The notes under the pieces were generated by a model that did not search any database, was not told the origin of the DNA, and was given only the letters and a program-made list of their open reading frames with translations. Of a stretch of DNA of 64,000 nt, positions 1 to 64,000 are shown piece after piece. The first letter of the stretch is position 1; each line of letters opens with the position of its first letter. Both the position numbers and the translations under genes were made by a program. Origin of the DNA: Lentimicrobium sp. (GTDB taxonomy: Bacteria; Bacteroidota; Bacteroidia; Bacteroidales; Lentimicrobiaceae); contig JAHYJC010000010.1 of assembly GCA_019429275.1 (NCBI GenBank), positions 1 to 64,000 of the forward strand. Reading direction: 5' to 3'.

Positions 1-2
1 AT

Positions 3-809
3 AATTTTCTCTTAAAAACCCTTCAAAAAAAACTCGATATTTTCAATAAATTGCTGAAAGACAAGAATTTTGAATTTCAGGTATTCTTAAAATCAGGATC
101 TGGTGCTTACGTGTGCGGAGAAGAAAGCGCATTGTTCGAATCGATGGAAGGTAAGCGTGGTGAACCCAGAAACAAACCCCCCTACCCTACAGTTGCCGGA
201 TACAACAGTAAACCTACAGTAATTAACAATGTTGAAACCCTGGTATATACAACCATGATTTGTCACATGGGCCCTGAAAAGTTCAAAGCATTGGGAACCA
301 GCGACTCCAGGGGATCAAAAGTGTTCTCTGTTTCGGGCGATACCCCTATTCCAGGCATTTATGAACTTGAACTAGGAATGCCGCTGCATGAATTTGTCAA
401 TGAATTTGGCGATGGAGATGCCAAAGCAATCCAGGTTGGAGGTGCTTCGGGTCATTGCGTTCCACGTAAAAAATTTAATGATACCATCATTGGATTTGAA
501 GGAATCCCTACCGGAGGCTCGATGATGATCTTCAACAGTTCAAGATCAATGTACAATGTGCTACACGATTATCTGGAATTCTTTACAGAAGAATCCTGCG
601 GTCAATGCACCCCATGCCGTGTTGGCTGCCAGCAACTACTCAAAGGTATTGAAGCTGTAAAGCGAGGTGAACGACCACCGGCATATCTTGAAGATCTCAA
701 AAAACTTACGGCAACGATGAAAATTGCTGCCAAATGTGGACTGGGACAATCAGTCGGAAATCCGTTTAACTCTATCGTTGATAATTTCAGGGAAGAGATC
801 ATTTACTAA
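3..809 (+). CDS. hydB: HydB/NuoF-like NADH-binding flavoprotein subunit, 5' end outside window (copy 1)
   Basis: C-terminal part of a NuoF/HydB-type subunit that passes electrons between NAD(H), FMN and Fe-S clusters. The frame is open to the left edge, so the start lies outside the window; the first ATG-like codons are internal. Visible parts are the glycine-rich GAYVCGEESAL stretch, the SLBB-like region, and the C-terminal [4Fe-4S] motif ESCGQCTPCRVGC with a later CGLGQ cysteine. It stops right after the NADH_4Fe-4S domain (FREEIIY). Unlike the second copy at 7193-8986 it carries no C-terminal 2x[4Fe-4S] ferredoxin domain. It is followed 88 bp later by hydA copy 1, so the two probably form one hydrogenase. 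A NuoF of respiratory complex I is the alternative, but the [FeFe]-hydrogenase neighbour argues for HydB. Confidence 0.9.
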   Translation, partial: NFLLKTLQKKLDIFNKLLKDKNFEFQVFLKSGSGAYVCGEESALFESMEGKRGEPRNKPPYPTVAGYNSKPTVINNVETLVYTTMICHMGPEKFKALGTSDSRGSKVFSVSGDTPIPGIYELELGMPLHEFVNEFGDGDAKAIQVGGASGHCVPRKKFNDTIIGFEGIPTGGSMMIFNSSRSMYNVLHDYLEFFTEESCGQCTPCRVGCQQLLKGIEAVKRGERPPAYLEDLKKLTATMKIAAKCGLGQSVGNPFNSIVDNFREEIIY

Positions 810-897
810 GTAAATAGTGAAAAGTAAAAAGGCTTAATAGTATACAATCAAAAATTATCAAGCCTAAAGCCTAAACTAACTTAAAGGAAAGAAAAAA

Positions 898-2691
898 ATG
901 AGCAAATATTTAGTTAACCTTAAGATTAATAATATGCCCATTGCGGTGGAAGAGGGCACAACCATACTTGAGGCAGCAAGAAAATTGAATTTCCGGATCC
1001 CCACCCTTTGTAACCATCCCGACCTGACGGTGGCAGGAAATTGCAGGGTTTGTGTTGTGGAAGTTAAAGGAGCACGCCTGTTGGCAGCCTCCTGTGCCAC
1101 ACCTGTTTCAGAAGGAATGGAGGTATCGACTAACAGCGAAAAGGTAAGGGTTTCACGCAAACATATTGTTGAATTACTGCTTTCTGAGCACAATGCAGAT
1201 TGTACAAAGTGTTTCAAAAACGGGCATTGTGAACTTCAGTATCTGTCGAGCGAATACAGAATCGGAGATCATGTATTCCTTGATCTGGTAAAACCTGAAT
1301 CAAAAATTCAGGACATTTCGTCACCTTCAATCATCAAAGACGATAGTAAATGTATCCGCTGTCAACGATGTGTAAGAACATGTACAGAATTGCAGGGAGT
1401 TAGTGCACTGGCTGTGGTAAACAAAGGAGATCATCAAAAAATCTCTACATTTCTGAACAAGCCGATGCATGAAGTGGTTTGCACCAATTGCGGTCAATGT
1501 ATCAACCGTTGTCCGACCGGAGCGCTCACTGAAAAAAATTATATTGAAGAAGTATGGAATGCAATTTATGATCCATCAAAATTTGTTATAGTTCAGACTG
1601 CACCGGCTACTCGGATTGCCCTTGGCGAAGATCTTGGTATCAGCACAGGTTCGCGCGTTACAGGAAAAATGGTTTCGGCTCTGAAGAAACTGGGATTTAA
1701 CAAAATACTAGATACTGACTTTACAGCTGACCTTACCATTATGGAGGAAGGCACCGAGTTACTGACCCGACTGAAAAAAGCCCTGGTTGATAAAGATGAG
1801 ACCGTTCAATTACCTATGATGACCTCCTGTTCACCCGGATGGATAAAATTTCAGGAACACATGTACCCCGAACTACTAAATAATCTGTCAACATGTAAGT
1901 CGCCTCAGCAAATGTTCGGAGCTGTTGCAAAAACCTATTATGCAGATAAAATCAACATCAAGGCACAGGATATGACCGTTGTTTCTATCATGCCATGCAC
2001 TGCCAAAAAGTTTGAATGTGAAAGGCCTGAAATGCGTGACAGTGGTTATCAGGATGTAGATTACGTTTTGACAACCCGGGAACTGGCCATGATGATAAAA
2101 CAGGCAGGTATTGATTTTGATAAGCTCGAAGATGAACATTACGACAGTATTCTCGGTGAATCAACCGGGGCTGCAGTAATTTTCGGGGCTACAGGCGGAG
2201 TAATGGAAGCTGCTTTGAGAACAGCCTATGAAATTGTAACCGGTCGTGAGGTACCTTTTACTAACCTGAATATTAAACCGGTACGTGGAATGGAAGGCAT
2301 TAAGGAAGCATCCATTAAAATTAAAAATGTAAAACCTGAATGGTCATTTCTTGAAGGTGTTGACCTGAATGTTGCCATTGCACACGGATTGAGTAATGCC
2401 AGAGCTCTGATGGAGAAAGTAAAAAGCGGGGAAGCCAACTATCATTTCATAGAAATCATGGGATGCCCGGGCGGTTGCCTTGGTGGAGGTGGCCAACCAA
2501 TTCCAACCTCACCTGAAATCCGAAAATTAAGAGCCGATGCCATTTATCAGGAAGATGAAGAGATGGTTATCAGAAAATCACATGAAAATCCGGAAGTTAC
2601 AGAAATTTACAAACAGTTTCTGGGCGAACCACTAGGACACAAATCGCATGATTTGCTTCACACCCATTACAAACGCAGAAAGCGTTATTAA
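898..2691 (+). CDS. hydA: [FeFe]-hydrogenase catalytic subunit HydA, copy 1
   Basis: Catalytic subunit of a multimeric, NADH-linked [FeFe]-hydrogenase (M3/group A type, as in HydABC), cytoplasmic. Domains in order: N-terminal [2Fe-2S] ferredoxin fold (Cys38, 49, 52, 66); a His-Cys3 [4Fe-4S] site (His98, Cys102, 105, 111); two [4Fe-4S] ferredoxin motifs (Cys152-162 and Cys195-205); the H-cluster domain with L1 TSCSPGW (309-315), L2 MPCTAKKFE (Cys367) and L3 MGCPGGC (Cys523, Cys527); and a C-terminal small-subunit-like tail (SHDLLHTHY). The ATG has a fair purine-rich site (aaaggaaag) just upstream. Odd point: L1 has Ser where the paralogue at 9001-10770 has a second Cys (TSCCPGW). The length of 597 aa is normal. 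A hairpin follows the stop codon, so this gene ends its own unit. Confidence 0.95.
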   Translation: MSKYLVNLKINNMPIAVEEGTTILEAARKLNFRIPTLCNHPDLTVAGNCRVCVVEVKGARLLAASCATPVSEGMEVSTNSEKVRVSRKHIVELLLSEHNADCTKCFKNGHCELQYLSSEYRIGDHVFLDLVKPESKIQDISSPSIIKDDSKCIRCQRCVRTCTELQGVSALAVVNKGDHQKISTFLNKPMHEVVCTNCGQCINRCPTGALTEKNYIEEVWNAIYDPSKFVIVQTAPATRIALGEDLGISTGSRVTGKMVSALKKLGFNKILDTDFTADLTIMEEGTELLTRLKKALVDKDETVQLPMMTSCSPGWIKFQEHMYPELLNNLSTCKSPQQMFGAVAKTYYADKINIKAQDMTVVSIMPCTAKKFECERPEMRDSGYQDVDYVLTTRELAMMIKQAGIDFDKLEDEHYDSILGESTGAAVIFGATGGVMEAALRTAYEIVTGREVPFTNLNIKPVRGMEGIKEASIKIKNVKPEWSFLEGVDLNVAIAHGLSNARALMEKVKSGEANYHFIEIMGCPGGCLGGGGQPIPTSPEIRKLRADAIYQEDEEMVIRKSHENPEVTEIYKQFLGEPLGHKSHDLLHTHYKRRKRY

Positions 2692-2709
2692 AAATTAGCA
2701 GATGATTTT

Positions 2710-2740
2710 AGAGGATAGCATTTGCTATCCTCTTGTCATT
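2710..2740 (+). terminator. Hairpin terminator after hydA copy 1
   Basis: A perfect 11-bp inverted repeat, AGAGGATAGCA (2710-2720) and TGCTATCCTCT (2723-2733), lies 18 bp after the hydA stop and is followed by a weak T-rich tract. It probably separates copy-1 hydBA from the sensory operon downstream. The T tract is poor, so efficiency is uncertain. Confidence 0.65.
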
Positions 2741-2800
2741 TATAAAAAACATTAACCATTTAAATATTAGTGCTTTACCCAGATAAAAATGACAAATAAT

Positions 2801-2853
2801 TAGACACTTATCTGTCTATCTGTTATTATAATAACAATGTGAATTTATTCACA
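2801..2853. promoter_or_regulatory. Three adjacent palindromes, candidate Rex or Crp/Fnr-type operators
   Basis: Three perfect inverted repeats lie side by side just upstream of the -33 box. They are TAGACA-N6-TGTCTA (2801-2818), TGTTATTATAATAACA (2821-2836) and TGTGAATTTATTCACA (2838-2853). The third, with flanks (2837-2854), matches the Rex consensus TTGTGAA-N4-TTCACAA at 17 of 18 positions and also the Crp consensus TGTGA-N6-TCACA. The second has the related form TGTTA-N6-TAACA. Rex senses NADH/NAD+, which would fit a hydrogenase operon. Binding is inferred only, and no rex or crp gene lies in this window. Confidence 0.7.
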
Positions 2854-2859
2854 ATTATA

Positions 2860-2891
2860 TTTGTTTATGTTCAAATCAAGTTGTAATTTTG
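2860..2891 (+). promoter_or_regulatory. Bacteroidota-type promoter of the sensory/bifurcating hydrogenase operon
   Basis: TTTG at 2860-2863 and TAATTTTG at 2884-2891 are separated by 20 bp, matching the Bacteroidota -33 TTTG / -7 TAnnTTTG promoter. The expected start is near 2896, about 55 bp before the first gene. The palindrome array abuts its upstream edge. Confidence 0.7.
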
Positions 2892-2952
2892 CCGCACGAT
2901 TCAACCAATAATTCATTATCAAAACTTGCGGATTCGCTTTAACATAAACCAA

Positions 2953-3297
2953 ATGAAAATAAAAGAGGTTGTTAACTTATTAAATGCAAAAATAGTTTCA
3001 GGAGAATACCTTCTTGACACTGAAGCTGAGTTTGTATTTGCTTCTGATTTAATGAGTGATGTACTGACCATTGAGAAAGACAACCTCATGCTTATTACTG
3101 GTTTAGCAAACCTACAGACAATCAGGACTTCAGAAATGTCAGACATCAATAAAATCATTTTTGTCAGAAAGAAAAAAGCAACTGACGAAATGATTCAACT
3201 GGCTGTGGAAAATGATATAATTTTGATTGAATGTGACTACTCCATGTTTAAAACTGCCGGAATTTTGTATCAATCAGGATTAAAGCCTGTATATTAA
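2953..3297 (+). CDS. DRTGG domain protein (first of two)
   Basis: Small cytoplasmic protein of 114 aa with a DRTGG-like fold, a domain also found as a regulatory insert in phosphotransacetylases and in CBS-domain proteins. Its biochemical role is not established. The start chosen (MKIKEVV) aligns with the start of the second DRTGG protein at 5113-5448 (MNVKEVA). An in-frame ATG at 2926 would add nine residues. Shared features of the pair include the VISG/IVSG segment near residue 15, the SDLMSDV/SDLLSDV motif near residue 38 and the I-L-V region near residue 70. It is the first gene of a ten-gene run; 10 bp separate it from the ATPase that follows. A role as a small ligand-binding partner of the sensory hydrogenase is inference from context. 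Confidence 0.75.
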   Translation: MKIKEVVNLLNAKIVSGEYLLDTEAEFVFASDLMSDVLTIEKDNLMLITGLANLQTIRTSEMSDINKIIFVRKKKATDEMIQLAVENDIILIECDYSMFKTAGILYQSGLKPVY

Positions 3298-3307
3298 ACC
3301 TTTGAAG

Positions 3308-3724
3308 ATGCATTTCGAATTTAACATTGAAGGAGGCAATTTTTCGAAAGCCGGAACAGCATCGAGTCAATTGAAGAAAATTCTCAAGCAGCTCAATGTT
3401 GATCCTAAGGTGATTAAGCGTGTAGTTGTGGCTCTTTACGAAGCCGAGGTCAATGTTGTGGCTCATGCCTACACTGGTCAGATTTTTATTGACATTGATA
3501 CTAACAAGATTGAAATCAAACTGGTTGATGAAGGTCCCGGCATTCCAAATATTGAACTTGCAATGCAACAGGGATATTCAACCGCATCACCGGCTGTTCG
3601 TGAAATGGGATTTGGAGCGGGAATGGGGCTTCCGAATATTAAAAACAATACTGATGAGCTTCATGTAGCTTCAGAAGTTGGTAAAGGTACTACGGTTAAG
3701 ATGGCTATTTTTCTGATCAGCTAA
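3308..3724 (+). CDS. RsbW-like ATP-binding protein (GHKL, anti-sigma-type kinase fold)
   Basis: A 138-aa single-domain GHKL ATPase. The N box is recognisable (YEAEVNVVAHAY, near residue 45), followed by the G1 box (VDEGPGIP) and the G2 region (GAGMGLPNIKNN). This layout resembles RsbW/SpoIIAB serine kinases rather than membrane histidine kinases; there is no dimerisation or phospho-acceptor His domain. The ATG at 3308 is preferred over an in-frame TTG at 3302. It sits between a DRTGG gene and the HydS-like hydrogenase with 10-bp gaps on both sides, so it is very likely co-transcribed and may be the signalling output of the sensor. No sigma factor or anti-anti-sigma gene is seen nearby. Confidence 0.8.
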   Translation: MHFEFNIEGGNFSKAGTASSQLKKILKQLNVDPKVIKRVVVALYEAEVNVVAHAYTGQIFIDIDTNKIEIKLVDEGPGIPNIELAMQQGYSTASPAVREMGFGAGMGLPNIKNNTDELHVASEVGKGTTVKMAIFLIS

Positions 3725-3734
3725 TAACACCGAA

Positions 3735-5111
3735 ATGGGCAACACAAATTTTCATCACGCACTAAAAATAAGGGAAGACCTTTGTATAGGTTGTTCTCAT
3801 TGCATGAATGTCTGCCCCACAGAAGCCATAAGAGTTAAAAACGGAAAATCAGTCTTATTTGGAGACCGTTGTGTAGATTGTGGCGAATGTTTCAGGGTTT
3901 GCCCGGTGAGTGCGATAATAATCGATCATGATGACTTCAACAATATTTTTGACTATAAATATCGCGTTGCGCTTGTTCCGGCTGTTTTTACCGGTCAATT
4001 CCCTGTTGACATCTCACTTCGGCAGATTTTTAGCGTTTTGATTGACATTGGGTTCACTCATGTTTATGAAGTTGAAAACGGAGTTGAAATCCTTTTAGAG
4101 GCCATCAATGAAACCTCGACGCCACAGCCTGAAAAAAAGCCACTCATTTCGTCATTTTGTCCTGCAATAGTCAGATTAATACAGGTAAAATTTCCAGCGC
4201 TGGTTGATAACATATTGTTATTAAAGCCGCCGCTTGACATTTCGGCACTTCACATCAGAAAAGAGATGGAAGAAAAAGGGATTCCAGCCGAAGAAACCGG
4301 TATCTTCTATGTAACGCCATGTGCTGCAAAAATTGCTGCAATCAAAGATCCTGTTGGAGAGGCAGCTTCTGCAATTACCGGTGTTATTAACATGGATATC
4401 CTCTTCAATAGGGTTTACAGGCAGGTCAAACAAAAAAACAATCACACCTGTGCATTGCCTTCGGGCAGTAAATTATCCAATGTTGCCATGTGCTGGTCGC
4501 TCACTAATGGAGAAGCACCACATGTAAAAGGAAGGTCGCTGGCAATTGATGAAATTAAAAATGTGATCGAATTTCTGGAAAGACTTGAAAATGATGAATT
4601 CAGCGATATAGATTTTCTTGAGCTAAGGGCTTGTGACGAAAGTTGCGCAGGTGGAGTACTTACCATCAGCAACCGCTTTCTGGCAGCTGAACGGTTGAGA
4701 AACCATGTTGAAAATTTTCAACCCAACCCCGAACTTCAATATCCCGATTCTCTGCGCTCAATTTACCAAAACAGCGAATACCTCCAGGAAAACATATCTA
4801 TTGAAAAAGTTTATCCCCGATCGATTTTGAAACTGGATGATAACATGGCAGAAGCCATGAAAAAAATGGAAAGGGTGAACCGCATTATGCAACTGCTGCC
4901 AATGGTTGACTGCGGTATTTGTGGTGCTCCTAGCTGTCAGGCTCTTGCGCAGGACATAGTACAGGGACTTGGCAACATAAAGCATTGCATCTTCATTCAG
5001 AAAATTTTGGAACAAAAAGGAGAGCTTAATCTTGAAGATAGCGTAAAAATTATGCAGGACATCTGGGGCTATGGGAAAACAAATAAATACAGAGATTTAA
5101 AAGGAATTTGA
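3735..5111 (+). CDS. hydS: HydS-like putative sensory [FeFe]-hydrogenase
   Basis: 458-aa iron-sulfur protein. Two [4Fe-4S] ferredoxin motifs come first (Cys17, 20, 23, 27 and Cys46, 49, 52, 56). A divergent H-cluster domain follows, and then a C-terminal CxxCx4Cx16C motif (Cys393, 396, 401, 418) of the Fe-S type found in corrinoid and RnfB proteins. The H-cluster ligand positions appear kept: Cys142 in L1 (SSFCPAI), Cys196 with Lys199 in L2 (TPCAAK), Cys300 and Cys304 in L3 (CDESC). The neighbouring L1 cysteine used for proton transfer in catalytic enzymes is Phe141, the Glu of L2 is missing, and L3 lacks the usual PGG. Such changes are the hallmark of putative sensory enzymes such as Thermotoga maritima HydS. 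It lacks a PAS domain. It lies among DRTGG, ATPase and PHP genes upstream of hydBAC. The sensory role is inferred from family and context. Confidence 0.82.
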   Translation: MGNTNFHHALKIREDLCIGCSHCMNVCPTEAIRVKNGKSVLFGDRCVDCGECFRVCPVSAIIIDHDDFNNIFDYKYRVALVPAVFTGQFPVDISLRQIFSVLIDIGFTHVYEVENGVEILLEAINETSTPQPEKKPLISSFCPAIVRLIQVKFPALVDNILLLKPPLDISALHIRKEMEEKGIPAEETGIFYVTPCAAKIAAIKDPVGEAASAITGVINMDILFNRVYRQVKQKNNHTCALPSGSKLSNVAMCWSLTNGEAPHVKGRSLAIDEIKNVIEFLERLENDEFSDIDFLELRACDESCAGGVLTISNRFLAAERLRNHVENFQPNPELQYPDSLRSIYQNSEYLQENISIEKVYPRSILKLDDNMAEAMKKMERVNRIMQLLPMVDCGICGAPSCQALAQDIVQGLGNIKHCIFIQKILEQKGELNLEDSVKIMQDIWGYGKTNKYRDLKGI

Positions 5112-5112
5112 A

Positions 5113-5448
5113 ATGAATGTAAAAGAAGTAGCTGAAAAACTTGGCCTAAAAGTTATAAGCGGAGAAAATGGGCTTGACCGTGAGGTCAAAGGCGGGTATG
5201 TTTCAGACCTTTTGAGCGACGTGATGGGAAGTGCCAACGCCGGAGAATTATGGATTACATTGCAAACACACAAAAATGTTATGGCCATTGCTTCACTCAA
5301 AGACCTGGCAGCAATCATTCTGGTAAAGGGATTTGAACCTGATCCTGACATGGAAGAACAAAGCAATGCTGAAGATATTCCTGTTTTGAACTCAGATCTT
5401 GATACTTTTACCATTACCGGCAGATTATTTCAACTTCTAAACCCTTAA
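5113..5448 (+). CDS. DRTGG domain protein (second of two)
   Basis: 111-aa paralogue of the protein at 2953-3297, with the same N-terminal pattern (MNVKEVAEKLG, VISGE) and a SDLLSDVMG motif near residue 33. The start codon lies one base after the stop of the HydS-like gene; an AAAGGAA site within the end of hydS can serve it, so translation is probably coupled. The C-terminal half (VLNSDLDTFTITGRLF) matches the first copy's FKTAGILY region in position. The copies flank the ATPase-HydS pair on both sides, which suggests two different subunits or ligands rather than a spare copy. No enzymatic motif is visible. Confidence 0.78.
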   Translation: MNVKEVAEKLGLKVISGENGLDREVKGGYVSDLLSDVMGSANAGELWITLQTHKNVMAIASLKDLAAIILVKGFEPDPDMEEQSNAEDIPVLNSDLDTFTITGRLFQLLNP

Positions 5449-5461
5449 AGACAAAGCACAC

Positions 5462-6199
5462 ATGAAGGAATATAAAGTCGACCTTCATATTCATACTGTG
5501 CTTTCACCGTGCGGCAGTCTGATGATGAGTCCGCTGAACATTATAAAAGAGGCTTTCAGGAAGAAGATTGACATCATTGGAATTACCGACCACAACTCAA
5601 CACGACAATGCCGCGTTGTAAACGAAGAAGCAAAAAAGGCAGGCATCACAGTTTATGCGGGAGTTGAAGTCACAACAAAAGAAGAAGTACACTGCCTTGC
5701 GTTCTTTGAAACATTTGACATTCTCGATGCATTTCAGATTTATCTTGATTCACATTTGCCTGAAATCATGAACAATACAGAATTATTTGGTTATCAGTTA
5801 GTTGTTGACAAAGATGAAAATATTGTTTGTGAGGAACCAAGATTGTTGATTTCGGCTATTTCTCAGAACATCGATCAGGTTGAGGCAAAGGTTCATAGTT
5901 TGGGAGGAATATTTATACCAGCCCACATCAACAGGGCAAAGTACGGATTAATAAGCCAGCTGGGATTTGTACCTCCTGATTTAAATGCCGACGCCTATGA
6001 ACTTTCAAAGCATATCTCAACCGAAGCGTTTTTGAGCGGGTTCAGTAATTTGAAAGGCAAAACATTTATCAGGAGTTCCGATGCACATCAGCCTGAACTT
6101 ATTGGTGAAAATTTCACACTCTTAAAGATGGAAAACACGGAATTTGATGAATTCAGAAAGGCACTTAAAAGCAGTCAGGGAAGGGAGGCCATTGCATGA
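5462..6199 (+). CDS. PHP-domain metal-dependent phosphoesterase
   Basis: 245-aa cytoplasmic PHP-family hydrolase (TrpH/YciV-like superfamily). Metal-binding motifs are in order: HIH at residues 9-11, ITDHN near residue 40, a Glu in GVEVT near 64, AHINRAKYG near 160 and SSDAHQ near 205. These are the expected ligands of a two- or three-metal site. The family includes 3',5'-nucleoside bisphosphate phosphatases and polymerase-associated PHP domains; the substrate here is unknown. It overlaps the next gene by ATGA (6196-6199), a classic coupling. PHP genes sit beside HydS-like genes in other anaerobes as far as I recall, so a role in a signalling circuit is plausible but unproven. Confidence 0.82.
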   Translation: MKEYKVDLHIHTVLSPCGSLMMSPLNIIKEAFRKKIDIIGITDHNSTRQCRVVNEEAKKAGITVYAGVEVTTKEEVHCLAFFETFDILDAFQIYLDSHLPEIMNNTELFGYQLVVDKDENIVCEEPRLLISAISQNIDQVEAKVHSLGGIFIPAHINRAKYGLISQLGFVPPDLNADAYELSKHISTEAFLSGFSNLKGKTFIRSSDAHQPELIGENFTLLKMENTEFDEFRKALKSSQGREAIA

Positions 6200-6747
6200 T
6201 GAAGGATTTTGCTATGCACCTTATGGATATTGTACAGAATTCTATTTCAGCAGGAGCTGATCTGATTGAGGTACTGATTCGCGAATCTGTAAAAGATGAT
6301 ACTTTGACATTAACCATCATTGACAATGGAAAAGGCATTCCTTCTGATTTGCTTGAAAAGGTTACCGATCCATATATTACAAGCAGAACCACAAGAAAAG
6401 TCGGACTGGGATTGCCACTATTAAAGCAGCATGCCGAATCAACAGGAGGGTATCTTAAAATTCTTTCAACCGAAGGAAACGGGACAAAAGTTATTGGTAA
6501 CTTTGGATTAACTCATTTTGACCGTCAGCCACTTGGAGATATTTCAGGAACCATAGTTTTGCTGGCCGCAGCCAATGTTAAAATAAGATTTGTATACGAA
6601 CATATCACTGATGCGGGAGAATTCAAATTTGACACGAAAGAGGTAAATGAAATGCTAGAAGGAATGTCAATTTCAGAAGCACAGGTAATGAAGTTTCTGA
6701 AAGAGATGATCAATGAAAATTTGAAAGAAATTAAGATTTCAGGATAA
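6196..6747 (+). CDS. GHKL ATP-binding protein (second of two in the operon)
   Basis: 183-aa protein with a compact GHKL ATPase fold. N box MHLMDIVQNSISAGAD near residue 12, G1 box IDNGKGIP near 49 and G2 region KVGLGLPLLKQHAE near 76 are all clear. The HLMDIVQNS start closely resembles the region after the phospho-His in sensor kinases, but no HisKA domain precedes it. A 75-residue C-terminal extension without obvious motif follows the ATPase core, unlike the shorter ATPase at 3308-3724. It overlaps the PHP gene by 4 bp. Function is probably a protein kinase or an ATP-switched binding partner in the hydrogenase sensor system; the substrate cannot be told. Confidence 0.8.
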   Translation: MMKDFAMHLMDIVQNSISAGADLIEVLIRESVKDDTLTLTIIDNGKGIPSDLLEKVTDPYITSRTTRKVGLGLPLLKQHAESTGGYLKILSTEGNGTKVIGNFGLTHFDRQPLGDISGTIVLLAAANVKIRFVYEHITDAGEFKFDTKEVNEMLEGMSISEAQVMKFLKEMINENLKEIKISG

Positions 6748-6781
6748 AAACCAAAACACAAACATTAAACAAAATTTAAAC

Positions 6782-7180
6782 ATGGGACAAGTAAAATCAC
6801 TCGCTGACCTGCGGAAAATCAAAGAAAGCCTGCAGGAAAAGATGAGCCTCAGGGAAAAAAGCAATAATCCCGAGAGCCTTGTGCAAGTAAGAGTAGCTAT
6901 GGCAACCTGCGGCATTGCGTCAGGTGCAAAGCAGGTTATGGATTTCTTTATGGAGGAATTCGACAAAAGAAACATACAGGCAGTTGTTACTCAAACTGGT
7001 TGTATGGGATATTGTTTTGCTGAGCCAACAGTTGAAGTTACCCTTCCTGGTCAGGAACCAATCGTATTTGGTTATGTAGATTCAAAAAAAGCCGATGACA
7101 TCATTGAAAAGTATGTTAAAAACGGAGAACTGGTTGACGGCATCATTCCCGTAAATTACCAAACTATTGAAAAGAAATAA
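6782..7180 (+). CDS. Thioredoxin-fold [2Fe-2S] ferredoxin-like protein
   Basis: 132-aa protein resembling the C-terminal domain of NuoE and the N-terminal domain of HydB. It has a charged helix first (residues 1-30), then ATCGIASGAK (Cys43) and TGCMGYCFAEP (Cys74, Cys78). HydB2 in the next gene has four cysteines in the matching places (Cys11, 16, 48, 52). Here the second is replaced (Gly48), so only three cysteines are visible. It could bind an atypical cluster or use another ligand. It comes 12 bp before hydB copy 2 and is probably an electron carrier or subunit joining the sensor genes and the bifurcating hydrogenase. Similar small proteins are commonly annotated as (2Fe-2S) ferredoxin or NADH dehydrogenase-like subunits. 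Confidence 0.8.
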   Translation: MGQVKSLADLRKIKESLQEKMSLREKSNNPESLVQVRVAMATCGIASGAKQVMDFFMEEFDKRNIQAVVTQTGCMGYCFAEPTVEVTLPGQEPIVFGYVDSKKADDIIEKYVKNGELVDGIIPVNYQTIEKK

Positions 7181-7192
7181 GGAGGAAAGGTA

Positions 7193-8986
7193 ATGTCAAA
7201 ATATAAAATGCATGTTTTGGTTTGTGGCGGAACTGGTTGTCATGCTTCAGAGAGCGACCGGCTTCTGGACAATTTTAAAAACATAGTGGTCGATAAAGGC
7301 CTTGATAATGATGTACAGGTAATTGCAACTGGCTGTTTCGGCTTTTGTGAAAAAGGGCCTATTGTGAAAATAATGCCTGACAACACATTTTACACAGGAG
7401 TAACGCCTGACGATGCCCTTGATATTATAGACGAACATATCATTAAAGGGCGTAAGGTCAATCGATTGCTCTATGTCAATCCTGAAAATAAAGAAATCAT
7501 TTCTGATTCCAAGCACATGGGATTCTACAAAAAACAAATCAGGATTGCTTTACGCAACTGTGGTTTTATTGATCCCGAAAACATTGATGAATATATCTCG
7601 CGCGATGGCTATGAAGCCCTGGCAAAATGCCTCACCGAAATGACACCTCAACAGGTCATTGAGGAGATGAAAAAATCAGGACTTCGCGGTCGTGGAGGCG
7701 GAGGGTTTCCAACCGGACTGAAGTGGGAAATCACAAGCAAATCGGAATCGGATGTTAAATATGTAGTTTGTAATGCCGACGAAGGAGATCCCGGAGCATT
7801 TATGGATCGGTCAATTCTTGAAGGTGATCCACATTCAGTAATTGAAGCTATGGCCATTTGCGGATATTGCATAGGTGGATATAATGGATTGGTTTACATA
7901 CGGGCAGAATATCCCCTTGCTATCGAACGCCTGAAAACAGCAATTGGTCAGGCCAGAGAATATGGACTTCTGGGCAATGACATATTGGGCACAGGCTTTA
8001 AATTTGATATAGAATTAAGGTATGGAGCCGGTGCATTTGTTTGCGGCGAAGAAACCGCACTCATTCATTCAATGGAAGGCTTAAGAGGAGAACCTACTGT
8101 TAAACCTCCTTTCCCATCTGTATCAGGATATTACGGGAAACCTACCAATGTCAATAATGTTGAAACTTTTGCCAATGTTCCAATCATCATCACAAAGGGA
8201 GCCGATTGGTTTGCAAGCATTGGTACTGAAAAATCAAAAGGGACAAAGGTTTTTGCACTTGCCGGCAAGATAAATAATGTCGGACTTATTGAAGTTCCAA
8301 TGGGTACAACCCTTCGTGAAGTTATTTATGAAATCGGGGGTGGAATTAAGGATGGCAAGAAATTTAAAGCCGTTCAAACCGGTGGTCCTTCAGGAGGATG
8401 TCTCACAGAAAAACATCTGGATTCGCCCATTGACTTTGACAACCTGATTGCAGCCGGATCAATGATGGGTTCCGGAGGTATGATTGTCATGGATGAAGAT
8501 GATTGTATGGTTTCTATTGCCAAATTTTACCTGGACTTCACAGTTGAAGAATCATGCGGAAAATGCTCTCCATGCAGCATAGGTAATAAGCGTTTGTATG
8601 AAATTCTGGATAAGATAACCCAGGGAAAAGGTACACGCGATGACATTGACAGCCTTCGAAACCTGGGTAGTGTAATTAAAGATACGGCACTTTGTGGTTT
8701 GGGTCAAACTTCACCCAATCCTGTTCTTTCTACCATTGACAATTTCTGGAATGAATACATTGAACATGTAAAGGATAAAAAATGCCGTTCCGGTCAATGT
8801 AAAGCATTATTGCAATATGTGATTGAGCCCGAGAATTGTGTCGGCTGTACTGCCTGTGCGCGGAACTGCCCGGTAAATGCCATTGCTGGCGAGCGTAAGG
8901 GAATTCATGTTATCGATCAGACAACCTGTATTAAATGCGGGGCATGTCTTGATAAGTGCAAATTCAATGCTGTGTTTATTAAATAA
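7193..8986 (+). CDS. hydB: Bifurcating hydrogenase flavoprotein subunit HydB, copy 2
   Basis: 597-aa NAD(H)- and FMN-binding subunit of HydABC, the cytoplasmic complex that couples NADH and reduced ferredoxin oxidation to H2 formation, or the reverse. Domains: N-terminal thioredoxin-fold [2Fe-2S] (Cys11, 16, 48, 52); the Nqo1/NuoF core with GRGGGGFPTGLKW and NADEGDPGAF; SLBB region; NADH_4Fe-4S motif ESCGKCSPC with CGLGQ; and a C-terminal 2x[4Fe-4S] ferredoxin (ENCVGCTACARNCP and TCIKCGACLDKC). This extra C-terminal domain is typical of bifurcating HydB and absent from respiratory NuoF. A strong GGAGGAAAGG site precedes the ATG, unusual in this window. It is followed by hydA (14 bp) and hydC. 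Confidence 0.95.
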   Translation: MSKYKMHVLVCGGTGCHASESDRLLDNFKNIVVDKGLDNDVQVIATGCFGFCEKGPIVKIMPDNTFYTGVTPDDALDIIDEHIIKGRKVNRLLYVNPENKEIISDSKHMGFYKKQIRIALRNCGFIDPENIDEYISRDGYEALAKCLTEMTPQQVIEEMKKSGLRGRGGGGFPTGLKWEITSKSESDVKYVVCNADEGDPGAFMDRSILEGDPHSVIEAMAICGYCIGGYNGLVYIRAEYPLAIERLKTAIGQAREYGLLGNDILGTGFKFDIELRYGAGAFVCGEETALIHSMEGLRGEPTVKPPFPSVSGYYGKPTNVNNVETFANVPIIITKGADWFASIGTEKSKGTKVFALAGKINNVGLIEVPMGTTLREVIYEIGGGIKDGKKFKAVQTGGPSGGCLTEKHLDSPIDFDNLIAAGSMMGSGGMIVMDEDDCMVSIAKFYLDFTVEESCGKCSPCSIGNKRLYEILDKITQGKGTRDDIDSLRNLGSVIKDTALCGLGQTSPNPVLSTIDNFWNEYIEHVKDKKCRSGQCKALLQYVIEPENCVGCTACARNCPVNAIAGERKGIHVIDQTTCIKCGACLDKCKFNAVFIK

Positions 8987-9000
8987 TACCCGGAACAAAA

Positions 9001-10770
9001 ATGGAAACAATCAAATTAACCATAGATAATAAAGTGATTGAGGTTGCTAAAGGGACATCGATCCTGAAAGCTGCAAAAGAGGCTGAAATACACATTCCTA
9101 CTTTGTGCTACCTGAATCTTCACGATCTGAATATCGAAAATAAACCTGCAGGATGTCGCGTATGCGTTGTTGAAGTTGAAGGCCGCAAAAATCTTGCCCC
9201 TGCCTGCGTTACTGAATGCCTGGAAAGCATGGTCATCAACACACACAATATCAGGGTATTGAATGCACGTAAAACTGTGCTGGAGTTAATTCTCTCTGAC
9301 CACCCGACCGACTGTCTGATATGCGCCAAAAATGGCAATTGCGAATTACAGTCTATGGCACAGGAATTCGGCATCAGAAAGTTACATTATGAAGGTGAGC
9401 AATCTACCTATCGCGAAGATACATCTCCGGCAATTATAAGAGATGTAGATAAATGTATCATGTGCCGGCGTTGCGAGCTGATGTGTAATGATGTTCAGAC
9501 AGTTGGTGTCCTTTCGGCTGTGAACAGGGGTTTTATGTCGGTGGTAGCACCCGCTTTTGAAAGAAACCTCGACCATAGCGAATGTACCTATTGCGGACAG
9601 TGTGTTGCTGTTTGCCCGACAGGTGCACTCACCGAAGTGGATCATACCAATGCTGTAGTGCGTGCCCTGGCCGACCCGACTAAAACGGTTGTTGTGCAAA
9701 CTGCACCTGCTGTGCGGGCTGCTCTTGGCGAAGAATTTGGCCTTGAGCCCGGCACATTGGTTACGGGAAAACTGGCCGCTGCACTCCGCCGTCTGGGATT
9801 TAACTATGTGTTTGACACCGATTTTGCTGCCGATCTTACCATAATGGAAGAAGGCACCGAACTTCTTGACAGACTCACCCGTCATTTAAATGGCGACAAG
9901 AACGTCCCCTTACCAATACTTACTTCGTGTTGCCCGGGATGGGTAAATTTCTTTGAACACCAGTTTCCTGAGATGATGGATATTCCTTCAACCGCCAGAA
10001 GTCCGCAGCAAATGTTTGGCGCTATTGCCAAAACATATTTTGCCGAAAAAATTGGCATTGAACGCGAAAACATGGTTGTAGTTTCAATCATGCCATGTCT
10101 GGCTAAAAAGTTTGAGTGTCAGCGTGAAGAATTTTCAACACATGGGAATCCTGATGTTGACTTTTCAATCTCAACCCGCGAATTGGCGCACCTAATCAAG
10201 CAATCAAACATCAACTTTAATACCCTTGCCGATGAGGATTTCGACAACCCATTGGGTGAATCGACCGGAGCCGCTGTTATTTTCGGAACAACCGGTGGAG
10301 TAATCGAAGCCGCAGTGCGCACAGCCTATGAAGTCCAGACAGGAAAAAAACTTCAGAAAGTAGATTTCGAAGAGTTGAGGGGAATGGAATACATAAGGGA
10401 AGCAACCATAGATTTTGACGGACTGCCCATAAAAATAGGTATTGCTCACGGATTGGGAAATGCCCGAAAATTGCTTCAGGATATAAAAGATGGAAAGTCA
10501 GAATTTCATGCCATTGAAATTATGGCTTGTCCGGGTGGTTGTATTGGTGGAGGTGGTCAACCTCTCCATCTGGGAGATTCTTCAATAATTAAAGCACGGC
10601 AAAAAGCCATTTACCGTGAAGATGCCGGAAAAACCATTCGTAAATCGCATGAGAATCCCTATATTGTAAAATTGTATGAGGAATTTCTTGGAAAACCGCT
10701 GAGTGAAAAATCTCATCATCTGCTCCACACCCATTATTTTGATAAAAGCAATGAGACTTTTATCGAGTAG
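9001..10770 (+). CDS. hydA: [FeFe]-hydrogenase catalytic subunit HydA, copy 2
   Basis: 589-aa catalytic subunit with the same domain plan as copy 1. [2Fe-2S] cysteines are at 36, 52, 55 and 69. The His101-containing cluster site HPTDCLICAKNGNC is followed by two [4Fe-4S] motifs (Cys152-162, Cys195-205). The H-cluster domain has canonical L1 TSCCPGW (308-314), L2 MPCLAKKFE and L3 MACPGGCIGGGGQP. All residues expected for activity are visible. The tail SHHLLHTHY matches copy 1. Together with HydB and HydC it makes a complete electron-bifurcating hydrogenase. The two HydA copies are clearly homologous along their whole length but diverged throughout, so this is not a recent duplication. Confidence 0.96.
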   Translation: METIKLTIDNKVIEVAKGTSILKAAKEAEIHIPTLCYLNLHDLNIENKPAGCRVCVVEVEGRKNLAPACVTECLESMVINTHNIRVLNARKTVLELILSDHPTDCLICAKNGNCELQSMAQEFGIRKLHYEGEQSTYREDTSPAIIRDVDKCIMCRRCELMCNDVQTVGVLSAVNRGFMSVVAPAFERNLDHSECTYCGQCVAVCPTGALTEVDHTNAVVRALADPTKTVVVQTAPAVRAALGEEFGLEPGTLVTGKLAAALRRLGFNYVFDTDFAADLTIMEEGTELLDRLTRHLNGDKNVPLPILTSCCPGWVNFFEHQFPEMMDIPSTARSPQQMFGAIAKTYFAEKIGIERENMVVVSIMPCLAKKFECQREEFSTHGNPDVDFSISTRELAHLIKQSNINFNTLADEDFDNPLGESTGAAVIFGTTGGVIEAAVRTAYEVQTGKKLQKVDFEELRGMEYIREATIDFDGLPIKIGIAHGLGNARKLLQDIKDGKSEFHAIEIMACPGGCIGGGGQPLHLGDSSIIKARQKAIYREDAGKTIRKSHENPYIVKLYEEFLGKPLSEKSHHLLHTHYFDKSNETFIE

Positions 10771-10820
10771 GCAGGTATTCGCTGACGCAACAATTTAAAA
10801 ACAATCAAAGAAATCAGATT

Positions 10821-11300
10821 ATGGCAACTATAAAATTATCAGCAAACAAGATTGATGAGTTAAAAGCAGTTTGCAAATCGTTCAACAATGAAAAAGGAGA
10901 GTTAATCAATGTACTTCACAAGGCGCAAGGCATTTTCGGATATCTCCCGGCAGAAGTACAGGAGGTGATAGCCAAAGAACTCAGTATCTCGGTGGCCCAT
11001 GTGTATGGGGTTGTATCGTTTTATTCGTTCTTTACAATGCTTCCGAAAGGTGAACATCCGGTTTCCATTTGCCTGGGAACAGCATGTTACGTTCGTGGTG
11101 CAGAAAAGGTAATAGACGAGTTTAAACGCCTGCTCAAAATCAATGTAGGAGAAACCACTCCCGATGGAAAATTTTCGCTGGCTTGCCTCAGGTGCGTTGG
11201 TGCCTGCGGACTTGCTCCTGTTGTGCTGGTGGGTGAAAAAGTTTTTGGACGCGTTGCTCCTGAAGGCGTTAAGGACATTATTGGAGAATACACAAAATAA
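10821..11300 (+). CDS. hydC: Bifurcating hydrogenase [2Fe-2S] subunit HydC (NuoE-like)
   Basis: 159-aa NuoE/HydC subunit with the usual N-terminal helical bundle and C-terminal thioredoxin-fold [2Fe-2S] domain. Ligands are Cys84 and Cys89 (CLGTAC) and Cys125 and Cys129 (CVGAC). Length is typical. It is the last gene of the operon, 50 bp after hydA, and is followed by a strong terminator. Gene order B-A-C differs from the common C-B-A order. Confidence 0.94.
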   Translation: MATIKLSANKIDELKAVCKSFNNEKGELINVLHKAQGIFGYLPAEVQEVIAKELSISVAHVYGVVSFYSFFTMLPKGEHPVSICLGTACYVRGAEKVIDEFKRLLKINVGETTPDGKFSLACLRCVGACGLAPVVLVGEKVFGRVAPEGVKDIIGEYTK

Positions 11301-11360
11301 TTGTTTTCATGTTTTTTGGGAAGTAGGTCGGGCATTGTGTCCGCACTTCTTTTATAACGA

Positions 11361-11389
11361 AAAAGCTACCGTTCAGGTAGCTTTTTTTT
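11361..11389 (+). terminator. Rho-independent terminator of the hydrogenase operon
   Basis: Stem AAAAGCTACC (11361-11370) and GGTAGCTTTT (11376-11385) with loop GTTCA, running into eight T (11382-11389). Because the stem is flanked by A and T runs it may also work on the minus strand for the convergent sucC. Confidence 0.9.
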
Positions 11390-11408
11390 AAAAACAGAAT
11401 CCATTCTA

Positions 11409-12602
11409 TTAGGTGCTCAGAACTTTGGTTACAAGTTCAGCTGCTTCATGAAGCATTACAGCTGAAAATACTTTTAATCCTGATTGCTCAATGAGTAATT
11501 TGGCTTCTTCGGCATTTGTGCCCTGCAGTCTGACAATAATGGGAATATCTATGTCGCCAATATTGCGGTAAGCATCTACAATTCCCTGGGCGACCCTGTC
11601 GCAACGAACAATACCACCAAAAATATTAACTAAAATAACTTTCACATTGGGATCCTTCATTATGATTCGGAAAGCTTTTTCAACACGCTCGGCATTGGCT
11701 GTTCCTCCAACATCGAGGAAATTGGCAGGCTCACCGCCTGAGAGTTTGATAATATCCATGGTGGCCATGGCCAGTCCGGCACCATTTACCATACAACCCA
11801 CATTTCCATCTAATTTTACATAATTTAACTGATGCTCACCGGCCTCAACTTCTGCTGGATCTTCTTCTGAGAGGTCGCGCATAGCCAAAATGTCAGGATG
11901 ACGATACAATGAATTATCATCAATTCTCATTTTGCAATCGGCAGCCATGATCAGGTTATCCGAAGTTTTGAAAACAGGATTTATCTCCAGCATTGATGCA
12001 TCGCTTCCCACATAGGCATTGTATAGACCTTTTACGAATTTCTGCATATTTTTATGTGCTGCTCCGTCGAGTTTAAGATTATAGGCAATTTTGCGACACT
12101 GAAAATCCTGCAATCCGACTTTTGGATCCACCTCTTCAACAAAAATAAGATGGGGCGTTTTTTCGGCAACTTCCTCAATATCCATCCCTCCTTCGGTCGA
12201 ATACATTACCATTACCCTTCCGGTAGCCCGATTGAGTAAAATACTCATATAAAACTCCTGAGGTTGAGATTCTCCCGGATAGAAAATATTTTGTTCAATC
12301 AGTACTTTGCTTACTAGTTTTCCCTCTGCTTTAGTCTGAGGTGTAACGAGCATCATACCAATAATTTGTGATGATTTTTCCCAAACTTCATGAAGCGACT
12401 GGGCAATCTTAACACCACCACCTTTGCCACGTCCGCCGGCATGTATCTGGGCTTTTACAGCCCATTTTTCTGAATTTGTAATTTTCTGAATTTCTTCAGC
12501 AGCTTTAACAGCAAATTCGGGAGTTTCGGCAACAATGCCGGCGGGCACAGGCACTCCGTAAGAACGAAGTATTTGTTTGGCCTGAAATTCATGAAGGTTC
12601 AT
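11409..12602 (-). CDS. sucC: Succinyl-CoA synthetase (ADP-forming) beta subunit
   Basis: Beta subunit of succinate-CoA ligase, which interconverts succinyl-CoA and succinate with ATP formation. 397 aa, close to the 388 aa of E. coli SucC. Visible: N-terminal [18 protein letters not shown], the ATP-grasp loop [10 protein letters not shown] near residue 53, EINPVFKT near 206, the DVGGTANAE ligase segment and the C-terminal [10 protein letters not shown] motif. No sucD lies beside it, so the alpha subunit must be encoded elsewhere. It is convergent with hydC. Its promoter region carries the inverted repeat at 12674-12741. Confidence 0.95.
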
Positions 12603-12673
12603 AGACTTTAATTAAAAATAATGTATATAATGATAAAAGAAAAATCACAAAGAATGCGGGCTCTAAAAGAAAT

Positions 12674-12748
12674 CCTCTAAATTTGTTTCCCGAACAGGTG
12701 ATAAACAAAATAACAGTCTGTCAGTTCAGCAAATTTAGAGGTTTTTTT
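12674..12748. repeat. Long-spaced inverted repeat between sucC and the DUF5916 gene
   Basis: Arms CCTCTAAATTTG (12674-12685) and CAAATTTAGAGG (12730-12741) are perfect 12-bp complements 44 bp apart; seven T follow on the plus strand. Each arm contains TAAATTTG, which fits the TAnnTTTG promoter box, facing outward in opposite directions. Two readings are possible: a pair of divergent promoters sharing a symmetric sequence, or the hairpin and terminator of a small plus-strand RNA. No clear -33 TTTG is visible for either promoter. Confidence 0.5.
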
Positions 12749-12796
12749 CATTAAAACGTCTATTATCCTAACAGCTAAATTATATACTTCCATTAA

Positions 12797-15283
12797 ATGC
12801 AGATTTATGCTCTTATCACTGCCACAATGTCTTCAAATCTATCAAGATGTTTTTTGCTGATTTGTCTAAGCATTTTCATCACAAATAAAGGTTTTTCACA
12901 AAATAGTAAGACAAAATCAGTGCCGGTTTACCGCACCAAACATCAGCCCAAAATTGATGGAATCTTTGATGCTTATGAATGGGAAAACGCGACAAAATTA
13001 GATGGGTTCAGGCAATATGAACCTGTTTCAAATGCAAATCCTGCCTTTGAAACAGAAGTGTACATCAAATATGATGATGATGCCATTTATATTGCCGGCA
13101 TTATGACCGATCCTAATCCCGATAGCATCGCCCGGCAGTTGGGGGTAAGGGACAATGAGAACCTTAATGCCGACTATTTTGGCGTAGGATTTGATACTTA
13201 TGACAATCAGCAGGATGCCTATTACTTTTTGGTTTCTGCATCGGGTGTTCAGGTTGACGGGAGGATGCAGGATGTGACTTACAATGCTGTTTGGTTCAGC
13301 AATGTAAAAATTCATGAAAACGGATGGGTTGCAGAATTCAGAATTCCCTATTCAGCCTTGCGATTTCCCAAAAAAGAAATGCAAAGCTGGGGTTTTCAGG
13401 CTTTCAGGAAAGTCAGGCGCTACCGCGAGGAAAGTCAATGGTCGCTCGAGGAAAAAGGAGCAGGAAATTCGCAGGTTTACTGGGGAAAAATTACCAATCT
13501 GGAACAGATTAAACCACCGGTCAGACTTTCCTTTACTCCGTATTTATCTGCCAATTTTCAGCACAACAGCGATAAAGATTTCAAAACAAACCCGTGGACT
13601 TCTACCTTCAACGGAGGTATGGACATCAAATATGGAATAAACGAGAGTTTTACCATGGACATGATACTTTTGCCCGATTTCAGTCAGGTAAAGTCCGATA
13701 AGGTAGAGAATAATCTTACTGCACTTGAACTGATTTACGATGAAAACAGGACATTTTTTAACGAAGGAACAGATCTTTTTCAAAAAGGAGATCTTTTCTA
13801 CTCCAGAAGGATTGGAAGAAAACCTGCGCTATTTAACAATGTCAGAGATTCCTTGCAACAAAACGAATGGATTTCAAACAATCCTTTGAATGCTCGGTTG
13901 CTGAATGCAACCAAACTTTCAGGGCGAACTGCCAAAGGTCTGGGAATTGGACTTTTTAATGGAATTACCGGCAACACATGGGCAACCGTTAAAGATAGTT
14001 TAAGTGGCAACGAACGGCAGGTGTTGACAGATCCATTTACAAACTACAATATTGTTGTCCTCGATCAGGCATTGCCAAACAATTCTTCTGTTTATTTCAT
14101 CAATACCAATGTTTCACGCCCTGATGGCTGGGACGACTCGAATGTAACCGGAGCGGGAGCCGTAATCGGAGATAAAACCAAAACCTACCAATTAGGGGCT
14201 TCTCTATCAATCTCAAAGTGGTTTGATGCTGGTGAATTTTCAAAAAAACCGATGGCTGAAACTTCTCTGGGATATAAGTACGGCCTGTTTTTTATGAAGA
14301 GCAGGGGAAAATTTCAGTTCAGCATTTATCAAAGTGCCCTCGACAAGTATTACAACATCAACGATCTGGGTATAAACCGGACACGCAATCAACTCAACCG
14401 TGGAATTTATCTCAGTTACCGGATTTATGAACCTTTCAGTATCTTTCGCAATTTTTCTCAAAGTTTTGGTTTTGATCAGCTTCAATCACTTGATTCGAAG
14501 AAAAACATCAACCAAACTTTTGTATATAGGGGAAACACAACCTTCAACAATTACTTTACATTATGGTGGGGGTTGACCGCCTCCCCCTTCGAACGGCATG
14601 ACTTTTATGAACCAAGGAAAGCCGGCCGATATTATCTGATGCCCGGATATACGGAAGGTAGTTTTGGATTCTCGAGCGATTACAGGAAAAAATTCGCCCT
14701 TGACGGGAATTTCACTTACAACATAAATTATGATAAAATAAAATCGATTTGGATGGAACTTGAGCCGATATATCGTATCAGCGACAGACTCATCATCAGG
14801 CACGAAACCGAAGTCGGGTTAAACCCAGGAAACCTGGGTTATGTAAACCAAAACCCGATACATATCTGGTTTGGTCGAAGGGATATTTTTACCCTTGAAA
14901 ATGCATTTTCGGGTGATTATATGGTAAACAGGCACATTTCAATTGGTGTGGAACTACGGCATTTTTGGCAACAGGGTGAATATTCCGAATATTTTACCTT
15001 GCTTAATGATGGTCACTTGGTTGTTGATCAGGAATATTCAGGCAACCATAATTTTAATTACAATTTTTTCAGTGTCGATTTCAATATTGGTTGGGAATTT
15101 GCTCCCGGCAGTCTTTTAAGTCTGGTCTGGAAAAACAATATCGAGCAGTATAACAATAACTACAATATTCTTTACAGAAAAAATCTTGAAGAAATGTTCA
15201 ATTCTCCCCAACTTAATATATTTAGCATCAAAGCGTTATACCATCTTGATTATCTTCAGTTAAAGAATCTGAAACGTAAATAG
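12797..15283 (+). CDS. DUF5916 outer-membrane-type protein with CBM9-like N-terminal domain
   Basis: 828-aa predicted exported protein. A signal peptide precedes GFSQ; its start may be ATG 12797 or ATG 12827 (MSSNLSRCFLL), the latter giving a more usual length. Residues about 45-230 form a carbohydrate-binding-module-9-like sandwich (KIDGIFDAYEWENA, EVYIKYDDDAIYIAG, WVAEFRIPYSALRF). The remaining 580 residues, rich in alternating aromatic strands, look like the DUF5916 beta barrel. The Asn/Tyr-rich C-terminal strands end in a typical outer membrane pattern. Homologues are widespread in Bacteroidota with no settled function; binding or uptake of a ligand at the outer membrane is an inference. 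It is monocistronic and divergent from sucC. Confidence 0.8.
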   Translation: MQIYALITATMSSNLSRCFLLICLSIFITNKGFSQNSKTKSVPVYRTKHQPKIDGIFDAYEWENATKLDGFRQYEPVSNANPAFETEVYIKYDDDAIYIAGIMTDPNPDSIARQLGVRDNENLNADYFGVGFDTYDNQQDAYYFLVSASGVQVDGRMQDVTYNAVWFSNVKIHENGWVAEFRIPYSALRFPKKEMQSWGFQAFRKVRRYREESQWSLEEKGAGNSQVYWGKITNLEQIKPPVRLSFTPYLSANFQHNSDKDFKTNPWTSTFNGGMDIKYGINESFTMDMILLPDFSQVKSDKVENNLTALELIYDENRTFFNEGTDLFQKGDLFYSRRIGRKPALFNNVRDSLQQNEWISNNPLNARLLNATKLSGRTAKGLGIGLFNGITGNTWATVKDSLSGNERQVLTDPFTNYNIVVLDQALPNNSSVYFINTNVSRPDGWDDSNVTGAGAVIGDKTKTYQLGASLSISKWFDAGEFSKKPMAETSLGYKYGLFFMKSRGKFQFSIYQSALDKYYNINDLGINRTRNQLNRGIYLSYRIYEPFSIFRNFSQSFGFDQLQSLDSKKNINQTFVYRGNTTFNNYFTLWWGLTASPFERHDFYEPRKAGRYYLMPGYTEGSFGFSSDYRKKFALDGNFTYNINYDKIKSIWMELEPIYRISDRLIIRHETEVGLNPGNLGYVNQNPIHIWFGRRDIFTLENAFSGDYMVNRHISIGVELRHFWQQGEYSEYFTLLNDGHLVVDQEYSGNHNFNYNFFSVDFNIGWEFAPGSLLSLVWKNNIEQYNNNYNILYRKNLEEMFNSPQLNIFSIKALYHLDYLQLKNLKRK

Positions 15284-15478
15284 AGTTTTAACATTCTACA
15301 GGAATAGGACATTTTCATAATCAGGAAGAGCTTTCTACGATTATTCCATTTGGGATTTATATATCTTAAAGTCGAATGTTAAAAATTCAAAATTATTGCA
15401 ATAAATTAATTTTTATCCGGTTACAATAATACATTCGTGACATTAATAATTATACGTTTCATCATAATTCATTTAACC

Positions 15479-15619
15479 ATGTTCGCCACACTTAAATTCC
15501 CTATTTTGGGTTACACCCGCATCAGACTTGTTGTAAAAAACGGTTACAAATGGCTCGCAGAGCTTATTGGCGCCGATCTTGAAGTTGAAGTTTACGAGGA
15601 AGATTTTGTTGTTGATTAA
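15479..15619 (+). CDS. Small hypothetical protein (46 aa)
   Basis: Possible small gene, MFATLKFPILGYTRIRLV to EDFVVD. The C-terminus is acidic and the N-terminus basic and hydrophobic. An in-frame upstream ATG at 15437 would add 14 residues rich in Ile. A near-consensus -7 box (TACATTCG) lies about 45 bp upstream and an inverted repeat follows the stop. I recognise no family. It could be a chance frame in a 530-bp spacer. Confidence 0.4.
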   Translation: MFATLKFPILGYTRIRLVVKNGYKWLAELIGADLEVEVYEEDFVVD

Positions 15620-15657
15620 CCAACGTATTCAAAATAGCCTGAACAGCTGTTACTTTA

Positions 15658-15679
15658 CTGATATTTTATTAAATATCAG
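15658..15679. repeat. Inverted repeat after the small ORF
   Basis: CTGATATTT (15658-15666) and AAATATCAG (15671-15679), loop TATT. Perfect 9-bp stem but AT-rich and with no T run, so it is at best a weak terminator. The flanking spacer to 15817 shows nothing else. Confidence 0.4.
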
Positions 15680-15817
15680 CAATACTTTAATGATTATAGC
15701 CGGAGATTCTAAGCAACTAAAATTCAGGTAATCGCAATTATTTCTGAGTTTTACCCGGATTAAATATACAACCTCTCCGATTCAGAAAATTCACAATTCA
15801 TTTTTTTCATAAAAAAC

Positions 15818-16498
15818 CTACTGCACAGGCTTTGGGCCTTGCTTACGATTTTCGCGACTGTATTGCTCATTAAAAACATAAATCAGCCTAAAGGAAAATA
15901 GGCCGCTGTATTGGTCCCTGATATTGGGACGCCCGGTTTTTGAATCAATAATTTCGCGCGTTGCCAATGGCCTAACAGAATAGGCATACCGGGCATTGAG
16001 CCGCAAACGTTCGAATACCCTGAACCGTATATCGAGCAGCAAATTAAAATCATTTTTATTGTATATGCCACTTTCAAGTGTGGTAGCCGGCATTGCATAA
16101 CCGTTACGCTGCTCCGCTACTTTTATAAGCCTTCCCCATGACATTCCCGCACCGAAAGTCACAATATCCTTATCGGTAAAGTGGAGTAAAAAAGGCACTT
16201 CCAGGTAATTTAGTTTCAGATCATAGGAACCATCCAGCGAATCCTGATATTTTGGCCGCTGATGTGCTCCTTTTTCATTATAAATATTTTCAATACTTAT
16301 TGACCATTTATCGTCGAAAGGCACAATTGCCGACAGGCCAGCATTTATTCCAAATTTTTTATATCCGTACACCTCATCACCATCAACCTGAGAGGCATTT
16401 ACACCAAAAATAGCTGCACCCATAATACGTTGAGCATCAACTCCTGACGAGGAAATTACAAGAATCAGAAAAAGAAATCCGGCTATTTTATTCATCAT
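15818..16498 (-). CDS. Outer-membrane beta-barrel protein, PorT-like family
   Basis: 226-aa predicted small barrel protein with a signal peptide (MMNKIAGFLFLILVIS, cleavage after VDAQ). Repeated amphipathic strands such as FGINAGLSAIVPF, WSISIENIYNEKG, NYLEVPFLLHF and FSFRLIYVF fit an 8-10-strand barrel of the outer-membrane-protein beta-barrel/PorT-like group common in Bacteroidota. The GLFSFRLIYVFNEQ strand is followed by an unusual charged tail of about 15 residues, so the barrel does not end in the usual terminal aromatic. Monocistronic. The exact function is unknown; a structural or T9SS-associated role is only a possibility. Confidence 0.7.
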   Translation of the reverse strand: MMNKIAGFLFLILVISSSGVDAQRIMGAAIFGVNASQVDGDEVYGYKKFGINAGLSAIVPFDDKWSISIENIYNEKGAHQRPKYQDSLDGSYDLKLNYLEVPFLLHFTDKDIVTFGAGMSWGRLIKVAEQRNGYAMPATTLESGIYNKNDFNLLLDIRFRVFERLRLNARYAYSVRPLATREIIDSKTGRPNIRDQYSGLFSFRLIYVFNEQYSRENRKQGPKPVQ

Positions 16499-16609
16499 TA
16501 TTCAGTCAAACATTTGGCAGTTCATTTGAAAACGCAGCAACACTCTTCTTATTTTGATTATTACACAATGGTTTTCGAAAAAAGAACAGACAACTTCAAT
16601 GGTATATAT

Positions 16610-18775
16610 TTACTGTCCAGCTGCTTCCTTCATCGATAGTGAAATTCTTTTGCGGGCAACATCTACATCCATAACTTTAACCCTTACTTTCATGGTCAGC
16701 TTAACGACTTCATTTGGATTGCGGATAAAACGGTCTGCCATCTGACTGACATGAACCAGGCCATCCTGATGAACACCGATATCCACAAAGGCACCAAAAG
16801 CTGTTATATTGGTTACAATACCATTAAGTACCATGCCGGGTTTAAGGTCATCGATAGAGTTAATGCTGTTGTCAAATTCGAAGAGGTCGAACTGTTCGCG
16901 CGGATCGCGTCCGGGTTTTGCCAGTTCCTGAAGTATATCATTGATTGTAGGAAGTCCCGCAGTTTCAGTAACATAATCTTTCGGACGGATTTGTTTTCTG
17001 AGTTCTTCCTTTTCGATGAGATCTTCAACTGAACAATTAAGGTTCCCGGCCATTTGCCTGACAATATGATAACTTTCGGGATGGACAGCAGTTCTATCCA
17101 ATGGGTCAGGAGCATTCCTGATGCGGAGAAAGCCTGCAGCCTGTTCAAAAGCCTTTTCACCGAATCGCTTCACTTTTAGCAGTTCGGTTCTTGATTTGAA
17201 TTCGCCTTTCTGATTGCGGTAATCAATGATACTGCCTGCCAATGAAGGTCCAAGTCCTGATACATAACTCAGCAATTGCTTGCTTGCTGTGTTCAACTCA
17301 ACACCAACCTGGTTTACACAGGTGGTTACTGTGTCTTCCAGGCTGTGTTGAAGCGCCGATTGATTTACATCGTGCTGGTATTGACCCACTCCAATAGATT
17401 TTGGATCGATTTTAACCAACTCTGCCAATGGATCCATGAGGCGCCTCCCGATTGAAACTGCACCTCTGACAGTAACATCATAATCGGGAAACTCTTCCCT
17501 GGCAACAGCAGAGGCTGAATAAACCGAGGCTCCGCTTTCGTTAACCATTATTGAAATCAGGGGCCGGTCGAAAGGAATTTTTCGGATAAAATTCTCAGTT
17601 TCACGACCAGCAGTTCCATTGCCAATTGCTATGGCTTCAATACCATAAGCTGAAACCAGATTTTTTATTTTTGAAACAGCATTCCCAACTTCATTCTGAG
17701 GGGGATGAGGATAAATGGTTTCATTGTGTAATAATCTTCCCTGTCGGTCGAGACAAACCACTTTACAACCGGTACGAAAACCAGGATCTATGGCCAGAAT
17801 ATTTTTTTGCCCGAGGGGAGCAGCAAGCAGCAACTGACGAAGATTTCCGGCAAAAACCTTGATAGCTTCATAATCAGCCTTTTGTTTTGCCAACTGGCGC
17901 ATCTCTGTATCCATTGATGGTTGAAGCAGCCGTTTATAAGAATCTTTAACTGCCATTTCAACCTGTTGCGAAGCTTTATTTGTTCCTTTCATAAAAATAC
18001 GGTTCAGCAGAAAGATGGCGGTTTCCTCGTTTGCTTCTACCGAAAGTTTCAGAAATCCCTCTTCTTCTCCCCTGAAAATTGCCAGAATTCTATGCGAAGG
18101 TGCTTTCAGGATATTTTCGTTTGTGTCATAATAATTCTGAAAATGAATACCCTCAAGTTCACGTCCTTTAACCGGTTTTGAACTGATCATAGCCTCCCTG
18201 GTAAATAAATTCCGGATACGTTCACGGGCAGGCAGGCTTTCATTTACCCATTCGGCAATTATATCACGTGCTCCGGAAAGGGCTTCTTCAGGATTATTTA
18301 CATTCTTTTCCGGATCAATGAATGCTACTGCCTTTTCAGTGGGATCAACCGCTCCCTGCGCTAATATGATCTCTGCAAGGGGTTCAAGGCCTTTTTCACG
18401 TGCAATAGAAGCACGGGTTTTCCGCTTTGGTTTATAGGGCAAGTAAAGATCTTCGAGCAGGGTTAAGGTTTCAGCTGCTTTTATCTGTTTTTCGAGTTCA
18501 GGGGTCAGTTTTTCCTGAGCTGCAATGGTTTCAAGAATAAATTCACGGCGTTTCTCAAGTTCAACGAGCTGCTGATGTCTGTCGCGGATGGCAGCCAATT
18601 GAACCTCATCGAGGCTGCCGGTCAATTCCTTGCGGTAACGGGCCAGAAAAGGGATTGTAGCCCCGCCCTCCATCAATTTGATGGTATTGAATACCTGCCA
18701 GGGCTGCAAATTCATCTCCCGGGCAATCAATTCTGCAAATATTTTGTTCTGGTCTGGCATAATTGAAAGGCTCAT
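16610..18775 (-). CDS. tex: RNA-binding transcriptional accessory protein Tex
   Basis: 721-aa Tex/YhgF protein, a cytoplasmic nucleic-acid-binding factor linked to transcription. Domains in order: Tex helical N-terminus (IPFLARYRKELTGSLDE near residue 45), YqgF-like RNase H fold (ILAIDPGFRTGCKVVCLD near 327), helix-hairpin-helix repeats (LLSYVSGLGPSLAGSIIDYR near 500) and a C-terminal S1 domain (GMVLNGIVTNITAFGAFVDIG near 640). Length is normal for the family. The start may be residue 1 or Met6. Its start lies 3 bp after the stop of the upstream spermidine-synthase-like gene, so the two are co-transcribed. Confidence 0.95.
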   Translation of the reverse strand: MSLSIMPDQNKIFAELIAREMNLQPWQVFNTIKLMEGGATIPFLARYRKELTGSLDEVQLAAIRDRHQQLVELEKRREFILETIAAQEKLTPELEKQIKAAETLTLLEDLYLPYKPKRKTRASIAREKGLEPLAEIILAQGAVDPTEKAVAFIDPEKNVNNPEEALSGARDIIAEWVNESLPARERIRNLFTREAMISSKPVKGRELEGIHFQNYYDTNENILKAPSHRILAIFRGEEEGFLKLSVEANEETAIFLLNRIFMKGTNKASQQVEMAVKDSYKRLLQPSMDTEMRQLAKQKADYEAIKVFAGNLRQLLLAAPLGQKNILAIDPGFRTGCKVVCLDRQGRLLHNETIYPHPPQNEVGNAVSKIKNLVSAYGIEAIAIGNGTAGRETENFIRKIPFDRPLISIMVNESGASVYSASAVAREEFPDYDVTVRGAVSIGRRLMDPLAELVKIDPKSIGVGQYQHDVNQSALQHSLEDTVTTCVNQVGVELNTASKQLLSYVSGLGPSLAGSIIDYRNQKGEFKSRTELLKVKRFGEKAFEQAAGFLRIRNAPDPLDRTAVHPESYHIVRQMAGNLNCSVEDLIEKEELRKQIRPKDYVTETAGLPTINDILQELAKPGRDPREQFDLFEFDNSINSIDDLKPGMVLNGIVTNITAFGAFVDIGVHQDGLVHVSQMADRFIRNPNEVVKLTMKVRVKVMDVDVARKRISLSMKEAAGQ

Positions 18776-18778
18776 TTT

Positions 18779-19465
18779 TTATTGCTTTATACCTGTAATC
18801 ATTATATTGGGCGATTTTTTATTTATCGGAATACGATATGTTTTAACTTCTGATAAAAAAACCGAGAAAATATCTTCCAGCTTCTTTACGTCGGATTCGC
18901 CATCCAAATCATCGATGAGTTTATTAAACACCAGCTTCCCTCCTGATTGAAGACATCTGCTAACCTGAGCAATGAATTCTTCTGTCTCAAATTTCTCAGG
19001 CACCTGATCGTCAATATAAATATCCACAACGATGAGTTTATAACTTAGCTTACAATTGAAAACATAATCATAAGCATCGTCAATAATCAGGTTCAGGTCT
19101 CTCAGTTTATCGGTATCAAAATGCTCAAAACCAGCCTTAATAATCATTTCATCTATCTCAACACCAGTTATAGGGTTGGGTAGATTTAGCTCTTTTCGCA
19201 GGATATTTGCAACACTGCCACCGCCAAACCCAAGTATCAAAACCGGATTATGAGTTCCGGATTCAGGTGGGTCAATATGAAAATAGCGTCGGAAAGCATC
19301 ATGAAGCGGGCCAAAAGAGTAATTTACACTACCGGCATTGATCTGGTAACGTCCGTTAATCAGACAAACTTCAATATCGGGGCCAAAATTACTCTTGTAC
19401 CAACCCACTGATTGTTCGGAGGTAAAACTGCTCAGATAGCGAAAAGCCTTCATTTTGCCTGACAT
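18779..19465 (-). CDS. Spermidine-synthase-like methyltransferase-fold protein
   Basis: 228-aa Rossmann-fold protein of the spermidine synthase superfamily. Visible are the NGRYQI strand typical of the N-terminal sheet, the nucleotide loop VLILGFGGGSVANIL near residue 73, the acidic GVEIDEMI strand end near 100, and DDAYDYV near 127. Canonical polyamine synthases are about 280 aa with a longer N-terminal domain, so this short form may not make spermidine; many Bacteroidota proteins of this type have no known substrate. It is the first gene of a two-gene unit with tex. A TATCTTTG promoter box lies 14 bp before its ATG. Confidence 0.7.
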   Translation of the reverse strand: MSGKMKAFRYLSSFTSEQSVGWYKSNFGPDIEVCLINGRYQINAGSVNYSFGPLHDAFRRYFHIDPPESGTHNPVLILGFGGGSVANILRKELNLPNPITGVEIDEMIIKAGFEHFDTDKLRDLNLIIDDAYDYVFNCKLSYKLIVVDIYIDDQVPEKFETEEFIAQVSRCLQSGGKLVFNKLIDDLDGESDVKKLEDIFSVFLSEVKTYRIPINKKSPNIMITGIKQ

Positions 19466-19479
19466 CCCAATACTTTCTA

Positions 19480-19487
19480 CAAAGATA
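19480..19487 (-). promoter_or_regulatory. Promoter -7 box of the spermidine-synthase-like gene and tex
   Basis: Minus-strand TATCTTTG fits TAnnTTTG and lies 14 bp before the ATG at 19465. It starts directly at the end of the T run of the upstream gene's terminator. No clear -33 box is seen. Confidence 0.45.
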
Positions 19488-19509
19488 AAAAAAGCCGGTA
19501 TTGGCCGGC
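19487..19509 (-). terminator. Terminator of the T9SS type B cargo gene
   Basis: On the minus strand GCCGG and CCGGC (19505-19509 and 19494-19498) form a GC-rich stem with a 6-base loop, followed by seven T (19493-19487). It lies about 27 bp after the stop of the gene at 19536-21443. Confidence 0.75.
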
Positions 19510-19535
19510 CATAAGTTTAGTGATCAAAACCAACT

Positions 19536-21443
19536 TTAGCGGAGCAGGGTAATGTTACCTTTATATTGTACTTTTCCCGTAAATGAAATATTCCCGACGA
19601 CATTGAATGACATAATCCAGGAATAGAGGCCTGAAGGTGATAACTGTCCGTTGAAGGTGCCATCCCAACCTTCGGACAATTGGTTGGTTTCCCATACCTT
19701 CTGTCCCCAGCGGTTAAAGACCACAAGATTAAAATCAGAAATCCCTTTATCGGGTCCTCTGGCGATAAATATATCGTTTAGCCCATCCATGTTTGGAGTG
19801 AAAGCATTCGGAAGGGTAATTGCCAGAGATTTTATAAGAATTGTATCAGAACTCCTGCAACAATTATAATCCTCGATCTCAACAATTATTTCACCAGGAT
19901 CAGTTACATCAAAAAACTGATTATTACTACCATCCTGCCAGAGATATGAAAACATTCCTTCTCCTCCGTCAAGCGGAATCACTGAGCCGGGAAACAAATA
20001 AAGGCTATCACCTACATTTTCAAAACTTTTTGGCGGCAGAGGGCTGATGATTACCTGGGTATGCGTTGTATAAGATTCACCATTGTAAGTTTCGGTGACT
20101 GAAACATCATATATGCCGGGGTTTTCATAAACATGAACCGGATTAAAACCTGTTCCTGGTGTAGGATTGGCCAGATCTCCAAAATCCCACTCCACAGCAT
20201 CAATGTTCGACTCGTTCAGCAGCCAGAATTCTGTTACATCAAGTATACATTTTGTATCATAATCAACAGGAGGCACATCAAAAAAGCTTTGAATGAAACT
20301 TGGAAAACTATTCTGGCCTTTTTTTGTACCTAAATTGACTCCTTCCTGAGTGTAATTACAGGCCAGGCCGGGCCGGTTTGGATTTTCAATAACACCCAAC
20401 CAATACTGCTGAACACGACTGACATAAATTTTCCCATCTCTGCCAATTTGAAGTGCAGAAACATCTGAATCCATTGGGGCAGGATTAAGTTCTGACACAC
20501 CACCACCGGCAACAATATCAAACTGATACAAATAATTTTGTCTTCCAGTCGAAAGATTGACAATTGTATAATAAAGCTTAGTGCCATCGGGTGAAAATTC
20601 AACATAATTGGGACCCTGATCATTACTTGTGGGTGGAGACAATGTAACTCCACCGCTGACACGACCTGTTGCATTGTCGAAAGAAAATAGTTCAACAATG
20701 CCTTTCCCATATGAAGTAAAAGCTATTTTATCTCCTTTTGGAGAAATTTTCATAGCTCCCATGTATTCTCTGTCGTTATAAACACTGCTTAATGATGAGC
20801 CCTGGAAGCTTGAAACTGCCATTTCCTTCACCCCCGATGAATCAACCAGGAAAGCATGAAAGCTATTGTCATCCAGGCCATGAGCAACCACCCAATAATC
20901 TTTACCATTGGCATGTTTCACTCCGGAAAGCATTTCAGCAGACTTTGAAAGTAGCTGAATGTTACGGTCTGAGGTTACAGCTCCATAATTATTGTTTATC
21001 GATACATCTACCCGTGAATAGTTAAGGCCTTTGGTGGTGCCAAAAGTTGTTGGAACCACAATATCTGTAGTGAAAATATAAAACATCTGAGAAGTTCCGG
21101 GTTTTGGCACAATCAGTGCCGATTGGGTTGAGCTTAGGTCGCCGCTCAGGTTTGGCCCAAAATTGATATTATCATGGTTTCTGTTCCAAACCCTCATGCC
21201 ATCGGTGTAAAGCAACAGATTCCCACTGACATCCGAAATTGATGCTGCACCTTTTCCTGCGGGCAGATTTTCAACAGAAGGATGGTTTACTAAAACTCCT
21301 CCATCTGTAAAATTAAGACCGACATTTTGATAAAAAAGCCAGTTATCTGCTTCGCGTGGCACAACATAGGAGCATCTGTTCTGAGCTTTGGCATAAAAAC
21401 ATGAAGAAATAAGCATCAGTGCAACAGCGGAAAGTATTTTCAT
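19536..21443 (-). CDS. T9SS type B sorting domain (gliding-motility-associated C-terminal) protein
   Basis: 635-aa secreted protein. It has a signal peptide (cleavage after FYAKAQ) and a region with repeated SPDGTKLYYTIV-like and GNLLLYTDGMRVWN strands that looks like a beta-propeller (residues about 40-400). A PKD domain follows (VEWDFGDLANPTPGTGFNPVHVYENPGIYDV). The C-terminal type B/CHU_C signal LPNAFTPNMDGLNDIF with VFNRWGQKVWET and GWDGTFNG directs export through T9SS. Function is probably cell-surface or adhesin-like, with no catalytic motif. An intriguing palindrome sits 16 bp upstream of the start. The cargo gene at 21519-24671 lies immediately upstream on the same strand. Confidence 0.85.
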   Translation of the reverse strand: MKILSAVALMLISSCFYAKAQNRCSYVVPREADNWLFYQNVGLNFTDGGVLVNHPSVENLPAGKGAASISDVSGNLLLYTDGMRVWNRNHDNINFGPNLSGDLSSTQSALIVPKPGTSQMFYIFTTDIVVPTTFGTTKGLNYSRVDVSINNNYGAVTSDRNIQLLSKSAEMLSGVKHANGKDYWVVAHGLDDNSFHAFLVDSSGVKEMAVSSFQGSSLSSVYNDREYMGAMKISPKGDKIAFTSYGKGIVELFSFDNATGRVSGGVTLSPPTSNDQGPNYVEFSPDGTKLYYTIVNLSTGRQNYLYQFDIVAGGGVSELNPAPMDSDVSALQIGRDGKIYVSRVQQYWLGVIENPNRPGLACNYTQEGVNLGTKKGQNSFPSFIQSFFDVPPVDYDTKCILDVTEFWLLNESNIDAVEWDFGDLANPTPGTGFNPVHVYENPGIYDVSVTETYNGESYTTHTQVIISPLPPKSFENVGDSLYLFPGSVIPLDGGEGMFSYLWQDGSNNQFFDVTDPGEIIVEIEDYNCCRSSDTILIKSLAITLPNAFTPNMDGLNDIFIARGPDKGISDFNLVVFNRWGQKVWETNQLSEGWDGTFNGQLSPSGLYSWIMSFNVVGNISFTGKVQYKGNITLLR

Positions 21444-21458
21444 TGAGTCGAACAGGTA

Positions 21459-21481
21459 TTGATTATTAGCCTAATAATCAA
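21459..21481. promoter_or_regulatory. Near-perfect 23-bp palindrome upstream of the T9SS type B gene
   Basis: TTGATTATTAG (21459-21469), one central C, and CTAATAATCAA (21471-21481). The arms are perfectly complementary over 11 bp. It lies between two T9SS cargo genes, 16 bp before the start of the downstream one. Operator, translation-blocking hairpin or weak terminator of the upstream gene are all possible; there is no T run. Confidence 0.5.
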
Positions 21482-21518
21482 GCTTAAGGCCTATAATTCA
21501 GTTAGATTAAGCAATTTA

Positions 21519-24500
21519 TTATCGGGAAATAATGAGAGGGCGTGAGATTATTTCATTATTTCCGGAAAGTTTCAATATGTAAATTCCTTTAGCAAAATCA
21601 GCCAGATTAATTAAAATTTCTGAACGCAGTCCGGAATTCAGTTCAACAGGCTGCGAAAATAAAAGTTTCCCAATCAATGAATGTATATCGATCTGCATGT
21701 TTCCTTTGAATTCTGTAATAATCACATTGAATTGACCATCGGATGAGGGATTCGGATAAACAGTCAACCTTGGATCAATTTGCTGTTCATCAATACCGTA
21801 ACTACAGCTTTGAAAAGTAAAAAAGGCTGAAATTTCAGATGTGTTTAGGCAGCCTGTTTCAGGATTGGTAACTATAACCTCATAGTGCTGCTCATCAAAA
21901 CTCAATCCTGAAGTACTGATAATTATAGTCTGATTGGAAGAACCATTGCTCCAGTTATAATCAAATCCGGGATTACCGGCATCCAGAGTAACGGTGTCGT
22001 AAACACAAATGCCGATATTCCCGTTGCCGAGCAACTGCACCCTGGGATCATTGTGGGGTATCAGGTCAATCTGGGGCAACTGATTGACATTTACCCTGAC
22101 ATTTCCTGAAACTGTATTGAAGCCGTCATTTACTGTTACCGTATAATCGGTACTTATTGCAGGAGAAACCTTTGGTGTAGCCTCAGTTGAATAAAAACCA
22201 TCGGTTCCTGACCAGGTGAAAGATACATAAGAATTTGATCCTCCTCCCGGAACCGCTCTGAGCGTAGTTGAATCATTCCGGCAAATTACAACCTCATCGG
22301 CTATCGGATTAACCTCCAGCTCAGTTCCGGTAATGGTTACTTCGGTTTGAGATCCGGAAACACAACCCTTGTTATCGGTTACCGTGAGGGTAAAACCCTG
22401 AGATTGATAAAGGTTGGTGGTCAGGGTTTGTGATGCATTTGGATTTATCACTTTGGATTCAGGCTGCCAATGATACAAAAATGGCTGTGCTCCACTTACA
22501 ATGTTTGAAACCAGTGTTGTACTTGTTCCATGCGGAATCGGAGCCACAGGTGTAATGTTAAAAACAGGCAAGGGATTAACAACAATCAGAATTTCCTGAT
22601 TGAAACTATTAAAACCATCATAAATATTTAATTTATAAGTAGTTGTTACCACAGGATTTACCGTAACATCTTCAAGGGAAGATGTAAACCCAGCCGGAAG
22701 TGAAGTCCATGAATAGGTGTAATTTCCTGAGCCTCCCGAAATCATAGCATTTAATAAGGTTGAGCCTCCGATACAAATCTCAGGGGGACTGGCCTGTATC
22801 TGAGCATTTAGCGGCCCACCGGTAACCGTTACCGTCATCTGATCTGATTGCTGGCACCCATTTCCATTATCGGTTGCGGTGAGTATAAAATCGGTAGTTG
22901 ATTCTAGTTGAGTGGTCATCGGAGTTAAAATTGCGGCATTTACAACCTTATCTGAAGGTGTCCACAAATAAGAATGGCTTCCTGAACCACCTGAGGCACT
23001 TCCATTGAGCTGTGTGGTCGTTCCAAATGGAATTGATTTGTCATTACCGGCATTGGCCTGTGGGGTTGGAGCTACTGTAATTGACTCGGAATGAACAGCA
23101 GAACAACCGGTATTGGATACTACTGAAAGTGTTACATTATAATTTCCTGCATTATAAACATGAACAGGATTTTGAACATTAGATGTATTTCCATTACCAA
23201 AATCCCACGCCCAGGAAGCAATGCTGCCCGAGTCCAGAACGGTTTCATCATTAAAAACGGTTTGTTTGCCGCTACAGAGATTGGATGCGGTAAAATCAGG
23301 TATTGGTGTTGGCCTCACGGTAACAATTGCTTCACCTGAAAATGAACCGGTACATGCCAGATTGCTGATGCCTACCAGTGAATAGGTAGTTGTATTCAGC
23401 GGCTTTACCCAGAAAGAGTGAGGTGAGTTCATGAAGTCAACAATCATAGGCCCTGAGCCTGCGTTGATTGATGCTCTGTATGGCGCCGGCCCTGTTGCAG
23501 TTACCACCAGCTGGGTGGAATCTCCTTTGCAGATGGATGCTCCGCCCGAAAGTGTACCGACCGGAGGATTATATACTGAAACTTCAGTTGTAGTAGGATC
23601 ACTTGTCTGTCCGTTGACTGTAATGGTCAGTGAATATGTTCCTGCATGAGAAAACTGTACATTAGGTATCTGAGGATTCTGTACATTACTGATAAATCCT
23701 CCAGGCCCTGTCCAATGGTACTGCGCACCCCCAACCGAAGCAGCAGTCAATTGCAGGGTATTACCGACACAAACCGGTGAGTTGCTTGCAGCAGGAGGCG
23801 GAAGAATGGTACAATCGGTAGTACCGGTTCCTCCGGTTTTCTGGAAGGTAATATCGCAAGGTTGATTGGAATAGTTCGTAATGATTAAAATGTAGTATTG
23901 TCCGGGCTGGCCATTTGGAATTAAGGCATTTTCTGTAGGATTTGGAGAATAACTGCAGGAAACTACTTTGCTGCTTGTAAGGCCCCCAGGTGTATTGGTC
24001 ATCGGGCAGGGCAAAATCGGATCTTCATAAGGACCCCATAAACAGAAATCGATATCCCTTAAAGGACTACTCGACATAAAAATAGTAATCGGACCCGGAT
24101 CAAGGATACGCAAATGATACCAGGCAGGATTGGGCTGGGTGGACAAGCAATTATAATTGGGTCCACTTTGAGATTGTGTATTGGTGCCAGCCGGAAAAGT
24201 ATAAATAGAGTTGGTACAGAAAGGAAGCGATGTATGGCAGGAGTCATTTTCGGTTGAGCGTTTGCCCGACAATGCATAATTTTCAAGCAAATTTCCGTAA
24301 ACTGATTTTAGTTTTAAAATTTCCGTCGTTTGTTGTTCTTTATCAGAATTCTTTTCCATCATCAGAGTTTCACCTATAATCTGCCTGACTTTGGATTGAA
24401 GTGTGTTAAAATCCGATTCCAGCGGATAGATGTAAATCACACCGGTTTCATCTGAAATGGCAACCTTAGCGTCCTGCAATTGCAGGAATTCATTTACGAT

Positions 24501-24671
24501 CACCATCCGACTGAAATAGGAATATTCTTCCAGTTCAAACCTGATGTAACTGCTGCCATCATCTGCTTTAATTACTTCCTGCGATGAAACAGCAGAAATC
24601 ATCAAAAGAGTTAAAATGAACAGAGATAAAGAACGCCTGACAATACCAGGCATTGTGAAGAAATTTTCCAT
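21519..24671 (-). CDS. Large T9SS type A sorting domain protein with PKD and Ig-like repeats
   Basis: Predicted 1050-aa secreted protein, start taken at MENFFTMPGIVRR, which gives a normal signal peptide (cleavage near AVSSQ); an upstream ATG at 24746 would put 25 residues before it. After an N-terminal region of about 250 residues come Ig-like and PKD-type repeats. Recognisable units are PVCVGNTLQLTAASVGG, SICKGDSTQLVVTATG, WAWDFGNGNTSNVQNPVHVY and ICIGGSTLLNAMISGGSG. The C-terminus has the T9SS type A signal (LTVYPNPSSDGQFNV, IYILKLSGN). It is probably a surface-anchored adhesin; no catalytic residues are seen. A well-formed promoter lies at 24852-24884. Confidence 0.85.
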   Translation of the reverse strand: MENFFTMPGIVRRSLSLFILTLLMISAVSSQEVIKADDGSSYIRFELEEYSYFSRMVIVNEFLQLQDAKVAISDETGVIYIYPLESDFNTLQSKVRQIIGETLMMEKNSDKEQQTTEILKLKSVYGNLLENYALSGKRSTENDSCHTSLPFCTNSIYTFPAGTNTQSQSGPNYNCLSTQPNPAWYHLRILDPGPITIFMSSSPLRDIDFCLWGPYEDPILPCPMTNTPGGLTSSKVVSCSYSPNPTENALIPNGQPGQYYILIITNYSNQPCDITFQKTGGTGTTDCTILPPPAASNSPVCVGNTLQLTAASVGGAQYHWTGPGGFISNVQNPQIPNVQFSHAGTYSLTITVNGQTSDPTTTEVSVYNPPVGTLSGGASICKGDSTQLVVTATGPAPYRASINAGSGPMIVDFMNSPHSFWVKPLNTTTYSLVGISNLACTGSFSGEAIVTVRPTPIPDFTASNLCSGKQTVFNDETVLDSGSIASWAWDFGNGNTSNVQNPVHVYNAGNYNVTLSVVSNTGCSAVHSESITVAPTPQANAGNDKSIPFGTTTQLNGSASGGSGSHSYLWTPSDKVVNAAILTPMTTQLESTTDFILTATDNGNGCQQSDQMTVTVTGGPLNAQIQASPPEICIGGSTLLNAMISGGSGNYTYSWTSLPAGFTSSLEDVTVNPVVTTTYKLNIYDGFNSFNQEILIVVNPLPVFNITPVAPIPHGTSTTLVSNIVSGAQPFLYHWQPESKVINPNASQTLTTNLYQSQGFTLTVTDNKGCVSGSQTEVTITGTELEVNPIADEVVICRNDSTTLRAVPGGGSNSYVSFTWSGTDGFYSTEATPKVSPAISTDYTVTVNDGFNTVSGNVRVNVNQLPQIDLIPHNDPRVQLLGNGNIGICVYDTVTLDAGNPGFDYNWSNGSSNQTIIISTSGLSFDEQHYEVIVTNPETGCLNTSEISAFFTFQSCSYGIDEQQIDPRLTVYPNPSSDGQFNVIITEFKGNMQIDIHSLIGKLLFSQPVELNSGLRSEILINLADFAKGIYILKLSGNNEIISRPLIISR

Positions 24672-25214
24672 CGCTTTACTTTTTAAAATCTCAAACCGAA
24701 AAAAAAGAACAGTACTAAATAATTGTTTGATGGGAAAGGCCATCAATATAAAGCATGTTGCCCTGAAAATAATTTATTAATCCCGGTTTAATGAATAATC
24801 AACTGAAAATACTTCAAAATTCAGTCCCTGAAATATTCTGAGTTAAGTCTTCAAAATTATAAACTTATTGAATAATATAACAAAGATTCGTAAAGATTTT
24901 GAAAAAAATTAGCCATTAAATAAATAAACCTGATGAATAAAACCGATCATAGCGCATATATCAGAAAGGTTAAAGTAGCTTCAGGAATTTAAAGCAACTG
25001 ATTAACTATTGTTTCTTCAACTCATAAAACAGCGTTAAGATCTTCAGCCTGGAATTAACATAACTCCGATTCATTCTATTTTATTTGTCTTCAAAATGAA
25101 ACCCCGGCTTGTGTTGATCAAATCAGTTCGAAATCATAATTTTGATAACTTTGCGTAATTAAATGCAGAAGTCTGCGTTTGGTTTAATATACAATCTCTG
25201 AAATTTTTCTCGCT
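24672..25214. other. Divergent intergenic region, no gene seen
   Basis: 543-bp AT-rich spacer between the divergent T9SS type A gene and the PKD lipoprotein gene. It holds the minus-strand promoter at 24852-24884 and a plus-strand TAACTTTG box at 25146-25153 about 60 bp before the lipoprotein ATG. I see no RNA gene or repeat. Confidence 0.6.
24852..24884 (-). promoter_or_regulatory. Promoter of the large T9SS type A gene
   Basis: Minus-strand TTTG (24884-24881) and TAATTTTG (24859-24852) with a 21-bp spacer match the Bacteroidota promoter. The leader to the ATG at 24671 would be about 175 nt. Confidence 0.55.
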
Positions 25215-25934
25215 ATGCTCAAATACTTTTCTGAATTTCTGGCTCTGTTGTTGATTTCATTCCTGATTATGACAGGTTGCAATAAAGATGAACATAATAC
25301 CGAAAATCATCTGCCGGTTGCTGCATTCGAAGTTGATGCCTACAGAGGCGATGTAAACACTGTATTTCAGTTTGACGGCAGTAAAGTATCTGATTTTGAA
25401 GACTCTGATGAATCTCTTGAGATAAGGTGGGATTGGAATAATGATGGAATCTATGATACAGAATTCTCAACCGTAAAAATAGTGGCCTATCAATATTCCC
25501 AAACCGGTCTTTACTTTCCGCTTTTGCAGGTTCGCGATAGCAAGGGAATGGCAGATTCGATAAGAAAAATGGTTGTCGTAGTAAACGACATCAACAATCA
25601 AACTCCCGAAGTCCCTTATGTTGTTTTTCCAGAAGACTGGCAAGTATGGATTGATACCACTATTTATTTTAAATGGAAATGTGCCGGAGACCCTGAAAAT
25701 GATCCTTTGACTTTCGACATATGGATTGGCAACAGTGAGGACAATCTGCAACCCGAGGATAATATTACTGTTAACACCGAAATTTTTAACAATGAGCAGG
25801 TTTATGTAACCCATTTATCAGGCTTTGACTATGAAACGACATATTTTTGGCAGATTTACGTCAAAGACCCAAACGGAAATTATACACCTGGACCTGTCTG
25901 GCGCTTCAAAACAAAACCTAAGTCTTCGTTTTAG
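25215..25934 (+). CDS. PKD-domain lipoprotein
   Basis: 239-aa predicted lipoprotein. The hydrophobic signal LALLLISFLIMTGC has its lipobox Cys at residue 22. A PKD domain follows (PVAAFEVDAY to QYSQTGLYFPLLQVRDSKG, residues about 35-115), with a calcium-binding-like DWNNDGIYD. A second fibronectin-III-like domain (PYVVFPEDWQVWIDTTIYFKW, TYFWQIYVKDPNG) ends the protein. Probably exposed at the cell surface or in the periplasm; ligand unknown. It is followed after 9 bp by the DUF4369 gene, so the two probably form an operon. Confidence 0.75.
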   Translation: MLKYFSEFLALLLISFLIMTGCNKDEHNTENHLPVAAFEVDAYRGDVNTVFQFDGSKVSDFEDSDESLEIRWDWNNDGIYDTEFSTVKIVAYQYSQTGLYFPLLQVRDSKGMADSIRKMVVVVNDINNQTPEVPYVVFPEDWQVWIDTTIYFKWKCAGDPENDPLTFDIWIGNSEDNLQPEDNITVNTEIFNNEQVYVTHLSGFDYETTYFWQIYVKDPNGNYTPGPVWRFKTKPKSSF

Positions 25935-25943
25935 TAAGTGCAA

Positions 25944-27266
25944 ATGATTAAACTTTTCCAATTCTCATTTATCTTCCTGCTTACCTGGCACAATGCTTAT
26001 CCGGCAGATTACAAAATAAATGGAAAAATAGAAGGCATTTCGGGAGGCAAGATTTACCTTCAGGAATTTTATGGTGATCAAAACACAATCATTGATTCTG
26101 TTATAGCTGATAAAACAGGAAATTTCAGCTTTAATCTGGGGTTTCAAAAAGCTCCGGGACAATTAAGACTCATTTTTGCAGAAAGGCGATTCCTTGATTT
26201 TGTATTTACCAAAGAAACCATTTCATTCAGCACAAGCCTGGAGCATCTTCTCGAAGATATTACCATCACTGAATCTGTTGAAAACCAGGTATATTATCAA
26301 TATTTGAAATTCAGGGCAAAAAGCCAGAAAAGAATTGATGAACTCAGAAAGCAACTTTACACCTTCGACAGTACAAGTGTGTTTTCAAGGGAATTGAATG
26401 CTGAATACAGCCATATTGTGAGGCAGGAAGAGGAATATGTACAACTGATTCTGACAAACCACCCAGACCTTTTAGCTACAGCCTTTATCAGGATAGACAG
26501 GGAGCCAAATCCGGATCTATCGTGGAACAAAGAAAGAGCCAATCGATGGGTTTTTGATCACTATCCAGATCATTTTATGTTTTCTGACACTGCATTGCTA
26601 AGGTCGAACGCCATTTCAGCAAAAATCATATCCTACCTTTCAGTTGCTTTATCAATCCACAATCATCCGGATAGTCTGGAAAATATTTTCAGTGAAGCTT
26701 CTTTCCGACTACTCGCCTCAACCGGAAATGACAGTGTCCTGTTTAATTTTATGCGTGGTTATCTCAGCAATGGCTTCATCACACTTGGATATAAATCATT
26801 ATCAGCATTTCTTTCAGAAATTCCTTACCCTTGTTGCCCCTGCGAAACCCTGGGGCAAATAAGAAACTCCGGCAAAAATCAATCCGGCCGGATGCCCCCT
26901 TACATTTTTCTTGAAAATCAGAACGGAAAAAAAATAAAGCTGTCTTTGCGGAATAATCCTGAAAGAATTTTCCTGGCCATAGCCGATTGCAGGTGGAGTG
27001 ACCTGATTTTTGAGAAACTGATGAAACAGAATAAAACTCCTACCGGAGATGGAATTGAGACGATATATATATTGAAAAAGTCTGAAAAAATCCCGGTTCA
27101 ATTAAGCCACTTCACATTTTATTTTATTTCAGAGAAGGAAATAAGCAAAATCTATAAAATTACGGGCAGAAATCAAAGACCACAATTGATAATAACAGAT
27201 GCTGAAGGGGAAGTAACAGGCACATTCAATTCCTGGCTTGAAATGATACAAATGAAATTACTCTGA
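25944..27266 (+). CDS. DUF4369 domain protein with degenerate thioredoxin-like C-terminus
   Basis: 440-aa exported protein with a signal peptide (cleavage near YPAD). A DUF4369-like domain is first (YKINGKIEGISGGKIYLQEFYGDQNTIIDSV), then a helical region of about 180 residues, then a thioredoxin-like segment (MPPYIFLENQNGKKIKLSL, FLAIADCRWSDLIFEKLM). In TlpA-type proteins that position has a WCxxC motif; here only one Cys (ADCRW) is present. Redox activity is therefore doubtful. A separate CCPC motif lies near residue 298. ATG 25944 is preferred to GTG 25938. The 3' end overlaps the convergent LutA-like gene by 9 bp. Confidence 0.7.
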   Translation: MIKLFQFSFIFLLTWHNAYPADYKINGKIEGISGGKIYLQEFYGDQNTIIDSVIADKTGNFSFNLGFQKAPGQLRLIFAERRFLDFVFTKETISFSTSLEHLLEDITITESVENQVYYQYLKFRAKSQKRIDELRKQLYTFDSTSVFSRELNAEYSHIVRQEEEYVQLILTNHPDLLATAFIRIDREPNPDLSWNKERANRWVFDHYPDHFMFSDTALLRSNAISAKIISYLSVALSIHNHPDSLENIFSEASFRLLASTGNDSVLFNFMRGYLSNGFITLGYKSLSAFLSEIPYPCCPCETLGQIRNSGKNQSGRMPPYIFLENQNGKKIKLSLRNNPERIFLAIADCRWSDLIFEKLMKQNKTPTGDGIETIYILKKSEKIPVQLSHFTFYFISEKEISKIYKITGRNQRPQLIITDAEGEVTGTFNSWLEMIQMKLL

Positions 27267-27983
27267 CCATCCACTTGCCAGAACATCAACGATGTGAATG
27301 GTCTTAATAGGCAATTTCTGCTTTTTTATTAGTGAATCCATTTGCATCAGGCACGAAGAATCGGTGGAAACAATAAATTCAGCACCGGTTTCTAATGCGC
27401 GATTTAGTTTGTATTCGGTCATGGCAACTGAAATGGCTTCATTTTTCACTGCAAATGTTCCTCCAAATCCACAACAAGTGGTGTTATTGTCCATTTCAAC
27501 GAGTTTTAGTCCACGAACATGGCCCAAAAGTTGCCTTGGCTCTCCGTTTAGTTTATATTCCCTGAGTGCTGCACAACTATCATGATAGGTTACAGTGTGG
27601 TTGAATGTAGCACCGATATCTTTGACATTCAATACATTGACCATAAAATCGGTCAATTCATAAATATTTTTTTTCAATAAACGGTACTCATTATGAAGGG
27701 CAGAATTATAAAACATTTCATCATAATAATTCCTGACCATGCCCACACAAGATGCTGAAGGAGCAACCACATATTTGCTCTCCATAAAATCGCGGATAAA
27801 TTTTTCACCCATAGCTTTGGCATGATCCCAAAAACCACTGTTGAAGGCTATCTGACCGCAGCAGGTCTGGTTTTTATTATACTTTACATCAACACCTGCC
27901 TTCTCGAGTACTTTAACCATATTATATCCGGTTTCAGGATATAGTTGATCAATAAAACATGGAATAAAAATATCAACAACCAT
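27258..27983 (-). CDS. CCG-domain Fe-S protein, LutA/YkgE-like
   Basis: 241-aa cytoplasmic protein of the LutA/GlpC/HdrD family with two cysteine-rich CCG domains: NQTCCGQIAFNSG near residue 40 with PSASCVGMV near 78, and HDSCAALREY near 133 with TTCCGFGGTFAVK near 170 and STDSSC near 208. In lactate utilisation LutA works with LutB and LutC. No LutB is seen here; an LUD-domain (LutC-like) gene lies 3 kb away at 31041. A role as an electron-transfer subunit in lactate or glycolate oxidation is a fair guess. A candidate TAGGTTTG promoter box is at 28001-28008. Confidence 0.85.
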   Translation of the reverse strand: MVVDIFIPCFIDQLYPETGYNMVKVLEKAGVDVKYNKNQTCCGQIAFNSGFWDHAKAMGEKFIRDFMESKYVVAPSASCVGMVRNYYDEMFYNSALHNEYRLLKKNIYELTDFMVNVLNVKDIGATFNHTVTYHDSCAALREYKLNGEPRQLLGHVRGLKLVEMDNNTTCCGFGGTFAVKNEAISVAMTEYKLNRALETGAEFIVSTDSSCLMQMDSLIKKQKLPIKTIHIVDVLASGWSE

Positions 27984-28000
27984 TAAAAGAGAAATTTGAA

Positions 28001-28032
28001 CAAACCTACATCATATTTATGGCATTTACAAT
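28001..28032 (-). promoter_or_regulatory. Candidate promoter of the LutA-like gene
   Basis: Minus-strand TAGGTTTG (28008-28001) with ATTG in place of TTTG at -33 (28032-28029), spacer 20 bp, about 18 nt before the ATG at 27983. Confidence 0.45.
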
Positions 28033-28129
28033 AACCTCTAATACATTTAATGATCCAGGTATCAACATCACACACTTCAAAAATAACCTGATTCATCATT
28101 TTGCCGTGAATTTTCCTGTGAAAATGTTT

Positions 28130-29230
28130 TTATTCTGAATTGCTTTTCAATTCAATAAACCAAAGCAATGACTCCTTTAAGATATCCGGATTGCACAGCC
28201 GGCCTTCTAACGAGTCTCCGATACTTTTTAATAAGGTAAGACTGAGGTTGCCTTTTTCATTTTTTTTATCGAAGCCTGAAATTTCAATCAATTCGTCAAT
28301 GGATTCGTTACTAATCCTATAATGACTAAAGTTCCGCAATAATAGCTTCACAACTTCATTTAGTTGGCCAGGGCTAAAATCAATTGTACGGTATGAAATG
28401 TAAGCCTCACAGATCATTCCCATGGCAATGGCTTCTCCGTGTGTGAGCGGGTTTTTATCGTGTCTTAATGAATATGTCTCAAATGCATGGCCAAGGGTAT
28501 GCCCGAAATTAAGTTTCCTGCGCAAGCCGATTTCATAGGGATCGCTGTTCACAATAGCCCCTTTGATTTCAACAGATTTTTTAATCAGACCCTCCGCGCT
28601 ATCATTTAGAGACAGGGGCGCACCTGCCAGTTCTGACCAATAGTCCGCATCATAAATCAATGCATGTTTCAGCATCTCGGAATAACCTGAACGCATTTCC
28701 CTGTGGGGCAATGTAGATAAAAATCCCGGCCATACATAAACTGCCCTGGGCGTAGAGAAAAGACCAATCTGATTTTTCAGAGAATCAAGGTCCAGTCCGG
28801 TTTTTCCACCCAAAGAGGCATCGATCATTCCCATCAGGCTTGTAGGAATATTTACAAAGTCAAGACCACGGTGAAAAACCGATGCAGCAAATCCTCCAAG
28901 GTCGGTAACCATTCCGCCGCCAAGGTTAATTAACAATGATCTGCGGTTGCCACCCGAAACTGCGAGTTCCTTCCAAACAAGCTCACAAGTCTTAAGGGTT
29001 TTGTTAATTTCTCCTGAATGAATTACAATTTTATGAGCGACTGAAAGTTGTGGTATAGCTGAAATCATGTTTGGATAGCAGTATTTCAGGGTATTTTCAT
29101 CGGCAAGTATAAAAGTTGTTTCCTTACCTGAAAGAATATCCTGTAAATCAGAACCAAGTCTTTCAAGAGCCGCAGCCCCGATAAATACCGGACTTCCGGC
29201 TATAACTAATTTCGCAAGTTTATCAGGCAT
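28130..29230 (-). CDS. aroB: 3-dehydroquinate synthase
   Basis: 366-aa shikimate-pathway enzyme that cyclises DAHP to 3-dehydroquinate using NAD+ and a divalent metal. Visible: the NAD-binding loop SGEINKTLKTCE near residue 72, NLGGGMVTDLGGFAASVFHRG near 102, IPTSLMGMIDASLGGKTG near 128, and the metal-site histidines in KLNFGHTLGHAFE near 243 and LTHGEAIAMGM near 263. Length is usual. The -7 box TAATTTTG ends only four bases before the ATG, so the mRNA is probably leaderless. Divergent from proline dehydrogenase. Confidence 0.95.
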   Translation of the reverse strand: MPDKLAKLVIAGSPVFIGAAALERLGSDLQDILSGKETTFILADENTLKYCYPNMISAIPQLSVAHKIVIHSGEINKTLKTCELVWKELAVSGGNRRSLLINLGGGMVTDLGGFAASVFHRGLDFVNIPTSLMGMIDASLGGKTGLDLDSLKNQIGLFSTPRAVYVWPGFLSTLPHREMRSGYSEMLKHALIYDADYWSELAGAPLSLNDSAEGLIKKSVEIKGAIVNSDPYEIGLRRKLNFGHTLGHAFETYSLRHDKNPLTHGEAIAMGMICEAYISYRTIDFSPGQLNEVVKLLLRNFSHYRISNESIDELIEISGFDKKNEKGNLSLTLLKSIGDSLEGRLCNPDILKESLLWFIELKSNSE

Positions 29231-29234
29231 ATTG

Positions 29235-29242
29235 CAAAATTA
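29235..29242 (-). promoter_or_regulatory. aroB promoter -7 box, adjacent to the start codon
   Basis: Minus-strand TAATTTTG followed by CAAT and then ATG. With the usual -7 geometry transcription would begin at or next to the start codon. The same TTTGCAATATG junction occurs at murB. No good -33 TTTG is visible. Confidence 0.5.
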
Positions 29243-29315
29243 CGTCAAGTTTTAGAATGAGTTGAAAAAAAATTATTTTGAGTGTATTGAAATGCAATTG
29301 AATTCTGTGTTTTCT

Positions 29316-29323
29316 TAATTTTG
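29316..29323 (+). promoter_or_regulatory. Candidate -7 box of the proline dehydrogenase gene
   Basis: TAATTTTG lies 25 bp before the ATG at 29349. The -33 region has only TTG at a short distance, so support is moderate. Confidence 0.4.
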
Positions 29324-29348
29324 GAATGTTAAATTAAATGGTAAATAC

Positions 29349-30521
29349 ATGACAGATTTAAATTTCAAAAACACAGAAATTGCGTTTAAAATTAAAAGTA
29401 ATACAGATTTATGGCGTTCCTTTTTACTGTTTAAAATTATTTCATTTCCTTTTCTTGTCGGCCTTAGCAAAAGTCTCACTTCGTTAGCTTTAAAATTAAA
29501 AATCCCCATTTCATGGATAGTTAAACCAACCATTTATAAGCATTTTGTCGGTGGAGAAACCATTTCAGATTGTCTGCCGACTGTTTCCAGACTCAACGAA
29601 TTCAAAGTTCATTCTATTCTGGATTTCTCTGTCGAAGGAAGCTCCAATGAGGAAGGCATAAATGCAGCACTTCAGGAGACACTCAGATCTATCCGAAACT
29701 CAGCTTCGAACAACGCAATACCTTTTGCAGTTTTTAAACCAACTGCATTTGCCAATCAAAAGCTTTTTGAGAATGCTGATCCGATTAAGCCAATGGAAGG
29801 AGAAATGGAAAAGGAATATTATCGATTCAGATCCAGACTGAATGTGCTCTTTGATGAAGCCTTCAAGCTGAATGTGCCTCTTATGGTTGATGCCGAAGAC
29901 AGCTGGTACCAATACCTTGTTGACGATACGATAGAAGAAATGATGAAGCGGTACAACCGTGAAAAGGCCATTGTATACAATACCCTGCAAATGTATCGCA
30001 CTGACAGGATTGAATTTCTGAAAAACAGCATTGCAAAAGCCCGTTCAGGAAATTATTTTCTGGGATTGAAATTTGTGAGGGGCGCTTATATGGAAAAAGA
30101 ACGACAACGGGCTTTTGAAAAGGGCTATCCCTCGCCAATTCATGCCGATAAACTTTCAACCGATACTGCATTTGACGAAGCCATAAAGATATCAATTGAA
30201 AATGCAGATATAGTAAGCATTTTCTGTGGCTCACACAATGAAACCAGTAATCTGAAATTTGCTGAAACCATTTTTAAAAAAAAATTCGACAGAAAAGACA
30301 ATCGCTTCTGGTTTTCGCAACTTTACGGAATGAGCGACCATATCAGTTTTAACCTTGCGCATGCAGGTTTTAACGTTACCAAATACATACCTTATGGCCC
30401 GGTGAAATCAGTAATGCCCTATTTGTTTAGGAGGGCAGAGGAAAATACTTCAGTTTCGGGACAAACCAGCCGTGAACTCAGCCTCATCAGCAGCGAAATT
30501 AAAAGGCGCAAAAATAAATGA
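29349..30521 (+). CDS. Proline dehydrogenase
   Basis: 390-aa FAD-dependent proline dehydrogenase of the stand-alone PutA/PRODH TIM-barrel type, oxidising proline to pyrroline-5-carboxylate. Motifs: HSILDFSVEGS near residue 97, PFAVFKPTAF near 133, LMVDAEDSWYQ near 178, NTLQMYRTDR near 211, LKFVRGAYMEKER near 240, FCGSHNETSN near 298, QLYGMSDHISF near 328 and YIPYGPVKSVMPYLFRRAEEN near 354. There is no fused P5C dehydrogenase. With putP (50734) and alanine dehydrogenase (33223) it supports amino-acid catabolism. Monocistronic, divergent from aroB. Confidence 0.92.
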   Translation: MTDLNFKNTEIAFKIKSNTDLWRSFLLFKIISFPFLVGLSKSLTSLALKLKIPISWIVKPTIYKHFVGGETISDCLPTVSRLNEFKVHSILDFSVEGSSNEEGINAALQETLRSIRNSASNNAIPFAVFKPTAFANQKLFENADPIKPMEGEMEKEYYRFRSRLNVLFDEAFKLNVPLMVDAEDSWYQYLVDDTIEEMMKRYNREKAIVYNTLQMYRTDRIEFLKNSIAKARSGNYFLGLKFVRGAYMEKERQRAFEKGYPSPIHADKLSTDTAFDEAIKISIENADIVSIFCGSHNETSNLKFAETIFKKKFDRKDNRFWFSQLYGMSDHISFNLAHAGFNVTKYIPYGPVKSVMPYLFRRAEENTSVSGQTSRELSLISSEIKRRKNK

Positions 30522-30747
30522 TAGATTAACTGCTTTTCTGAACCTGAATTCTCTTTAATATTTATATAAACGTTTCATTTCTAACGGTTTTACACTGGTT
30601 AAAATGTTATATTTTAGTCGGTTTGGAAGCAATTCTAAATAATTGTTAAAACGTATCAGAACGAGCAACAAAATGCTGAGGGTTTACGTTATTCTTTCAG
30701 TTGATTACGCTTGAAGTCATTTTATGTTCCACTAAATTCTTTGAGTC

Positions 30748-30939
30748 ATGTTAGAGTATTCAAAAACCATCTTGCAAAAAGTCAGTTTTAATCGAGACCT
30801 GTTCCGGAAAGAACTCATTAAATCGATGCGATGGCTGCGCAAAGAGGAGATCATTCTTCTTCAGATTTGGTGTTTGGTTACGTTTAACGACAAATACAGC
30901 GAAATAATCCGCGAAGTTTTCTATAATATTTCCCATTAA
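30748..30939 (+). CDS. Small conserved-looking hypothetical protein (63 aa)
   Basis: 63-aa protein beginning MLEYSKTILQKVSFNRDLFRKEL fragmentally: an N-terminal helix, a basic KSMRWLRKEEI stretch, an LQIWCLVTFNDKY segment and a final helix. No transmembrane segment or signal. I recall very similar short unnamed proteins in many Bacteroidota, but assign no function. It is followed by a good terminator and stands alone, which supports a real gene. Upstream 226 bp show no clear promoter box. Confidence 0.65.
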   Translation: MLEYSKTILQKVSFNRDLFRKELIKSMRWLRKEEIILLQIWCLVTFNDKYSEIIREVFYNISH

Positions 30940-30962
30940 AGGGATGTTTTTTGGTTGACAGC

Positions 30963-30992
30963 AAAGGCTCGCATTGCGGGCCTTTATTTTTT
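30963..30992 (+). terminator. Rho-independent terminator after the 63-aa gene
   Basis: AAAGGCTCGC (30963-30972) pairs with GCGGGCCTTT (30976-30985, one G-U pair) around ATT; a T-rich tract to 30992 follows. Confidence 0.85.
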
Positions 30993-31020
30993 GAGTTAAC
31001 TTCCCATTAAAATATCTTTG
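30990..31020 (+). promoter_or_regulatory. Promoter of the LUD-domain gene
   Basis: TTTG (30990-30993) and TATCTTTG (31013-31020) with a 19-bp spacer, 20 bp before the ATG at 31041. The -33 box overlaps the T tract of the preceding terminator. Confidence 0.65.
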
Positions 31021-31040
31021 CTAATTAATTCCTTATAACC

Positions 31041-31682
31041 ATGACTGAAAATCATATCTGGCACTACAAGGCTATAGGACAAAAAGTAGTTTCAAAATTG
31101 ATCAAACACGGATTTGAAGCCAAATACTTTGAGTCGAAAAATGAGGCCATAATAGAAATTTGTGCTCAATTTCATCCGGGTATGAAAGTCGCTTTTGGGG
31201 GTTCCATTACTGCACGAAAACTCGGACTTAGAGAAGCTGCCCTGAAAAGCGGTGCAGTTTTAATTGATCATGGAAAACCCGGACTGGGCGAAGATGAACG
31301 ATTGGAAATCATGCGCCAGGAGCTTCATAGTGACCTCTTTATCAGTAGCGCAAATGCCATAACACTTGATGGCAGCATTGTAAACGCAGATGGATATGGC
31401 AACAGGGTGGCTTCAATGATTTTTGGTCCCCGAAAAGTGATTGTTATTGCCGGGATTAACAAAATAACCAGCAATGAAGAAACTGCCCTTGAAAGAATAA
31501 AAAATACTGCTGCTCCAATGAATATGAAACGGCTGAACCGGGACACACCATGCACTGAGGATGGCATTTGCCACGATTGCAATCAGCCTGAACGGGGATG
31601 CAGAGCATATACAATTATCCGCCGCCGGCCGTCATTCACTCCGACTATGGTCATTATTATTGGTGAAAACCTGGGATTATAA
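31041..31682 (+). CDS. LUD-domain protein (LutC/YkgG-like, DUF162)
   Basis: 213-aa cytoplasmic protein of the LUD (lactate utilisation) domain family. Recognisable are the VAFGGSITARKLGLRE loop near residue 54, DLFISSANAITLDGSIVNADGYGNRV near 104, GPRKVIVIAG near 133 and the cysteine-rich TPCTEDGICHDCNQPERGC near 168, which is usual for this subfamily and may bind metal. It is distinct from the longer LutB, and no other lut gene adjoins it. A cooperating CCG protein lies at 27258. A role in lactate or organic-acid oxidation is inferred. Confidence 0.85.
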   Translation: MTENHIWHYKAIGQKVVSKLIKHGFEAKYFESKNEAIIEICAQFHPGMKVAFGGSITARKLGLREAALKSGAVLIDHGKPGLGEDERLEIMRQELHSDLFISSANAITLDGSIVNADGYGNRVASMIFGPRKVIVIAGINKITSNEETALERIKNTAAPMNMKRLNRDTPCTEDGICHDCNQPERGCRAYTIIRRRPSFTPTMVIIIGENLGL

Positions 31683-31783
31683 ACTGAATTTTCACAGTTA
31701 CTGTTAATTTTTTAAATTCAATCAATTGTATATCAATTATATAAGTAAAAATATCAGATATAAGAGAATAATTTTTCAAAAAA

Positions 31784-31816
31784 CTTGCATTCTTTAGTTG
31801 CGCTTCCTTACATTTG
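31784..31816 (+). promoter_or_regulatory. purB promoter
   Basis: CTTG (31784-31787) and TACATTTG (31809-31816) with 21 bp between. It lies inside the upstream in-frame extension of purB and so favours the ATG at 31840. Confidence 0.6.
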
Positions 31817-31839
31817 AACGTTCGTTTAAAGCTATTGAT

Positions 31840-33192
31840 ATGGAATTAACTACATTGAATGCTATATCTCCTGTCGATGGAAGATACAGAAAACAGGTTG
31901 AGGGACTGGCTTATTTTTTTTCAGAAGCAGCTCTGATCAATTACAGGGTATTTGTTGAAGTTGAATATTTTATTGCACTTTGTCAGCTTCCTTTGCCCCA
32001 ACTGGCTGATGTTACCACTTCTGACTTTGAAACACTCAGGGCTTTGTGCCGTGATTTTACATTCACTGATGCTGCCGAAGTGAAAGAAATTGAGGCAACT
32101 ACAAATCATGATGTAAAAGCTATTGAATATTATCTTAAAAAGAAATTTGAAAAGTTAGGCCTTGGAAAGCACAAGGAATTCATTCATTTCGGACTTACAT
32201 CTCAGGACATCAATAACACTGCATTTCCCTTTGCCCTCAGACTCGCCCTTGAAGATATCATACTACCTTTAATGGATGAACTTGTAAAAAAGCTTACCGA
32301 TAAAGCCAAAGCCTGGAAAACTGTACCGATGCTGTCCCGAACCCATGGACAACCAGCTTCTCCCACAACCGTGGGTAAAGAAATTTATGTTTTTGTGGAA
32401 AGGTTAAAGCATCAGATCAAACTTCTGAAAGCAGTTCCCTTTACTGCAAAATTCGGAGGTGCATGCGGAAACCTCAATGCACATTATGTTGCTTATCCCG
32501 AAATTGACTGGATCAGCTTTGCTGACCATTTCACCCGCGAACATCTTAATCTTGAACGTCAGAAGGTCACTACCCAAATTGAGCATTACGACAATCTTGC
32601 AGCATTATTCGATGCACTCAAAAGAATCAATACCATATTGATAGATATGAGCAGAGATTTATGGGCATATGTGTCGATGGACTATTTTAAACAAAAAATC
32701 AAAGACAACGAAGTAGGATCTTCGGCCATGCCTCATAAAGTAAATCCAATAGATTTTGAAAATGCTGAAGGAAATCTTGGAATTGCAAATGCACTTTTCA
32801 ACCACTTATCCGAAAAACTACCCATCTCCAGGCTTCAGCGCGACCTCACAGACTCAACTGTTACCCGAAACATTGGCCTTCCTGCAGCACATACGGTAAT
32901 TGCCATCAAATCAATCATCAAAGGACTTTCAAAACTGGTTTTGAACGATTCAAAAATTTCATTCGATCTGGAAAACAACTGGGCAGTGGTTACTGAAGCC
33001 ATTCAAACCATTCTGAGGCGAGAGGGCTACCCAAAACCTTACGAGACACTCAAAGACCTTTCGAGAACATCCAACCAGATTACAGCAAAAGAAATCACTG
33101 AATTTATTGACAAACTTAATATCAGCGAAAAAGTTAAGAAAGAGCTAAAAGCAATAAATCCATTTAACTATACAGGAAACCCAGGTTTCTGA
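31840..33192 (+). CDS. purB: Adenylosuccinate lyase
   Basis: 450-aa purine-pathway lyase acting on adenylosuccinate and SAICAR. The start MELTTLNAISPVDGRY matches the beginning of E. coli PurB; an upstream in-frame codon at 31798 would add 14 residues but precedes the promoter box. Motifs: TNHDVKAIEYYLKKK near residue 88, FGLTSQDINNTAFP near 115, LSRTHGQPASPTTVGKE near 165, and the family signature GSSAMPHKVNPIDFENAEGN near 294 with the catalytic Ser loop. Closer to the E. coli type than to the Bacillus type. Monocistronic. Confidence 0.96.
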   Translation: MELTTLNAISPVDGRYRKQVEGLAYFFSEAALINYRVFVEVEYFIALCQLPLPQLADVTTSDFETLRALCRDFTFTDAAEVKEIEATTNHDVKAIEYYLKKKFEKLGLGKHKEFIHFGLTSQDINNTAFPFALRLALEDIILPLMDELVKKLTDKAKAWKTVPMLSRTHGQPASPTTVGKEIYVFVERLKHQIKLLKAVPFTAKFGGACGNLNAHYVAYPEIDWISFADHFTREHLNLERQKVTTQIEHYDNLAALFDALKRINTILIDMSRDLWAYVSMDYFKQKIKDNEVGSSAMPHKVNPIDFENAEGNLGIANALFNHLSEKLPISRLQRDLTDSTVTRNIGLPAAHTVIAIKSIIKGLSKLVLNDSKISFDLENNWAVVTEAIQTILRREGYPKPYETLKDLSRTSNQITAKEITEFIDKLNISEKVKKELKAINPFNYTGNPGF

Positions 33193-33222
33193 AGGGGAAA
33201 CAGCATTTTTCTGTTCCTTAAT

Positions 33223-34455
33223 TCAATGAAAGGCTGCAATCAGCAGATCAATATCCTTATGAGGTAGATGGAAGTGTTCGCTGATATAGCGATTTGTTGA
33301 TATTCCATTGTAGAGGTAAACACCATTTCTAACGCCGGAATCGGCTCTCAATAAGTTGTTTATCCCTCCCTCCTCTCCAATCTTCAGTAACATAGGCACA
33401 AGCAGGTTACTGAGTGCCTGTGAAGCAGTTCTTGGAACCCTCGAAGCAATATTGGGAACGCAATAGTGTGTAACCCCATACTTTTCGAAAACAGGATTTT
33501 TATGATTTGTAATTTCAGAAGTTTCAAAGCACCCCCCCTGATCAATACTCACATCAATTATTATGGCTCCACCTTTCATTTGCTGAACCATTTCCTCCGT
33601 CACACAAACCGGAGAAAGTCCTCCGCGGGTGCGAACTGCTCCGATTGCAACATCTGCCGTCCGCAGCGCTGTGATTATTGGGTTGGGTTGCAAAATTGAG
33701 GTAAATATTCTTGCTCCCAGATTATTCTGTAAACGGCGCAAACGATAAACCGAGCTATCGAAAACCTTAACAAGAGCACCCATACCCATTGCTGCCCTTG
33801 TTGCAAATTCACCCACAGTTCCGGCTCCCAAAATCACAACTTCTGTAGGAGAAATACCGCTTAATCCGCCAAACATCAGCCCTCTGCCGTAATCAGGATG
33901 ACTAAGGTATTCGGCGGCAATGAGTATTGATGTATTTCCGGCTATTTCTGACATCGCCCTGATTACAGGAAAATTACCTTCTTTATCTTTTACAAATTCG
34001 TAAGCCAGTGCTGTTATTTTTTTAGAAGATAACTTTCTGAAATGTGTTTCGTTTAGACCAGAAAGATTAAGAGATGAAAGCAGTACCTGCTTGCCGCGCA
34101 TCATTTCAGTTTCTTCAACTGTCGGAGGAGAAACCTTTATAACCACATCGCACTGGAAAATAGCTGGTGATTCTTTAACAATCTCAGCCCCTGCTTCGCT
34201 GAAGTGATTGTCGGAGTAATGAGCAGCAATACCGGCCTGTGATTCAACCAAAACCCGGTGACCGGCAATTACCAGTGAAGAAACTGCATCAGGCACAAGT
34301 GATACCCTGTTTTCAAGATGCGTTTTTTCTTTAGGCACTCCCAATGTGAGTTTACAGGATTGATTGGGAATTTCAAGCCGCTCCTCCTGAGGCATCAAAC
34401 CAACTGAATGTGAAGGGAAAACATAATAATCATTCTGCTCTTGCATCGGGACCAC
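33223..34455 (-). CDS. ald: Alanine dehydrogenase
   Basis: 410-aa NAD-dependent alanine dehydrogenase, interconverting alanine with pyruvate and ammonia. The catalytic core starts with LGVPKEKTHLENRVSLVP near residue 38; the NAD fold GLSGISPTEVVILGAGTVGEFA lies near 200; GGAIIIDVSIDQGGCFETS near 295 and VPNIASRVPRTASQAL near 337 complete the signature. About 35 extra N-terminal residues precede the core, as in other Bacteroidota members. A transhydrogenase alpha subunit is less likely because the length and C-terminus fit Ald. It lies upstream of no other gene on its strand except tsaE-porX 80 bp away, which are probably separate or loosely linked. Confidence 0.9.
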   Translation of the reverse strand: MVPMQEQNDYYVFPSHSVGLMPQEERLEIPNQSCKLTLGVPKEKTHLENRVSLVPDAVSSLVIAGHRVLVESQAGIAAHYSDNHFSEAGAEIVKESPAIFQCDVVIKVSPPTVEETEMMRGKQVLLSSLNLSGLNETHFRKLSSKKITALAYEFVKDKEGNFPVIRAMSEIAGNTSILIAAEYLSHPDYGRGLMFGGLSGISPTEVVILGAGTVGEFATRAAMGMGALVKVFDSSVYRLRRLQNNLGARIFTSILQPNPIITALRTADVAIGAVRTRGGLSPVCVTEEMVQQMKGGAIIIDVSIDQGGCFETSEITNHKNPVFEKYGVTHYCVPNIASRVPRTASQALSNLLVPMLLKIGEEGGINNLLRADSGVRNGVYLYNGISTNRYISEHFHLPHKDIDLLIAAFH

Positions 34456-34534
34456 TTATTTTTGGTTTACCATTGCTAATTTATGCAATAATTCAATATA
34501 ATCTGTGTCCCGATGTTTTATTGATCAGATAAAT

Positions 34535-34963
34535 TTATTTAGTAACGTTGAAATATCTGGCTTTTGTCAATTCATCAACTGTTATATTGATGTAAAGGCA
34601 ACCTTCAGGAATGAGGTTACCTGCATTTTCAGGCCATTCAATAAAACAATAATTTCCGCTGTAAAAATATTCTTCATAACCAATATCCAGCAATTCTTCT
34701 GGTTTGCGCAAACGATAAAGATCAAAATGAAAAACAGGGTTATTGCAACTTGTTCTGTATTCATTAACAAGTGAGAATGTCGGACTGGTTACAGTATCTG
34801 TTACTAATAATTTTCTGCACAAAGCCTGGATAAAAGTAGTTTTGCCTGCTCCCATCGATCCGGAAATAGCAAAAACCTTTTCATTAGGGAAATGATCCAG
34901 AATTTGTGCAGCTATTTCATCAAGCTCATGAATTCCTGCACATAAAAAAGATTCAGGTTTCAT
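34535..34963 (-). CDS. tsaE: tRNA threonylcarbamoyladenosine biosynthesis ATPase TsaE
   Basis: 142-aa P-loop ATPase of the t6A tRNA modification pathway, partner of TsaB and TsaD. The Walker A loop is SGSMGAGKTTF near residue 34; TSPTFSLVNEY near 59, HFDLYRLRKPEEL near 78 and CFIEWPENAG near 105 are the family signatures. Length is normal. It starts 5 bp after porX ends, so the two are co-transcribed. tsaD is at 57459 in the same window. Confidence 0.94.
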   Translation of the reverse strand: MKPESFLCAGIHELDEIAAQILDHFPNEKVFAISGSMGAGKTTFIQALCRKLLVTDTVTSPTFSLVNEYRTSCNNPVFHFDLYRLRKPEELLDIGYEEYFYSGNYCFIEWPENAGNLIPEGCLYINITVDELTKARYFNVTK

Positions 34964-34968
34964 TTTAA

Positions 34969-36522
34969 CTATTTCGATGCTAAAGTTACAAACGGAATCA
35001 TAATTTCTTCCATGGAGATGCCACCGTGTTGAAAAGTATTCCGGTAATAATTAACATAATAATTATAATTATTGGGGTAAGCAAAAAAATCATTTCCCCT
35101 GCAGAACACATAATTTGAGCTTACATTGCCCCGTGGCAAAAATACATCGGCTGGATTTCTAACCTCATAAATCTCCTTTGGATTATAACTTAAGCTACGG
35201 CCGGTTTTATAGCGAAGGTTGGTATTTGTAGCCTTATCACCAATTATTTTAACCGGTGAATCAACCTTAACCGAGCCATGGTCAGTAGTAATTACGGTTT
35301 TTATTTTTTTGTCAGCCAGAAACTTCAGAATATCATACAAAGGGGAATGTTCAAACCACGATACAGAAAGTGAACGATAAGCAGCCTCATCATCAGCAAG
35401 TTCCCTAATAACTTCCATTTCTGTGCGGGCATGCGAAAGCATGTCAATGAAATTGTAAACAATAACATTTAAAGGATTTCCTGCAATATTTGGGAGCGTT
35501 TCAACCATTTTTCTACCTGCATTGAGGTTAAGAATTTTATGATAACTGAACTTAATATCCCGTCCAAACCTTTTTAGCTGTTCGGCCAGCAACTCGCCTT
35601 CAAACTGGTTTTTAGAACCTTCTTCATCCTCATTTACCCAATATTTGGGATATTTCTTTTCAATTTCGGTTGGCAGCAGGCCCGAAAATAGTGCATTTCG
35701 TGCATATTGAGTTGTAGTAGGCAAAATGCTGAAATAAATCTCTTCATTTTCCACCCTGAATAACTCTTCGATCATGGGTTGCAAAACTTTCCACTGATCA
35801 TATCTGAGATTATCAATCACAATCATAAATAACTGAGAGGTATGATCAAGCAAAGGAATAAGCTTATCTCTGACCAAAGTATGCGACATCACCGGCCTGT
35901 TTTGAGTTTTCCCGCTCAACCACTGCAGGTAATTCTGCTCAATGAACCTGTTAAAAACCTGCCCTGCTTCTTCTTTCTGCATTTTAAGAATCTCAGTAAT
36001 ACCCGGATCCTGAGATTTTTCCAGCTCCAATTCCCAATAAATCAATTTCCTGTAAATACCTGCCCATTCTTCAAATGAAAGTCTGTTACTGATTTCCATC
36101 CCAATATTCCTGAACTGCTGCTGGTATGAAAAAGTCGATTTCTCGCTTATGAGTTTTTTGTTTTCCAGGTTTTTCTTCAGGCTGAGCAATATCTGATTTG
36201 GATTAACAGGTTTTATAAGGTAATCAGAAATTTTTGATCCGATAGCATCCTCCATGATTGCTTCTTCCTCACTCTTGGTGATCATTACAACCGGAAGGTT
36301 GGGAAAAAGATTTTTGATTTGGGTCAGGGTCTCAATACCCGAAAGTCCGGGCATCTGCTCATCAAGAAAGACAATATTAAATGGCCTTGTTTTTAATATT
36401 TCAATGGCTTCAACACCATTATTCGAAGTAAAAACATCATATCCCTTATCTTTCAGAAACATAATATGAGGTTTGAGCAGATCTATTTCATCGTCAGCCC
36501 AGAGAATTGTTATTTTATCCAT
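34969..36522 (-). CDS. porX: PorX-type response regulator (REC plus PglZ domain)
   Basis: 517-aa regulator of type IX secretion. The N-terminal receiver domain has acidic residues Asp10-Asp11, the phospho-acceptor Asp54 (IVFLDEQMPG), and a Lys near 104 in LIKPVNP. After a linker of about 100 residues comes a PglZ/alkaline-phosphatase-like domain with the metal-site motifs VIDNLRYDQW, LPTTTQYARNALFSG, YNFIDMLSHAR and TTDHGSV. There is no DNA-binding domain; PorX acts with the kinase PorY and sigma factor SigP in Porphyromonas. Linked to tsaE downstream and divergent from an HD hydrolase gene. Confidence 0.93.
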   Translation of the reverse strand: MDKITILWADDEIDLLKPHIMFLKDKGYDVFTSNNGVEAIEILKTRPFNIVFLDEQMPGLSGIETLTQIKNLFPNLPVVMITKSEEEAIMEDAIGSKISDYLIKPVNPNQILLSLKKNLENKKLISEKSTFSYQQQFRNIGMEISNRLSFEEWAGIYRKLIYWELELEKSQDPGITEILKMQKEEAGQVFNRFIEQNYLQWLSGKTQNRPVMSHTLVRDKLIPLLDHTSQLFMIVIDNLRYDQWKVLQPMIEELFRVENEEIYFSILPTTTQYARNALFSGLLPTEIEKKYPKYWVNEDEEGSKNQFEGELLAEQLKRFGRDIKFSYHKILNLNAGRKMVETLPNIAGNPLNVIVYNFIDMLSHARTEMEVIRELADDEAAYRSLSVSWFEHSPLYDILKFLADKKIKTVITTDHGSVKVDSPVKIIGDKATNTNLRYKTGRSLSYNPKEIYEVRNPADVFLPRGNVSSNYVFCRGNDFFAYPNNYNYYVNYYRNTFQHGGISMEEIMIPFVTLASK

Positions 36523-36569
36523 GTTATGTGTTTAGTAACTTTTGCTGTTAAACCGGCTTGTAAAAACCT

Positions 36570-36577
36570 TACCTTTG
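36570..36577 (+). promoter_or_regulatory. Candidate -7 box for the HD hydrolase gene
   Basis: TACCTTTG, about 100 bp before the GTG start at 36679. No properly spaced -33 box; TTTG at 36541 is 25 bp upstream. Confidence 0.35.
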
Positions 36578-36678
36578 CAAGTGCTTCGCGCATCACATTA
36601 ATAATGCCGGAAACGATTATTTATTTCATTGTTAAAGATAATTTAACATTTTTTCGCTTAACAAATATACGGTAAAAC

Positions 36679-37929
36679 GTGAGCACCCCTCCCACCCCCT
36701 TGCGAAAAATCATCAATGACCCTGTTCATGGGTTTATTGGCATTTCGGGTGAATTTCTGCTTGGCTTGATTGAACATCCACTTTTTCAGCGTTTAAGAAG
36801 AATTTGTCAGCTTGGCCTGACTTCTTATGTATATCCAGGAGCCTTACATGCCCGTTTTCATCATGCGCTGGGCGCAATGCACCTTTTGCAGGATGCAATA
36901 GATACACTCAGGCAAAAAGGAATTGAAATTACTGATCAGGAGGCAGAAGCAACCCTCGCAGCCATCCTTTTGCATGACATTGGTCATGGCCCTTACTCCC
37001 ATGCACTTGAGCACAGCATAGTTTCAGGCATTACACACGAGGAAATATCGTTGCTTTTCATGCAAAAGCTTAACATAGAAAACCATGGCAGGCTCGATAT
37101 GGCAATCGACATTTTTACCAATAAATACGAAAAAAAGTTTCTTCATCAGCTTGTTTCCGGACAACTTGACACAGATCGCCTGGACTACCTTAAACGCGAT
37201 AGTTTCTTTACAGGTGTCTCGGAAGGAGTAATCAATACCGAGCGAATCATTAAAATGCTTACTGTTCATGATGATGAGTTAATGGTTGAAGCCAAGGGCA
37301 TTTACTCCATTGAAAAATTTATTGTTGCCAGGCGACTTATGTATTGGCAGGTATATTATCACAAGACGGTTGTTGCAGCCGAAAACATGATGATAAGCCT
37401 TTTGAAAAGAGCAAAATATCTGATTGCAAAAGGAGTTCCACTTCACGCAACTCCTGCCCTTGATTTTTTTCTTAAAAATAATCTGAATGCTTCTGACTTT
37501 CAAACCAGACCAGAAGTTGCTGATTGGTATGCTCAACTCGACGATTATGATATATTGTCAGCTATAAAAGTATGGACCATGCACCCCGACCCAATACTTT
37601 CGTACCTGAGTAATGGAATGATTTCACGAAAATTATTCAGAATAATCCTTAGAAATGAACCATTTTCTGAAATTGAAATTAAAACCGTTAAGGATGCCTT
37701 AAGAAACGAATGGACAACATTTGATGAGAGTGAACTGGCGTATTTCATCCAAACAGGTGAAATTGCAAACAATGCATATAATCCCGAAAATGATAAAATC
37801 AAACTTCTATACAGGAATGGACAAGTAGCTGATATAACAGAATCATCAGACCAGATCAATGTTTCGGTTTTATCAGGTTTGATAACAAAGCATTTCCTCA
37901 TTTTTCCAAAGTCTCTGAAGGTTTTTTAA
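36679..37929 (+). CDS. HD-domain phosphohydrolase (dNTPase-like)
   Basis: 416-aa cytoplasmic HD-superfamily enzyme. RLRRICQLGLTSYVYPGALHARFHHALGAM (two parts, residues 36-65) supplies the first His, and ILLHDIGHGPYSHALEH near residue 96 gives the HD metal pair; GQLDTDRLDYLKRD near 161 supplies the last Asp. The family resembles dGTP triphosphohydrolases and SAMHD1-like enzymes, but the substrate is unknown. The start is GTG (MSTPPTPLRKIINDPVHGFI), and the DPVHG start motif is typical. Divergent from porX, an arrangement I believe is common in Bacteroidota. Confidence 0.88.
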   Translation: MSTPPTPLRKIINDPVHGFIGISGEFLLGLIEHPLFQRLRRICQLGLTSYVYPGALHARFHHALGAMHLLQDAIDTLRQKGIEITDQEAEATLAAILLHDIGHGPYSHALEHSIVSGITHEEISLLFMQKLNIENHGRLDMAIDIFTNKYEKKFLHQLVSGQLDTDRLDYLKRDSFFTGVSEGVINTERIIKMLTVHDDELMVEAKGIYSIEKFIVARRLMYWQVYYHKTVVAAENMMISLLKRAKYLIAKGVPLHATPALDFFLKNNLNASDFQTRPEVADWYAQLDDYDILSAIKVWTMHPDPILSYLSNGMISRKLFRIILRNEPFSEIEIKTVKDALRNEWTTFDESELAYFIQTGEIANNAYNPENDKIKLLYRNGQVADITESSDQINVSVLSGLITKHFLIFPKSLKVF

Positions 37930-38057
37930 TTAAATGCAGAAGGAACAGAAATGCAGATTTTCACTAACTTGCAAAGCCATTCCTGAATCCTAAACCGGAA
38001 TAAAAACAATTTCACTTTTAAGACAAGCAACAAAATCCTGAACGAAAATAATCCCAG

Positions 38058-39089
38058 ATGAAATTTACTGTACAACAAATTGCCGACCTTATTGGGGGCT
38101 CAATTGAAGGAAACGCTGCAACTGAAATTTTTAAATTATCAAAAATTGAACAGGGCGAGCCTGGCTCAATATCATTTCTGGGAAATCCAAAATATACGCA
38201 CTATGTATATGAAACAAAGGCTTCAGCTATAATTGTCGGCAATGATTTCGTTCCAGAGCAGCAAATTCATTGTACACTGATTAAAGTTGAAAATGCATAC
38301 AATGCTTTTGCCAAAATGCTGGAAACATACAATAAGTTAACATCAAAGAAAACAGGGATATCAAAATTTGCGGCCATTTCCGATACTGCTGTCATTGGTG
38401 AAGGGTGTTACATTGGTGATTTTGTAAGCATAGGTGAAAACGCAAAAATTGGAAACCATACAAAAATTTACCCGAACTCAAGCATTGGCGATAATGTGGT
38501 TATCGGCAGTGAATGTACCTTATATTCAGGGGTATCTGTTTACAATGATTGTTCAATTGGCAATGCATGTAATTTGCATGCAGGAGTTGTTATTGGTGCT
38601 GATGGATTTGGTTTTGCCCCACAAACAGACAATCAATATGCAAAAGTCGCCCAGATTGGGAACGTAATAATTGAAGATAATGTAGAAATTGGATCCAATA
38701 CAACCATCGACAGAGCGACTTTGGGATCAACCATCATTCGCAAAGGCGTAAAACTTGACAACCTGATTCAGATTGCACATAATGTTGAGATTGGTGAAAA
38801 TACAGTTATTGCTGCACAGTCAGGAGTAGCAGGCTCGACAAAAATCGGTGCCAATTGCATGATAGGCGGACAGGTAGGTATAATCGGACATCTTGACATC
38901 AGCGATGACGTAAAAATTGCGGCACAATCAGGTATTTCGGTCAATATTCCAAAAGGATCAATAATTATGGGTAGTCCTGCTTTCGATATTTCAAATTATA
39001 GAAAATCATATGTTTTTTTCAGAAGTTTACCAAAACTTGCTGATCGAATAAGTAATCTTGAAAAACAAGTGAAAAAAATCAGCGAATAA
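38058..39089 (+). CDS. lpxD: UDP-3-O-(3-hydroxyacyl)glucosamine N-acyltransferase, copy 1
   Basis: 343-aa lipid A enzyme that adds the amide-linked acyl chain. The N-terminal uridine-binding domain ([29 protein letters not shown]) precedes a left-handed beta-helix of hexapeptide repeats (residues about 105-300) with [13 protein letters not shown] and the catalytic His in [10 protein letters not shown] near residue 240. Helical C-terminal tail. It begins the lpxD, lpxC-fabZ, lpxA cluster. A second paralogue is at 43039. Confidence 0.94.
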
Positions 39090-39158
39090 CAATCATTCTT
39101 CTGCTAACATACTGATTTTATCAAATTTATCCAATGATATTGGAATGAATAGAATTTG

Positions 39159-39166
39159 TAACTTTG
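39159..39166 (+). promoter_or_regulatory. Promoter -7 box of lpxC-fabZ
   Basis: TAACTTTG, eight bases before the ATG at 39175. It lies inside a possible upstream in-frame extension of lpxC and thus decides for the internal start. Predicted leader is only a few bases. Confidence 0.5.
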
Positions 39167-39174
39167 CAAACCTT

Positions 39175-40575
39175 ATGTCAGATAAACAGAAAACACTCAA
39201 GGAAGCCATAACCATTTCTGGTGCCGGGCTTCATACTGGACAGAATGTTAATTTAACTTTCAGGCCGGCTCCGATTAATCACGGTTTCAAATTCAGAAGA
39301 ATTGATTTACCCGATCAACCTGTAATTGATGCCGATGCAGACCTGGTAACCGACACTTCGAGGGGAACAACCCTCGAATATAAAGGAGTGAAAGTAAGTA
39401 CGGTTGAGCACTGCCTGGCTGCCTTAACCGGAATGGACATTGACAATGCGCTGATTGATCTTGACTGTCAGGAGACTCCAATTCTCGACGGAAGTGCAAG
39501 ATATTACGTAGAAGCCATAAAAAAAACCGGAGTTGTAGAACAGGAAGCCGAAAGGCAATATTTCACGATAACAGAAGTACTCAGATACTCAGATCCTGAG
39601 AAAAAAACCGAGCTACTTATCTTACCTGATGACACATACAAAGTATCGGTAATGATTGATTACGATACGAAAGTACTGGGTACACAAAATGCTCATTTGA
39701 GCCATATCAATGAATTTGCCGACGAAATCGCGCCCTGTCGCACTTTTGTATTCCTGCATGAACTCGAATTCCTCATTCAGAATAACCTGATTAAAGGAGG
39801 AGACCTTAGCAATGCCATAGTTTTTGTGAATAGATTAATATCACCGGAAGAGCTTGACAGGCTTGCAAAATTTTTTAACAAGCCCGAAGTTAAAGTTCTG
39901 AAAGAAGGCATCCTCAATAATCTTCAACTCGCTTTTAACAATGAGCCAGCCCGACACAAATTACTTGATGTTGTCGGCGACCTTTCTCTGGTTGGTACAA
40001 GGATCAAAGGTCACGTAATAGCCAGCCGGCCCGGGCATCTTTCAAATACTCATTTTGCGAGAATTATCAAGCAGCACATCCGGCACGAAACCTCGCAACC
40101 CCTGTTACCCAAATTTGATTTGAATAAGCCTCCCCTTTTCGATATCAACGACATTAAGCGTATTTTACCTCACAGGCCGCCATTTCTTCTTGTTGATAAG
40201 ATTTTGAATATGAGTGATCATGATGTGGTTGGATTGAAAAATGTGACCATGAATGAAGGGTTCTTTGTCGGACATTTTCCCGATGAACCTGTAATGCCAG
40301 GAGTTCTTATTATTGAGGCAATGGCACAGTCCGGCGGAATATTTGTACTGAGTTCAGTGCCAGACCCTGAGAATTACATCACCTATTTTATGAAGATTGA
40401 CAATGTCAGATTCAGACAAAAAGTAGTACCCGGAGATACGCTCATCTTCCATCTCGACCTTATATCTCCATTCCGCAGAGGAATAAGTCATATGAAAGGT
40501 ACCGCATATGTCGGAACAAAAATTGTAGCTGAAGCAGAACTTATGGCTCAAATTACCAAAAAAATAGCATCCTAA
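39175..40575 (+). CDS. lpxC-fabZ: Bifunctional LpxC-FabZ: UDP-3-O-acyl-GlcNAc deacetylase / 3-hydroxyacyl-ACP dehydratase
   Basis: 466-aa fusion of two enzymes. Residues about 1-310 are the zinc deacetylase LpxC that commits to lipid A synthesis: GAGLHTGQNVNL, VSTVEHCLAALTGM (zinc His), ARHKLLDVVGDLSLVG (zinc His and Asp), SRPGHLSNTHFA. Residues about 315-466 are FabZ: ILPHRPPFLLVDKI, catalytic GHFPDEPVMPGVLIIEAMAQ in two parts (His and Glu), FRQKVVPGD. The fusion is usual in Bacteroidota. Start ATG 39175 (MSDKQKTLKEA) is preferred over 39145 because the promoter box overlaps the longer form. Stop abuts the lpxA start with no gap. Confidence 0.96.
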   Translation: MSDKQKTLKEAITISGAGLHTGQNVNLTFRPAPINHGFKFRRIDLPDQPVIDADADLVTDTSRGTTLEYKGVKVSTVEHCLAALTGMDIDNALIDLDCQETPILDGSARYYVEAIKKTGVVEQEAERQYFTITEVLRYSDPEKKTELLILPDDTYKVSVMIDYDTKVLGTQNAHLSHINEFADEIAPCRTFVFLHELEFLIQNNLIKGGDLSNAIVFVNRLISPEELDRLAKFFNKPEVKVLKEGILNNLQLAFNNEPARHKLLDVVGDLSLVGTRIKGHVIASRPGHLSNTHFARIIKQHIRHETSQPLLPKFDLNKPPLFDINDIKRILPHRPPFLLVDKILNMSDHDVVGLKNVTMNEGFFVGHFPDEPVMPGVLIIEAMAQSGGIFVLSSVPDPENYITYFMKIDNVRFRQKVVPGDTLIFHLDLISPFRRGISHMKGTAYVGTKIVAEAELMAQITKKIAS

Positions 40576-41361
40576 ATGAATCAACCTCTCGCATACGTGC
40601 ATCCTCAGGCCAAGGTGGCCAAAAATACAGTTATTGAACCCTTCGTAAATATTGAGAAGAATGTAGAGATTGGTGAAGGCACCTGGATCGGTTCTAATGT
40701 AACCATCATGGAAGGCGCCCGAATCGGTAAAAACTGTAAAATTTTCCCTGGCGCCGTAATTTCTGCCATTCCACAGGATCTTAAATTTGATGGCGAAGAT
40801 ACCATTGTTAGAATAGGCGATAATACTGTTATCAGAGAATTTGTTACCATCAACAGGGGAACCAAAGCAAATAACGAAACTGTTGTTGGCAATAACTGCC
40901 TGCTCATGGCTTATGTTCATGTTGCTCATGACTGCATTGTCGGAAATAATGTAATTCTGGCAAACGGGGCTACCCTTGCCGGCCACATCACCATCGACGA
41001 TTATGCCATAGTCGGAGGACTATCGGCCATACATCAGTTTGTCAACATTGGGGCACATGTGATGATTTCAGGTGGCTCGCTGGTCAGAAAAGATGTACCC
41101 CCCTTTACAAAGGCTGCCCGGGAACCACTCTCCTATGTCGGCATTAATTCCATTGGCTTGAGAAGAAGAGGTTTTTCTCCCGAAAAGATAAATGAAATTC
41201 AGGAAATTTATCGATTAATATACCTTAAGGGTAACAATGTTACACAAGCCCTGGAATATATTGAAGCTAACCTTCCGGCAACCTCAGAACGCGATGAAAT
41301 ACTTTCGTTCATCTCCAAATCTGCCCGGGGAATTATGAAAGGCTACTCCAAACAGGTCTAA
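40576..41361 (+). CDS. lpxA: Acyl-ACP-UDP-N-acetylglucosamine O-acyltransferase
   Basis: 261-aa first enzyme of lipid A synthesis. Hexapeptide-repeat beta-helix from residue about 5 to 185 (AYVHPQAKVAKNTVIEP, GAVISAIPQDLKF), catalytic His in LMAYVHVAHDCIVG near residue 117, GGLSAIHQFVNIG near 150, and a C-terminal helical domain (GINSIGLRRRGFS). Length is typical. The ATG directly follows the lpxC-fabZ stop, so translation is coupled. Confidence 0.96.
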   Translation: MNQPLAYVHPQAKVAKNTVIEPFVNIEKNVEIGEGTWIGSNVTIMEGARIGKNCKIFPGAVISAIPQDLKFDGEDTIVRIGDNTVIREFVTINRGTKANNETVVGNNCLLMAYVHVAHDCIVGNNVILANGATLAGHITIDDYAIVGGLSAIHQFVNIGAHVMISGGSLVRKDVPPFTKAAREPLSYVGINSIGLRRRGFSPEKINEIQEIYRLIYLKGNNVTQALEYIEANLPATSERDEILSFISKSARGIMKGYSKQV

Positions 41362-41417
41362 AAAAACCTTTTCATAAATTTTCACGACTTCTCTTTTACT
41401 CAACTATTTGATAGACA

Positions 41418-42077
41418 ATGCTCACAATATCACTTGAAAAAGCAGGTAAACAGTACAATCATACCTGGATATTTTCTGAACTCTCTGCTGAATTCCAAAC
41501 CAACACTGCCACTGCAATTCTTGGGTCAAATGGTTCGGGAAAATCTACATTATTGCAGGTTATCTCCTCAGCCATTATGCCAAGCAGCGGAAATTTAAAA
41601 TACAACATGAATGGTCAGGAAGTAAGGCCGGAGCATGCATTCAGACTCATGTCAATAGCAGCCCCCTACATTGAATTGATTGAAGATTTTACCCTGACTG
41701 AAATGGTATGCTTCCATCGCCGTATGAAACCCCTGATTAGAAACATGTCGACACCGGAATTTATCAGGGCCAGTTACCTTTCCGAAAATGCTGATAAGGC
41801 CATAAAACATTTCTCATCAGGAATGAAACAAAGGGTCAGGCTTGCTCTGGCTATTTTAAGCGATACACCAGCACTACTGCTCGACGAACCAGTCACCAAC
41901 CTCGATCGCACAGGAATTGACTGGTTCAGGGAACTTATTGAGAAAAATTCATCCAACCGGATTGTAGTAATCAGTTCCAACTCTATTGCTGATGAATTTG
42001 ATTTTTGCAAGCAGCAAATCAGGATGGAAGATTATAAAAAAATATCAACTGCTGAGCAATTACCCATCTATTTATAG
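41418..42077 (+). CDS. ABC transporter ATP-binding protein without adjacent permease
   Basis: 219-aa ABC ATPase. Walker A LGSNGSGKSTLL near residue 35, signature FSSGMKQRVRLAL near 135, Walker B ALLLDEPVTNLD near 154 and an H-loop Ser variant (VVISSNS) near 182. The H-loop His is replaced by Ser and the signature is FSSGM, so hydrolysis may be weakened. No permease lies beside it. Its place after lpxA suggests a link to envelope biogenesis but this is only context. Confidence 0.82.
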   Translation: MLTISLEKAGKQYNHTWIFSELSAEFQTNTATAILGSNGSGKSTLLQVISSAIMPSSGNLKYNMNGQEVRPEHAFRLMSIAAPYIELIEDFTLTEMVCFHRRMKPLIRNMSTPEFIRASYLSENADKAIKHFSSGMKQRVRLALAILSDTPALLLDEPVTNLDRTGIDWFRELIEKNSSNRIVVISSNSIADEFDFCKQQIRMEDYKKISTAEQLPIYL

Positions 42078-42151
42078 CCTTGTTTTTCAGTTTATTTCAT
42101 AATTTTAACTGTTTACTTCATGCAAAGAATTGCAATGACAATTGTAGAATT

Positions 42152-42185
42152 ATTGCAAAAACCTAAAGCAAATATCTTACCTTTG
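42152..42185 (+). promoter_or_regulatory. efp promoter
   Basis: ATTG (42152-42155) and TACCTTTG (42178-42185) with a 22-bp spacer, 32 bp before the ATG of efp. Confidence 0.5.
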
Positions 42186-42217
42186 CCGACTCAAAAAATT
42201 AATTATTAACATATTAT

Positions 42218-42784
42218 ATGGCAACTACCGCTGATTTTAAGAATGGCATTTGCATTGATTTCAACGGGGAATTATATACACTGGTAGAATTCCAGCATGT
42301 AAAACCCGGGAAAGGCGCAGCATTTGTAAGAACAAAACTCCGTAACCTTAAAACCGGAAAAGTGATTCCTAACACTTTCAGTGCCGGTGTAAAAATTGAT
42401 ATTGCAAGGGTTGAACGACGTCCATACCAGTTTCTTTATAAAGATGAGGATGGATATAACTTTATGCATATCGAAACCTATGAACAGGTTCATATTGAAG
42501 AGAGTATAATTAATGCACCTCAATTCCTAAAAGAAGGACAGTCGGTCGAGATAGTTTTTCATGCCGAAACCGAGACCCCTCTCAATTGCGAGTTGCCTCC
42601 ATTTGTAGAATTGATTGTAACCTATACTGAACCAGGACTTCGTGGTGACACTGCTACCAATACGCTAAAACCTGCCACTGTTGATACCGGTGCAACTGTT
42701 CATGTTCCTTTGTTTATCGGTGATGGGGAACGTATTAAAGTTGATACCCGAACCGGAGTTTATTCTGAAAGAGTAAAAGGGTAA
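42218..42784 (+). CDS. efp: Translation elongation factor P
   Basis: 188-aa EF-P, which helps ribosomes through polyproline stretches. Three OB-like domains; the domain I loop [17 protein letters not shown] carries the tip Lys near residue 34 of PGKGAA. The middle has [23 protein letters not shown] and the C-terminal signature [26 protein letters not shown] is in place (two parts). Length as in E. coli (188 aa). Modification enzymes are not in this window. Confidence 0.97.
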
Positions 42785-42983
42785 TACCCTGATTTTATGT
42801 GATATAATGCAATTTTATTTTAATAAAGCTTGCATTAATCCTGAATTTAGTCAAGATGTTTACTCTAGAGGTAAAATGTTCTGATTTTTCTTACTTTTCA
42901 AAGCAATTTTAAAATGATTTTAAAAGCCATCTCTGCTCCTTTGAAAAGTCTAAATTATTATTGTAAGTGTTTATGAATTAATC

Positions 42984-43018
42984 AAAAACCGGTCTTCAAC
43001 CATTGTAGTCCGGTTTTT
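42984..43018 (+). terminator. Terminator downstream of efp
   Basis: AAAAACCGG (42984-42992) and CCGGTTTTT (43010-43018) form a 9-bp stem with a 17-base loop; the T run is part of the stem. It lies 200 bp after efp and 20 bp before the second lpxD, so it could also act as an attenuator for the latter. Confidence 0.65.
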
Positions 43019-43038
43019 CACAAATAAGAAAACAGGAA

Positions 43039-43980
43039 ATGCAACTGATTCCGACTTTAACTTTAGCCACTGTTGCTGAAATAATTGGATCGAAATATTC
43101 AGGCAACTCAAATTTTATTGTATCAGGACTTAATGAAATTCATATGGTTGAAGCAGGTGACCTGACTTTTGTAGATCACCCCAAGTATTATAATAAAGCG
43201 CTGACATCAAAGGCTAGCACTATTATTATTAATAAGGAAGTTGAATGTCCCGATGGAAAAGCGCTCATTTTTCATGACGATCCTTTTGCAGCATTTATTT
43301 CATTGGTAAAAAAATTCAGGCCATTTGAGCCTGCAGTAGCCTTGATAAGTCCTACTGCAACCATTGGCAAAGGCACTGTTATACAGCCGAATGCATTTAT
43401 AGGCAATCATGTTAAAATTGGAAAAAACTGTATTATTCAACCCAATGTTAGTATTTATGATCATACTGAAATTGGCGACAATGTCATCATTCACTCAGGA
43501 AGTGTTATTGGAGCCGATGGATTTTATTTTCAACGCAAATCCGAAGGTTACAGAAAATTTGAATCGTGCGGGAAAGTAGTTTTAAGTGACAATGTTGAAA
43601 TTGGTGCACTCTGCGCCATTGACCGGGGAGTATCGGGTAACACTTTTATTGGGGCAGGTACCAAATTTGACAATCATGTTCAGGTAGGGCATGATACCTA
43701 CATTGGAAACAACTGCTTGATTGGCTCTCATTGTGCAATTGCAGGTGTAACGAGAATAGAGGATGACGTTATATTGTGGGGAAAAGTCGCTATCAATAAA
43801 GATATCGTAATTGGCAAAGGTGCTATAATACTTGCTACCTCAGGAGTGGATAAGAGCCTTGAAGGCGGGAAAACTTATTTTGGCGTGCCGGTAGACGAAG
43901 CACGCAAAAAATGGCGTGAAATTGCTGCCATGCGCAAATTGCCATCTATATTGGATCTGCTTGAGGAGAATAATAAATAG
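43039..43980 (+). CDS. LpxD paralogue, UDP-3-O-acylglucosamine N-acyltransferase-like (copy 2)
   Basis: 313-aa second LpxD-family protein. It has the N-terminal domain (ATVAEIIGSKYSG, DLTFVDHPKYYNKA), hexapeptide repeats (residues about 108-280), DRGVSGNTFIGAGTKFDNHVQ in part, and a His in VQVGHDTYIG matching the catalytic position. It is 30 residues shorter than copy 1, and its C-terminus (FGVPVDEARKKWREIAAMRK) differs. Bacteroidota often carry such a second copy; whether it acylates the same sugar or a different lipid A or other nucleotide sugar is unknown. Confidence 0.85.
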   Translation: MQLIPTLTLATVAEIIGSKYSGNSNFIVSGLNEIHMVEAGDLTFVDHPKYYNKALTSKASTIIINKEVECPDGKALIFHDDPFAAFISLVKKFRPFEPAVALISPTATIGKGTVIQPNAFIGNHVKIGKNCIIQPNVSIYDHTEIGDNVIIHSGSVIGADGFYFQRKSEGYRKFESCGKVVLSDNVEIGALCAIDRGVSGNTFIGAGTKFDNHVQVGHDTYIGNNCLIGSHCAIAGVTRIEDDVILWGKVAINKDIVIGKGAIILATSGVDKSLEGGKTYFGVPVDEARKKWREIAAMRKLPSILDLLEENNK

Positions 43981-44287
43981 TGAAACTGTTTGTCTCTATT
44001 TATTATTGCATCCTCCATGAATCAAAAATCCCGGTCAACCCTTAAGATTTTATTGTCCTTCCGCAATCCTGTTTTGTTTATTTTGGAATGCATCTGATCT
44101 CCTTGTAAAATTACCTATCTCTTACTTACAGGTCCTGAGTTTAAATATAAACTTCGCTTGATTGGTCTATTCCACAGATTGTTATACTATATTTTCATGG
44201 GAAAGTTCAGGATCTTCACAGATCGCAAAGATGAAAATATTTTAAAAGTAAACCAGGAATTAAATACTTCGGGAAAAAGAAGCAGAA
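43981..44287. other. Intergenic spacer, nothing recognised
   Basis: 307 bp between the convergent second lpxD and the O-antigen ligase gene. AT-rich, no ORF, no clear hairpin, no promoter box found. Confidence 0.5.
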
Positions 44288-45763
44288 TTACTCAGAGATT
44301 TCGGTATTGGAAGGTTTGAGGGCGTGAATTGAGCCTGTGTTAACAAATTCGGAATCTTTGTGGAAGATATCGAGTGCCACTACCATGGCAATAAACCCCC
44401 AGAATGGCACCGATGCTTTATCTGTATCGAGAAAGTTATTCAGAAAACCATGAATAAAATAGGTAACCAAAGCAAGCACCGAAACAAGGCTATAAAGTCT
44501 GACTTCTCGATTCCTAGCTTTTTTGTAAACCCTGATACCAGTTATAATAACTGCAATTCCAATCCATAAAATACTTAGGGTTCCAAAAACTCCCTGTTCA
44601 GAAAGCGGGCCGATGTATTCACTGTGAGCATTGCCCAAATCACCGGCATTGGTACTGATAATTGTTCTTTCTTTGGATCGCTGAAAAGGAGCATAAATAA
44701 ACTGGTAAGTTCCGGGGCCCCAGCCAAAAACAGGACGTTCTTCAAACATTCTCAAAGCCGATTGCCATCGATTGATCCTTTCAAGGTTAGATGCATCGGA
44801 CGAAATGTTATAAATAGATTGAACGTGTTCAATAAAATTGGCAGATGAATCCTGTTTATTTTTCTCGAGAGCGTATAGAATATCAGATTTAAATATATAA
44901 AATGAAGAAATAAGGATAATGATACTTCCAAATATCCATCTGAATTTGATTTTGTAAACTACCAGCACAGCAACAACAACAGAGCCTGCAACACTGACCC
45001 ATGCCGCCCTGCTGAACGAAAGATACAAGGCACCAAGCAATATTACTGATGCAAGAGCAGCATAGAGCCTGTATGTTCTTGAGCGTTCACGGTTAAAGAT
45101 AAAACCCACAAAAACAGGCACAAAGAATGCAAGAATGGCTCCATAAGCGGTATGATCATTAAAGAAAGGTTTCATTACCCAATGGCCTTGTTTTTCAGCA
45201 AAACCGAAAGATGAATGATGAAAGGTTGTGTAAATGATAACTATGGTCAGACTTGCCATATATAACCACTTGAATCTGGAAATATTTTTAACATCCTTAA
45301 ATAGAAGGATTCCAATGAAATAAAAAGGTATAACAAACCAAAGCCTGGCAGCATACGATTTGAATGAAACCAAAGGCAGTTCACTTGTTATGCTCGTGAT
45401 TAGCATCCATACAAGGCTGAAAAATATAGCAATAGAAACCGGATGAGTAAGAATTCGGCGGTCGTAGTGATTGGTAAATAATGTTTTAAGGATAAAAATG
45501 ATCATAACCCCAACCATAAGAGGTTCTGATGGCAGAGAAATTCCTATTCCTAATTCACTATCGGCAATATTGATGGCAAGAGGAGTAACAAATACGATAA
45601 ACAAAATGAGTTTATCGAGCCAAAACAGATACATCAAAGCAATGATAATTGCAACAGGAATGGCAATACCCCAAAAAAACTCTTTGGCAATAAGAAGTGA
45701 GTTCAACAGAATAAAAAGTCCGCTGAATAAATAAAACCACCTGAGTTTGAGATTAGCCAACAC
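44288..45763 (-). CDS. O-antigen ligase/polymerase family membrane protein
   Basis: 491-aa integral membrane protein with about twelve hydrophobic segments and a large periplasmic loop between residues about 300 and 400. The loop holds the Wzy_C/WaaL-type motif RINRWQSALRMFEERPVFGWGPGTYQF and an HSEY segment near residue 380. It either polymerises surface glycan repeats (Wzy) or attaches them to lipid A core (WaaL); sequence reading cannot separate these. It is last in a minus-strand cluster with two Wzz-like proteins and a flippase. Confidence 0.82.
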   Translation of the reverse strand: MLANLKLRWFYLFSGLFILLNSLLIAKEFFWGIAIPVAIIIALMYLFWLDKLILFIVFVTPLAINIADSELGIGISLPSEPLMVGVMIIFILKTLFTNHYDRRILTHPVSIAIFFSLVWMLITSITSELPLVSFKSYAARLWFVIPFYFIGILLFKDVKNISRFKWLYMASLTIVIIYTTFHHSSFGFAEKQGHWVMKPFFNDHTAYGAILAFFVPVFVGFIFNRERSRTYRLYAALASVILLGALYLSFSRAAWVSVAGSVVVAVLVVYKIKFRWIFGSIIILISSFYIFKSDILYALEKNKQDSSANFIEHVQSIYNISSDASNLERINRWQSALRMFEERPVFGWGPGTYQFIYAPFQRSKERTIISTNAGDLGNAHSEYIGPLSEQGVFGTLSILWIGIAVIITGIRVYKKARNREVRLYSLVSVLALVTYFIHGFLNNFLDTDKASVPFWGFIAMVVALDIFHKDSEFVNTGSIHALKPSNTEISE

Positions 45764-45775
45764 CGGTGTAGAAGT

Positions 45776-46786
45776 TTAATCGTTAGGATTCTTTCCTATT
45801 ACCTGTTTCAATTCATCGTTAATCTTTCTGTTTTCCATAACAGAGATAATAACTACCGCAAAAAACAAAGAGGCCGCTACAGAATAAAGGACGATAAGCC
45901 AGCGAACAGGAGTAGATTTTTTATCAGCAATTACCGGTGGAGTGATTATATTGGTAAAAGTAAAGTTTTTTGAAGCATCATAGACTGCCTTGTCAAAAGC
46001 AAGCTCAAATTCTGAATATATCCGCAGGATGTCATTTCGTCTTTGAGTTAGAATTGCCATTTGACCTGATTTTGATTCAAAATTCTCCTTCATGCGGAGC
46101 ACATCTTTCATATTGATATTTGTGGAGTTTGATCCGTCAACTGTTCGCAAATAACCACGTGTTATTTCCCTGGCCTGCGATTCATAATCAATCAACTCAT
46201 AGGTTTGTCGCAATTCTGAAAGTTCACTTTCAACACTATCAAGCTGGGCTTTTTTCTCACGCAATGTATTTCCCATGCTAATTGCAACTTCAGTATATTT
46301 TTCGCGGTGAATTGATCGGATCTTTGCATTACAAAAATCAATAATGGCCAAAACCATGTCGCGAGCAATAACGGGATCGGTATCGGTAACCACAATTTCA
46401 ATTGACTCCCACTGTGTCTTGCTTATTTTAACATTTTTATTATAAAGGTATTGCATGGTAGATTGATAATACCTGTAATTAGTATCAATACGATAATGTT
46501 TAGCCAGATCGAACTTTTTCATTATACTGTCCCTGATATCCTGAGACTGAAGCCATTGCAACATTTGTTCTGATTCACTCTCGTCAGAGTATGGTGCAAT
46601 GTTTGAAGGATACACCAAAGCGTATGACTTAAAGCGGGGTTTAATAAAAAATGAACTGGAAAAAATAGCGGCAAATAGTGCGGCAATAACAGCAATAGCA
46701 ATCAAATGCCACTTCCATTTCAGAAAGATTTTCATCATATGGATGTTACTGAAATAATTATCCATGTCGGGCTTGATGTTGTCCAT
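45776..46786 (-). CDS. Wzz/GNVR-type chain-length determinant protein (second in cluster)
   Basis: 336-aa inner-membrane protein with two transmembrane segments: LIAIAVIAALFAAIFSS near residue 30 and IVLYSVAASLFFAVVII near 300. Between them is a periplasmic coiled-coil-rich domain (VSE to IDY heptads). Wzz co-polymerases of this type set glycan chain length. The ATG at 46786 (MDNIKPDMDNYF) is preferred; an upstream in-frame start at 46924 would overlap the previous gene. No tyrosine-kinase domain is fused. It starts 20 bp after the preceding Wzz homologue ends; the two are homologous in layout and in the (K)FDLxKHYRI motif. Confidence 0.83.
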   Translation of the reverse strand: MDNIKPDMDNYFSNIHMMKIFLKWKWHLIAIAVIAALFAAIFSSSFFIKPRFKSYALVYPSNIAPYSDESESEQMLQWLQSQDIRDSIMKKFDLAKHYRIDTNYRYYQSTMQYLYNKNVKISKTQWESIEIVVTDTDPVIARDMVLAIIDFCNAKIRSIHREKYTEVAISMGNTLREKKAQLDSVESELSELRQTYELIDYESQAREITRGYLRTVDGSNSTNINMKDVLRMKENFESKSGQMAILTQRRNDILRIYSEFELAFDKAVYDASKNFTFTNIITPPVIADKKSTPVRWLIVLYSVAASLFFAVVIISVMENRKINDELKQVIGKNPND

Positions 46787-46806
46787 TATGCTGATTTTAA
46801 GTCTTT

Positions 46807-47853
46807 TTAAATCAAATGAGCTTTTTTTTTTAATAAACTGGTTTTCCCTAATTTTTCCAGACTGATGATGACCAGAACAGAAATAAGGAATGCTGAAATG
46901 GTTGAAACTAAAACAATAATCCAACGCACAGGGTAAGATTTTTTCTCGGCTTTATAAGCTGATTCAACAACAAATTTCTGAGGCAGATTTTCACTGGCAT
47001 CAACTTTAGCTTCTTCGTAACGAGCTTTCAGGTAGCTCAACTGTTTTTTCTCATGCTCCAGCATATCGCGCAATGAAACATAGGCTCCACCAAACCTGGC
47101 CAAAACCGAAAGTCTGTCCTCAAGAGCATTTATACCTGAAGTATTTCCGCGGGCAATTTCAATGGCAAGCTGCTGATTCAGCATTTCGGATTGAGATTCA
47201 TAATCGTAAACTCCTAATTCTCTGATTTTGCGTAATGAATCTTCCATAAACGCAATTTCATTTCTGAGTTTGAAATATTCCTGTTCAACAATTTGAAACC
47301 CTTTAATTGCCCTCTCTTTTTGCATGGCATTTTTGGTAGAATCCAACAACTCGGAGATTGAATTTGCAATATTTGCTGCCATTTGAGGATCACGGTCCAA
47401 TACAGTGATTTTGACAGCCATAAATTCAGTTCTTCTGAAAGTAATATTACTTTCATACCTTCGGTTTAGTTCAGTGTTCTTAAACTTTGAAGTCGGACTA
47501 ATCCTATAATGCTTTAAAAGATCGAATTTTTCAATGACTTTATCCCTGATCTTACTGGAACTGAGAATTTGCAACATTTGTTCAGTTTGTTCATCCTCTC
47601 CGAATTCGAGAATATCGGTTTTAGCGGCAGGCTGATCTGTAAGTAGCGCTCTGGATACAGAGTTACTTGAAACAGGAAATAAAACAACTGTTGACCTATA
47701 AAGTGGTGTAATAAACCATGGAGAAGAAAATAAAACAGCAAGAATTGCCGCAATCAAGCTGATGATAATCAGGTGTTTACGCCAAGAGTATAGAAACATT
47801 CCAAGACTGGATGAGTCAAAATCCCTGATTTCTGAAAACTTTTTCTCCGACAT
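46807..47853 (-). CDS. Wzz/GNVR-type chain-length determinant protein (first in cluster)
   Basis: 348-aa paralogue of the next gene, with transmembrane segments LIIISLIAAILAVLFSS near residue 30 and IIVLVSTISAFLISVLVII near 325, a coiled-coil middle region and the shared KFDLLKHYRI motif. The ATG at 47853 (MSEKKFSEIRDF) is chosen. An upstream TTG at 47883 would lie inside the promoter box TATCTTTG at 47881-47888. Two tandem Wzz genes without a Wza-like outer-membrane exporter are notable; they may pair with different polymers or form a hetero-oligomer. Confidence 0.83.
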   Translation of the reverse strand: MSEKKFSEIRDFDSSSLGMFLYSWRKHLIIISLIAAILAVLFSSPWFITPLYRSTVVLFPVSSNSVSRALLTDQPAAKTDILEFGEDEQTEQMLQILSSSKIRDKVIEKFDLLKHYRISPTSKFKNTELNRRYESNITFRRTEFMAVKITVLDRDPQMAANIANSISELLDSTKNAMQKERAIKGFQIVEQEYFKLRNEIAFMEDSLRKIRELGVYDYESQSEMLNQQLAIEIARGNTSGINALEDRLSVLARFGGAYVSLRDMLEHEKKQLSYLKARYEEAKVDASENLPQKFVVESAYKAEKKSYPVRWIIVLVSTISAFLISVLVIISLEKLGKTSLLKKKAHLI

Positions 47854-47880
47854 GTGGAATGTTGGTTCGTTTAAGGGTGC

Positions 47881-47888
47881 CAAAGATA
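47881..47888 (-). promoter_or_regulatory. Candidate -7 box for the Wzz-like pair
   Basis: Minus-strand TATCTTTG, about 27 bp before the ATG at 47853. A -33 CAAA (47913-47916 on the plus strand) is 24 bp away, longer than usual. Confidence 0.45.
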
Positions 47889-48002
47889 TAAAAATAATTC
47901 ACTATTTTAAACCAAAAGCCAGTTTCATATAATGATATATTTTCAGATTTTATCAAAAGAAAAATTCCACAACAAAAAATAAAAAACATAAACTGCAGAA
48001 AA

Positions 48003-49454
48003 TCATATAATGGTTCCCTTTAGTATACCTATGAAAGTCTTTATATTAAGCAACCTAAGAAGTCCGGCCAAAATAACAGAAGCAAAAATGACAATAAAAA
48101 CTGATTTTATCCAGGAAAATGGAAGCATTTGTGCGAAACTATTGATAGAAATTACTCCTGTAAAAAATACCAATAATCGAAGAATAAAACTGAAATTAAT
48201 TTTGAAACCAAAGAAGATCGTTGCCAGAATTACCTGAACCACAGCCATTACCCCTTGAGTAATTAAACTTGTCCATGCCGAACCCAGGGCTCCATATCTG
48301 GGAATCAGCACCAGATTCAGCGAAATATTCAGGATCATGCCTCCTGCAGCTACAAAATTCAATTGTTTGAGGTTACCGTTTGCCGTAAGGAGGGTACCAA
48401 AAATATAGGTAGTTGATATGGCTATAAAACATCCCATTAAAATACTAAAAACCTTAGCCGACTCATAAATATAATGCTCATACATCAAATCCATAATTGG
48501 ATAGCTGTAAAAATATGAGGTTACAGAAAAAATAACCGATACAACAAAAAGTAAAGTAAACGACAATTTTGAAAGATCGTCAACGCGTTCACTTTTCTTA
48601 ATTAACCGCGCAAAAATTGGTAACAAGAGCACAGAAAAAAGGTAAGCGATATTGTTCAGGGCATCCAGCAGCCGATATGCATGTGCGTAGATTCCGGCCT
48701 GTAAGTTTCCTTCATCCTTCGGCAAAAGCCCTTTAAGCATAACCGAATCGATGCGGTTATAGAAAGTCATAAGAAGTACAAGTATAGCAAAAGGAAGACT
48801 TTGCTTAACAATCACCATGAAAAAAGGATAATTCCAGTTTAGTTTTCTGAAGGAGGCTTTGCGAATAACTATCCATAGCGCAACCATTGCAGTTACAAGG
48901 TAGGATGCCGTTTGCGCATAAACAAACCACTCTATCCTGAATTGTTTTTCAGTTACTCTGCCCCAGAGTAAAACACTACATATTACAATCATCAGAATTC
49001 TGTCGAGCACCGAAATAACACTGTCTGTCTTAAAAAGCAATAGCGCTGAGATATTAGACCGCAGATACAAAATAAAGGATATAAAAAACTGATTTAATCC
49101 CAGTAATGCAAGAATCCATAATTCATTTCCCCTGAAACCCCATAAAATACCTGACAAAAAAGTCACTAAAAAATAAACAATTGCAAGCAATAACTTTATG
49201 ATAAGTATGCTTGAAAAATGCTTGTTCAGCAGTTGAGTGTTTTGCGCTATATTCTTATTATTGAAATTGGTTATTCCAAAATCAAGAAGAATATTAAACA
49301 GAAAAGAAAAATTAAACACAACGAAATAGAAGCCAAAATCCTCAGCTCCAACCACATTCTGCACTGTACGATCAACCCCAAATATCCAGAAGGGTTTGAT
49401 TAAAAGGTTCAGAAACAGAAGAAAACCCAGATTGGTTATAAATTTTCGTTGCAT
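48003..49454 (-). CDS. Polysaccharide flippase (Wzx/MATE-like)
   Basis: 483-aa integral membrane protein with about 12-14 predicted hydrophobic helices from the start (FITNLGFLLFLNLLIKPFWIFGVDR) to the end, matching the oligosaccharide flippase family that moves undecaprenyl-linked glycan units across the inner membrane. It contains the typical FYNRIDSVML stretch near residue 230 and the central LLDALNNIAYLFSVLLLPIFARL (in two parts). It heads the minus-strand cluster wzx, wzz, wzz, wzy/waaL with 119 bp before the next gene. Divergent from a glycosyltransferase. Confidence 0.85.
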   Translation of the reverse strand: MQRKFITNLGFLLFLNLLIKPFWIFGVDRTVQNVVGAEDFGFYFVVFNFSFLFNILLDFGITNFNNKNIAQNTQLLNKHFSSILIIKLLLAIVYFLVTFLSGILWGFRGNELWILALLGLNQFFISFILYLRSNISALLLFKTDSVISVLDRILMIVICSVLLWGRVTEKQFRIEWFVYAQTASYLVTAMVALWIVIRKASFRKLNWNYPFFMVIVKQSLPFAILVLLMTFYNRIDSVMLKGLLPKDEGNLQAGIYAHAYRLLDALNNIAYLFSVLLLPIFARLIKKSERVDDLSKLSFTLLFVVSVIFSVTSYFYSYPIMDLMYEHYIYESAKVFSILMGCFIAISTTYIFGTLLTANGNLKQLNFVAAGGMILNISLNLVLIPRYGALGSAWTSLITQGVMAVVQVILATIFFGFKINFSFILRLLVFFTGVISINSFAQMLPFSWIKSVFIVIFASVILAGLLRLLNIKTFIGILKGTII

Positions 49455-49466
49455 GCTTTTTTATTT

Positions 49467-49485
49467 GACCATTAATATTATGGTC
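49467..49485. repeat. Imperfect palindrome between flippase and glycosyltransferase
   Basis: GACCAT (49467-49472) and ATGGTC (49480-49485) around seven AT bases, 13 bp before the flippase ATG. It may be an operator for the divergent surface-glycan genes; no T run argues against a terminator. Confidence 0.35.
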
Positions 49486-49616
49486 TGACTGAGCTTACCC
49501 TTAACTGCACGAGCAGCTTTTACTAAGCAATTATGCTTAAATTTGCACAAAAATATAATTAATATTTAATATTCTTTCACCTTTGGTGAATAAAACAAAA
49601 CCAAAATTAATACGCA

Positions 49617-50747
49617 TTGAACATTGTTGTAAATACACGATTATTGCTTCATGGCCGGCTTGAGGGTATTGGCTGGTTTACTTATGAAAACTTACAACGA
49701 ATAGTACTTGCTCATCCCGAGCATAATTTTTTCTTTTTATTTGACAGGCCATACCACAAAGAATTTATTTTCAGCCACAACATTACACCTATAGTTATTG
49801 GTCCACCGGCACGCCATCCGTTGCTTTACTTTATTTGGTTTGAGGTTTCGGTGAGGTATATGCTCAATAAACTCAAGGCCGATCTGTTCCTTTCGCCCGA
49901 TGGCTATCTCTCACTGGGATCGAAAGTACCTTCCATTGCCGTTTTCCATGATCTAAATTTTGAGCACTACCCAGCCGACCTGCCTTTTGCAGAGCGATGG
50001 TATTACCGGACTTTTTTCAGAAAATACGCAAAAAAGGCAAATCGGATTGCTACGGTTTCCGAATTTTCAAAAAATGATATACAAAAGCAATACGGCATCG
50101 ATGAGTCGAAAATTGATGTGGTTTATAACGGTGCCGGCGAGTTTTACTGCCCGGTGAATGAAGAAATAAAAGTAGCAACCCGCAACAGTTTTACCAATGG
50201 TCGTCCTTATTTTTTCTTTGTCGGTTCACTGCATCCCAGAAAAAATTTAGTGAACCTGTTCAGAGCTTTCGATTTGTTTAAAGAGGAGAATCAAACCGAA
50301 CATGTACTTTTACTCGCTGGCGCAAAAAAATGGTGGACAGGAGAGATCGCTTCTGTTTATGAGTCAATGAAAAACAAGGACACCATTATTTTTGCCGGAA
50401 GGTTATCGTCTGAAGAAATGAACAATGTTATGGGTTCGGCCGAGGCTTTAACTTATGTGTCATACTTTGAAGGCTTTGGAATTCCAATTGTTGAGGCATT
50501 CAGATGTGGCACACCGGTAATTACTTCCAATTGCACCTCAATGCCCGAAGTAGGTGGAAATGCGGTTTTATTAACAGATCCTTTCAATCCTGAGGATATT
50601 GCCAGAGCCATGAAAGAGGTAGTAAAAGATGAAAGTCTCAGAAACCGTTTAATACAGGAGGGCTTTGTAAGGGCGAAGGTATTTACCTGGAATAAATCGG
50701 CTGAAAGGCTGTGGCAGTGCATTGAAAAGGTACTCAGGCCTGAATAG
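49617..50747 (+). CDS. Glycosyltransferase family 4 protein
   Basis: 376-aa GT-B-fold glycosyltransferase. NTRLLLHGRLEGIGWF near residue 6 is typical of a GT4 subgroup that recognises a nucleotide-sugar donor. IAVFHDLNFEHY near 108, IATVSEFSKNDI near 145, FVGSLHPRKNL near 200 and the donor-site YFEGFGIPIVEAF near 281 with AVLLTDPFNPEDIA are visible. The start is TTG, no in-frame ATG being available near the conserved beginning. Sugar specificity unknown. It overlaps putP by 14 bp at the 3' end, convergent. Confidence 0.88.
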   Translation: MNIVVNTRLLLHGRLEGIGWFTYENLQRIVLAHPEHNFFFLFDRPYHKEFIFSHNITPIVIGPPARHPLLYFIWFEVSVRYMLNKLKADLFLSPDGYLSLGSKVPSIAVFHDLNFEHYPADLPFAERWYYRTFFRKYAKKANRIATVSEFSKNDIQKQYGIDESKIDVVYNGAGEFYCPVNEEIKVATRNSFTNGRPYFFFVGSLHPRKNLVNLFRAFDLFKEENQTEHVLLLAGAKKWWTGEIASVYESMKNKDTIIFAGRLSSEEMNNVMGSAEALTYVSYFEGFGIPIVEAFRCGTPVITSNCTSMPEVGGNAVLLTDPFNPEDIARAMKEVVKDESLRNRLIQEGFVRAKVFTWNKSAERLWQCIEKVLRPE

Positions 50748-52176
50748 GACTTTCTGATTTACTGAATGTAATCAGGCTAACGACAACAGCTGCTGCAAAA
50801 GCAAGCACAAAAGAAGCAAAGCGCGCCGAAAGGTTTTGATCAAGCAATGAAATTTCTGTCCAGACAATGGTAACAACTGTGCCGGTTACCATTCCAGCAA
50901 ATACTCCCTGCCATGTGATTTTCTTCCACCAAAGCATCAACAAGAGTGCTGGCCCGAAAGCAGATCCCAATCCCGCCCAGGCATAGGAAACCATTGAAAA
51001 AATGAGTTTGCCTGAAGTGGCTGCCACCGCAAATGCTGCCAAACCTACAAGAAGAGTAACAATCCTGCTCAAGTTAACCATTGATTTAGGTGACAGTTTA
51101 ACCTTCAATATGTTACGGAAAAAATCTTCAGAAACTGTTGAAGAAATAACCAGAAGTTGTCCATCGGCTGTTGACATCATGGCGGCAATGGCAGCTGAAA
51201 TCAACAGACCGGCAATCCAGGGTGGCAGAAGATGATTAGCAAGGTGGGGCATAACTTTTTCAACATCATCAAAGTAGCCTTGTCCAAATAAGGCCAGGCC
51301 TACCAAACCGATAATAAATGCTCCGGCAAATGCCGGCACTGCCCACATAAAAGCGATCCGCCTGCTTTTTTTTATTTTACCGGGATCTTTTATAGACATG
51401 AACTTGGTTAAAAGATGAGGCTGCCCCATATAACCAAACGCCCAGCTTAAACCGCCAATGACTGTAGCAACTGCGGCCCAGCCGTGTTTTCCTCCGGTAA
51501 GGTCAAGGTAAGATCCTCCAACGCTTCTAATCGCCGACTGAAGAGTGTACCCTTCTGAAGAAACTTCTATTAAACCTACTACCGGAACCAACACAAGAGC
51601 ACCAAACATCAGCAATGCCTGCACAAAATCTGTCCAGACTACGGCGACAAAACCGCCCAGCATTGTGTATAAAATGATCACAACAGCGCCCAAAATCATT
51701 CCCGTGTATGGATTGATGCCAAAAGTAACATTCAACACTTTGCCAGCCCCGTTGAATTGTGCTGCCAGGTAAAAAGTAAAGAAAAAGATAATAATGAGCA
51801 TGGCGGTGAACCGCACAATCAGGTTTCCTTTAGGAAAGTGGTTGGCAAAAACATCGGGAAGTGTAATGGCATTAAATTTTTCAGACTGCCTTCTGATTTG
51901 TTCCGCAACTGTATACCAGTAAAAAAATATACCCATCAGGCAACCCATAGCTGTCCAGATTTCAACTATTCCCAAAGCAAGGGCGGCTCCCGGCAATCCG
52001 AGCAAAAGCCAGGCCGATTCACCCGAAGATCGCTCAGAAAGTGCAACAACCCATGAATTCATTTTTCGGCCACCCAAAAAATAATCAGCATTGGTTTCAT
52101 TTCTTCGATAAGCAAAAATGCCAATGCCCATCATGACAATCAGATATATGATAAATCCAATTAAAGTTGCGCTCAT
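50734..52176 (-). CDS. putP: Sodium/proline symporter (SSS family)
   Basis: 480-aa membrane transporter with 13 predicted helices of the sodium:solute symporter fold. NADYFLGGRKMNSWVVALSERSSG (two parts, residues 28-52) is the start pattern of PutP-like proteins. The GAAL signature region, GGFVAVVWTDFVQALL near 170, LSWAFGYMGQPHLLTKFM near 248 and AAMMSTADGQLLVISSTVSEDFF near 332 are also diagnostic. Proline is the likely substrate, fitting the proline dehydrogenase at 29349, but related pantothenate or solute symporters cannot be excluded. Confidence 0.88.
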   Translation of the reverse strand: MSATLIGFIIYLIVMMGIGIFAYRRNETNADYFLGGRKMNSWVVALSERSSGESAWLLLGLPGAALALGIVEIWTAMGCLMGIFFYWYTVAEQIRRQSEKFNAITLPDVFANHFPKGNLIVRFTAMLIIIFFFTFYLAAQFNGAGKVLNVTFGINPYTGMILGAVVIILYTMLGGFVAVVWTDFVQALLMFGALVLVPVVGLIEVSSEGYTLQSAIRSVGGSYLDLTGGKHGWAAVATVIGGLSWAFGYMGQPHLLTKFMSIKDPGKIKKSRRIAFMWAVPAFAGAFIIGLVGLALFGQGYFDDVEKVMPHLANHLLPPWIAGLLISAAIAAMMSTADGQLLVISSTVSEDFFRNILKVKLSPKSMVNLSRIVTLLVGLAAFAVAATSGKLIFSMVSYAWAGLGSAFGPALLLMLWWKKITWQGVFAGMVTGTVVTIVWTEISLLDQNLSARFASFVLAFAAAVVVSLITFSKSESPIQA

Positions 52177-52269
52177 ATTATATAGTCTTCAGTTTCTGCC
52201 TGCTAATTTATCTGAAAGTTTTCAGGAGATAAAACAACAGTTACAGAAAAAATTCAACACATAGTAAGA

Positions 52270-53298
52270 TCATACGATATTCACTTCCGGCTCCAGATGA
52301 ATTCCAAATTTATCATTTACAGATAAAATAATTCTGGAAGCCAATGAAACTATCTCTTTTCCGGATGCGTTACCATAATTAACAAGAACCAAAGCCTGAT
52401 TTTTGTGAACACCGGCATCACCTTCCCTGTAGCCCTTCCATCCACATTTTTCAATCATCCAGCCGGCAGCCAACTTAACACCCTCAACTGATGGATATGA
52501 AGGTATATCAGGATATTTCTCCTTCAAAGAAAGGAACTTTTCCATGCTGATAACAGGATTCTTGAAAAAACTGCCTGCATTTCCAATCTCCTTCGGATCA
52601 GGCAATTTGCTTGTTCTTATGTTGATTACAGCTTCAGCAACCGACCTTATATCAGCTGGCTTTTTCATCATAGCCAGTTGCTCGTTGATTGCACCATACG
52701 TAGTATTGATGGTTGGTTTTTTTTCGAGACGGAATGTTACTGAAAGTATCAGGTATTGTCCTTTGAGTTCTGATTTAAAAATACTGTTTCGGTAACCAAA
52801 CCTACATTCTGCATTGCTAAATTCGCGAAACTCACCACTCTTCAATGAAACAGCATCCAGCATGTAGAACGTATCTTTAATCTCAACTCCGTAGGCTCCA
52901 ATATTCTGTATGGGGGCACTACCCACGTTGCCGGGAATAAGGCTAAGGTTTTCCAGTCCGCCAAAATTATGAAGAACACAATATTGTACGAAATCATTCC
53001 AATTTTCACCGGCCATTCCACTTACGTAAACGAACTCATCATCCTGATCAACAATTTCAATACCTTTGGTGGCGATATGAACCACGAGACCTTCATAATT
53101 TCCGGCAAATAAAACATTACTTCCTCCGCCCAGAAAAAGCACTTTTTCATTCCTCCCGTTTATTTCTCTGAGTAATTCCGGTATCTGCTTTTCGGAATCA
53201 ATTTTTGCAAAATCCGAAGCTTTCACATCCATCCCGAAGGTGTTGTAAGCCTTAAGGTTGAAATCTTTATAGATTGCCAAAGACGAAATTCTGTTCAT
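52270..53298 (-). CDS. murB: UDP-N-acetylenolpyruvoylglucosamine reductase
   Basis: 342-aa FAD enzyme reducing UDP-GlcNAc-enolpyruvate in peptidoglycan synthesis. FAD loop LGGGSNVLF near residue 55, SLIPGNVGSAPIQNIGAYGVE near 115 in two parts, catalytic Ser in NAGSFFKNP near 225 and the C-terminal Glu of HLEPEVNIV. It is of the longer type I (E. coli-like). The ATG at 53298 is preferred to 53331 because the promoter -7 box lies between them; the message is probably leaderless. Confidence 0.95.
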   Translation of the reverse strand: MNRISSLAIYKDFNLKAYNTFGMDVKASDFAKIDSEKQIPELLREINGRNEKVLFLGGGSNVLFAGNYEGLVVHIATKGIEIVDQDDEFVYVSGMAGENWNDFVQYCVLHNFGGLENLSLIPGNVGSAPIQNIGAYGVEIKDTFYMLDAVSLKSGEFREFSNAECRFGYRNSIFKSELKGQYLILSVTFRLEKKPTINTTYGAINEQLAMMKKPADIRSVAEAVINIRTSKLPDPKEIGNAGSFFKNPVISMEKFLSLKEKYPDIPSYPSVEGVKLAAGWMIEKCGWKGYREGDAGVHKNQALVLVNYGNASGKEIVSLASRIILSVNDKFGIHLEPEVNIV

Positions 53299-53302
53299 AT
53301 TG

Positions 53303-53332
53303 CAAATGTATGCAGATTGAGTGAAAATCAAA
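53303..53332 (-). promoter_or_regulatory. murB promoter overlapping its start region
   Basis: Minus-strand TTTG (53332-53329) and TACATTTG (53310-53303) with an 18-bp spacer, followed by CAAT and ATG. Transcription would begin at or beside the start codon. Confidence 0.65.
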
Positions 53333-53548
53333 CCGGATTTATCAGCTGATTTTATTGGTGTTAAGCTACATAATTAATCCTATAATGCTAAAAATACCAG
53401 TTGAATTTTAATTTAAAGAAAAAATCTACAATGATTTTTATCAGAATGTTTTAACTTCGATTCTCATCAGAAAAAATAAAAAAAGGCGAAAGAAAATACC
53501 TCAAAGCATAATTTTACGTAATAACAATAAAATTTAGATAAAATCAGG

Positions 53549-53556
53549 TATTTTTG
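53549..53556 (+). promoter_or_regulatory. Candidate -7 box for the glycosyltransferase pair
   Basis: TATTTTTG, 28 bp before the TTG start at 53585. No good -33 box is seen. Confidence 0.35.
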
Positions 53557-53584
53557 CGAACCAAATCGTGTTGCTTTCCGCATT

Positions 53585-54700
53585 TTGAAAAAAACCATCG
53601 TTTCTGTTACCAATGATTTAAGCTCAGATCAGCGAGTTGATAAAGTATGCCGCACTTTATCAAAAATGGGTTTTAGTGTGCTTCTGGTTGGGCGTTGGTT
53701 ACCCGGATGCCTTGCGCTTGATGACCGGCCTTACGAAACACACCGGATGACATTGATCTTCAGACGCGGTCCGCTGTTTTATGCTGAGTATAATATCCGG
53801 CTGCTTTTCTTTTTGCTTATTCATCGTTGTCACTTATTGGTCTCCAACGATCTTGATACTTTACCTGCAAATTTTGTGGCTCACCGGCTGAAAAGAGTGC
53901 CCATTGTTTACGATTCTCACGAGTTCTATACCGAGACGCCTGAGTTGGTTAATCGTCCTGCAGTTAGAGGCATTTGGGAGTTTATTGAAGAATATATTTT
54001 CCCAAAACTAACCGACATTATTACGGTTAACGAGTCCATTGCGAAACTTTATCAGGAAAAATACAATAAGGTGCTAAAGGTTGTAAGAAATGTTCCCAGG
54101 ACACCATCCTTAAAAGCAGATGCAGACAGAGAAAGTCTGGGTTTACCTGTTAACCAGAAAATAATTGTGCTTCAGGGTGCAGGCATAAACATACAGCGTG
54201 GAGCTGAGGAAGCTGTTGAAGCCATGTTATATATACCCAATGCTTTGCTGCTCATTATAGGAAGCGGCGATGTATTGGAAACACTCAAAATTAAGGTTGA
54301 AGAATTAGGCTTGCAGGACAAGGTAAAATTTATTAAAAGATTGCCCTACCCTAAATTAATTCAATATACAAGGCTTGCCGATCTGGGAATTACGCTGGAT
54401 AAAGACACCAATTTAAACTACCACTACAGCCTACCAAACAAACTTTTTGATTATATTCATGCCGGAATTCCTGTGCTGGCCAGCCGGCTGCCGGAAATCG
54501 CTAAAATTGTAGAAGGCTATAACATAGGCCGGATTACTGAAAGCCATGAACCTAAACACATTGCAAATTTGATAAATGAAATGCTGAACGATGAAGTTCA
54601 GAATAAAATCTGGAAAACCAATCTTATTTCTGCAGCAAAGGAATTAAACTGGGAGAAAGAAGAAAAAACACTGATTGAACTCTATCAAAAATATGTCTGA
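53585..54700 (+). CDS. Glycosyltransferase family 4-like protein
   Basis: 371-aa GT-B-fold enzyme. The N-terminal domain has VTNDLSSDQRVDKVCRTL near residue 8, typical of a Bacteroidota GT group, then SNDLDTLPANF near 87 and YDSHEFYTETPEL near 109. The C-terminal half has an IIVLQGAGINIQRGAEEAVEAM segment in two parts near residue 198 and the Asp/Glu-containing LPNKLFDYIHAGIPVLAS near 282. The start is TTG. It overlaps the next gene by 8 bp, so the pair is translationally coupled. Substrate unknown. Confidence 0.85.
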   Translation: MKKTIVSVTNDLSSDQRVDKVCRTLSKMGFSVLLVGRWLPGCLALDDRPYETHRMTLIFRRGPLFYAEYNIRLLFFLLIHRCHLLVSNDLDTLPANFVAHRLKRVPIVYDSHEFYTETPELVNRPAVRGIWEFIEEYIFPKLTDIITVNESIAKLYQEKYNKVLKVVRNVPRTPSLKADADRESLGLPVNQKIIVLQGAGINIQRGAEEAVEAMLYIPNALLLIIGSGDVLETLKIKVEELGLQDKVKFIKRLPYPKLIQYTRLADLGITLDKDTNLNYHYSLPNKLFDYIHAGIPVLASRLPEIAKIVEGYNIGRITESHEPKHIANLINEMLNDEVQNKIWKTNLISAAKELNWEKEEKTLIELYQKYV

Positions 54701-55826
54701 TCGCTACCTGCACATTGTTTCGTTTGATGTATCCTACCCTCCCAATTATGGAGGAGTAATCGATGTTTTCTACAAGATAAAAGCCTTGTATAACAAAGGA
54801 ATAAAAATAATTCTCCACAATTTTGAATATCCAGGCCGCGAAAGAGCCCCACAACTTGAAGCATACTGCGAAAAAGTCTATTACTATTCCCGTAAATGCG
54901 GATTGAATTCGGCCATAAGCCATTTGCCTTATATTGTCAAAAGCCGCCGTTCTGAAGAAATGATTGAAAATCTTTTGGCGGACAACCATCCGATTCTTTT
55001 CGAAGGACTCCACTCCTGCTATTATCTTGATGATCAAAGGCTAAGAAACCGAATGCTCATTTATCGCGAAAGCAACATAGAACATCAATACTATCTCAAT
55101 CTGTTCAAAGCAGAGCGAAGTATAGCAAAAAAAGTATATTTCCTTACTGAAAGCGCCCGCTTATTGCTTTTTCAGCGCAAACTCAAACATGCTTCACTCA
55201 TGCTTGTGGTTTCGGAATGGGATACCCGTTATTTAGAAAGTAAATTTCCTGACAACGACATTAGATTTCTGCCAAGCTTTCATTCCAATGAAAATCTGAA
55301 TATTAGGACGGGATCGGGTGACTATGTTTTATATCATGGCAATATAGAAGTGCCCGAAAATGAAGCAGCAGCAGCTTTTTTGATCACCAAAGTTTTTGTA
55401 AATAGCCGGCACAGGCTAATAATCGCCGGAATGAATCCGCCAAAGCGCATTACTGACCTTGCAAAAAAATATGAAAATATTTCTGTTGTTGCAAATCCTG
55501 ATGATGAAACTTTATTTTCACTTATCAGGAATGCTCAGGTTAATATTCTAGTTACATTTCAGGCTACAGGATTGAAACTCAAATTACTCAATACGTTATA
55601 CAATGGCCGGCACTGCCTGGTAAACCAGGCTATGCTCAACGGAACCGGTCTGGAGTCGCTTTGTCATATTGCCGAAACTTCTGATCAGCTGGTTATGAAA
55701 TTGCATGAATTGAGCAAAAAACCATTTACTGAGAAAGAAATATCAAAAAGGAAACAAATACTTGAAATTGCTTTCTCAAATTCAGGCAATGCTGATCGGT
55801 TGATCGAAGCTGTTTTTAAAAGGTAA
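54693..55826 (+). CDS. Glycosyltransferase-like protein, group 1
   Basis: 377-aa protein, start at ATG 54693 (MSDRYLHIVSFDVSYPPNYGG), overlapping the previous gene by 8 bp. The YPPNYGGVIDVFYK motif near residue 15 is a GT-B donor-domain start; YRESNIEHQYY near 127 and YVLYHGNIEVPENEAAAAFL near 215 follow. The usual E-x7-E donor motif of GT4 enzymes is not obvious, being replaced by a GLKLKLLNTLYNGRHCLV region near residue 297. It may be a divergent transferase. The last 45 bp overlap the 3' end of the convergent FtsE-like gene. Confidence 0.75.
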   Translation: MSDRYLHIVSFDVSYPPNYGGVIDVFYKIKALYNKGIKIILHNFEYPGRERAPQLEAYCEKVYYYSRKCGLNSAISHLPYIVKSRRSEEMIENLLADNHPILFEGLHSCYYLDDQRLRNRMLIYRESNIEHQYYLNLFKAERSIAKKVYFLTESARLLLFQRKLKHASLMLVVSEWDTRYLESKFPDNDIRFLPSFHSNENLNIRTGSGDYVLYHGNIEVPENEAAAAFLITKVFVNSRHRLIIAGMNPPKRITDLAKKYENISVVANPDDETLFSLIRNAQVNILVTFQATGLKLKLLNTLYNGRHCLVNQAMLNGTGLESLCHIAETSDQLVMKLHELSKKPFTEKEISKRKQILEIAFSNSGNADRLIEAVFKR

Positions 55827-56486
55827 AACTTTTCCTCCTTCACATTTTACAGTGCGTGATGGAAATTTTTCCATCAAAGCATGGTTATGTGAAGCCATAA
55901 GCACTGTACGGTCTGACTGACTGATGTCAAGTAGTAAATTCATTATTCCTATTGACGTTTCAGGATCGAGGTTTCCGGTGGGTTCATCAGCCAGAATGAG
56001 TTCAGGGTCGTTAAGCAGTGCTCTTGCTATGGAAACGCGCTGTTGTTCGCCTCCCGACAACTGGTGAGGCATTTTGAAGCCCTTGGTGGCCAATCCGACT
56101 TTATGCAAAACCTGCTCAATACGCTCATTCATAGCTACTTTATCTTTCCAGCCGGTTGCCCTGAGTACAAATAAAAGATTTGAAAGAACACTTCTGTCGG
56201 ACATCAGCTGAAAATCCTGAAAAACAATGCCCAGCCTCCGGCGGAGATATGGAACCTCTTTGCGTTTCAGGGTAATCAGATCGTATCCGCAAACCGTAGC
56301 GCTTCCCTGTGTAATTGGGAGTTCAGCATAAAGTGTTTTCAATAAGCTGCTCTTACCGGTTCCGGTTTTACCGATAAGGTAAACGAATTCACCCTGAATT
56401 ACTTTTAAATTCACATCAGATAAAACCAGATTCTCGCGCTGAAAAACGCTGATATTTTTAAGATCAACTATTGTATTGGGTTCCAT
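55782..56486 (-). CDS. ftsE: FtsE-like ABC transporter ATP-binding protein
   Basis: 234-aa ABC ATPase of the FtsE/LolD branch. Walker [14 protein letters not shown] near residue 36, Q loop FQDFQLM near 87, signature [15 protein letters not shown] near 138, Walker [13 protein letters not shown] near 160 and H-loop MASHNH near 195. FtsE with FtsX couples cell division to wall hydrolysis; no ftsX lies beside it. The start may be ATG 56486 (MEPNT) or 56495. A TATCTTTA sequence at 56506-56513 is a near-consensus -7 box. The 3' end overlaps the convergent glycosyltransferase by 45 bp. Confidence 0.8.
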
Positions 56487-56570
56487 AGCCGGCATTTTGA
56501 TGGCGTAAAGATAGGAAGGAAAAACGAAAGGTTACCGAATTCAGAGTGGTTCTTAATAATTGGCAGGTTA

Positions 56571-57374
56571 TCAACCTGATAAACTGGTTGCCAGATCAGG
56601 CCGCTGTGCAATCAGGAGGTTATACCTGGCTGAATTTTCGAATAATCTCATTAGTTCTGGATTGGTTTCTAACAGGAACAACTGTTTTCTAATTTTCTCT
56701 GACATTTTTGCTGGATTGGCAATTCCTGAAAAAGCATCGCTGCCAAATCCTGAAAAAATTCCAATTGGAACAATTTTAAGAGGTTTTAGTCCGGCAGCTT
56801 CGCAAATTGCCTTGATTTCACCTGCAGTTTGAGCATTATAATCAGGGTGGGTTTTGGTGAGAATCTGACTGACCGAATCAAAATTCTTTTCACGGATAAA
56901 CCTATACATATAATAACCTGGGGTTCGGTGCGAAGTAATCAGGTATCCGCCGGGTTTCAGCAATAATGCCAGTTTTTTGATGTTAGTTTCCGGATCGGGC
57001 AGATTATAAAGCAACTCAAGGCACAACACAACATCAAATTTTTGATGAGGAAGATTGTTAACCGACTGGTTAAGCGTCTCGTGCCTGAAGGCGATGTTGG
57101 CCCTTCCATCAATTATTTTGCTAATGGAATGAAAATATCTTTTTCTGATGTCGGTGGCAACCACATTTGCACCTGTAAGAGCGGCAGGAATTGCAAATCT
57201 ACCCATCTGACAGCCGATATCAAGCAAATCCTTCCCTTTTACAAAATATCGGGAAATATAATGCATGTACTCTTCAAAATAGAATTTTTCGGCTTTGTGT
57301 GTAAGCATATTATGAGGAGGCATAATCCGGTATTTCAGAAAATTAAGCACTCTGATTATGAAATTCTTCTTCAT
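56571..57374 (-). CDS. Class I SAM-dependent methyltransferase
   Basis: 267-aa cytoplasmic methyltransferase. Motif I DLLDIGCQMGRFAIPAAL near residue 50, motif II ATDI near 72, the post-I and IV regions FDVVLCLELLYNLPDPETN near 114 and KPGGYLITSHRTPG near 145 give the Rossmann fold. The substrate cannot be told; similar proteins lie near surface-glycan genes. The N-terminal 30 residues (HNMLTHKAEKFYFEEYMHY) resemble the entry helix of ubiquinone/sterol-type methyltransferases. Same strand as tsaD, 84 bp downstream, and probably independent. Confidence 0.8.
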   Translation of the reverse strand: MKKNFIIRVLNFLKYRIMPPHNMLTHKAEKFYFEEYMHYISRYFVKGKDLLDIGCQMGRFAIPAALTGANVVATDIRKRYFHSISKIIDGRANIAFRHETLNQSVNNLPHQKFDVVLCLELLYNLPDPETNIKKLALLLKPGGYLITSHRTPGYYMYRFIREKNFDSVSQILTKTHPDYNAQTAGEIKAICEAAGLKPLKIVPIGIFSGFGSDAFSGIANPAKMSEKIRKQLFLLETNPELMRLFENSARYNLLIAQRPDLATSLSG

Positions 57375-57458
57375 GAAATATTGTATTTGATAAACAACGC
57401 TTTAACCTGAGGATTGTAATTTGTAGCCAAAAAACTGCATTCCCGACAAAGAACCAAT

Positions 57459-58481
57459 CTACATTTTTACGCTTCTTGAATATGGTTTGATAGAGTAATC
57501 GGAAAATGAACCTTGAAGAAACCTATAATATCCGGCAATTGCAATCATGGCTGCGTTATCGGTAGTGTACTGAAATTCAGGAATAAAAGCTTCGAAGACG
57601 CCTTCGTGCTGTTTTTGAAGTATTGCACTCCTGAAGACTGAATTGGCCGAAACTCCACCGGCAATTGCTACCTGCCTGATTCCGGTTTGTTTCACAGCTT
57701 TAACAAGTTTGTCCATCAACGTATCAACGATGGCTTTTTGAATGGAAGCGCTGAGATCGGCCATATTTTCCTCAATGAAATGAGGATTTGTTTTCAGGTT
57801 ATCTCTTAAAAAATAGAGAAACGAAGTTTTCAACCCACTGAAACTGTAATCAAATAAAGGAATGTTTGGTTTTGCAAAAGTAAATGCTTTGTCGTTGCCA
57901 TCTTTAGCCATTTTGTCGATGAGCGGGCCACCCGGGTATGGCAAACCCATAATTTTGGCAGCTTTATCAAAAGCTTCACCGGCAGCATCATCAATGGTTT
58001 GGCCGATAATTTTCATTGAAAAATAATCATCAATTCTCACAATTTGTGTATGGCCACCTGAAACAGTCAGGCAAATGAACGGAAATTCGGGAACACGATC
58101 GCCCTCTTCACCTTTGGTTATAAAATGGGCCAGAATGTGAGCCTGCATGTGGTCAACTTCGATAAGCGGAATATTAAGTGCCCATGCCAGGGATTTTGCA
58201 AATGAAGAGCCAACAAGCAATGAACCGAGAAGGCCCGGACCCAGCGTGAAAGCAATTGCGCTGAGTTGAGATTTATCGACACCTGCCATTTTCAGTGCTT
58301 CGTGAACCACAGGTATTATGTTTTGCTGATGAGCACGGGAAGCAAGTTCGGGGACAACACCGCCAAAACGGGAATGAACCTGCTGATTTGCAATGATATT
58401 GGATAAGATTCGGGTATCCTGTAAAACAGCCGCTGAGGTATCATCGCATGAAGACTCAATTCCAAGTATGAAAACTGACAT
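57459..58481 (-). CDS. tsaD: tRNA N6-adenosine threonylcarbamoyltransferase
   Basis: 340-aa Kae1/TsaD enzyme transferring the threonylcarbamoyl group to A37 of tRNA. GIESSCDDTSAAVL near residue 7, the metal-binding HMQAHILAH near 113, ICLTVSGGHTQIV near 135, GEAFDKAAKIMGLPYPGGP (two parts) near 168, and VAIAGGVSANSVFR near 271 with DNAAMIAIAGYYRF near 308 are all diagnostic. Length is normal. Works with TsaE (34535) and TsaB, TsaC elsewhere. Divergent from the TamB gene. Confidence 0.96.
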   Translation of the reverse strand: MSVFILGIESSCDDTSAAVLQDTRILSNIIANQQVHSRFGGVVPELASRAHQQNIIPVVHEALKMAGVDKSQLSAIAFTLGPGLLGSLLVGSSFAKSLAWALNIPLIEVDHMQAHILAHFITKGEEGDRVPEFPFICLTVSGGHTQIVRIDDYFSMKIIGQTIDDAAGEAFDKAAKIMGLPYPGGPLIDKMAKDGNDKAFTFAKPNIPLFDYSFSGLKTSFLYFLRDNLKTNPHFIEENMADLSASIQKAIVDTLMDKLVKAVKQTGIRQVAIAGGVSANSVFRSAILQKQHEGVFEAFIPEFQYTTDNAAMIAIAGYYRFLQGSFSDYSIKPYSRSVKM

Positions 58482-58671
58482 TTAGATTATCTTATGAAGT
58501 AACGCAAAAAAAAATAAGAAAGCCCAGGATTTTGCCTGATTTTTGTGACCTTTGCAAGTTATGCAAACATTCGGCTGTCCGACTTCAATCTTTAACAAAT
58601 CTTAAGCCTGCAAAGTTATTAAAAAGACACTTTACATATCGGGTCTGACTATTTTAACCGCCACAATATCA

Positions 58672-61600
58672 ATGCTGGCCATGTATGGCATTTTCAGAAC
58701 TTCATATATTCAAACTAAAATTGCAGGAATAGCCGCACATTATCTTTCAAAAGAGTTGGGAACCGAAATAAAAATCGGTGGGCTTGATATCAGCTGGTTT
58801 CTGAATATAGAACTCGAAGAGGTTACCATCAAGGATTTAAAGAATGAAAATCTGCTTTCAGCAGACAGAATCTGGCTCGATGTGGGCAAAGTAAATATAA
58901 AACGGAAATATCTGGGAATTTATGGCATAGCTATTTATAATGCTAATATAGATATCATCAGGTATAGGTCCGATAGCCTGTTGAACTTTAAATTTTTCGC
59001 CGATTATTTTGGCAGTAGCAAAAAGCCTGTAAAAGACTCCACAGCCATAAAGTGGAAAATTGGCTTATCAGGAGTTAAGCTTTCAAATGCATCATTTAGC
59101 TATTCCGACCAGTTAAAAGATTCAGCAGATATCGGCATTGATTATAATTATCTTGCCCTTGACAGCCTTGACCTTGATTTGCGACGTTTGAAAATGGATG
59201 GCCAAAACATTACAGGCAATGTCAGCTATCTGAATTTCAATGAAAGCTCAGGGTTTAAGTTAAGCTTGCTTTCAGCAGAAATGCAGGTAACTAAAGATTC
59301 GATTGTAGCGAAAAATCTGCAAATCAAAACACCTGAAAGCGACCTCCATTTAAACCTGAAATTCAGCCACAAAGATTACACAGCTTATAGCGACTTCGTT
59401 AACGAAGTCAGAATTAATGCGCTATTTGATCAATCCAGTCTCAGGGTTAGCGATCTGGGGTATTTTGCGTCAGAACTATCACAAATAAATGAGGTTCTGA
59501 AAATACACGGACCGGTAAGCGGAACAATTTCTTCGCTAAAAGCAAAAAAAATAAGATTTGGGTTTGGGAAGTATACCTACTTTGAAGGCGATATAAATAT
59601 GGATGGATTGCCTGATATTGCTGAGACATTTATCCATTTGAACATTAAAGATTTTCGCACCAATTACAAAGATATTATAGGTTTAAGCCTGCCTGATGGC
59701 CAACCTCTTGAAGTTCCTGAACAGGTTAAAAACCTGGGAAACATCAGAATTAAGGGCTTTTTTACAGGATTCTTTTATGATTTTGTTTCGGCAGCTACTT
59801 TTACCACAGACATCGGAAAAATTACAACAGACGTCAGCCTTAAAACAGTACAAAACAATAAATTATTCTACAAAGGCCTTATCAGCATTATTGATTGGGA
59901 TTTGGGTAAAAGTTTTGATGCTCAGGAGCAACTGGGCAAACTTGACTTTGACTCGGAAATTGCCGGCAGTTACCATCAGAAAACTGGCATAGTTGCACTT
60001 TTAAAAGGAAAAGTTAACAGTATGGGTCTCATGGGCAATGAGTTCAATGATATTAAACTGGAAGGAAAATTTGCAAACAGGCTGTTTAATGGCACACTGG
60101 CATTGAGAGATGAATTGGTTGATCTGGATTTTAACGGACTTGTTGATTTTTCGGCCGACCCTCCTGTTTTCAATTTTACTTCAACAGTTGAAAATGCCTA
60201 CTTAAGCCGCTTAAACCTTATTGAAAGGGATAGTTCTGCAAAGATTAGCACAACTATGGATCTTAACTTTACAGGGTCAAATATCGATAACCTCCTCGGA
60301 TTCCTGAAGTTTACAAATACTTATTATACTGAAAAAGGAATAACCTATCCAGCCAGAATTATTGAACTGGCTACAACAGTTTCGACAAACAACACCAAAA
60401 ATCTTACGCTGGTTTCTGATTTTGCAGACATTAATTTTTCAGGTCTGTTCACTTTTGCCGATTTTTATTCTTCACTCATCAATATCCTGAATGCTTATTT
60501 GCCTTCTTTAAGAACCAGTCCGTCAATTGAACTCGCTGTTAAACAAGAACATGTATTCGATTATTCAATACAGATAAAGGATGTAAATCCAATTACCGAG
60601 CTTTTTTTGCCTGACTTAAAAATCAATTCTTCCGCTTACCTTTTTGGAAGCTACAACTCGGTAAGTAAAACAATATTGTTAAATGGACAAGCAGATCAAT
60701 TTGATTATAAAGGAATTACAATTAACAATTGGTACATTCGGGGACAAAATGAAGGAAATTCGCTTCAGCTCATCACAGGATCCTCTGCTATTGATATGTA
60801 TGAGTCTGATGCAAAGAATTCGGTTCAGCTTGGCCTTGAAAACTTCTCTGTTGAAACTCTTGTGGAAGGCGATAGCATAAGATACATGATTAAATGGAAA
60901 GATGGACTCACTGGAAAAAGAAACTTTGGAAAAATTGAAGGATATTTTTCATTTTCTGAAAAGCCATATATAAAAGCGATGTTGCAAAATGCTGATTTTG
61001 CCATCAATGATACTTCTTTTTCTATTGCTCAGGTAGGTGAAATTATAATCGACAGTACATCAGTATTTATAAATAACCTGCATTTTGATGCATTAAATCA
61101 GGATATGAAGGTAGAAGGTAAGATTAGTTCAGATCCCAATGACATTCTCAACATCAGCTTTGAAAACCTTAATATTTCAAATGCCGATCTTCTTCTTTCG
61201 CAGGAAGGCCTGGATTTTGATGGTTTTTTGAACGGAAATATCTCAATAGAGGATTTGTATGGAACGCAAAAAATACAAGCCGATGTTTCGGTCATGGATT
61301 TTGCATTTAATAAGGAAAGGTTGGGCGATGCATTTATTATAACCCGCTGGAATTACCTGAAGGAAGGGCTGGAAGTCAATGCCGATGTAATTTACAAAGG
61401 CAATATAGGCACTCACAAACCGATATCTGTAACAGGATACATTTACCCTGAAAAAGGCAGAGACAATAATTTTGATCTTGACCTTGGAATTACGAACTTT
61501 AACCTTGTTCCCTTAAATCCGTTTTTAAAGGGCTTTGCTTCCGGCTTAAAAGGTTATTCAAACGGTAAACTCAGACTTGAAGGAACATTCAGCGAACCTG

Positions 61601-63066
61601 CTTTCAGTGGCAATATAGAGCTCTTGCGTACACAGGTAAAAATTGACTATTTAAACGTAATTTATTCATTAGCCGACAAAGTTGAAGTAAAGCCCGATTT
61701 AATAAGTGCTTCAGGTGTAATTATATACGACTCACTTGGAAATACCGGGCTCTGCAATTTCAGATTATCGCATAAATTCTTCAGAGACATGAGGTTGTAT
61801 CTCGATTTGCAGGCTAATAACCTGTCAGGGCTCCATACAAGTTTCAAGGACAATGAATTATTCTATGGCAATGCTGTTGCCTCAGGAAATGTAAATATCA
61901 GTGGTCCGTTCGACGATTTAAGGATGGTGATGAAAGTAAAATCAGAAAAAGGCACAAACATATTCATTCCCATTAATCTGAATGTTGACGCGACTGAAAA
62001 CAAATACATAAAATTTGTCAATACCGACGAACAAGAAGAAAAAATTGAAGTATTTGAACCTGTCACTTCCGGCATTAACCTCGACATGCAGATTGATGTA
62101 ACAAAAGATGCCGGAATTCAGATTTTCCTGCCCGAAGACATTGGGAATATCAAGGCAAACGGAAATGGAAAAATTCAAATGGGTATAGATACCAGGGGTG
62201 AAATAACTACATTCGGTGACTACAACATCGAATCGGGAACCTTTTTATTTACATTCCAAAATATCATAAATCGCTTATTTCTAATTGAGCAAGGTAGTAA
62301 AATTTCATTCAATGGAAGCCCATACGAAGCTGACCTCAATGTAAAAGCCGTTTATAAAATAAGGGCTTCACTGGGCGGAATACCCGAACTTGCTTCCAAT
62401 CCTGACTATGCCGGCCGTAATGTTCCGGTTGACTGCATCATTTATCTAAAAAACAACCTGTACAATCCTGATATTGCATTTAGCATAAGGCTGCCTGATG
62501 TTGAAGACAACCTCAGACAATTGGTATTTGCTGCCATTGATACCACTAATGATGTTGTAATGACACAGCAAATGGTTTCACTTTTACTCCTGAAATCATT
62601 TAGTTTTACCGGAAACACTGGATTAGCAGGAAGTTTTGGCGCTTCCTCACTCGAATTACTAACCAGTCAGTTGAGCGGAATGCTTTCCCAGATAAGTAAA
62701 GATGTTGATATTGGCTTGAATTACCGGTCAGGGGATGCTCTCACTTCTGAAGCTGTTGAGGTTGCTTTATCAACGCATTTGTTTGACGATCGCGTAACCA
62801 TTGATGGTAACTTTGGACTGATAAATTCTGGTTCTACACAAAATACCAGCAACATTATCGGAGATGTTGTAATCGACGTCAAAATTACCAGAGACGGAAG
62901 ATTCAGGGTAAAAGCATACAATAAATCAAATAACCCGTTTGAAGTCACTTCGTATAACGCAAATTACAAACAAGGTGTCGGTATCTATTACCGATACGAA
63001 TTTGACAAATTTTCCGAAATATTCAGGAGTCAAAAAGCGTCTGAAGTCAAATTCAGTCCCAGATAA
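58672..63066 (+). CDS. TamB-like translocation/assembly module protein (AsmA/DUF490 superfamily)
   Basis: Giant 1464-aa envelope protein. The C-terminal 450 residues (from about 1000) match the TamB/DUF490 domain: FSGNIELLRTQVKIDYL, GNGKIQMGIDTRGEITTFGDY in part, ASNPDYAGRNVPVDCIIYL, and a final strand GVGIYYRYEFDKFSEIF. The long middle is a repeating beta-helical groove protein thought to move phospholipids or assemble outer-membrane proteins. The annotated ATG 58672 leaves a broken membrane anchor. In frame upstream, with no stop until 58603-58605, codons from ATT 58618 encode K-K-T-L-Y then a hydrophobic helix. The real start may therefore be ATT 58618. Followed 41 bp later by another secreted protein gene. 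Confidence 0.85.
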   Translation: MLAMYGIFRTSYIQTKIAGIAAHYLSKELGTEIKIGGLDISWFLNIELEEVTIKDLKNENLLSADRIWLDVGKVNIKRKYLGIYGIAIYNANIDIIRYRSDSLLNFKFFADYFGSSKKPVKDSTAIKWKIGLSGVKLSNASFSYSDQLKDSADIGIDYNYLALDSLDLDLRRLKMDGQNITGNVSYLNFNESSGFKLSLLSAEMQVTKDSIVAKNLQIKTPESDLHLNLKFSHKDYTAYSDFVNEVRINALFDQSSLRVSDLGYFASELSQINEVLKIHGPVSGTISSLKAKKIRFGFGKYTYFEGDINMDGLPDIAETFIHLNIKDFRTNYKDIIGLSLPDGQPLEVPEQVKNLGNIRIKGFFTGFFYDFVSAATFTTDIGKITTDVSLKTVQNNKLFYKGLISIIDWDLGKSFDAQEQLGKLDFDSEIAGSYHQKTGIVALLKGKVNSMGLMGNEFNDIKLEGKFANRLFNGTLALRDELVDLDFNGLVDFSADPPVFNFTSTVENAYLSRLNLIERDSSAKISTTMDLNFTGSNIDNLLGFLKFTNTYYTEKGITYPARIIELATTVSTNNTKNLTLVSDFADINFSGLFTFADFYSSLINILNAYLPSLRTSPSIELAVKQEHVFDYSIQIKDVNPITELFLPDLKINSSAYLFGSYNSVSKTILLNGQADQFDYKGITINNWYIRGQNEGNSLQLITGSSAIDMYESDAKNSVQLGLENFSVETLVEGDSIRYMIKWKDGLTGKRNFGKIEGYFSFSEKPYIKAMLQNADFAINDTSFSIAQVGEIIIDSTSVFINNLHFDALNQDMKVEGKISSDPNDILNISFENLNISNADLLLSQEGLDFDGFLNGNISIEDLYGTQKIQADVSVMDFAFNKERLGDAFIITRWNYLKEGLEVNADVIYKGNIGTHKPISVTGYIYPEKGRDNNFDLDLGITNFNLVPLNPFLKGFASGLKGYSNGKLRLEGTFSEPAFSGNIELLRTQVKIDYLNVIYSLADKVEVKPDLISASGVIIYDSLGNTGLCNFRLSHKFFRDMRLYLDLQANNLSGLHTSFKDNELFYGNAVASGNVNISGPFDDLRMVMKVKSEKGTNIFIPINLNVDATENKYIKFVNTDEQEEKIEVFEPVTSGINLDMQIDVTKDAGIQIFLPEDIGNIKANGNGKIQMGIDTRGEITTFGDYNIESGTFLFTFQNIINRLFLIEQGSKISFNGSPYEADLNVKAVYKIRASLGGIPELASNPDYAGRNVPVDCIIYLKNNLYNPDIAFSIRLPDVEDNLRQLVFAAIDTTNDVVMTQQMVSLLLLKSFSFTGNTGLAGSFGASSLELLTSQLSGMLSQISKDVDIGLNYRSGDALTSEAVEVALSTHLFDDRVTIDGNFGLINSGSTQNTSNIIGDVVIDVKITRDGRFRVKAYNKSNNPFEVTSYNANYKQGVGIYYRYEFDKFSEIFRSQKASEVKFSPR

Positions 63067-63107
63067 CCCATGATTCTGATTTTATTATCCTGATAAAGAC
63101 ATCTAAA

Positions 63108-64000
63108 ATGAAAAATAAACCGATTTTATTTCTTTGCTTTTTGATCTCACTATCTGCGGGTGCTCAGATCACAGTTACAAGTGATGACATGCCCTTAATT
63201 GGCGACACTTTAAGGATAAGTATAACAGCAAACCTGCAAGGCGTGGACCCTTCGCTTACAGGCCCTGGTTACATCTGGGATTACACCCAGTTACAGCCCG
63301 ACAATCAAACAGTTGAGCGTTATCTGAATGTGAATACAACACCAATTTTTTATCAGTTTATCTTTAATCAGAATGTTGCAAACCTTGCTTATCCGATTGA
63401 TGCTATTGGTTTTCTTCCCGGAGTTGAACTGACCGACGCCTACATGTTTTATAAAAAAAATTCAGGCAACTACCTTAGGCCAGGATATGCGGTTACAATG
63501 ATGGGCCTACCCCTACCTATGAAATTTGACCAACCCGAACTTTTATACTCATTTCCCCTCACTTCAACTTCAACAAAAGACTCCAGTATTTCAAACTATA
63601 GCCTGGGATTGCCCAACGTTGGATATCTGAGTATTGAAAGAAAAAGGATTAATGAAGTGAATGGTTGGGGTAGCCTTACCACGCCTTTCGGAACTTTTGA
63701 AGTGCTTAGGGTGAAATCTACTATTTTCGAACGTGACAGCATTTACATTGATTCAATTCAGACAGGTCTGCCAATAATAAGAAATTATATTGAATACCAA
63801 TGGCTTGGAAAAGGACAGGGTATTCCACTGCTTACAATAACAGTTGAAGGACAATTTACAGTGGCCAGTTACAAAGATTTCGTTCAAAGTAGCGGTACAC
63901 TTTCAATCATTGCTGAAGATAAAACCATTTGCCAGGGAGATACAGCAACGCTTACCGTGTTTGCTATTGGTGGTACTCCCCCTTACAATTATTTATGGAG
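63108..64000 (+). CDS. Secreted protein with Ig/SprB-like repeat, 3' end outside window
   Basis: 297 codons are visible, starting MKNKPILFLCFLISLSAG with predicted cleavage after SAGAQ. The next 260 residues are strand-rich with no recognised motif (LGLPNVGYLSIERKRI, TPFGTFEVLRVKSTIF). At the edge begins an Ig-like/SprB-type repeat, TICQGDTATLTVFAIGGTPP followed by NYLW, like those in the cargo gene at 21519-24671. A T9SS C-terminal signal is expected beyond the window but not seen. It lies 41 bp after the TamB-like gene on the same strand. Confidence 0.75.
   Translation, partial: MKNKPILFLCFLISLSAGAQITVTSDDMPLIGDTLRISITANLQGVDPSLTGPGYIWDYTQLQPDNQTVERYLNVNTTPIFYQFIFNQNVANLAYPIDAIGFLPGVELTDAYMFYKKNSGNYLRPGYAVTMMGLPLPMKFDQPELLYSFPLTSTSTKDSSISNYSLGLPNVGYLSIERKRINEVNGWGSLTTPFGTFEVLRVKSTIFERDSIYIDSIQTGLPIIRNYIEYQWLGKGQGIPLLTITVEGQFTVASYKDFVQSSGTLSIIAEDKTICQGDTATLTVFAIGGTPPYNYLW

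Follow-up and report, generated by a model that had tools for sequence, protein, structure and literature searches.

The window, that is the whole stretch of 64,000 nucleotides of Lentimicrobium sp. DNA analysed here, carries an operon for an NADH-dependent [FeFe] hydrogenase. It opens inside a NuoF-like gene (positions 1-809, the start of contig C101); contig C49 (L015) ends within a NuoE-NuoF pair, and C49 and C101 may adjoin. Three palindromes lie between the terminator of a preceding HydA gene, where one terminator was found against 0.3 expected, and the next operon, whose first start codon is at 2953. The features, all on the + strand, are the following.

2710..2733, +: intrinsic terminator behind the preceding HydA gene (10 counted stem pairs, T-rich tail; perfect 11-bp arms)
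2799..2819, +: slot of element U, holding palindrome 1 (alignment of close promoters, TTAGA counts)
2820..2837, +: palindrome 2, predicted distal Rex site, core TGTTATTATAATAACA at 2821-2836 (perfect 16-bp palindrome, conservation, recurrence)
2837..2854, +: palindrome 3, predicted proximal Rex site, core TGTGAATTTATTCACA at 2838-2853 (conservation, recurrence)
2860..2863, +: -33 box TTTG (sequence; TTG near this place in most rows of an 11-promoter alignment)
2884..2891, +: -7 box TAATTTTG (TAnnTTTG in 11 of 11 aligned promoters)
2953..3297, +: first operon gene, DRTGG-domain protein (PF07085, E 3.7e-5, 24 bits, just under the cut-off of 25.2)
3302..3724, +: HATPase (anti-sigma/RsbW-like) protein (PF13581)
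3735..5111, +: ferredoxin / [FeFe]-hydrogenase-like domain protein (PF02906, PF00037)
5113..5448, +: second DRTGG protein (PF07085)
5462..6199, +: PHP-domain protein (PF02811)
6196..6747, +: HATPase protein (histidine-kinase-type ATPase matches, under curated cut-offs)
6782..7180, +: conserved 132-aa protein of hydrogenase operons, without Pfam match (51-69 % identity to tandem-adjacent first genes of five other genomes)
7193..8986, +: HydB / NuoF-like subunit (TIGR01959, 489.2 bits, under the cut-off of 558.65)
9001..10770, +: HydA, NADH-dependent [FeFe] hydrogenase group A6 (NF040763, 907.8 bits, cut-off 765)
10821..11300, +: HydC / NuoE-like subunit (NF005747, 165.1 bits, and TIGR01958, 117.5 bits, both under cut-off)

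Housekeeping promoters of Bacteroidota consist of a -33 box TTTG and a -7 box TAnnTTTG, and both are present at 2860-2863 and 2884-2891. Transcription would then start near 2895, which would place the centres of palindromes 3 and 2 near -50 and -67.

Two fused dyads upstream of the hydrogenase promoter

An earlier note on this DNA had described three inverted repeats spaced 19 and 17 bp apart, the last ending 6 bp before the -33 box. On re-reading the sequence, all three are present at these places (centres 2809.5, 2828.5 and 2845.5) and palindrome 3 indeed ends 6 bp before the TTTG. Palindrome 1 reads TAGACA-CTTATC-TGTCTA (2801-2818) with perfect 6-bp arms. The core of palindrome 2 follows TGTTA-N6-TAACA, with C as its outer left base, and palindrome 3 has arms of 7 bp around a non-complementary TT. 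The fits claimed for palindrome 3 hold as well: its flanked form ATGTGAATTTATTCACAA agrees with TTGTGAA-N4-TTCACAA at 13 of the 14 specified positions (17 of 18 counting the four N), and it matches the Crp consensus TGTGA-N6-TCACA fully. A Rex dyad, in the form TTGTGAA-N4-TTCACAA or TTGTTA-N6-TAACAA, is recognizable in both the distal and the proximal site.

Palindromes 2 and 3 are one unit of two TGTKA-N6-TMACA sites. The two 18-bp sites have one base pair in common and lie 17 bp apart centre to centre, with no space between them. When the 219-bp intergenic region was shuffled 20,000 times with its dinucleotides kept, this tandem never arose, and a single TGTKA-N6-TMACA site arose in 107 of the shuffles.

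Recurrence of the tandem in the genome and the order

Single sites are not enriched in the genome, which is a point against a Rex reading: TGTKA-N6-TMACA occurs 20 times versus 25 in the control, and TGTTA-N6-TAACA 6 times versus 16. The stricter TGTGAA-N4-TTCACA with at most one mismatch gives 16 matches versus 2, most of them counted without inspection. Six of the 20 TGTKA-N6-TMACA sites form three pairs, all at exactly 17 bp: the one in the window, one on contig C6 (23800-23832) and one on contig C70 (36440-36472), the latter upstream of gdhA (glutamate dehydrogenase). The C6 tandem stands upstream of a cluster of NuoE, NuoF, HydA, hydrogenase-kinase, response-regulator, kinase and rex genes, with more genes past rex. 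The rex gene lies at 31688, about 7.9 kb downstream of the tandem; the intervening genes are all on one strand and presumably co-transcribed from the tandem through rex. A site upstream of the rex operon, the arrangement looked for as a sign of autoregulation, is thus present in this genome, and the same arrangement is found in 13 others.

Within the C6 cluster, between HydA and the response regulator and rex, the product of one gene (L027:14103-16124) joins [FeFe] hydrogenase, HisKA and HATPase domains; this putative H2-sensing kinase shares its cluster with rex. Another NuoE-NuoF pair is preceded by a mixed single site, TGTTA...TCACA at C49:7579, which is followed at once by a -7 box and accompanied by a degenerate second site. 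The single site at C18:1766, upstream of a predicted NAD-dependent epimerase/dehydratase-family gene, is taken as a lead only. Two perfect single sites inside open reading frames (C6:54492 and C44:41132) were put down to chance.

Conservation was followed in the orthologous promoters of 62 named related loci, or 59 after leaving out L074, L091 and L093, whose upstream sequence is unusable. Of the 59, 19 have the exact tandem ahead of the DRTGG gene, not counting the tandem of L124 with its one mismatch. The exact form is present in 17 of the 18 loci with at least 58 % identity, the exception being L118. Remoter orthologues vary: in L087 and L090 the two sites are 23 bp apart, and others have one site or none. 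Prolixibacteraceae orthologues lack the tandem upstream, which speaks against its being a Rex operator. In an alignment of 11 close promoters (the window and 10 relatives), the half-sites of the tandem and the -7 box TAnnTTTG are conserved and the remainder drifts. The earlier note had staked its reading on a rex or crp homologue and on conservation of the palindromes in relatives; rex is present and palindromes 2 and 3 are kept. At five loci (L082, L083, L084, L118, L122) the DRTGG gene is preceded by two Rex-like sites, the distal one with one mismatch; the distance between them is exactly 131 bp each time, possibly a looping arrangement or two promoters.

Across the order, a pair with a gap of 0-30 occurs in 61 of 247 genomes, with 130 forward matches versus 7 for the reversed pattern. 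Gaps and distances to rex were counted on 75 listed pairs from 37 of these 61 genomes. Among the 75, the gap is 1 (17 bp centre to centre) in 56, 5 (21 bp, two turns) in three, 4 in two, 6 in one and 22 in one; the other 12 have gaps of 26-30, several with a -7 box between both sites. At ten loci (L064-L069, L071, L073 near position 270-360, L131 and L142), Rex-site pairs have gaps of 25-28 (41-44 bp centre to centre), and in nine of the ten a -7 box lies between the sites. Outside the order, the 17-bp pair was found in none of 293 genomes sampled. The phylum sample comprised 296 genomes (these 293, our own and two of the same order), only our own matched, and it is uninformative on anaerobes as such. 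A chance origin of the tandem was rejected on this absence together with the shuffles.

The nearer gene was determined at 30 fetched pairs by choosing by eye between the two flanking genes (at L128 the gene counted is 437 bp distant). It is of hydrogenase-operon type in 23 cases, glutamate dehydrogenase in four, NDH-2 in one and another gene in two, so that 28 of the 30 candidate targets are NADH-linked. At the 22 fetched pairs with 17-bp spacing, there are 18 of hydrogenase-operon type and four glutamate dehydrogenases. A NuoE-like first gene alone sufficed for a hydrogenase-type call, and the 23 calls rest on Pfam in 17 cases (two DRTGG matches being below cut-off) and on BLASTP identity of 51-69 % to window operon genes in six.

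The presence of the pair follows that of rex. A rex gene (PF06971) was detected in 154 of the 247 genomes: 60 of the 61 with a pair of any gap versus 94 of the 186 others (Fisher P 1e-13, uncorrected for relatedness). Two observations count against the Rex reading, namely the sole pair genome without a rex match (G136, 92 % complete) and the 94 rex-bearing genomes without a perfect pair. In 14 of the 32 genomes with a listed 17-bp pair, such a pair and rex share a contig, 7.5-8.3 kb apart and in the right orientation; in L145, rex adjoins the pair and points away from the DRTGG gene.

Candidate binders of the three palindromes

The rex gene sought in the genome was found (NF003995, 195 bits, cut-off 126), and its product matches PDB Rex chains with E values of 3e-38 to 4e-24. 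The protein has the winged helix, R48 of the Arg48/Lys49 recognition pair (K49 being R) and the NAD-binding motif GxGxxG (as GIGNLG), with wing residues R60 and G61 changed. The accessible text on T. maritima Rex lists 12 DNA contacts (PMC8836258). When these positions are counted by hand on an alignment of the two proteins, six are identical (R12, S33, Q46, R48, G58, Y64) and K49 is conservatively replaced by R. The remaining five are changed (E34H, K43T, S52M, R60L, G61R), a point against the Rex reading. The recognition stretch VQVRRD is shared by our Rex and all 20 Rex proteins sampled from pair genomes. In a sample of 28 from pair-less genomes, 17 are of the [ST]Q[IV]xKD[LF] type and 11 resemble our own (one with EQVRRD); both samples were hand-picked rather than random, and eight of the 28 are best-scoring loci. 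These 11 are a further point against the Rex reading. The tie between pair and Rex type is not strict: L145 belongs to a pair genome that was not in the sample, and its Rex has LVRKDF at this stretch and fits neither type. The order has at least two Rex types, VQVRRD and [ST]Q[IV]xKD, as read from L195-L234, L156-L163 and L145.

Motif identity, the co-occurrence of pair and rex, and the placement of a tandem upstream of the rex cluster make the assignment to Rex very likely, and both sites are probably Rex sites. A competitor for the same DNA is an activator of the CRP/FNR family on one or both palindromes, through TGTGA-N6-TCACA. Palindrome 3 fits the CRP consensus fully, the predicted site centres fall in activator territory, and the search for crp/fnr genes suggested by the earlier note turned up three CRP/FNR-like proteins. 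A CRP site would have a conserved G at half-site position 4, however, and this position is T in 143 and G in 45 of 188 half-sites, a mixture expected of Rex and not of CRP. A CRP-type recognition helix reads RETxxR, and the three proteins have ETLSR, ESAIR and ESTVK instead; a fourth PF00027 match, in a 628-aa frame on C34, was outside this comparison. An FNR site, TTGAT-N4-ATCAA, does not occur within 2801-2853, and the pair genomes track rex (60/61). The Crp alternative, suggested by the fit that the earlier note pointed out, is therefore weak, and we regard a CRP/FNR activator at these palindromes as very improbable.

Palindrome 1 raises a separate question. It abuts palindrome 2 and, as with the other two, its sequence can be set out as 5-6-5, as would suit a single array of one regulator over all three. 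Against this, it has no half-site in common with the others, its spacing is 19 and not 17 bp, and its symmetry was not seen by eye in the 10 aligned relatives. When the 87 bp preceding the tandem were shuffled 2,000 times, at least one inverted repeat with 6-bp arms appeared in 28 % (spacer 0-6) to 40 % (spacer 0-10), i.e., such a repeat is at chance level. A single array is hardly credible. The exact form of palindrome 1 occurs only this once in the genome, and at up to two mismatches there are 51 matches versus 215 for the reversed control; it was accordingly discarded as a repeated genome motif.

In relatives, the place of palindrome 1 is taken by an element U, TTTAGA-N5-TMTAAAT, of which the window keeps only the left half in the conserved register (TTAGA, 2800-2804). 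Of 29 promoters of the window layout, 15 have TTAGA at 19-22 bp before the tandem, versus 0.27 expected. In the order, 15 of 247 genomes (control 0) show U immediately preceding a Rex-type site. A full U-plus-Rex match was not found in our own genome and its three same-genus genomes. U by itself gives 26 and 38 matches in our own genome versus 19 and 23 in the control. Among 12 exact U places examined, six are upstream of genes of anaerobic-metabolism type, named by eye from sequence (two NuoE, a molybdopterin-type oxidoreductase, a metal ATPase, a glycyl-radical-like enzyme and an RnfB-like protein); no such gene link was seen at the other six. U also stands next to Rex sites at hydrogenase promoters in the L064-L147 promoters and L238-L252, and a U-like site at C70:36578-36596 precedes the Rex tandem of gdhA by about 105 bp. 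Palindrome 1 is thus a chance-level repeat that overlies part of a conserved, different element and is outside the operator. The earlier suggestion that several regulators bind the array survives in part: palindrome 1 is not conserved as a palindrome, but its left arm TTAGA sits in the register of a conserved non-Rex element, where another regulator may bind.

Proposed repression by a tandem Rex operator

Rex control of the hydrogenase operon, as the earlier note proposed, gains support from the recurrence of the tandem and its co-occurrence with rex, with the correction that the operator comprises palindromes 2 and 3 and not the third alone. We propose that these two form a tandem Rex operator repressing the NADH-dependent [FeFe] hydrogenase operon and relieved by NADH, a reading to which we give a probability of about 0.87. 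The computation gives the sites, their spacing and conservation, the recurrence ahead of the rex cluster and other NADH-linked genes, and the co-occurrence with rex; Rex binding, its cooperativity and the sign of regulation are what we infer. Two adjacent Rex dimers, their centres 17 bp apart, would occupy the DNA just ahead of the -33 box. With NAD+ in excess, Rex on both sites would hold transcription down, probably because it covers the alpha-CTD region and crowds the -33 box. A rise in NADH would release Rex, the hydrogenase would be made, and electrons from NADH would leave as H2. A distance of 17 bp is about 1.6 helical turns (about 220 degrees), which would place the dimers almost opposite each other around the helix, so that they could abut. 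The fixed spacing suggests that they cooperate.

The tandem lies ahead of the -33 box and not over the promoter, in a position that activators occupy too, which is a point against a repressor. The layout in the window is compatible with repression by crowding the -33/alpha-CTD region and also with activation or anti-activation. Rex could bind here and contact RNA polymerase, or shut out a protein bound at U. The distance between tandem and TAnnTTTG, 29-31 nt as in the window in 28 of 48 tandems, would suit this alternative, as would the frequent presence of U just upstream. Yet the 48 tandems contain groups of close relatives, 10 coming from one such group, and the fixed distance may in part reflect common descent; the lack of a full U-plus-Rex match in our own and the same-genus genomes also weighs against this alternative. 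Moreover, elsewhere the pair takes a repressor position. In four of five gdhA promoters and one nuoE promoter, the -7 box is directly before the tandem and the operator thus falls over the start (L077 has this arrangement as well as the window layout), and other pairs are split around the -7 box. Published accounts of Rex, as far as their accessible text goes, describe repression. Activation or anti-activation by Rex is therefore rather unlikely, and repression from the tandem is the reading retained here.

The accessible text of earlier studies provides several points of comparison. Rex is described as a repressor at low NADH/NAD+, with the generalized consensus (ROP) TTGTGAANNNNTTCACAA (PMC5317091, PMC6391272). 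The TTGTTA/TAACAA form corresponds to the published motif ATTGTTANNNNNNTAACAAT of T. ethanolicus (PMC5886521), and position 4 of the sites in the window is T or G, which also holds for Thermoanaerobacter. With the ROP the window shares the dyad, NADH-linked targets and a rex gene in a cluster headed by the same tandem. It differs in having two sites in a fixed 17-bp register, changed Rex wing residues and a Bacteroidota -33/-7 promoter downstream. In Caldicellulosiruptor, [FeFe] hydrogenase genes are under Rex and rex autoregulation is reported (PMC6391272), and Caldithrix has a candidate Rex site upstream of such genes (PMC6391272, PMC5317091). The likeness lies in Rex sites ahead of [FeFe] hydrogenase genes; these are, however, other phyla, and the accessible text describes no tandem there. 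Two Rex sites upstream of a single gene are also known, from S. aureus ldh1, where they give two shifted bands and can be removed singly by truncation (PMC3544828), and from T. saccharolyticum adhE, with predicted sites at -150 and -31 (PMC5886521). In contrast to the window, neither is described in the accessible text as a fused 17-bp tandem. The open-licence literature, as far as its accessible text goes, yielded no tandem Rex operator at fixed 17-bp spacing and no Rex operator work in Bacteroidales. On this basis the fixed-register double operator appears to be new, Rex operators and two-site promoters as such being already known.

A wider and more tentative picture, which we consider doubtful as a whole, is that many Bacteroidales, mostly with a VQVRRD Rex, evolved this double operator, on which two dimers would bind cooperatively from nearly opposite sides and give a steeper NADH switch than single sites do. 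At hydrogenase promoters it would be fused to U, with Rex gating activation, and the hydrogenase/histidine-kinase fusion would join the sensing of H2 and NADH in one loop. As far as the literature search shows, the control of genes for hydrogen production and NADH balance in anaerobic Bacteroidales has been little studied. Whether the exact 17-bp spacing makes Rex dimers cooperate and sharpens the response to NADH has now become a testable question. With its conservation, the double operator marks Rex as the likely switch and yields a list of candidate target genes.
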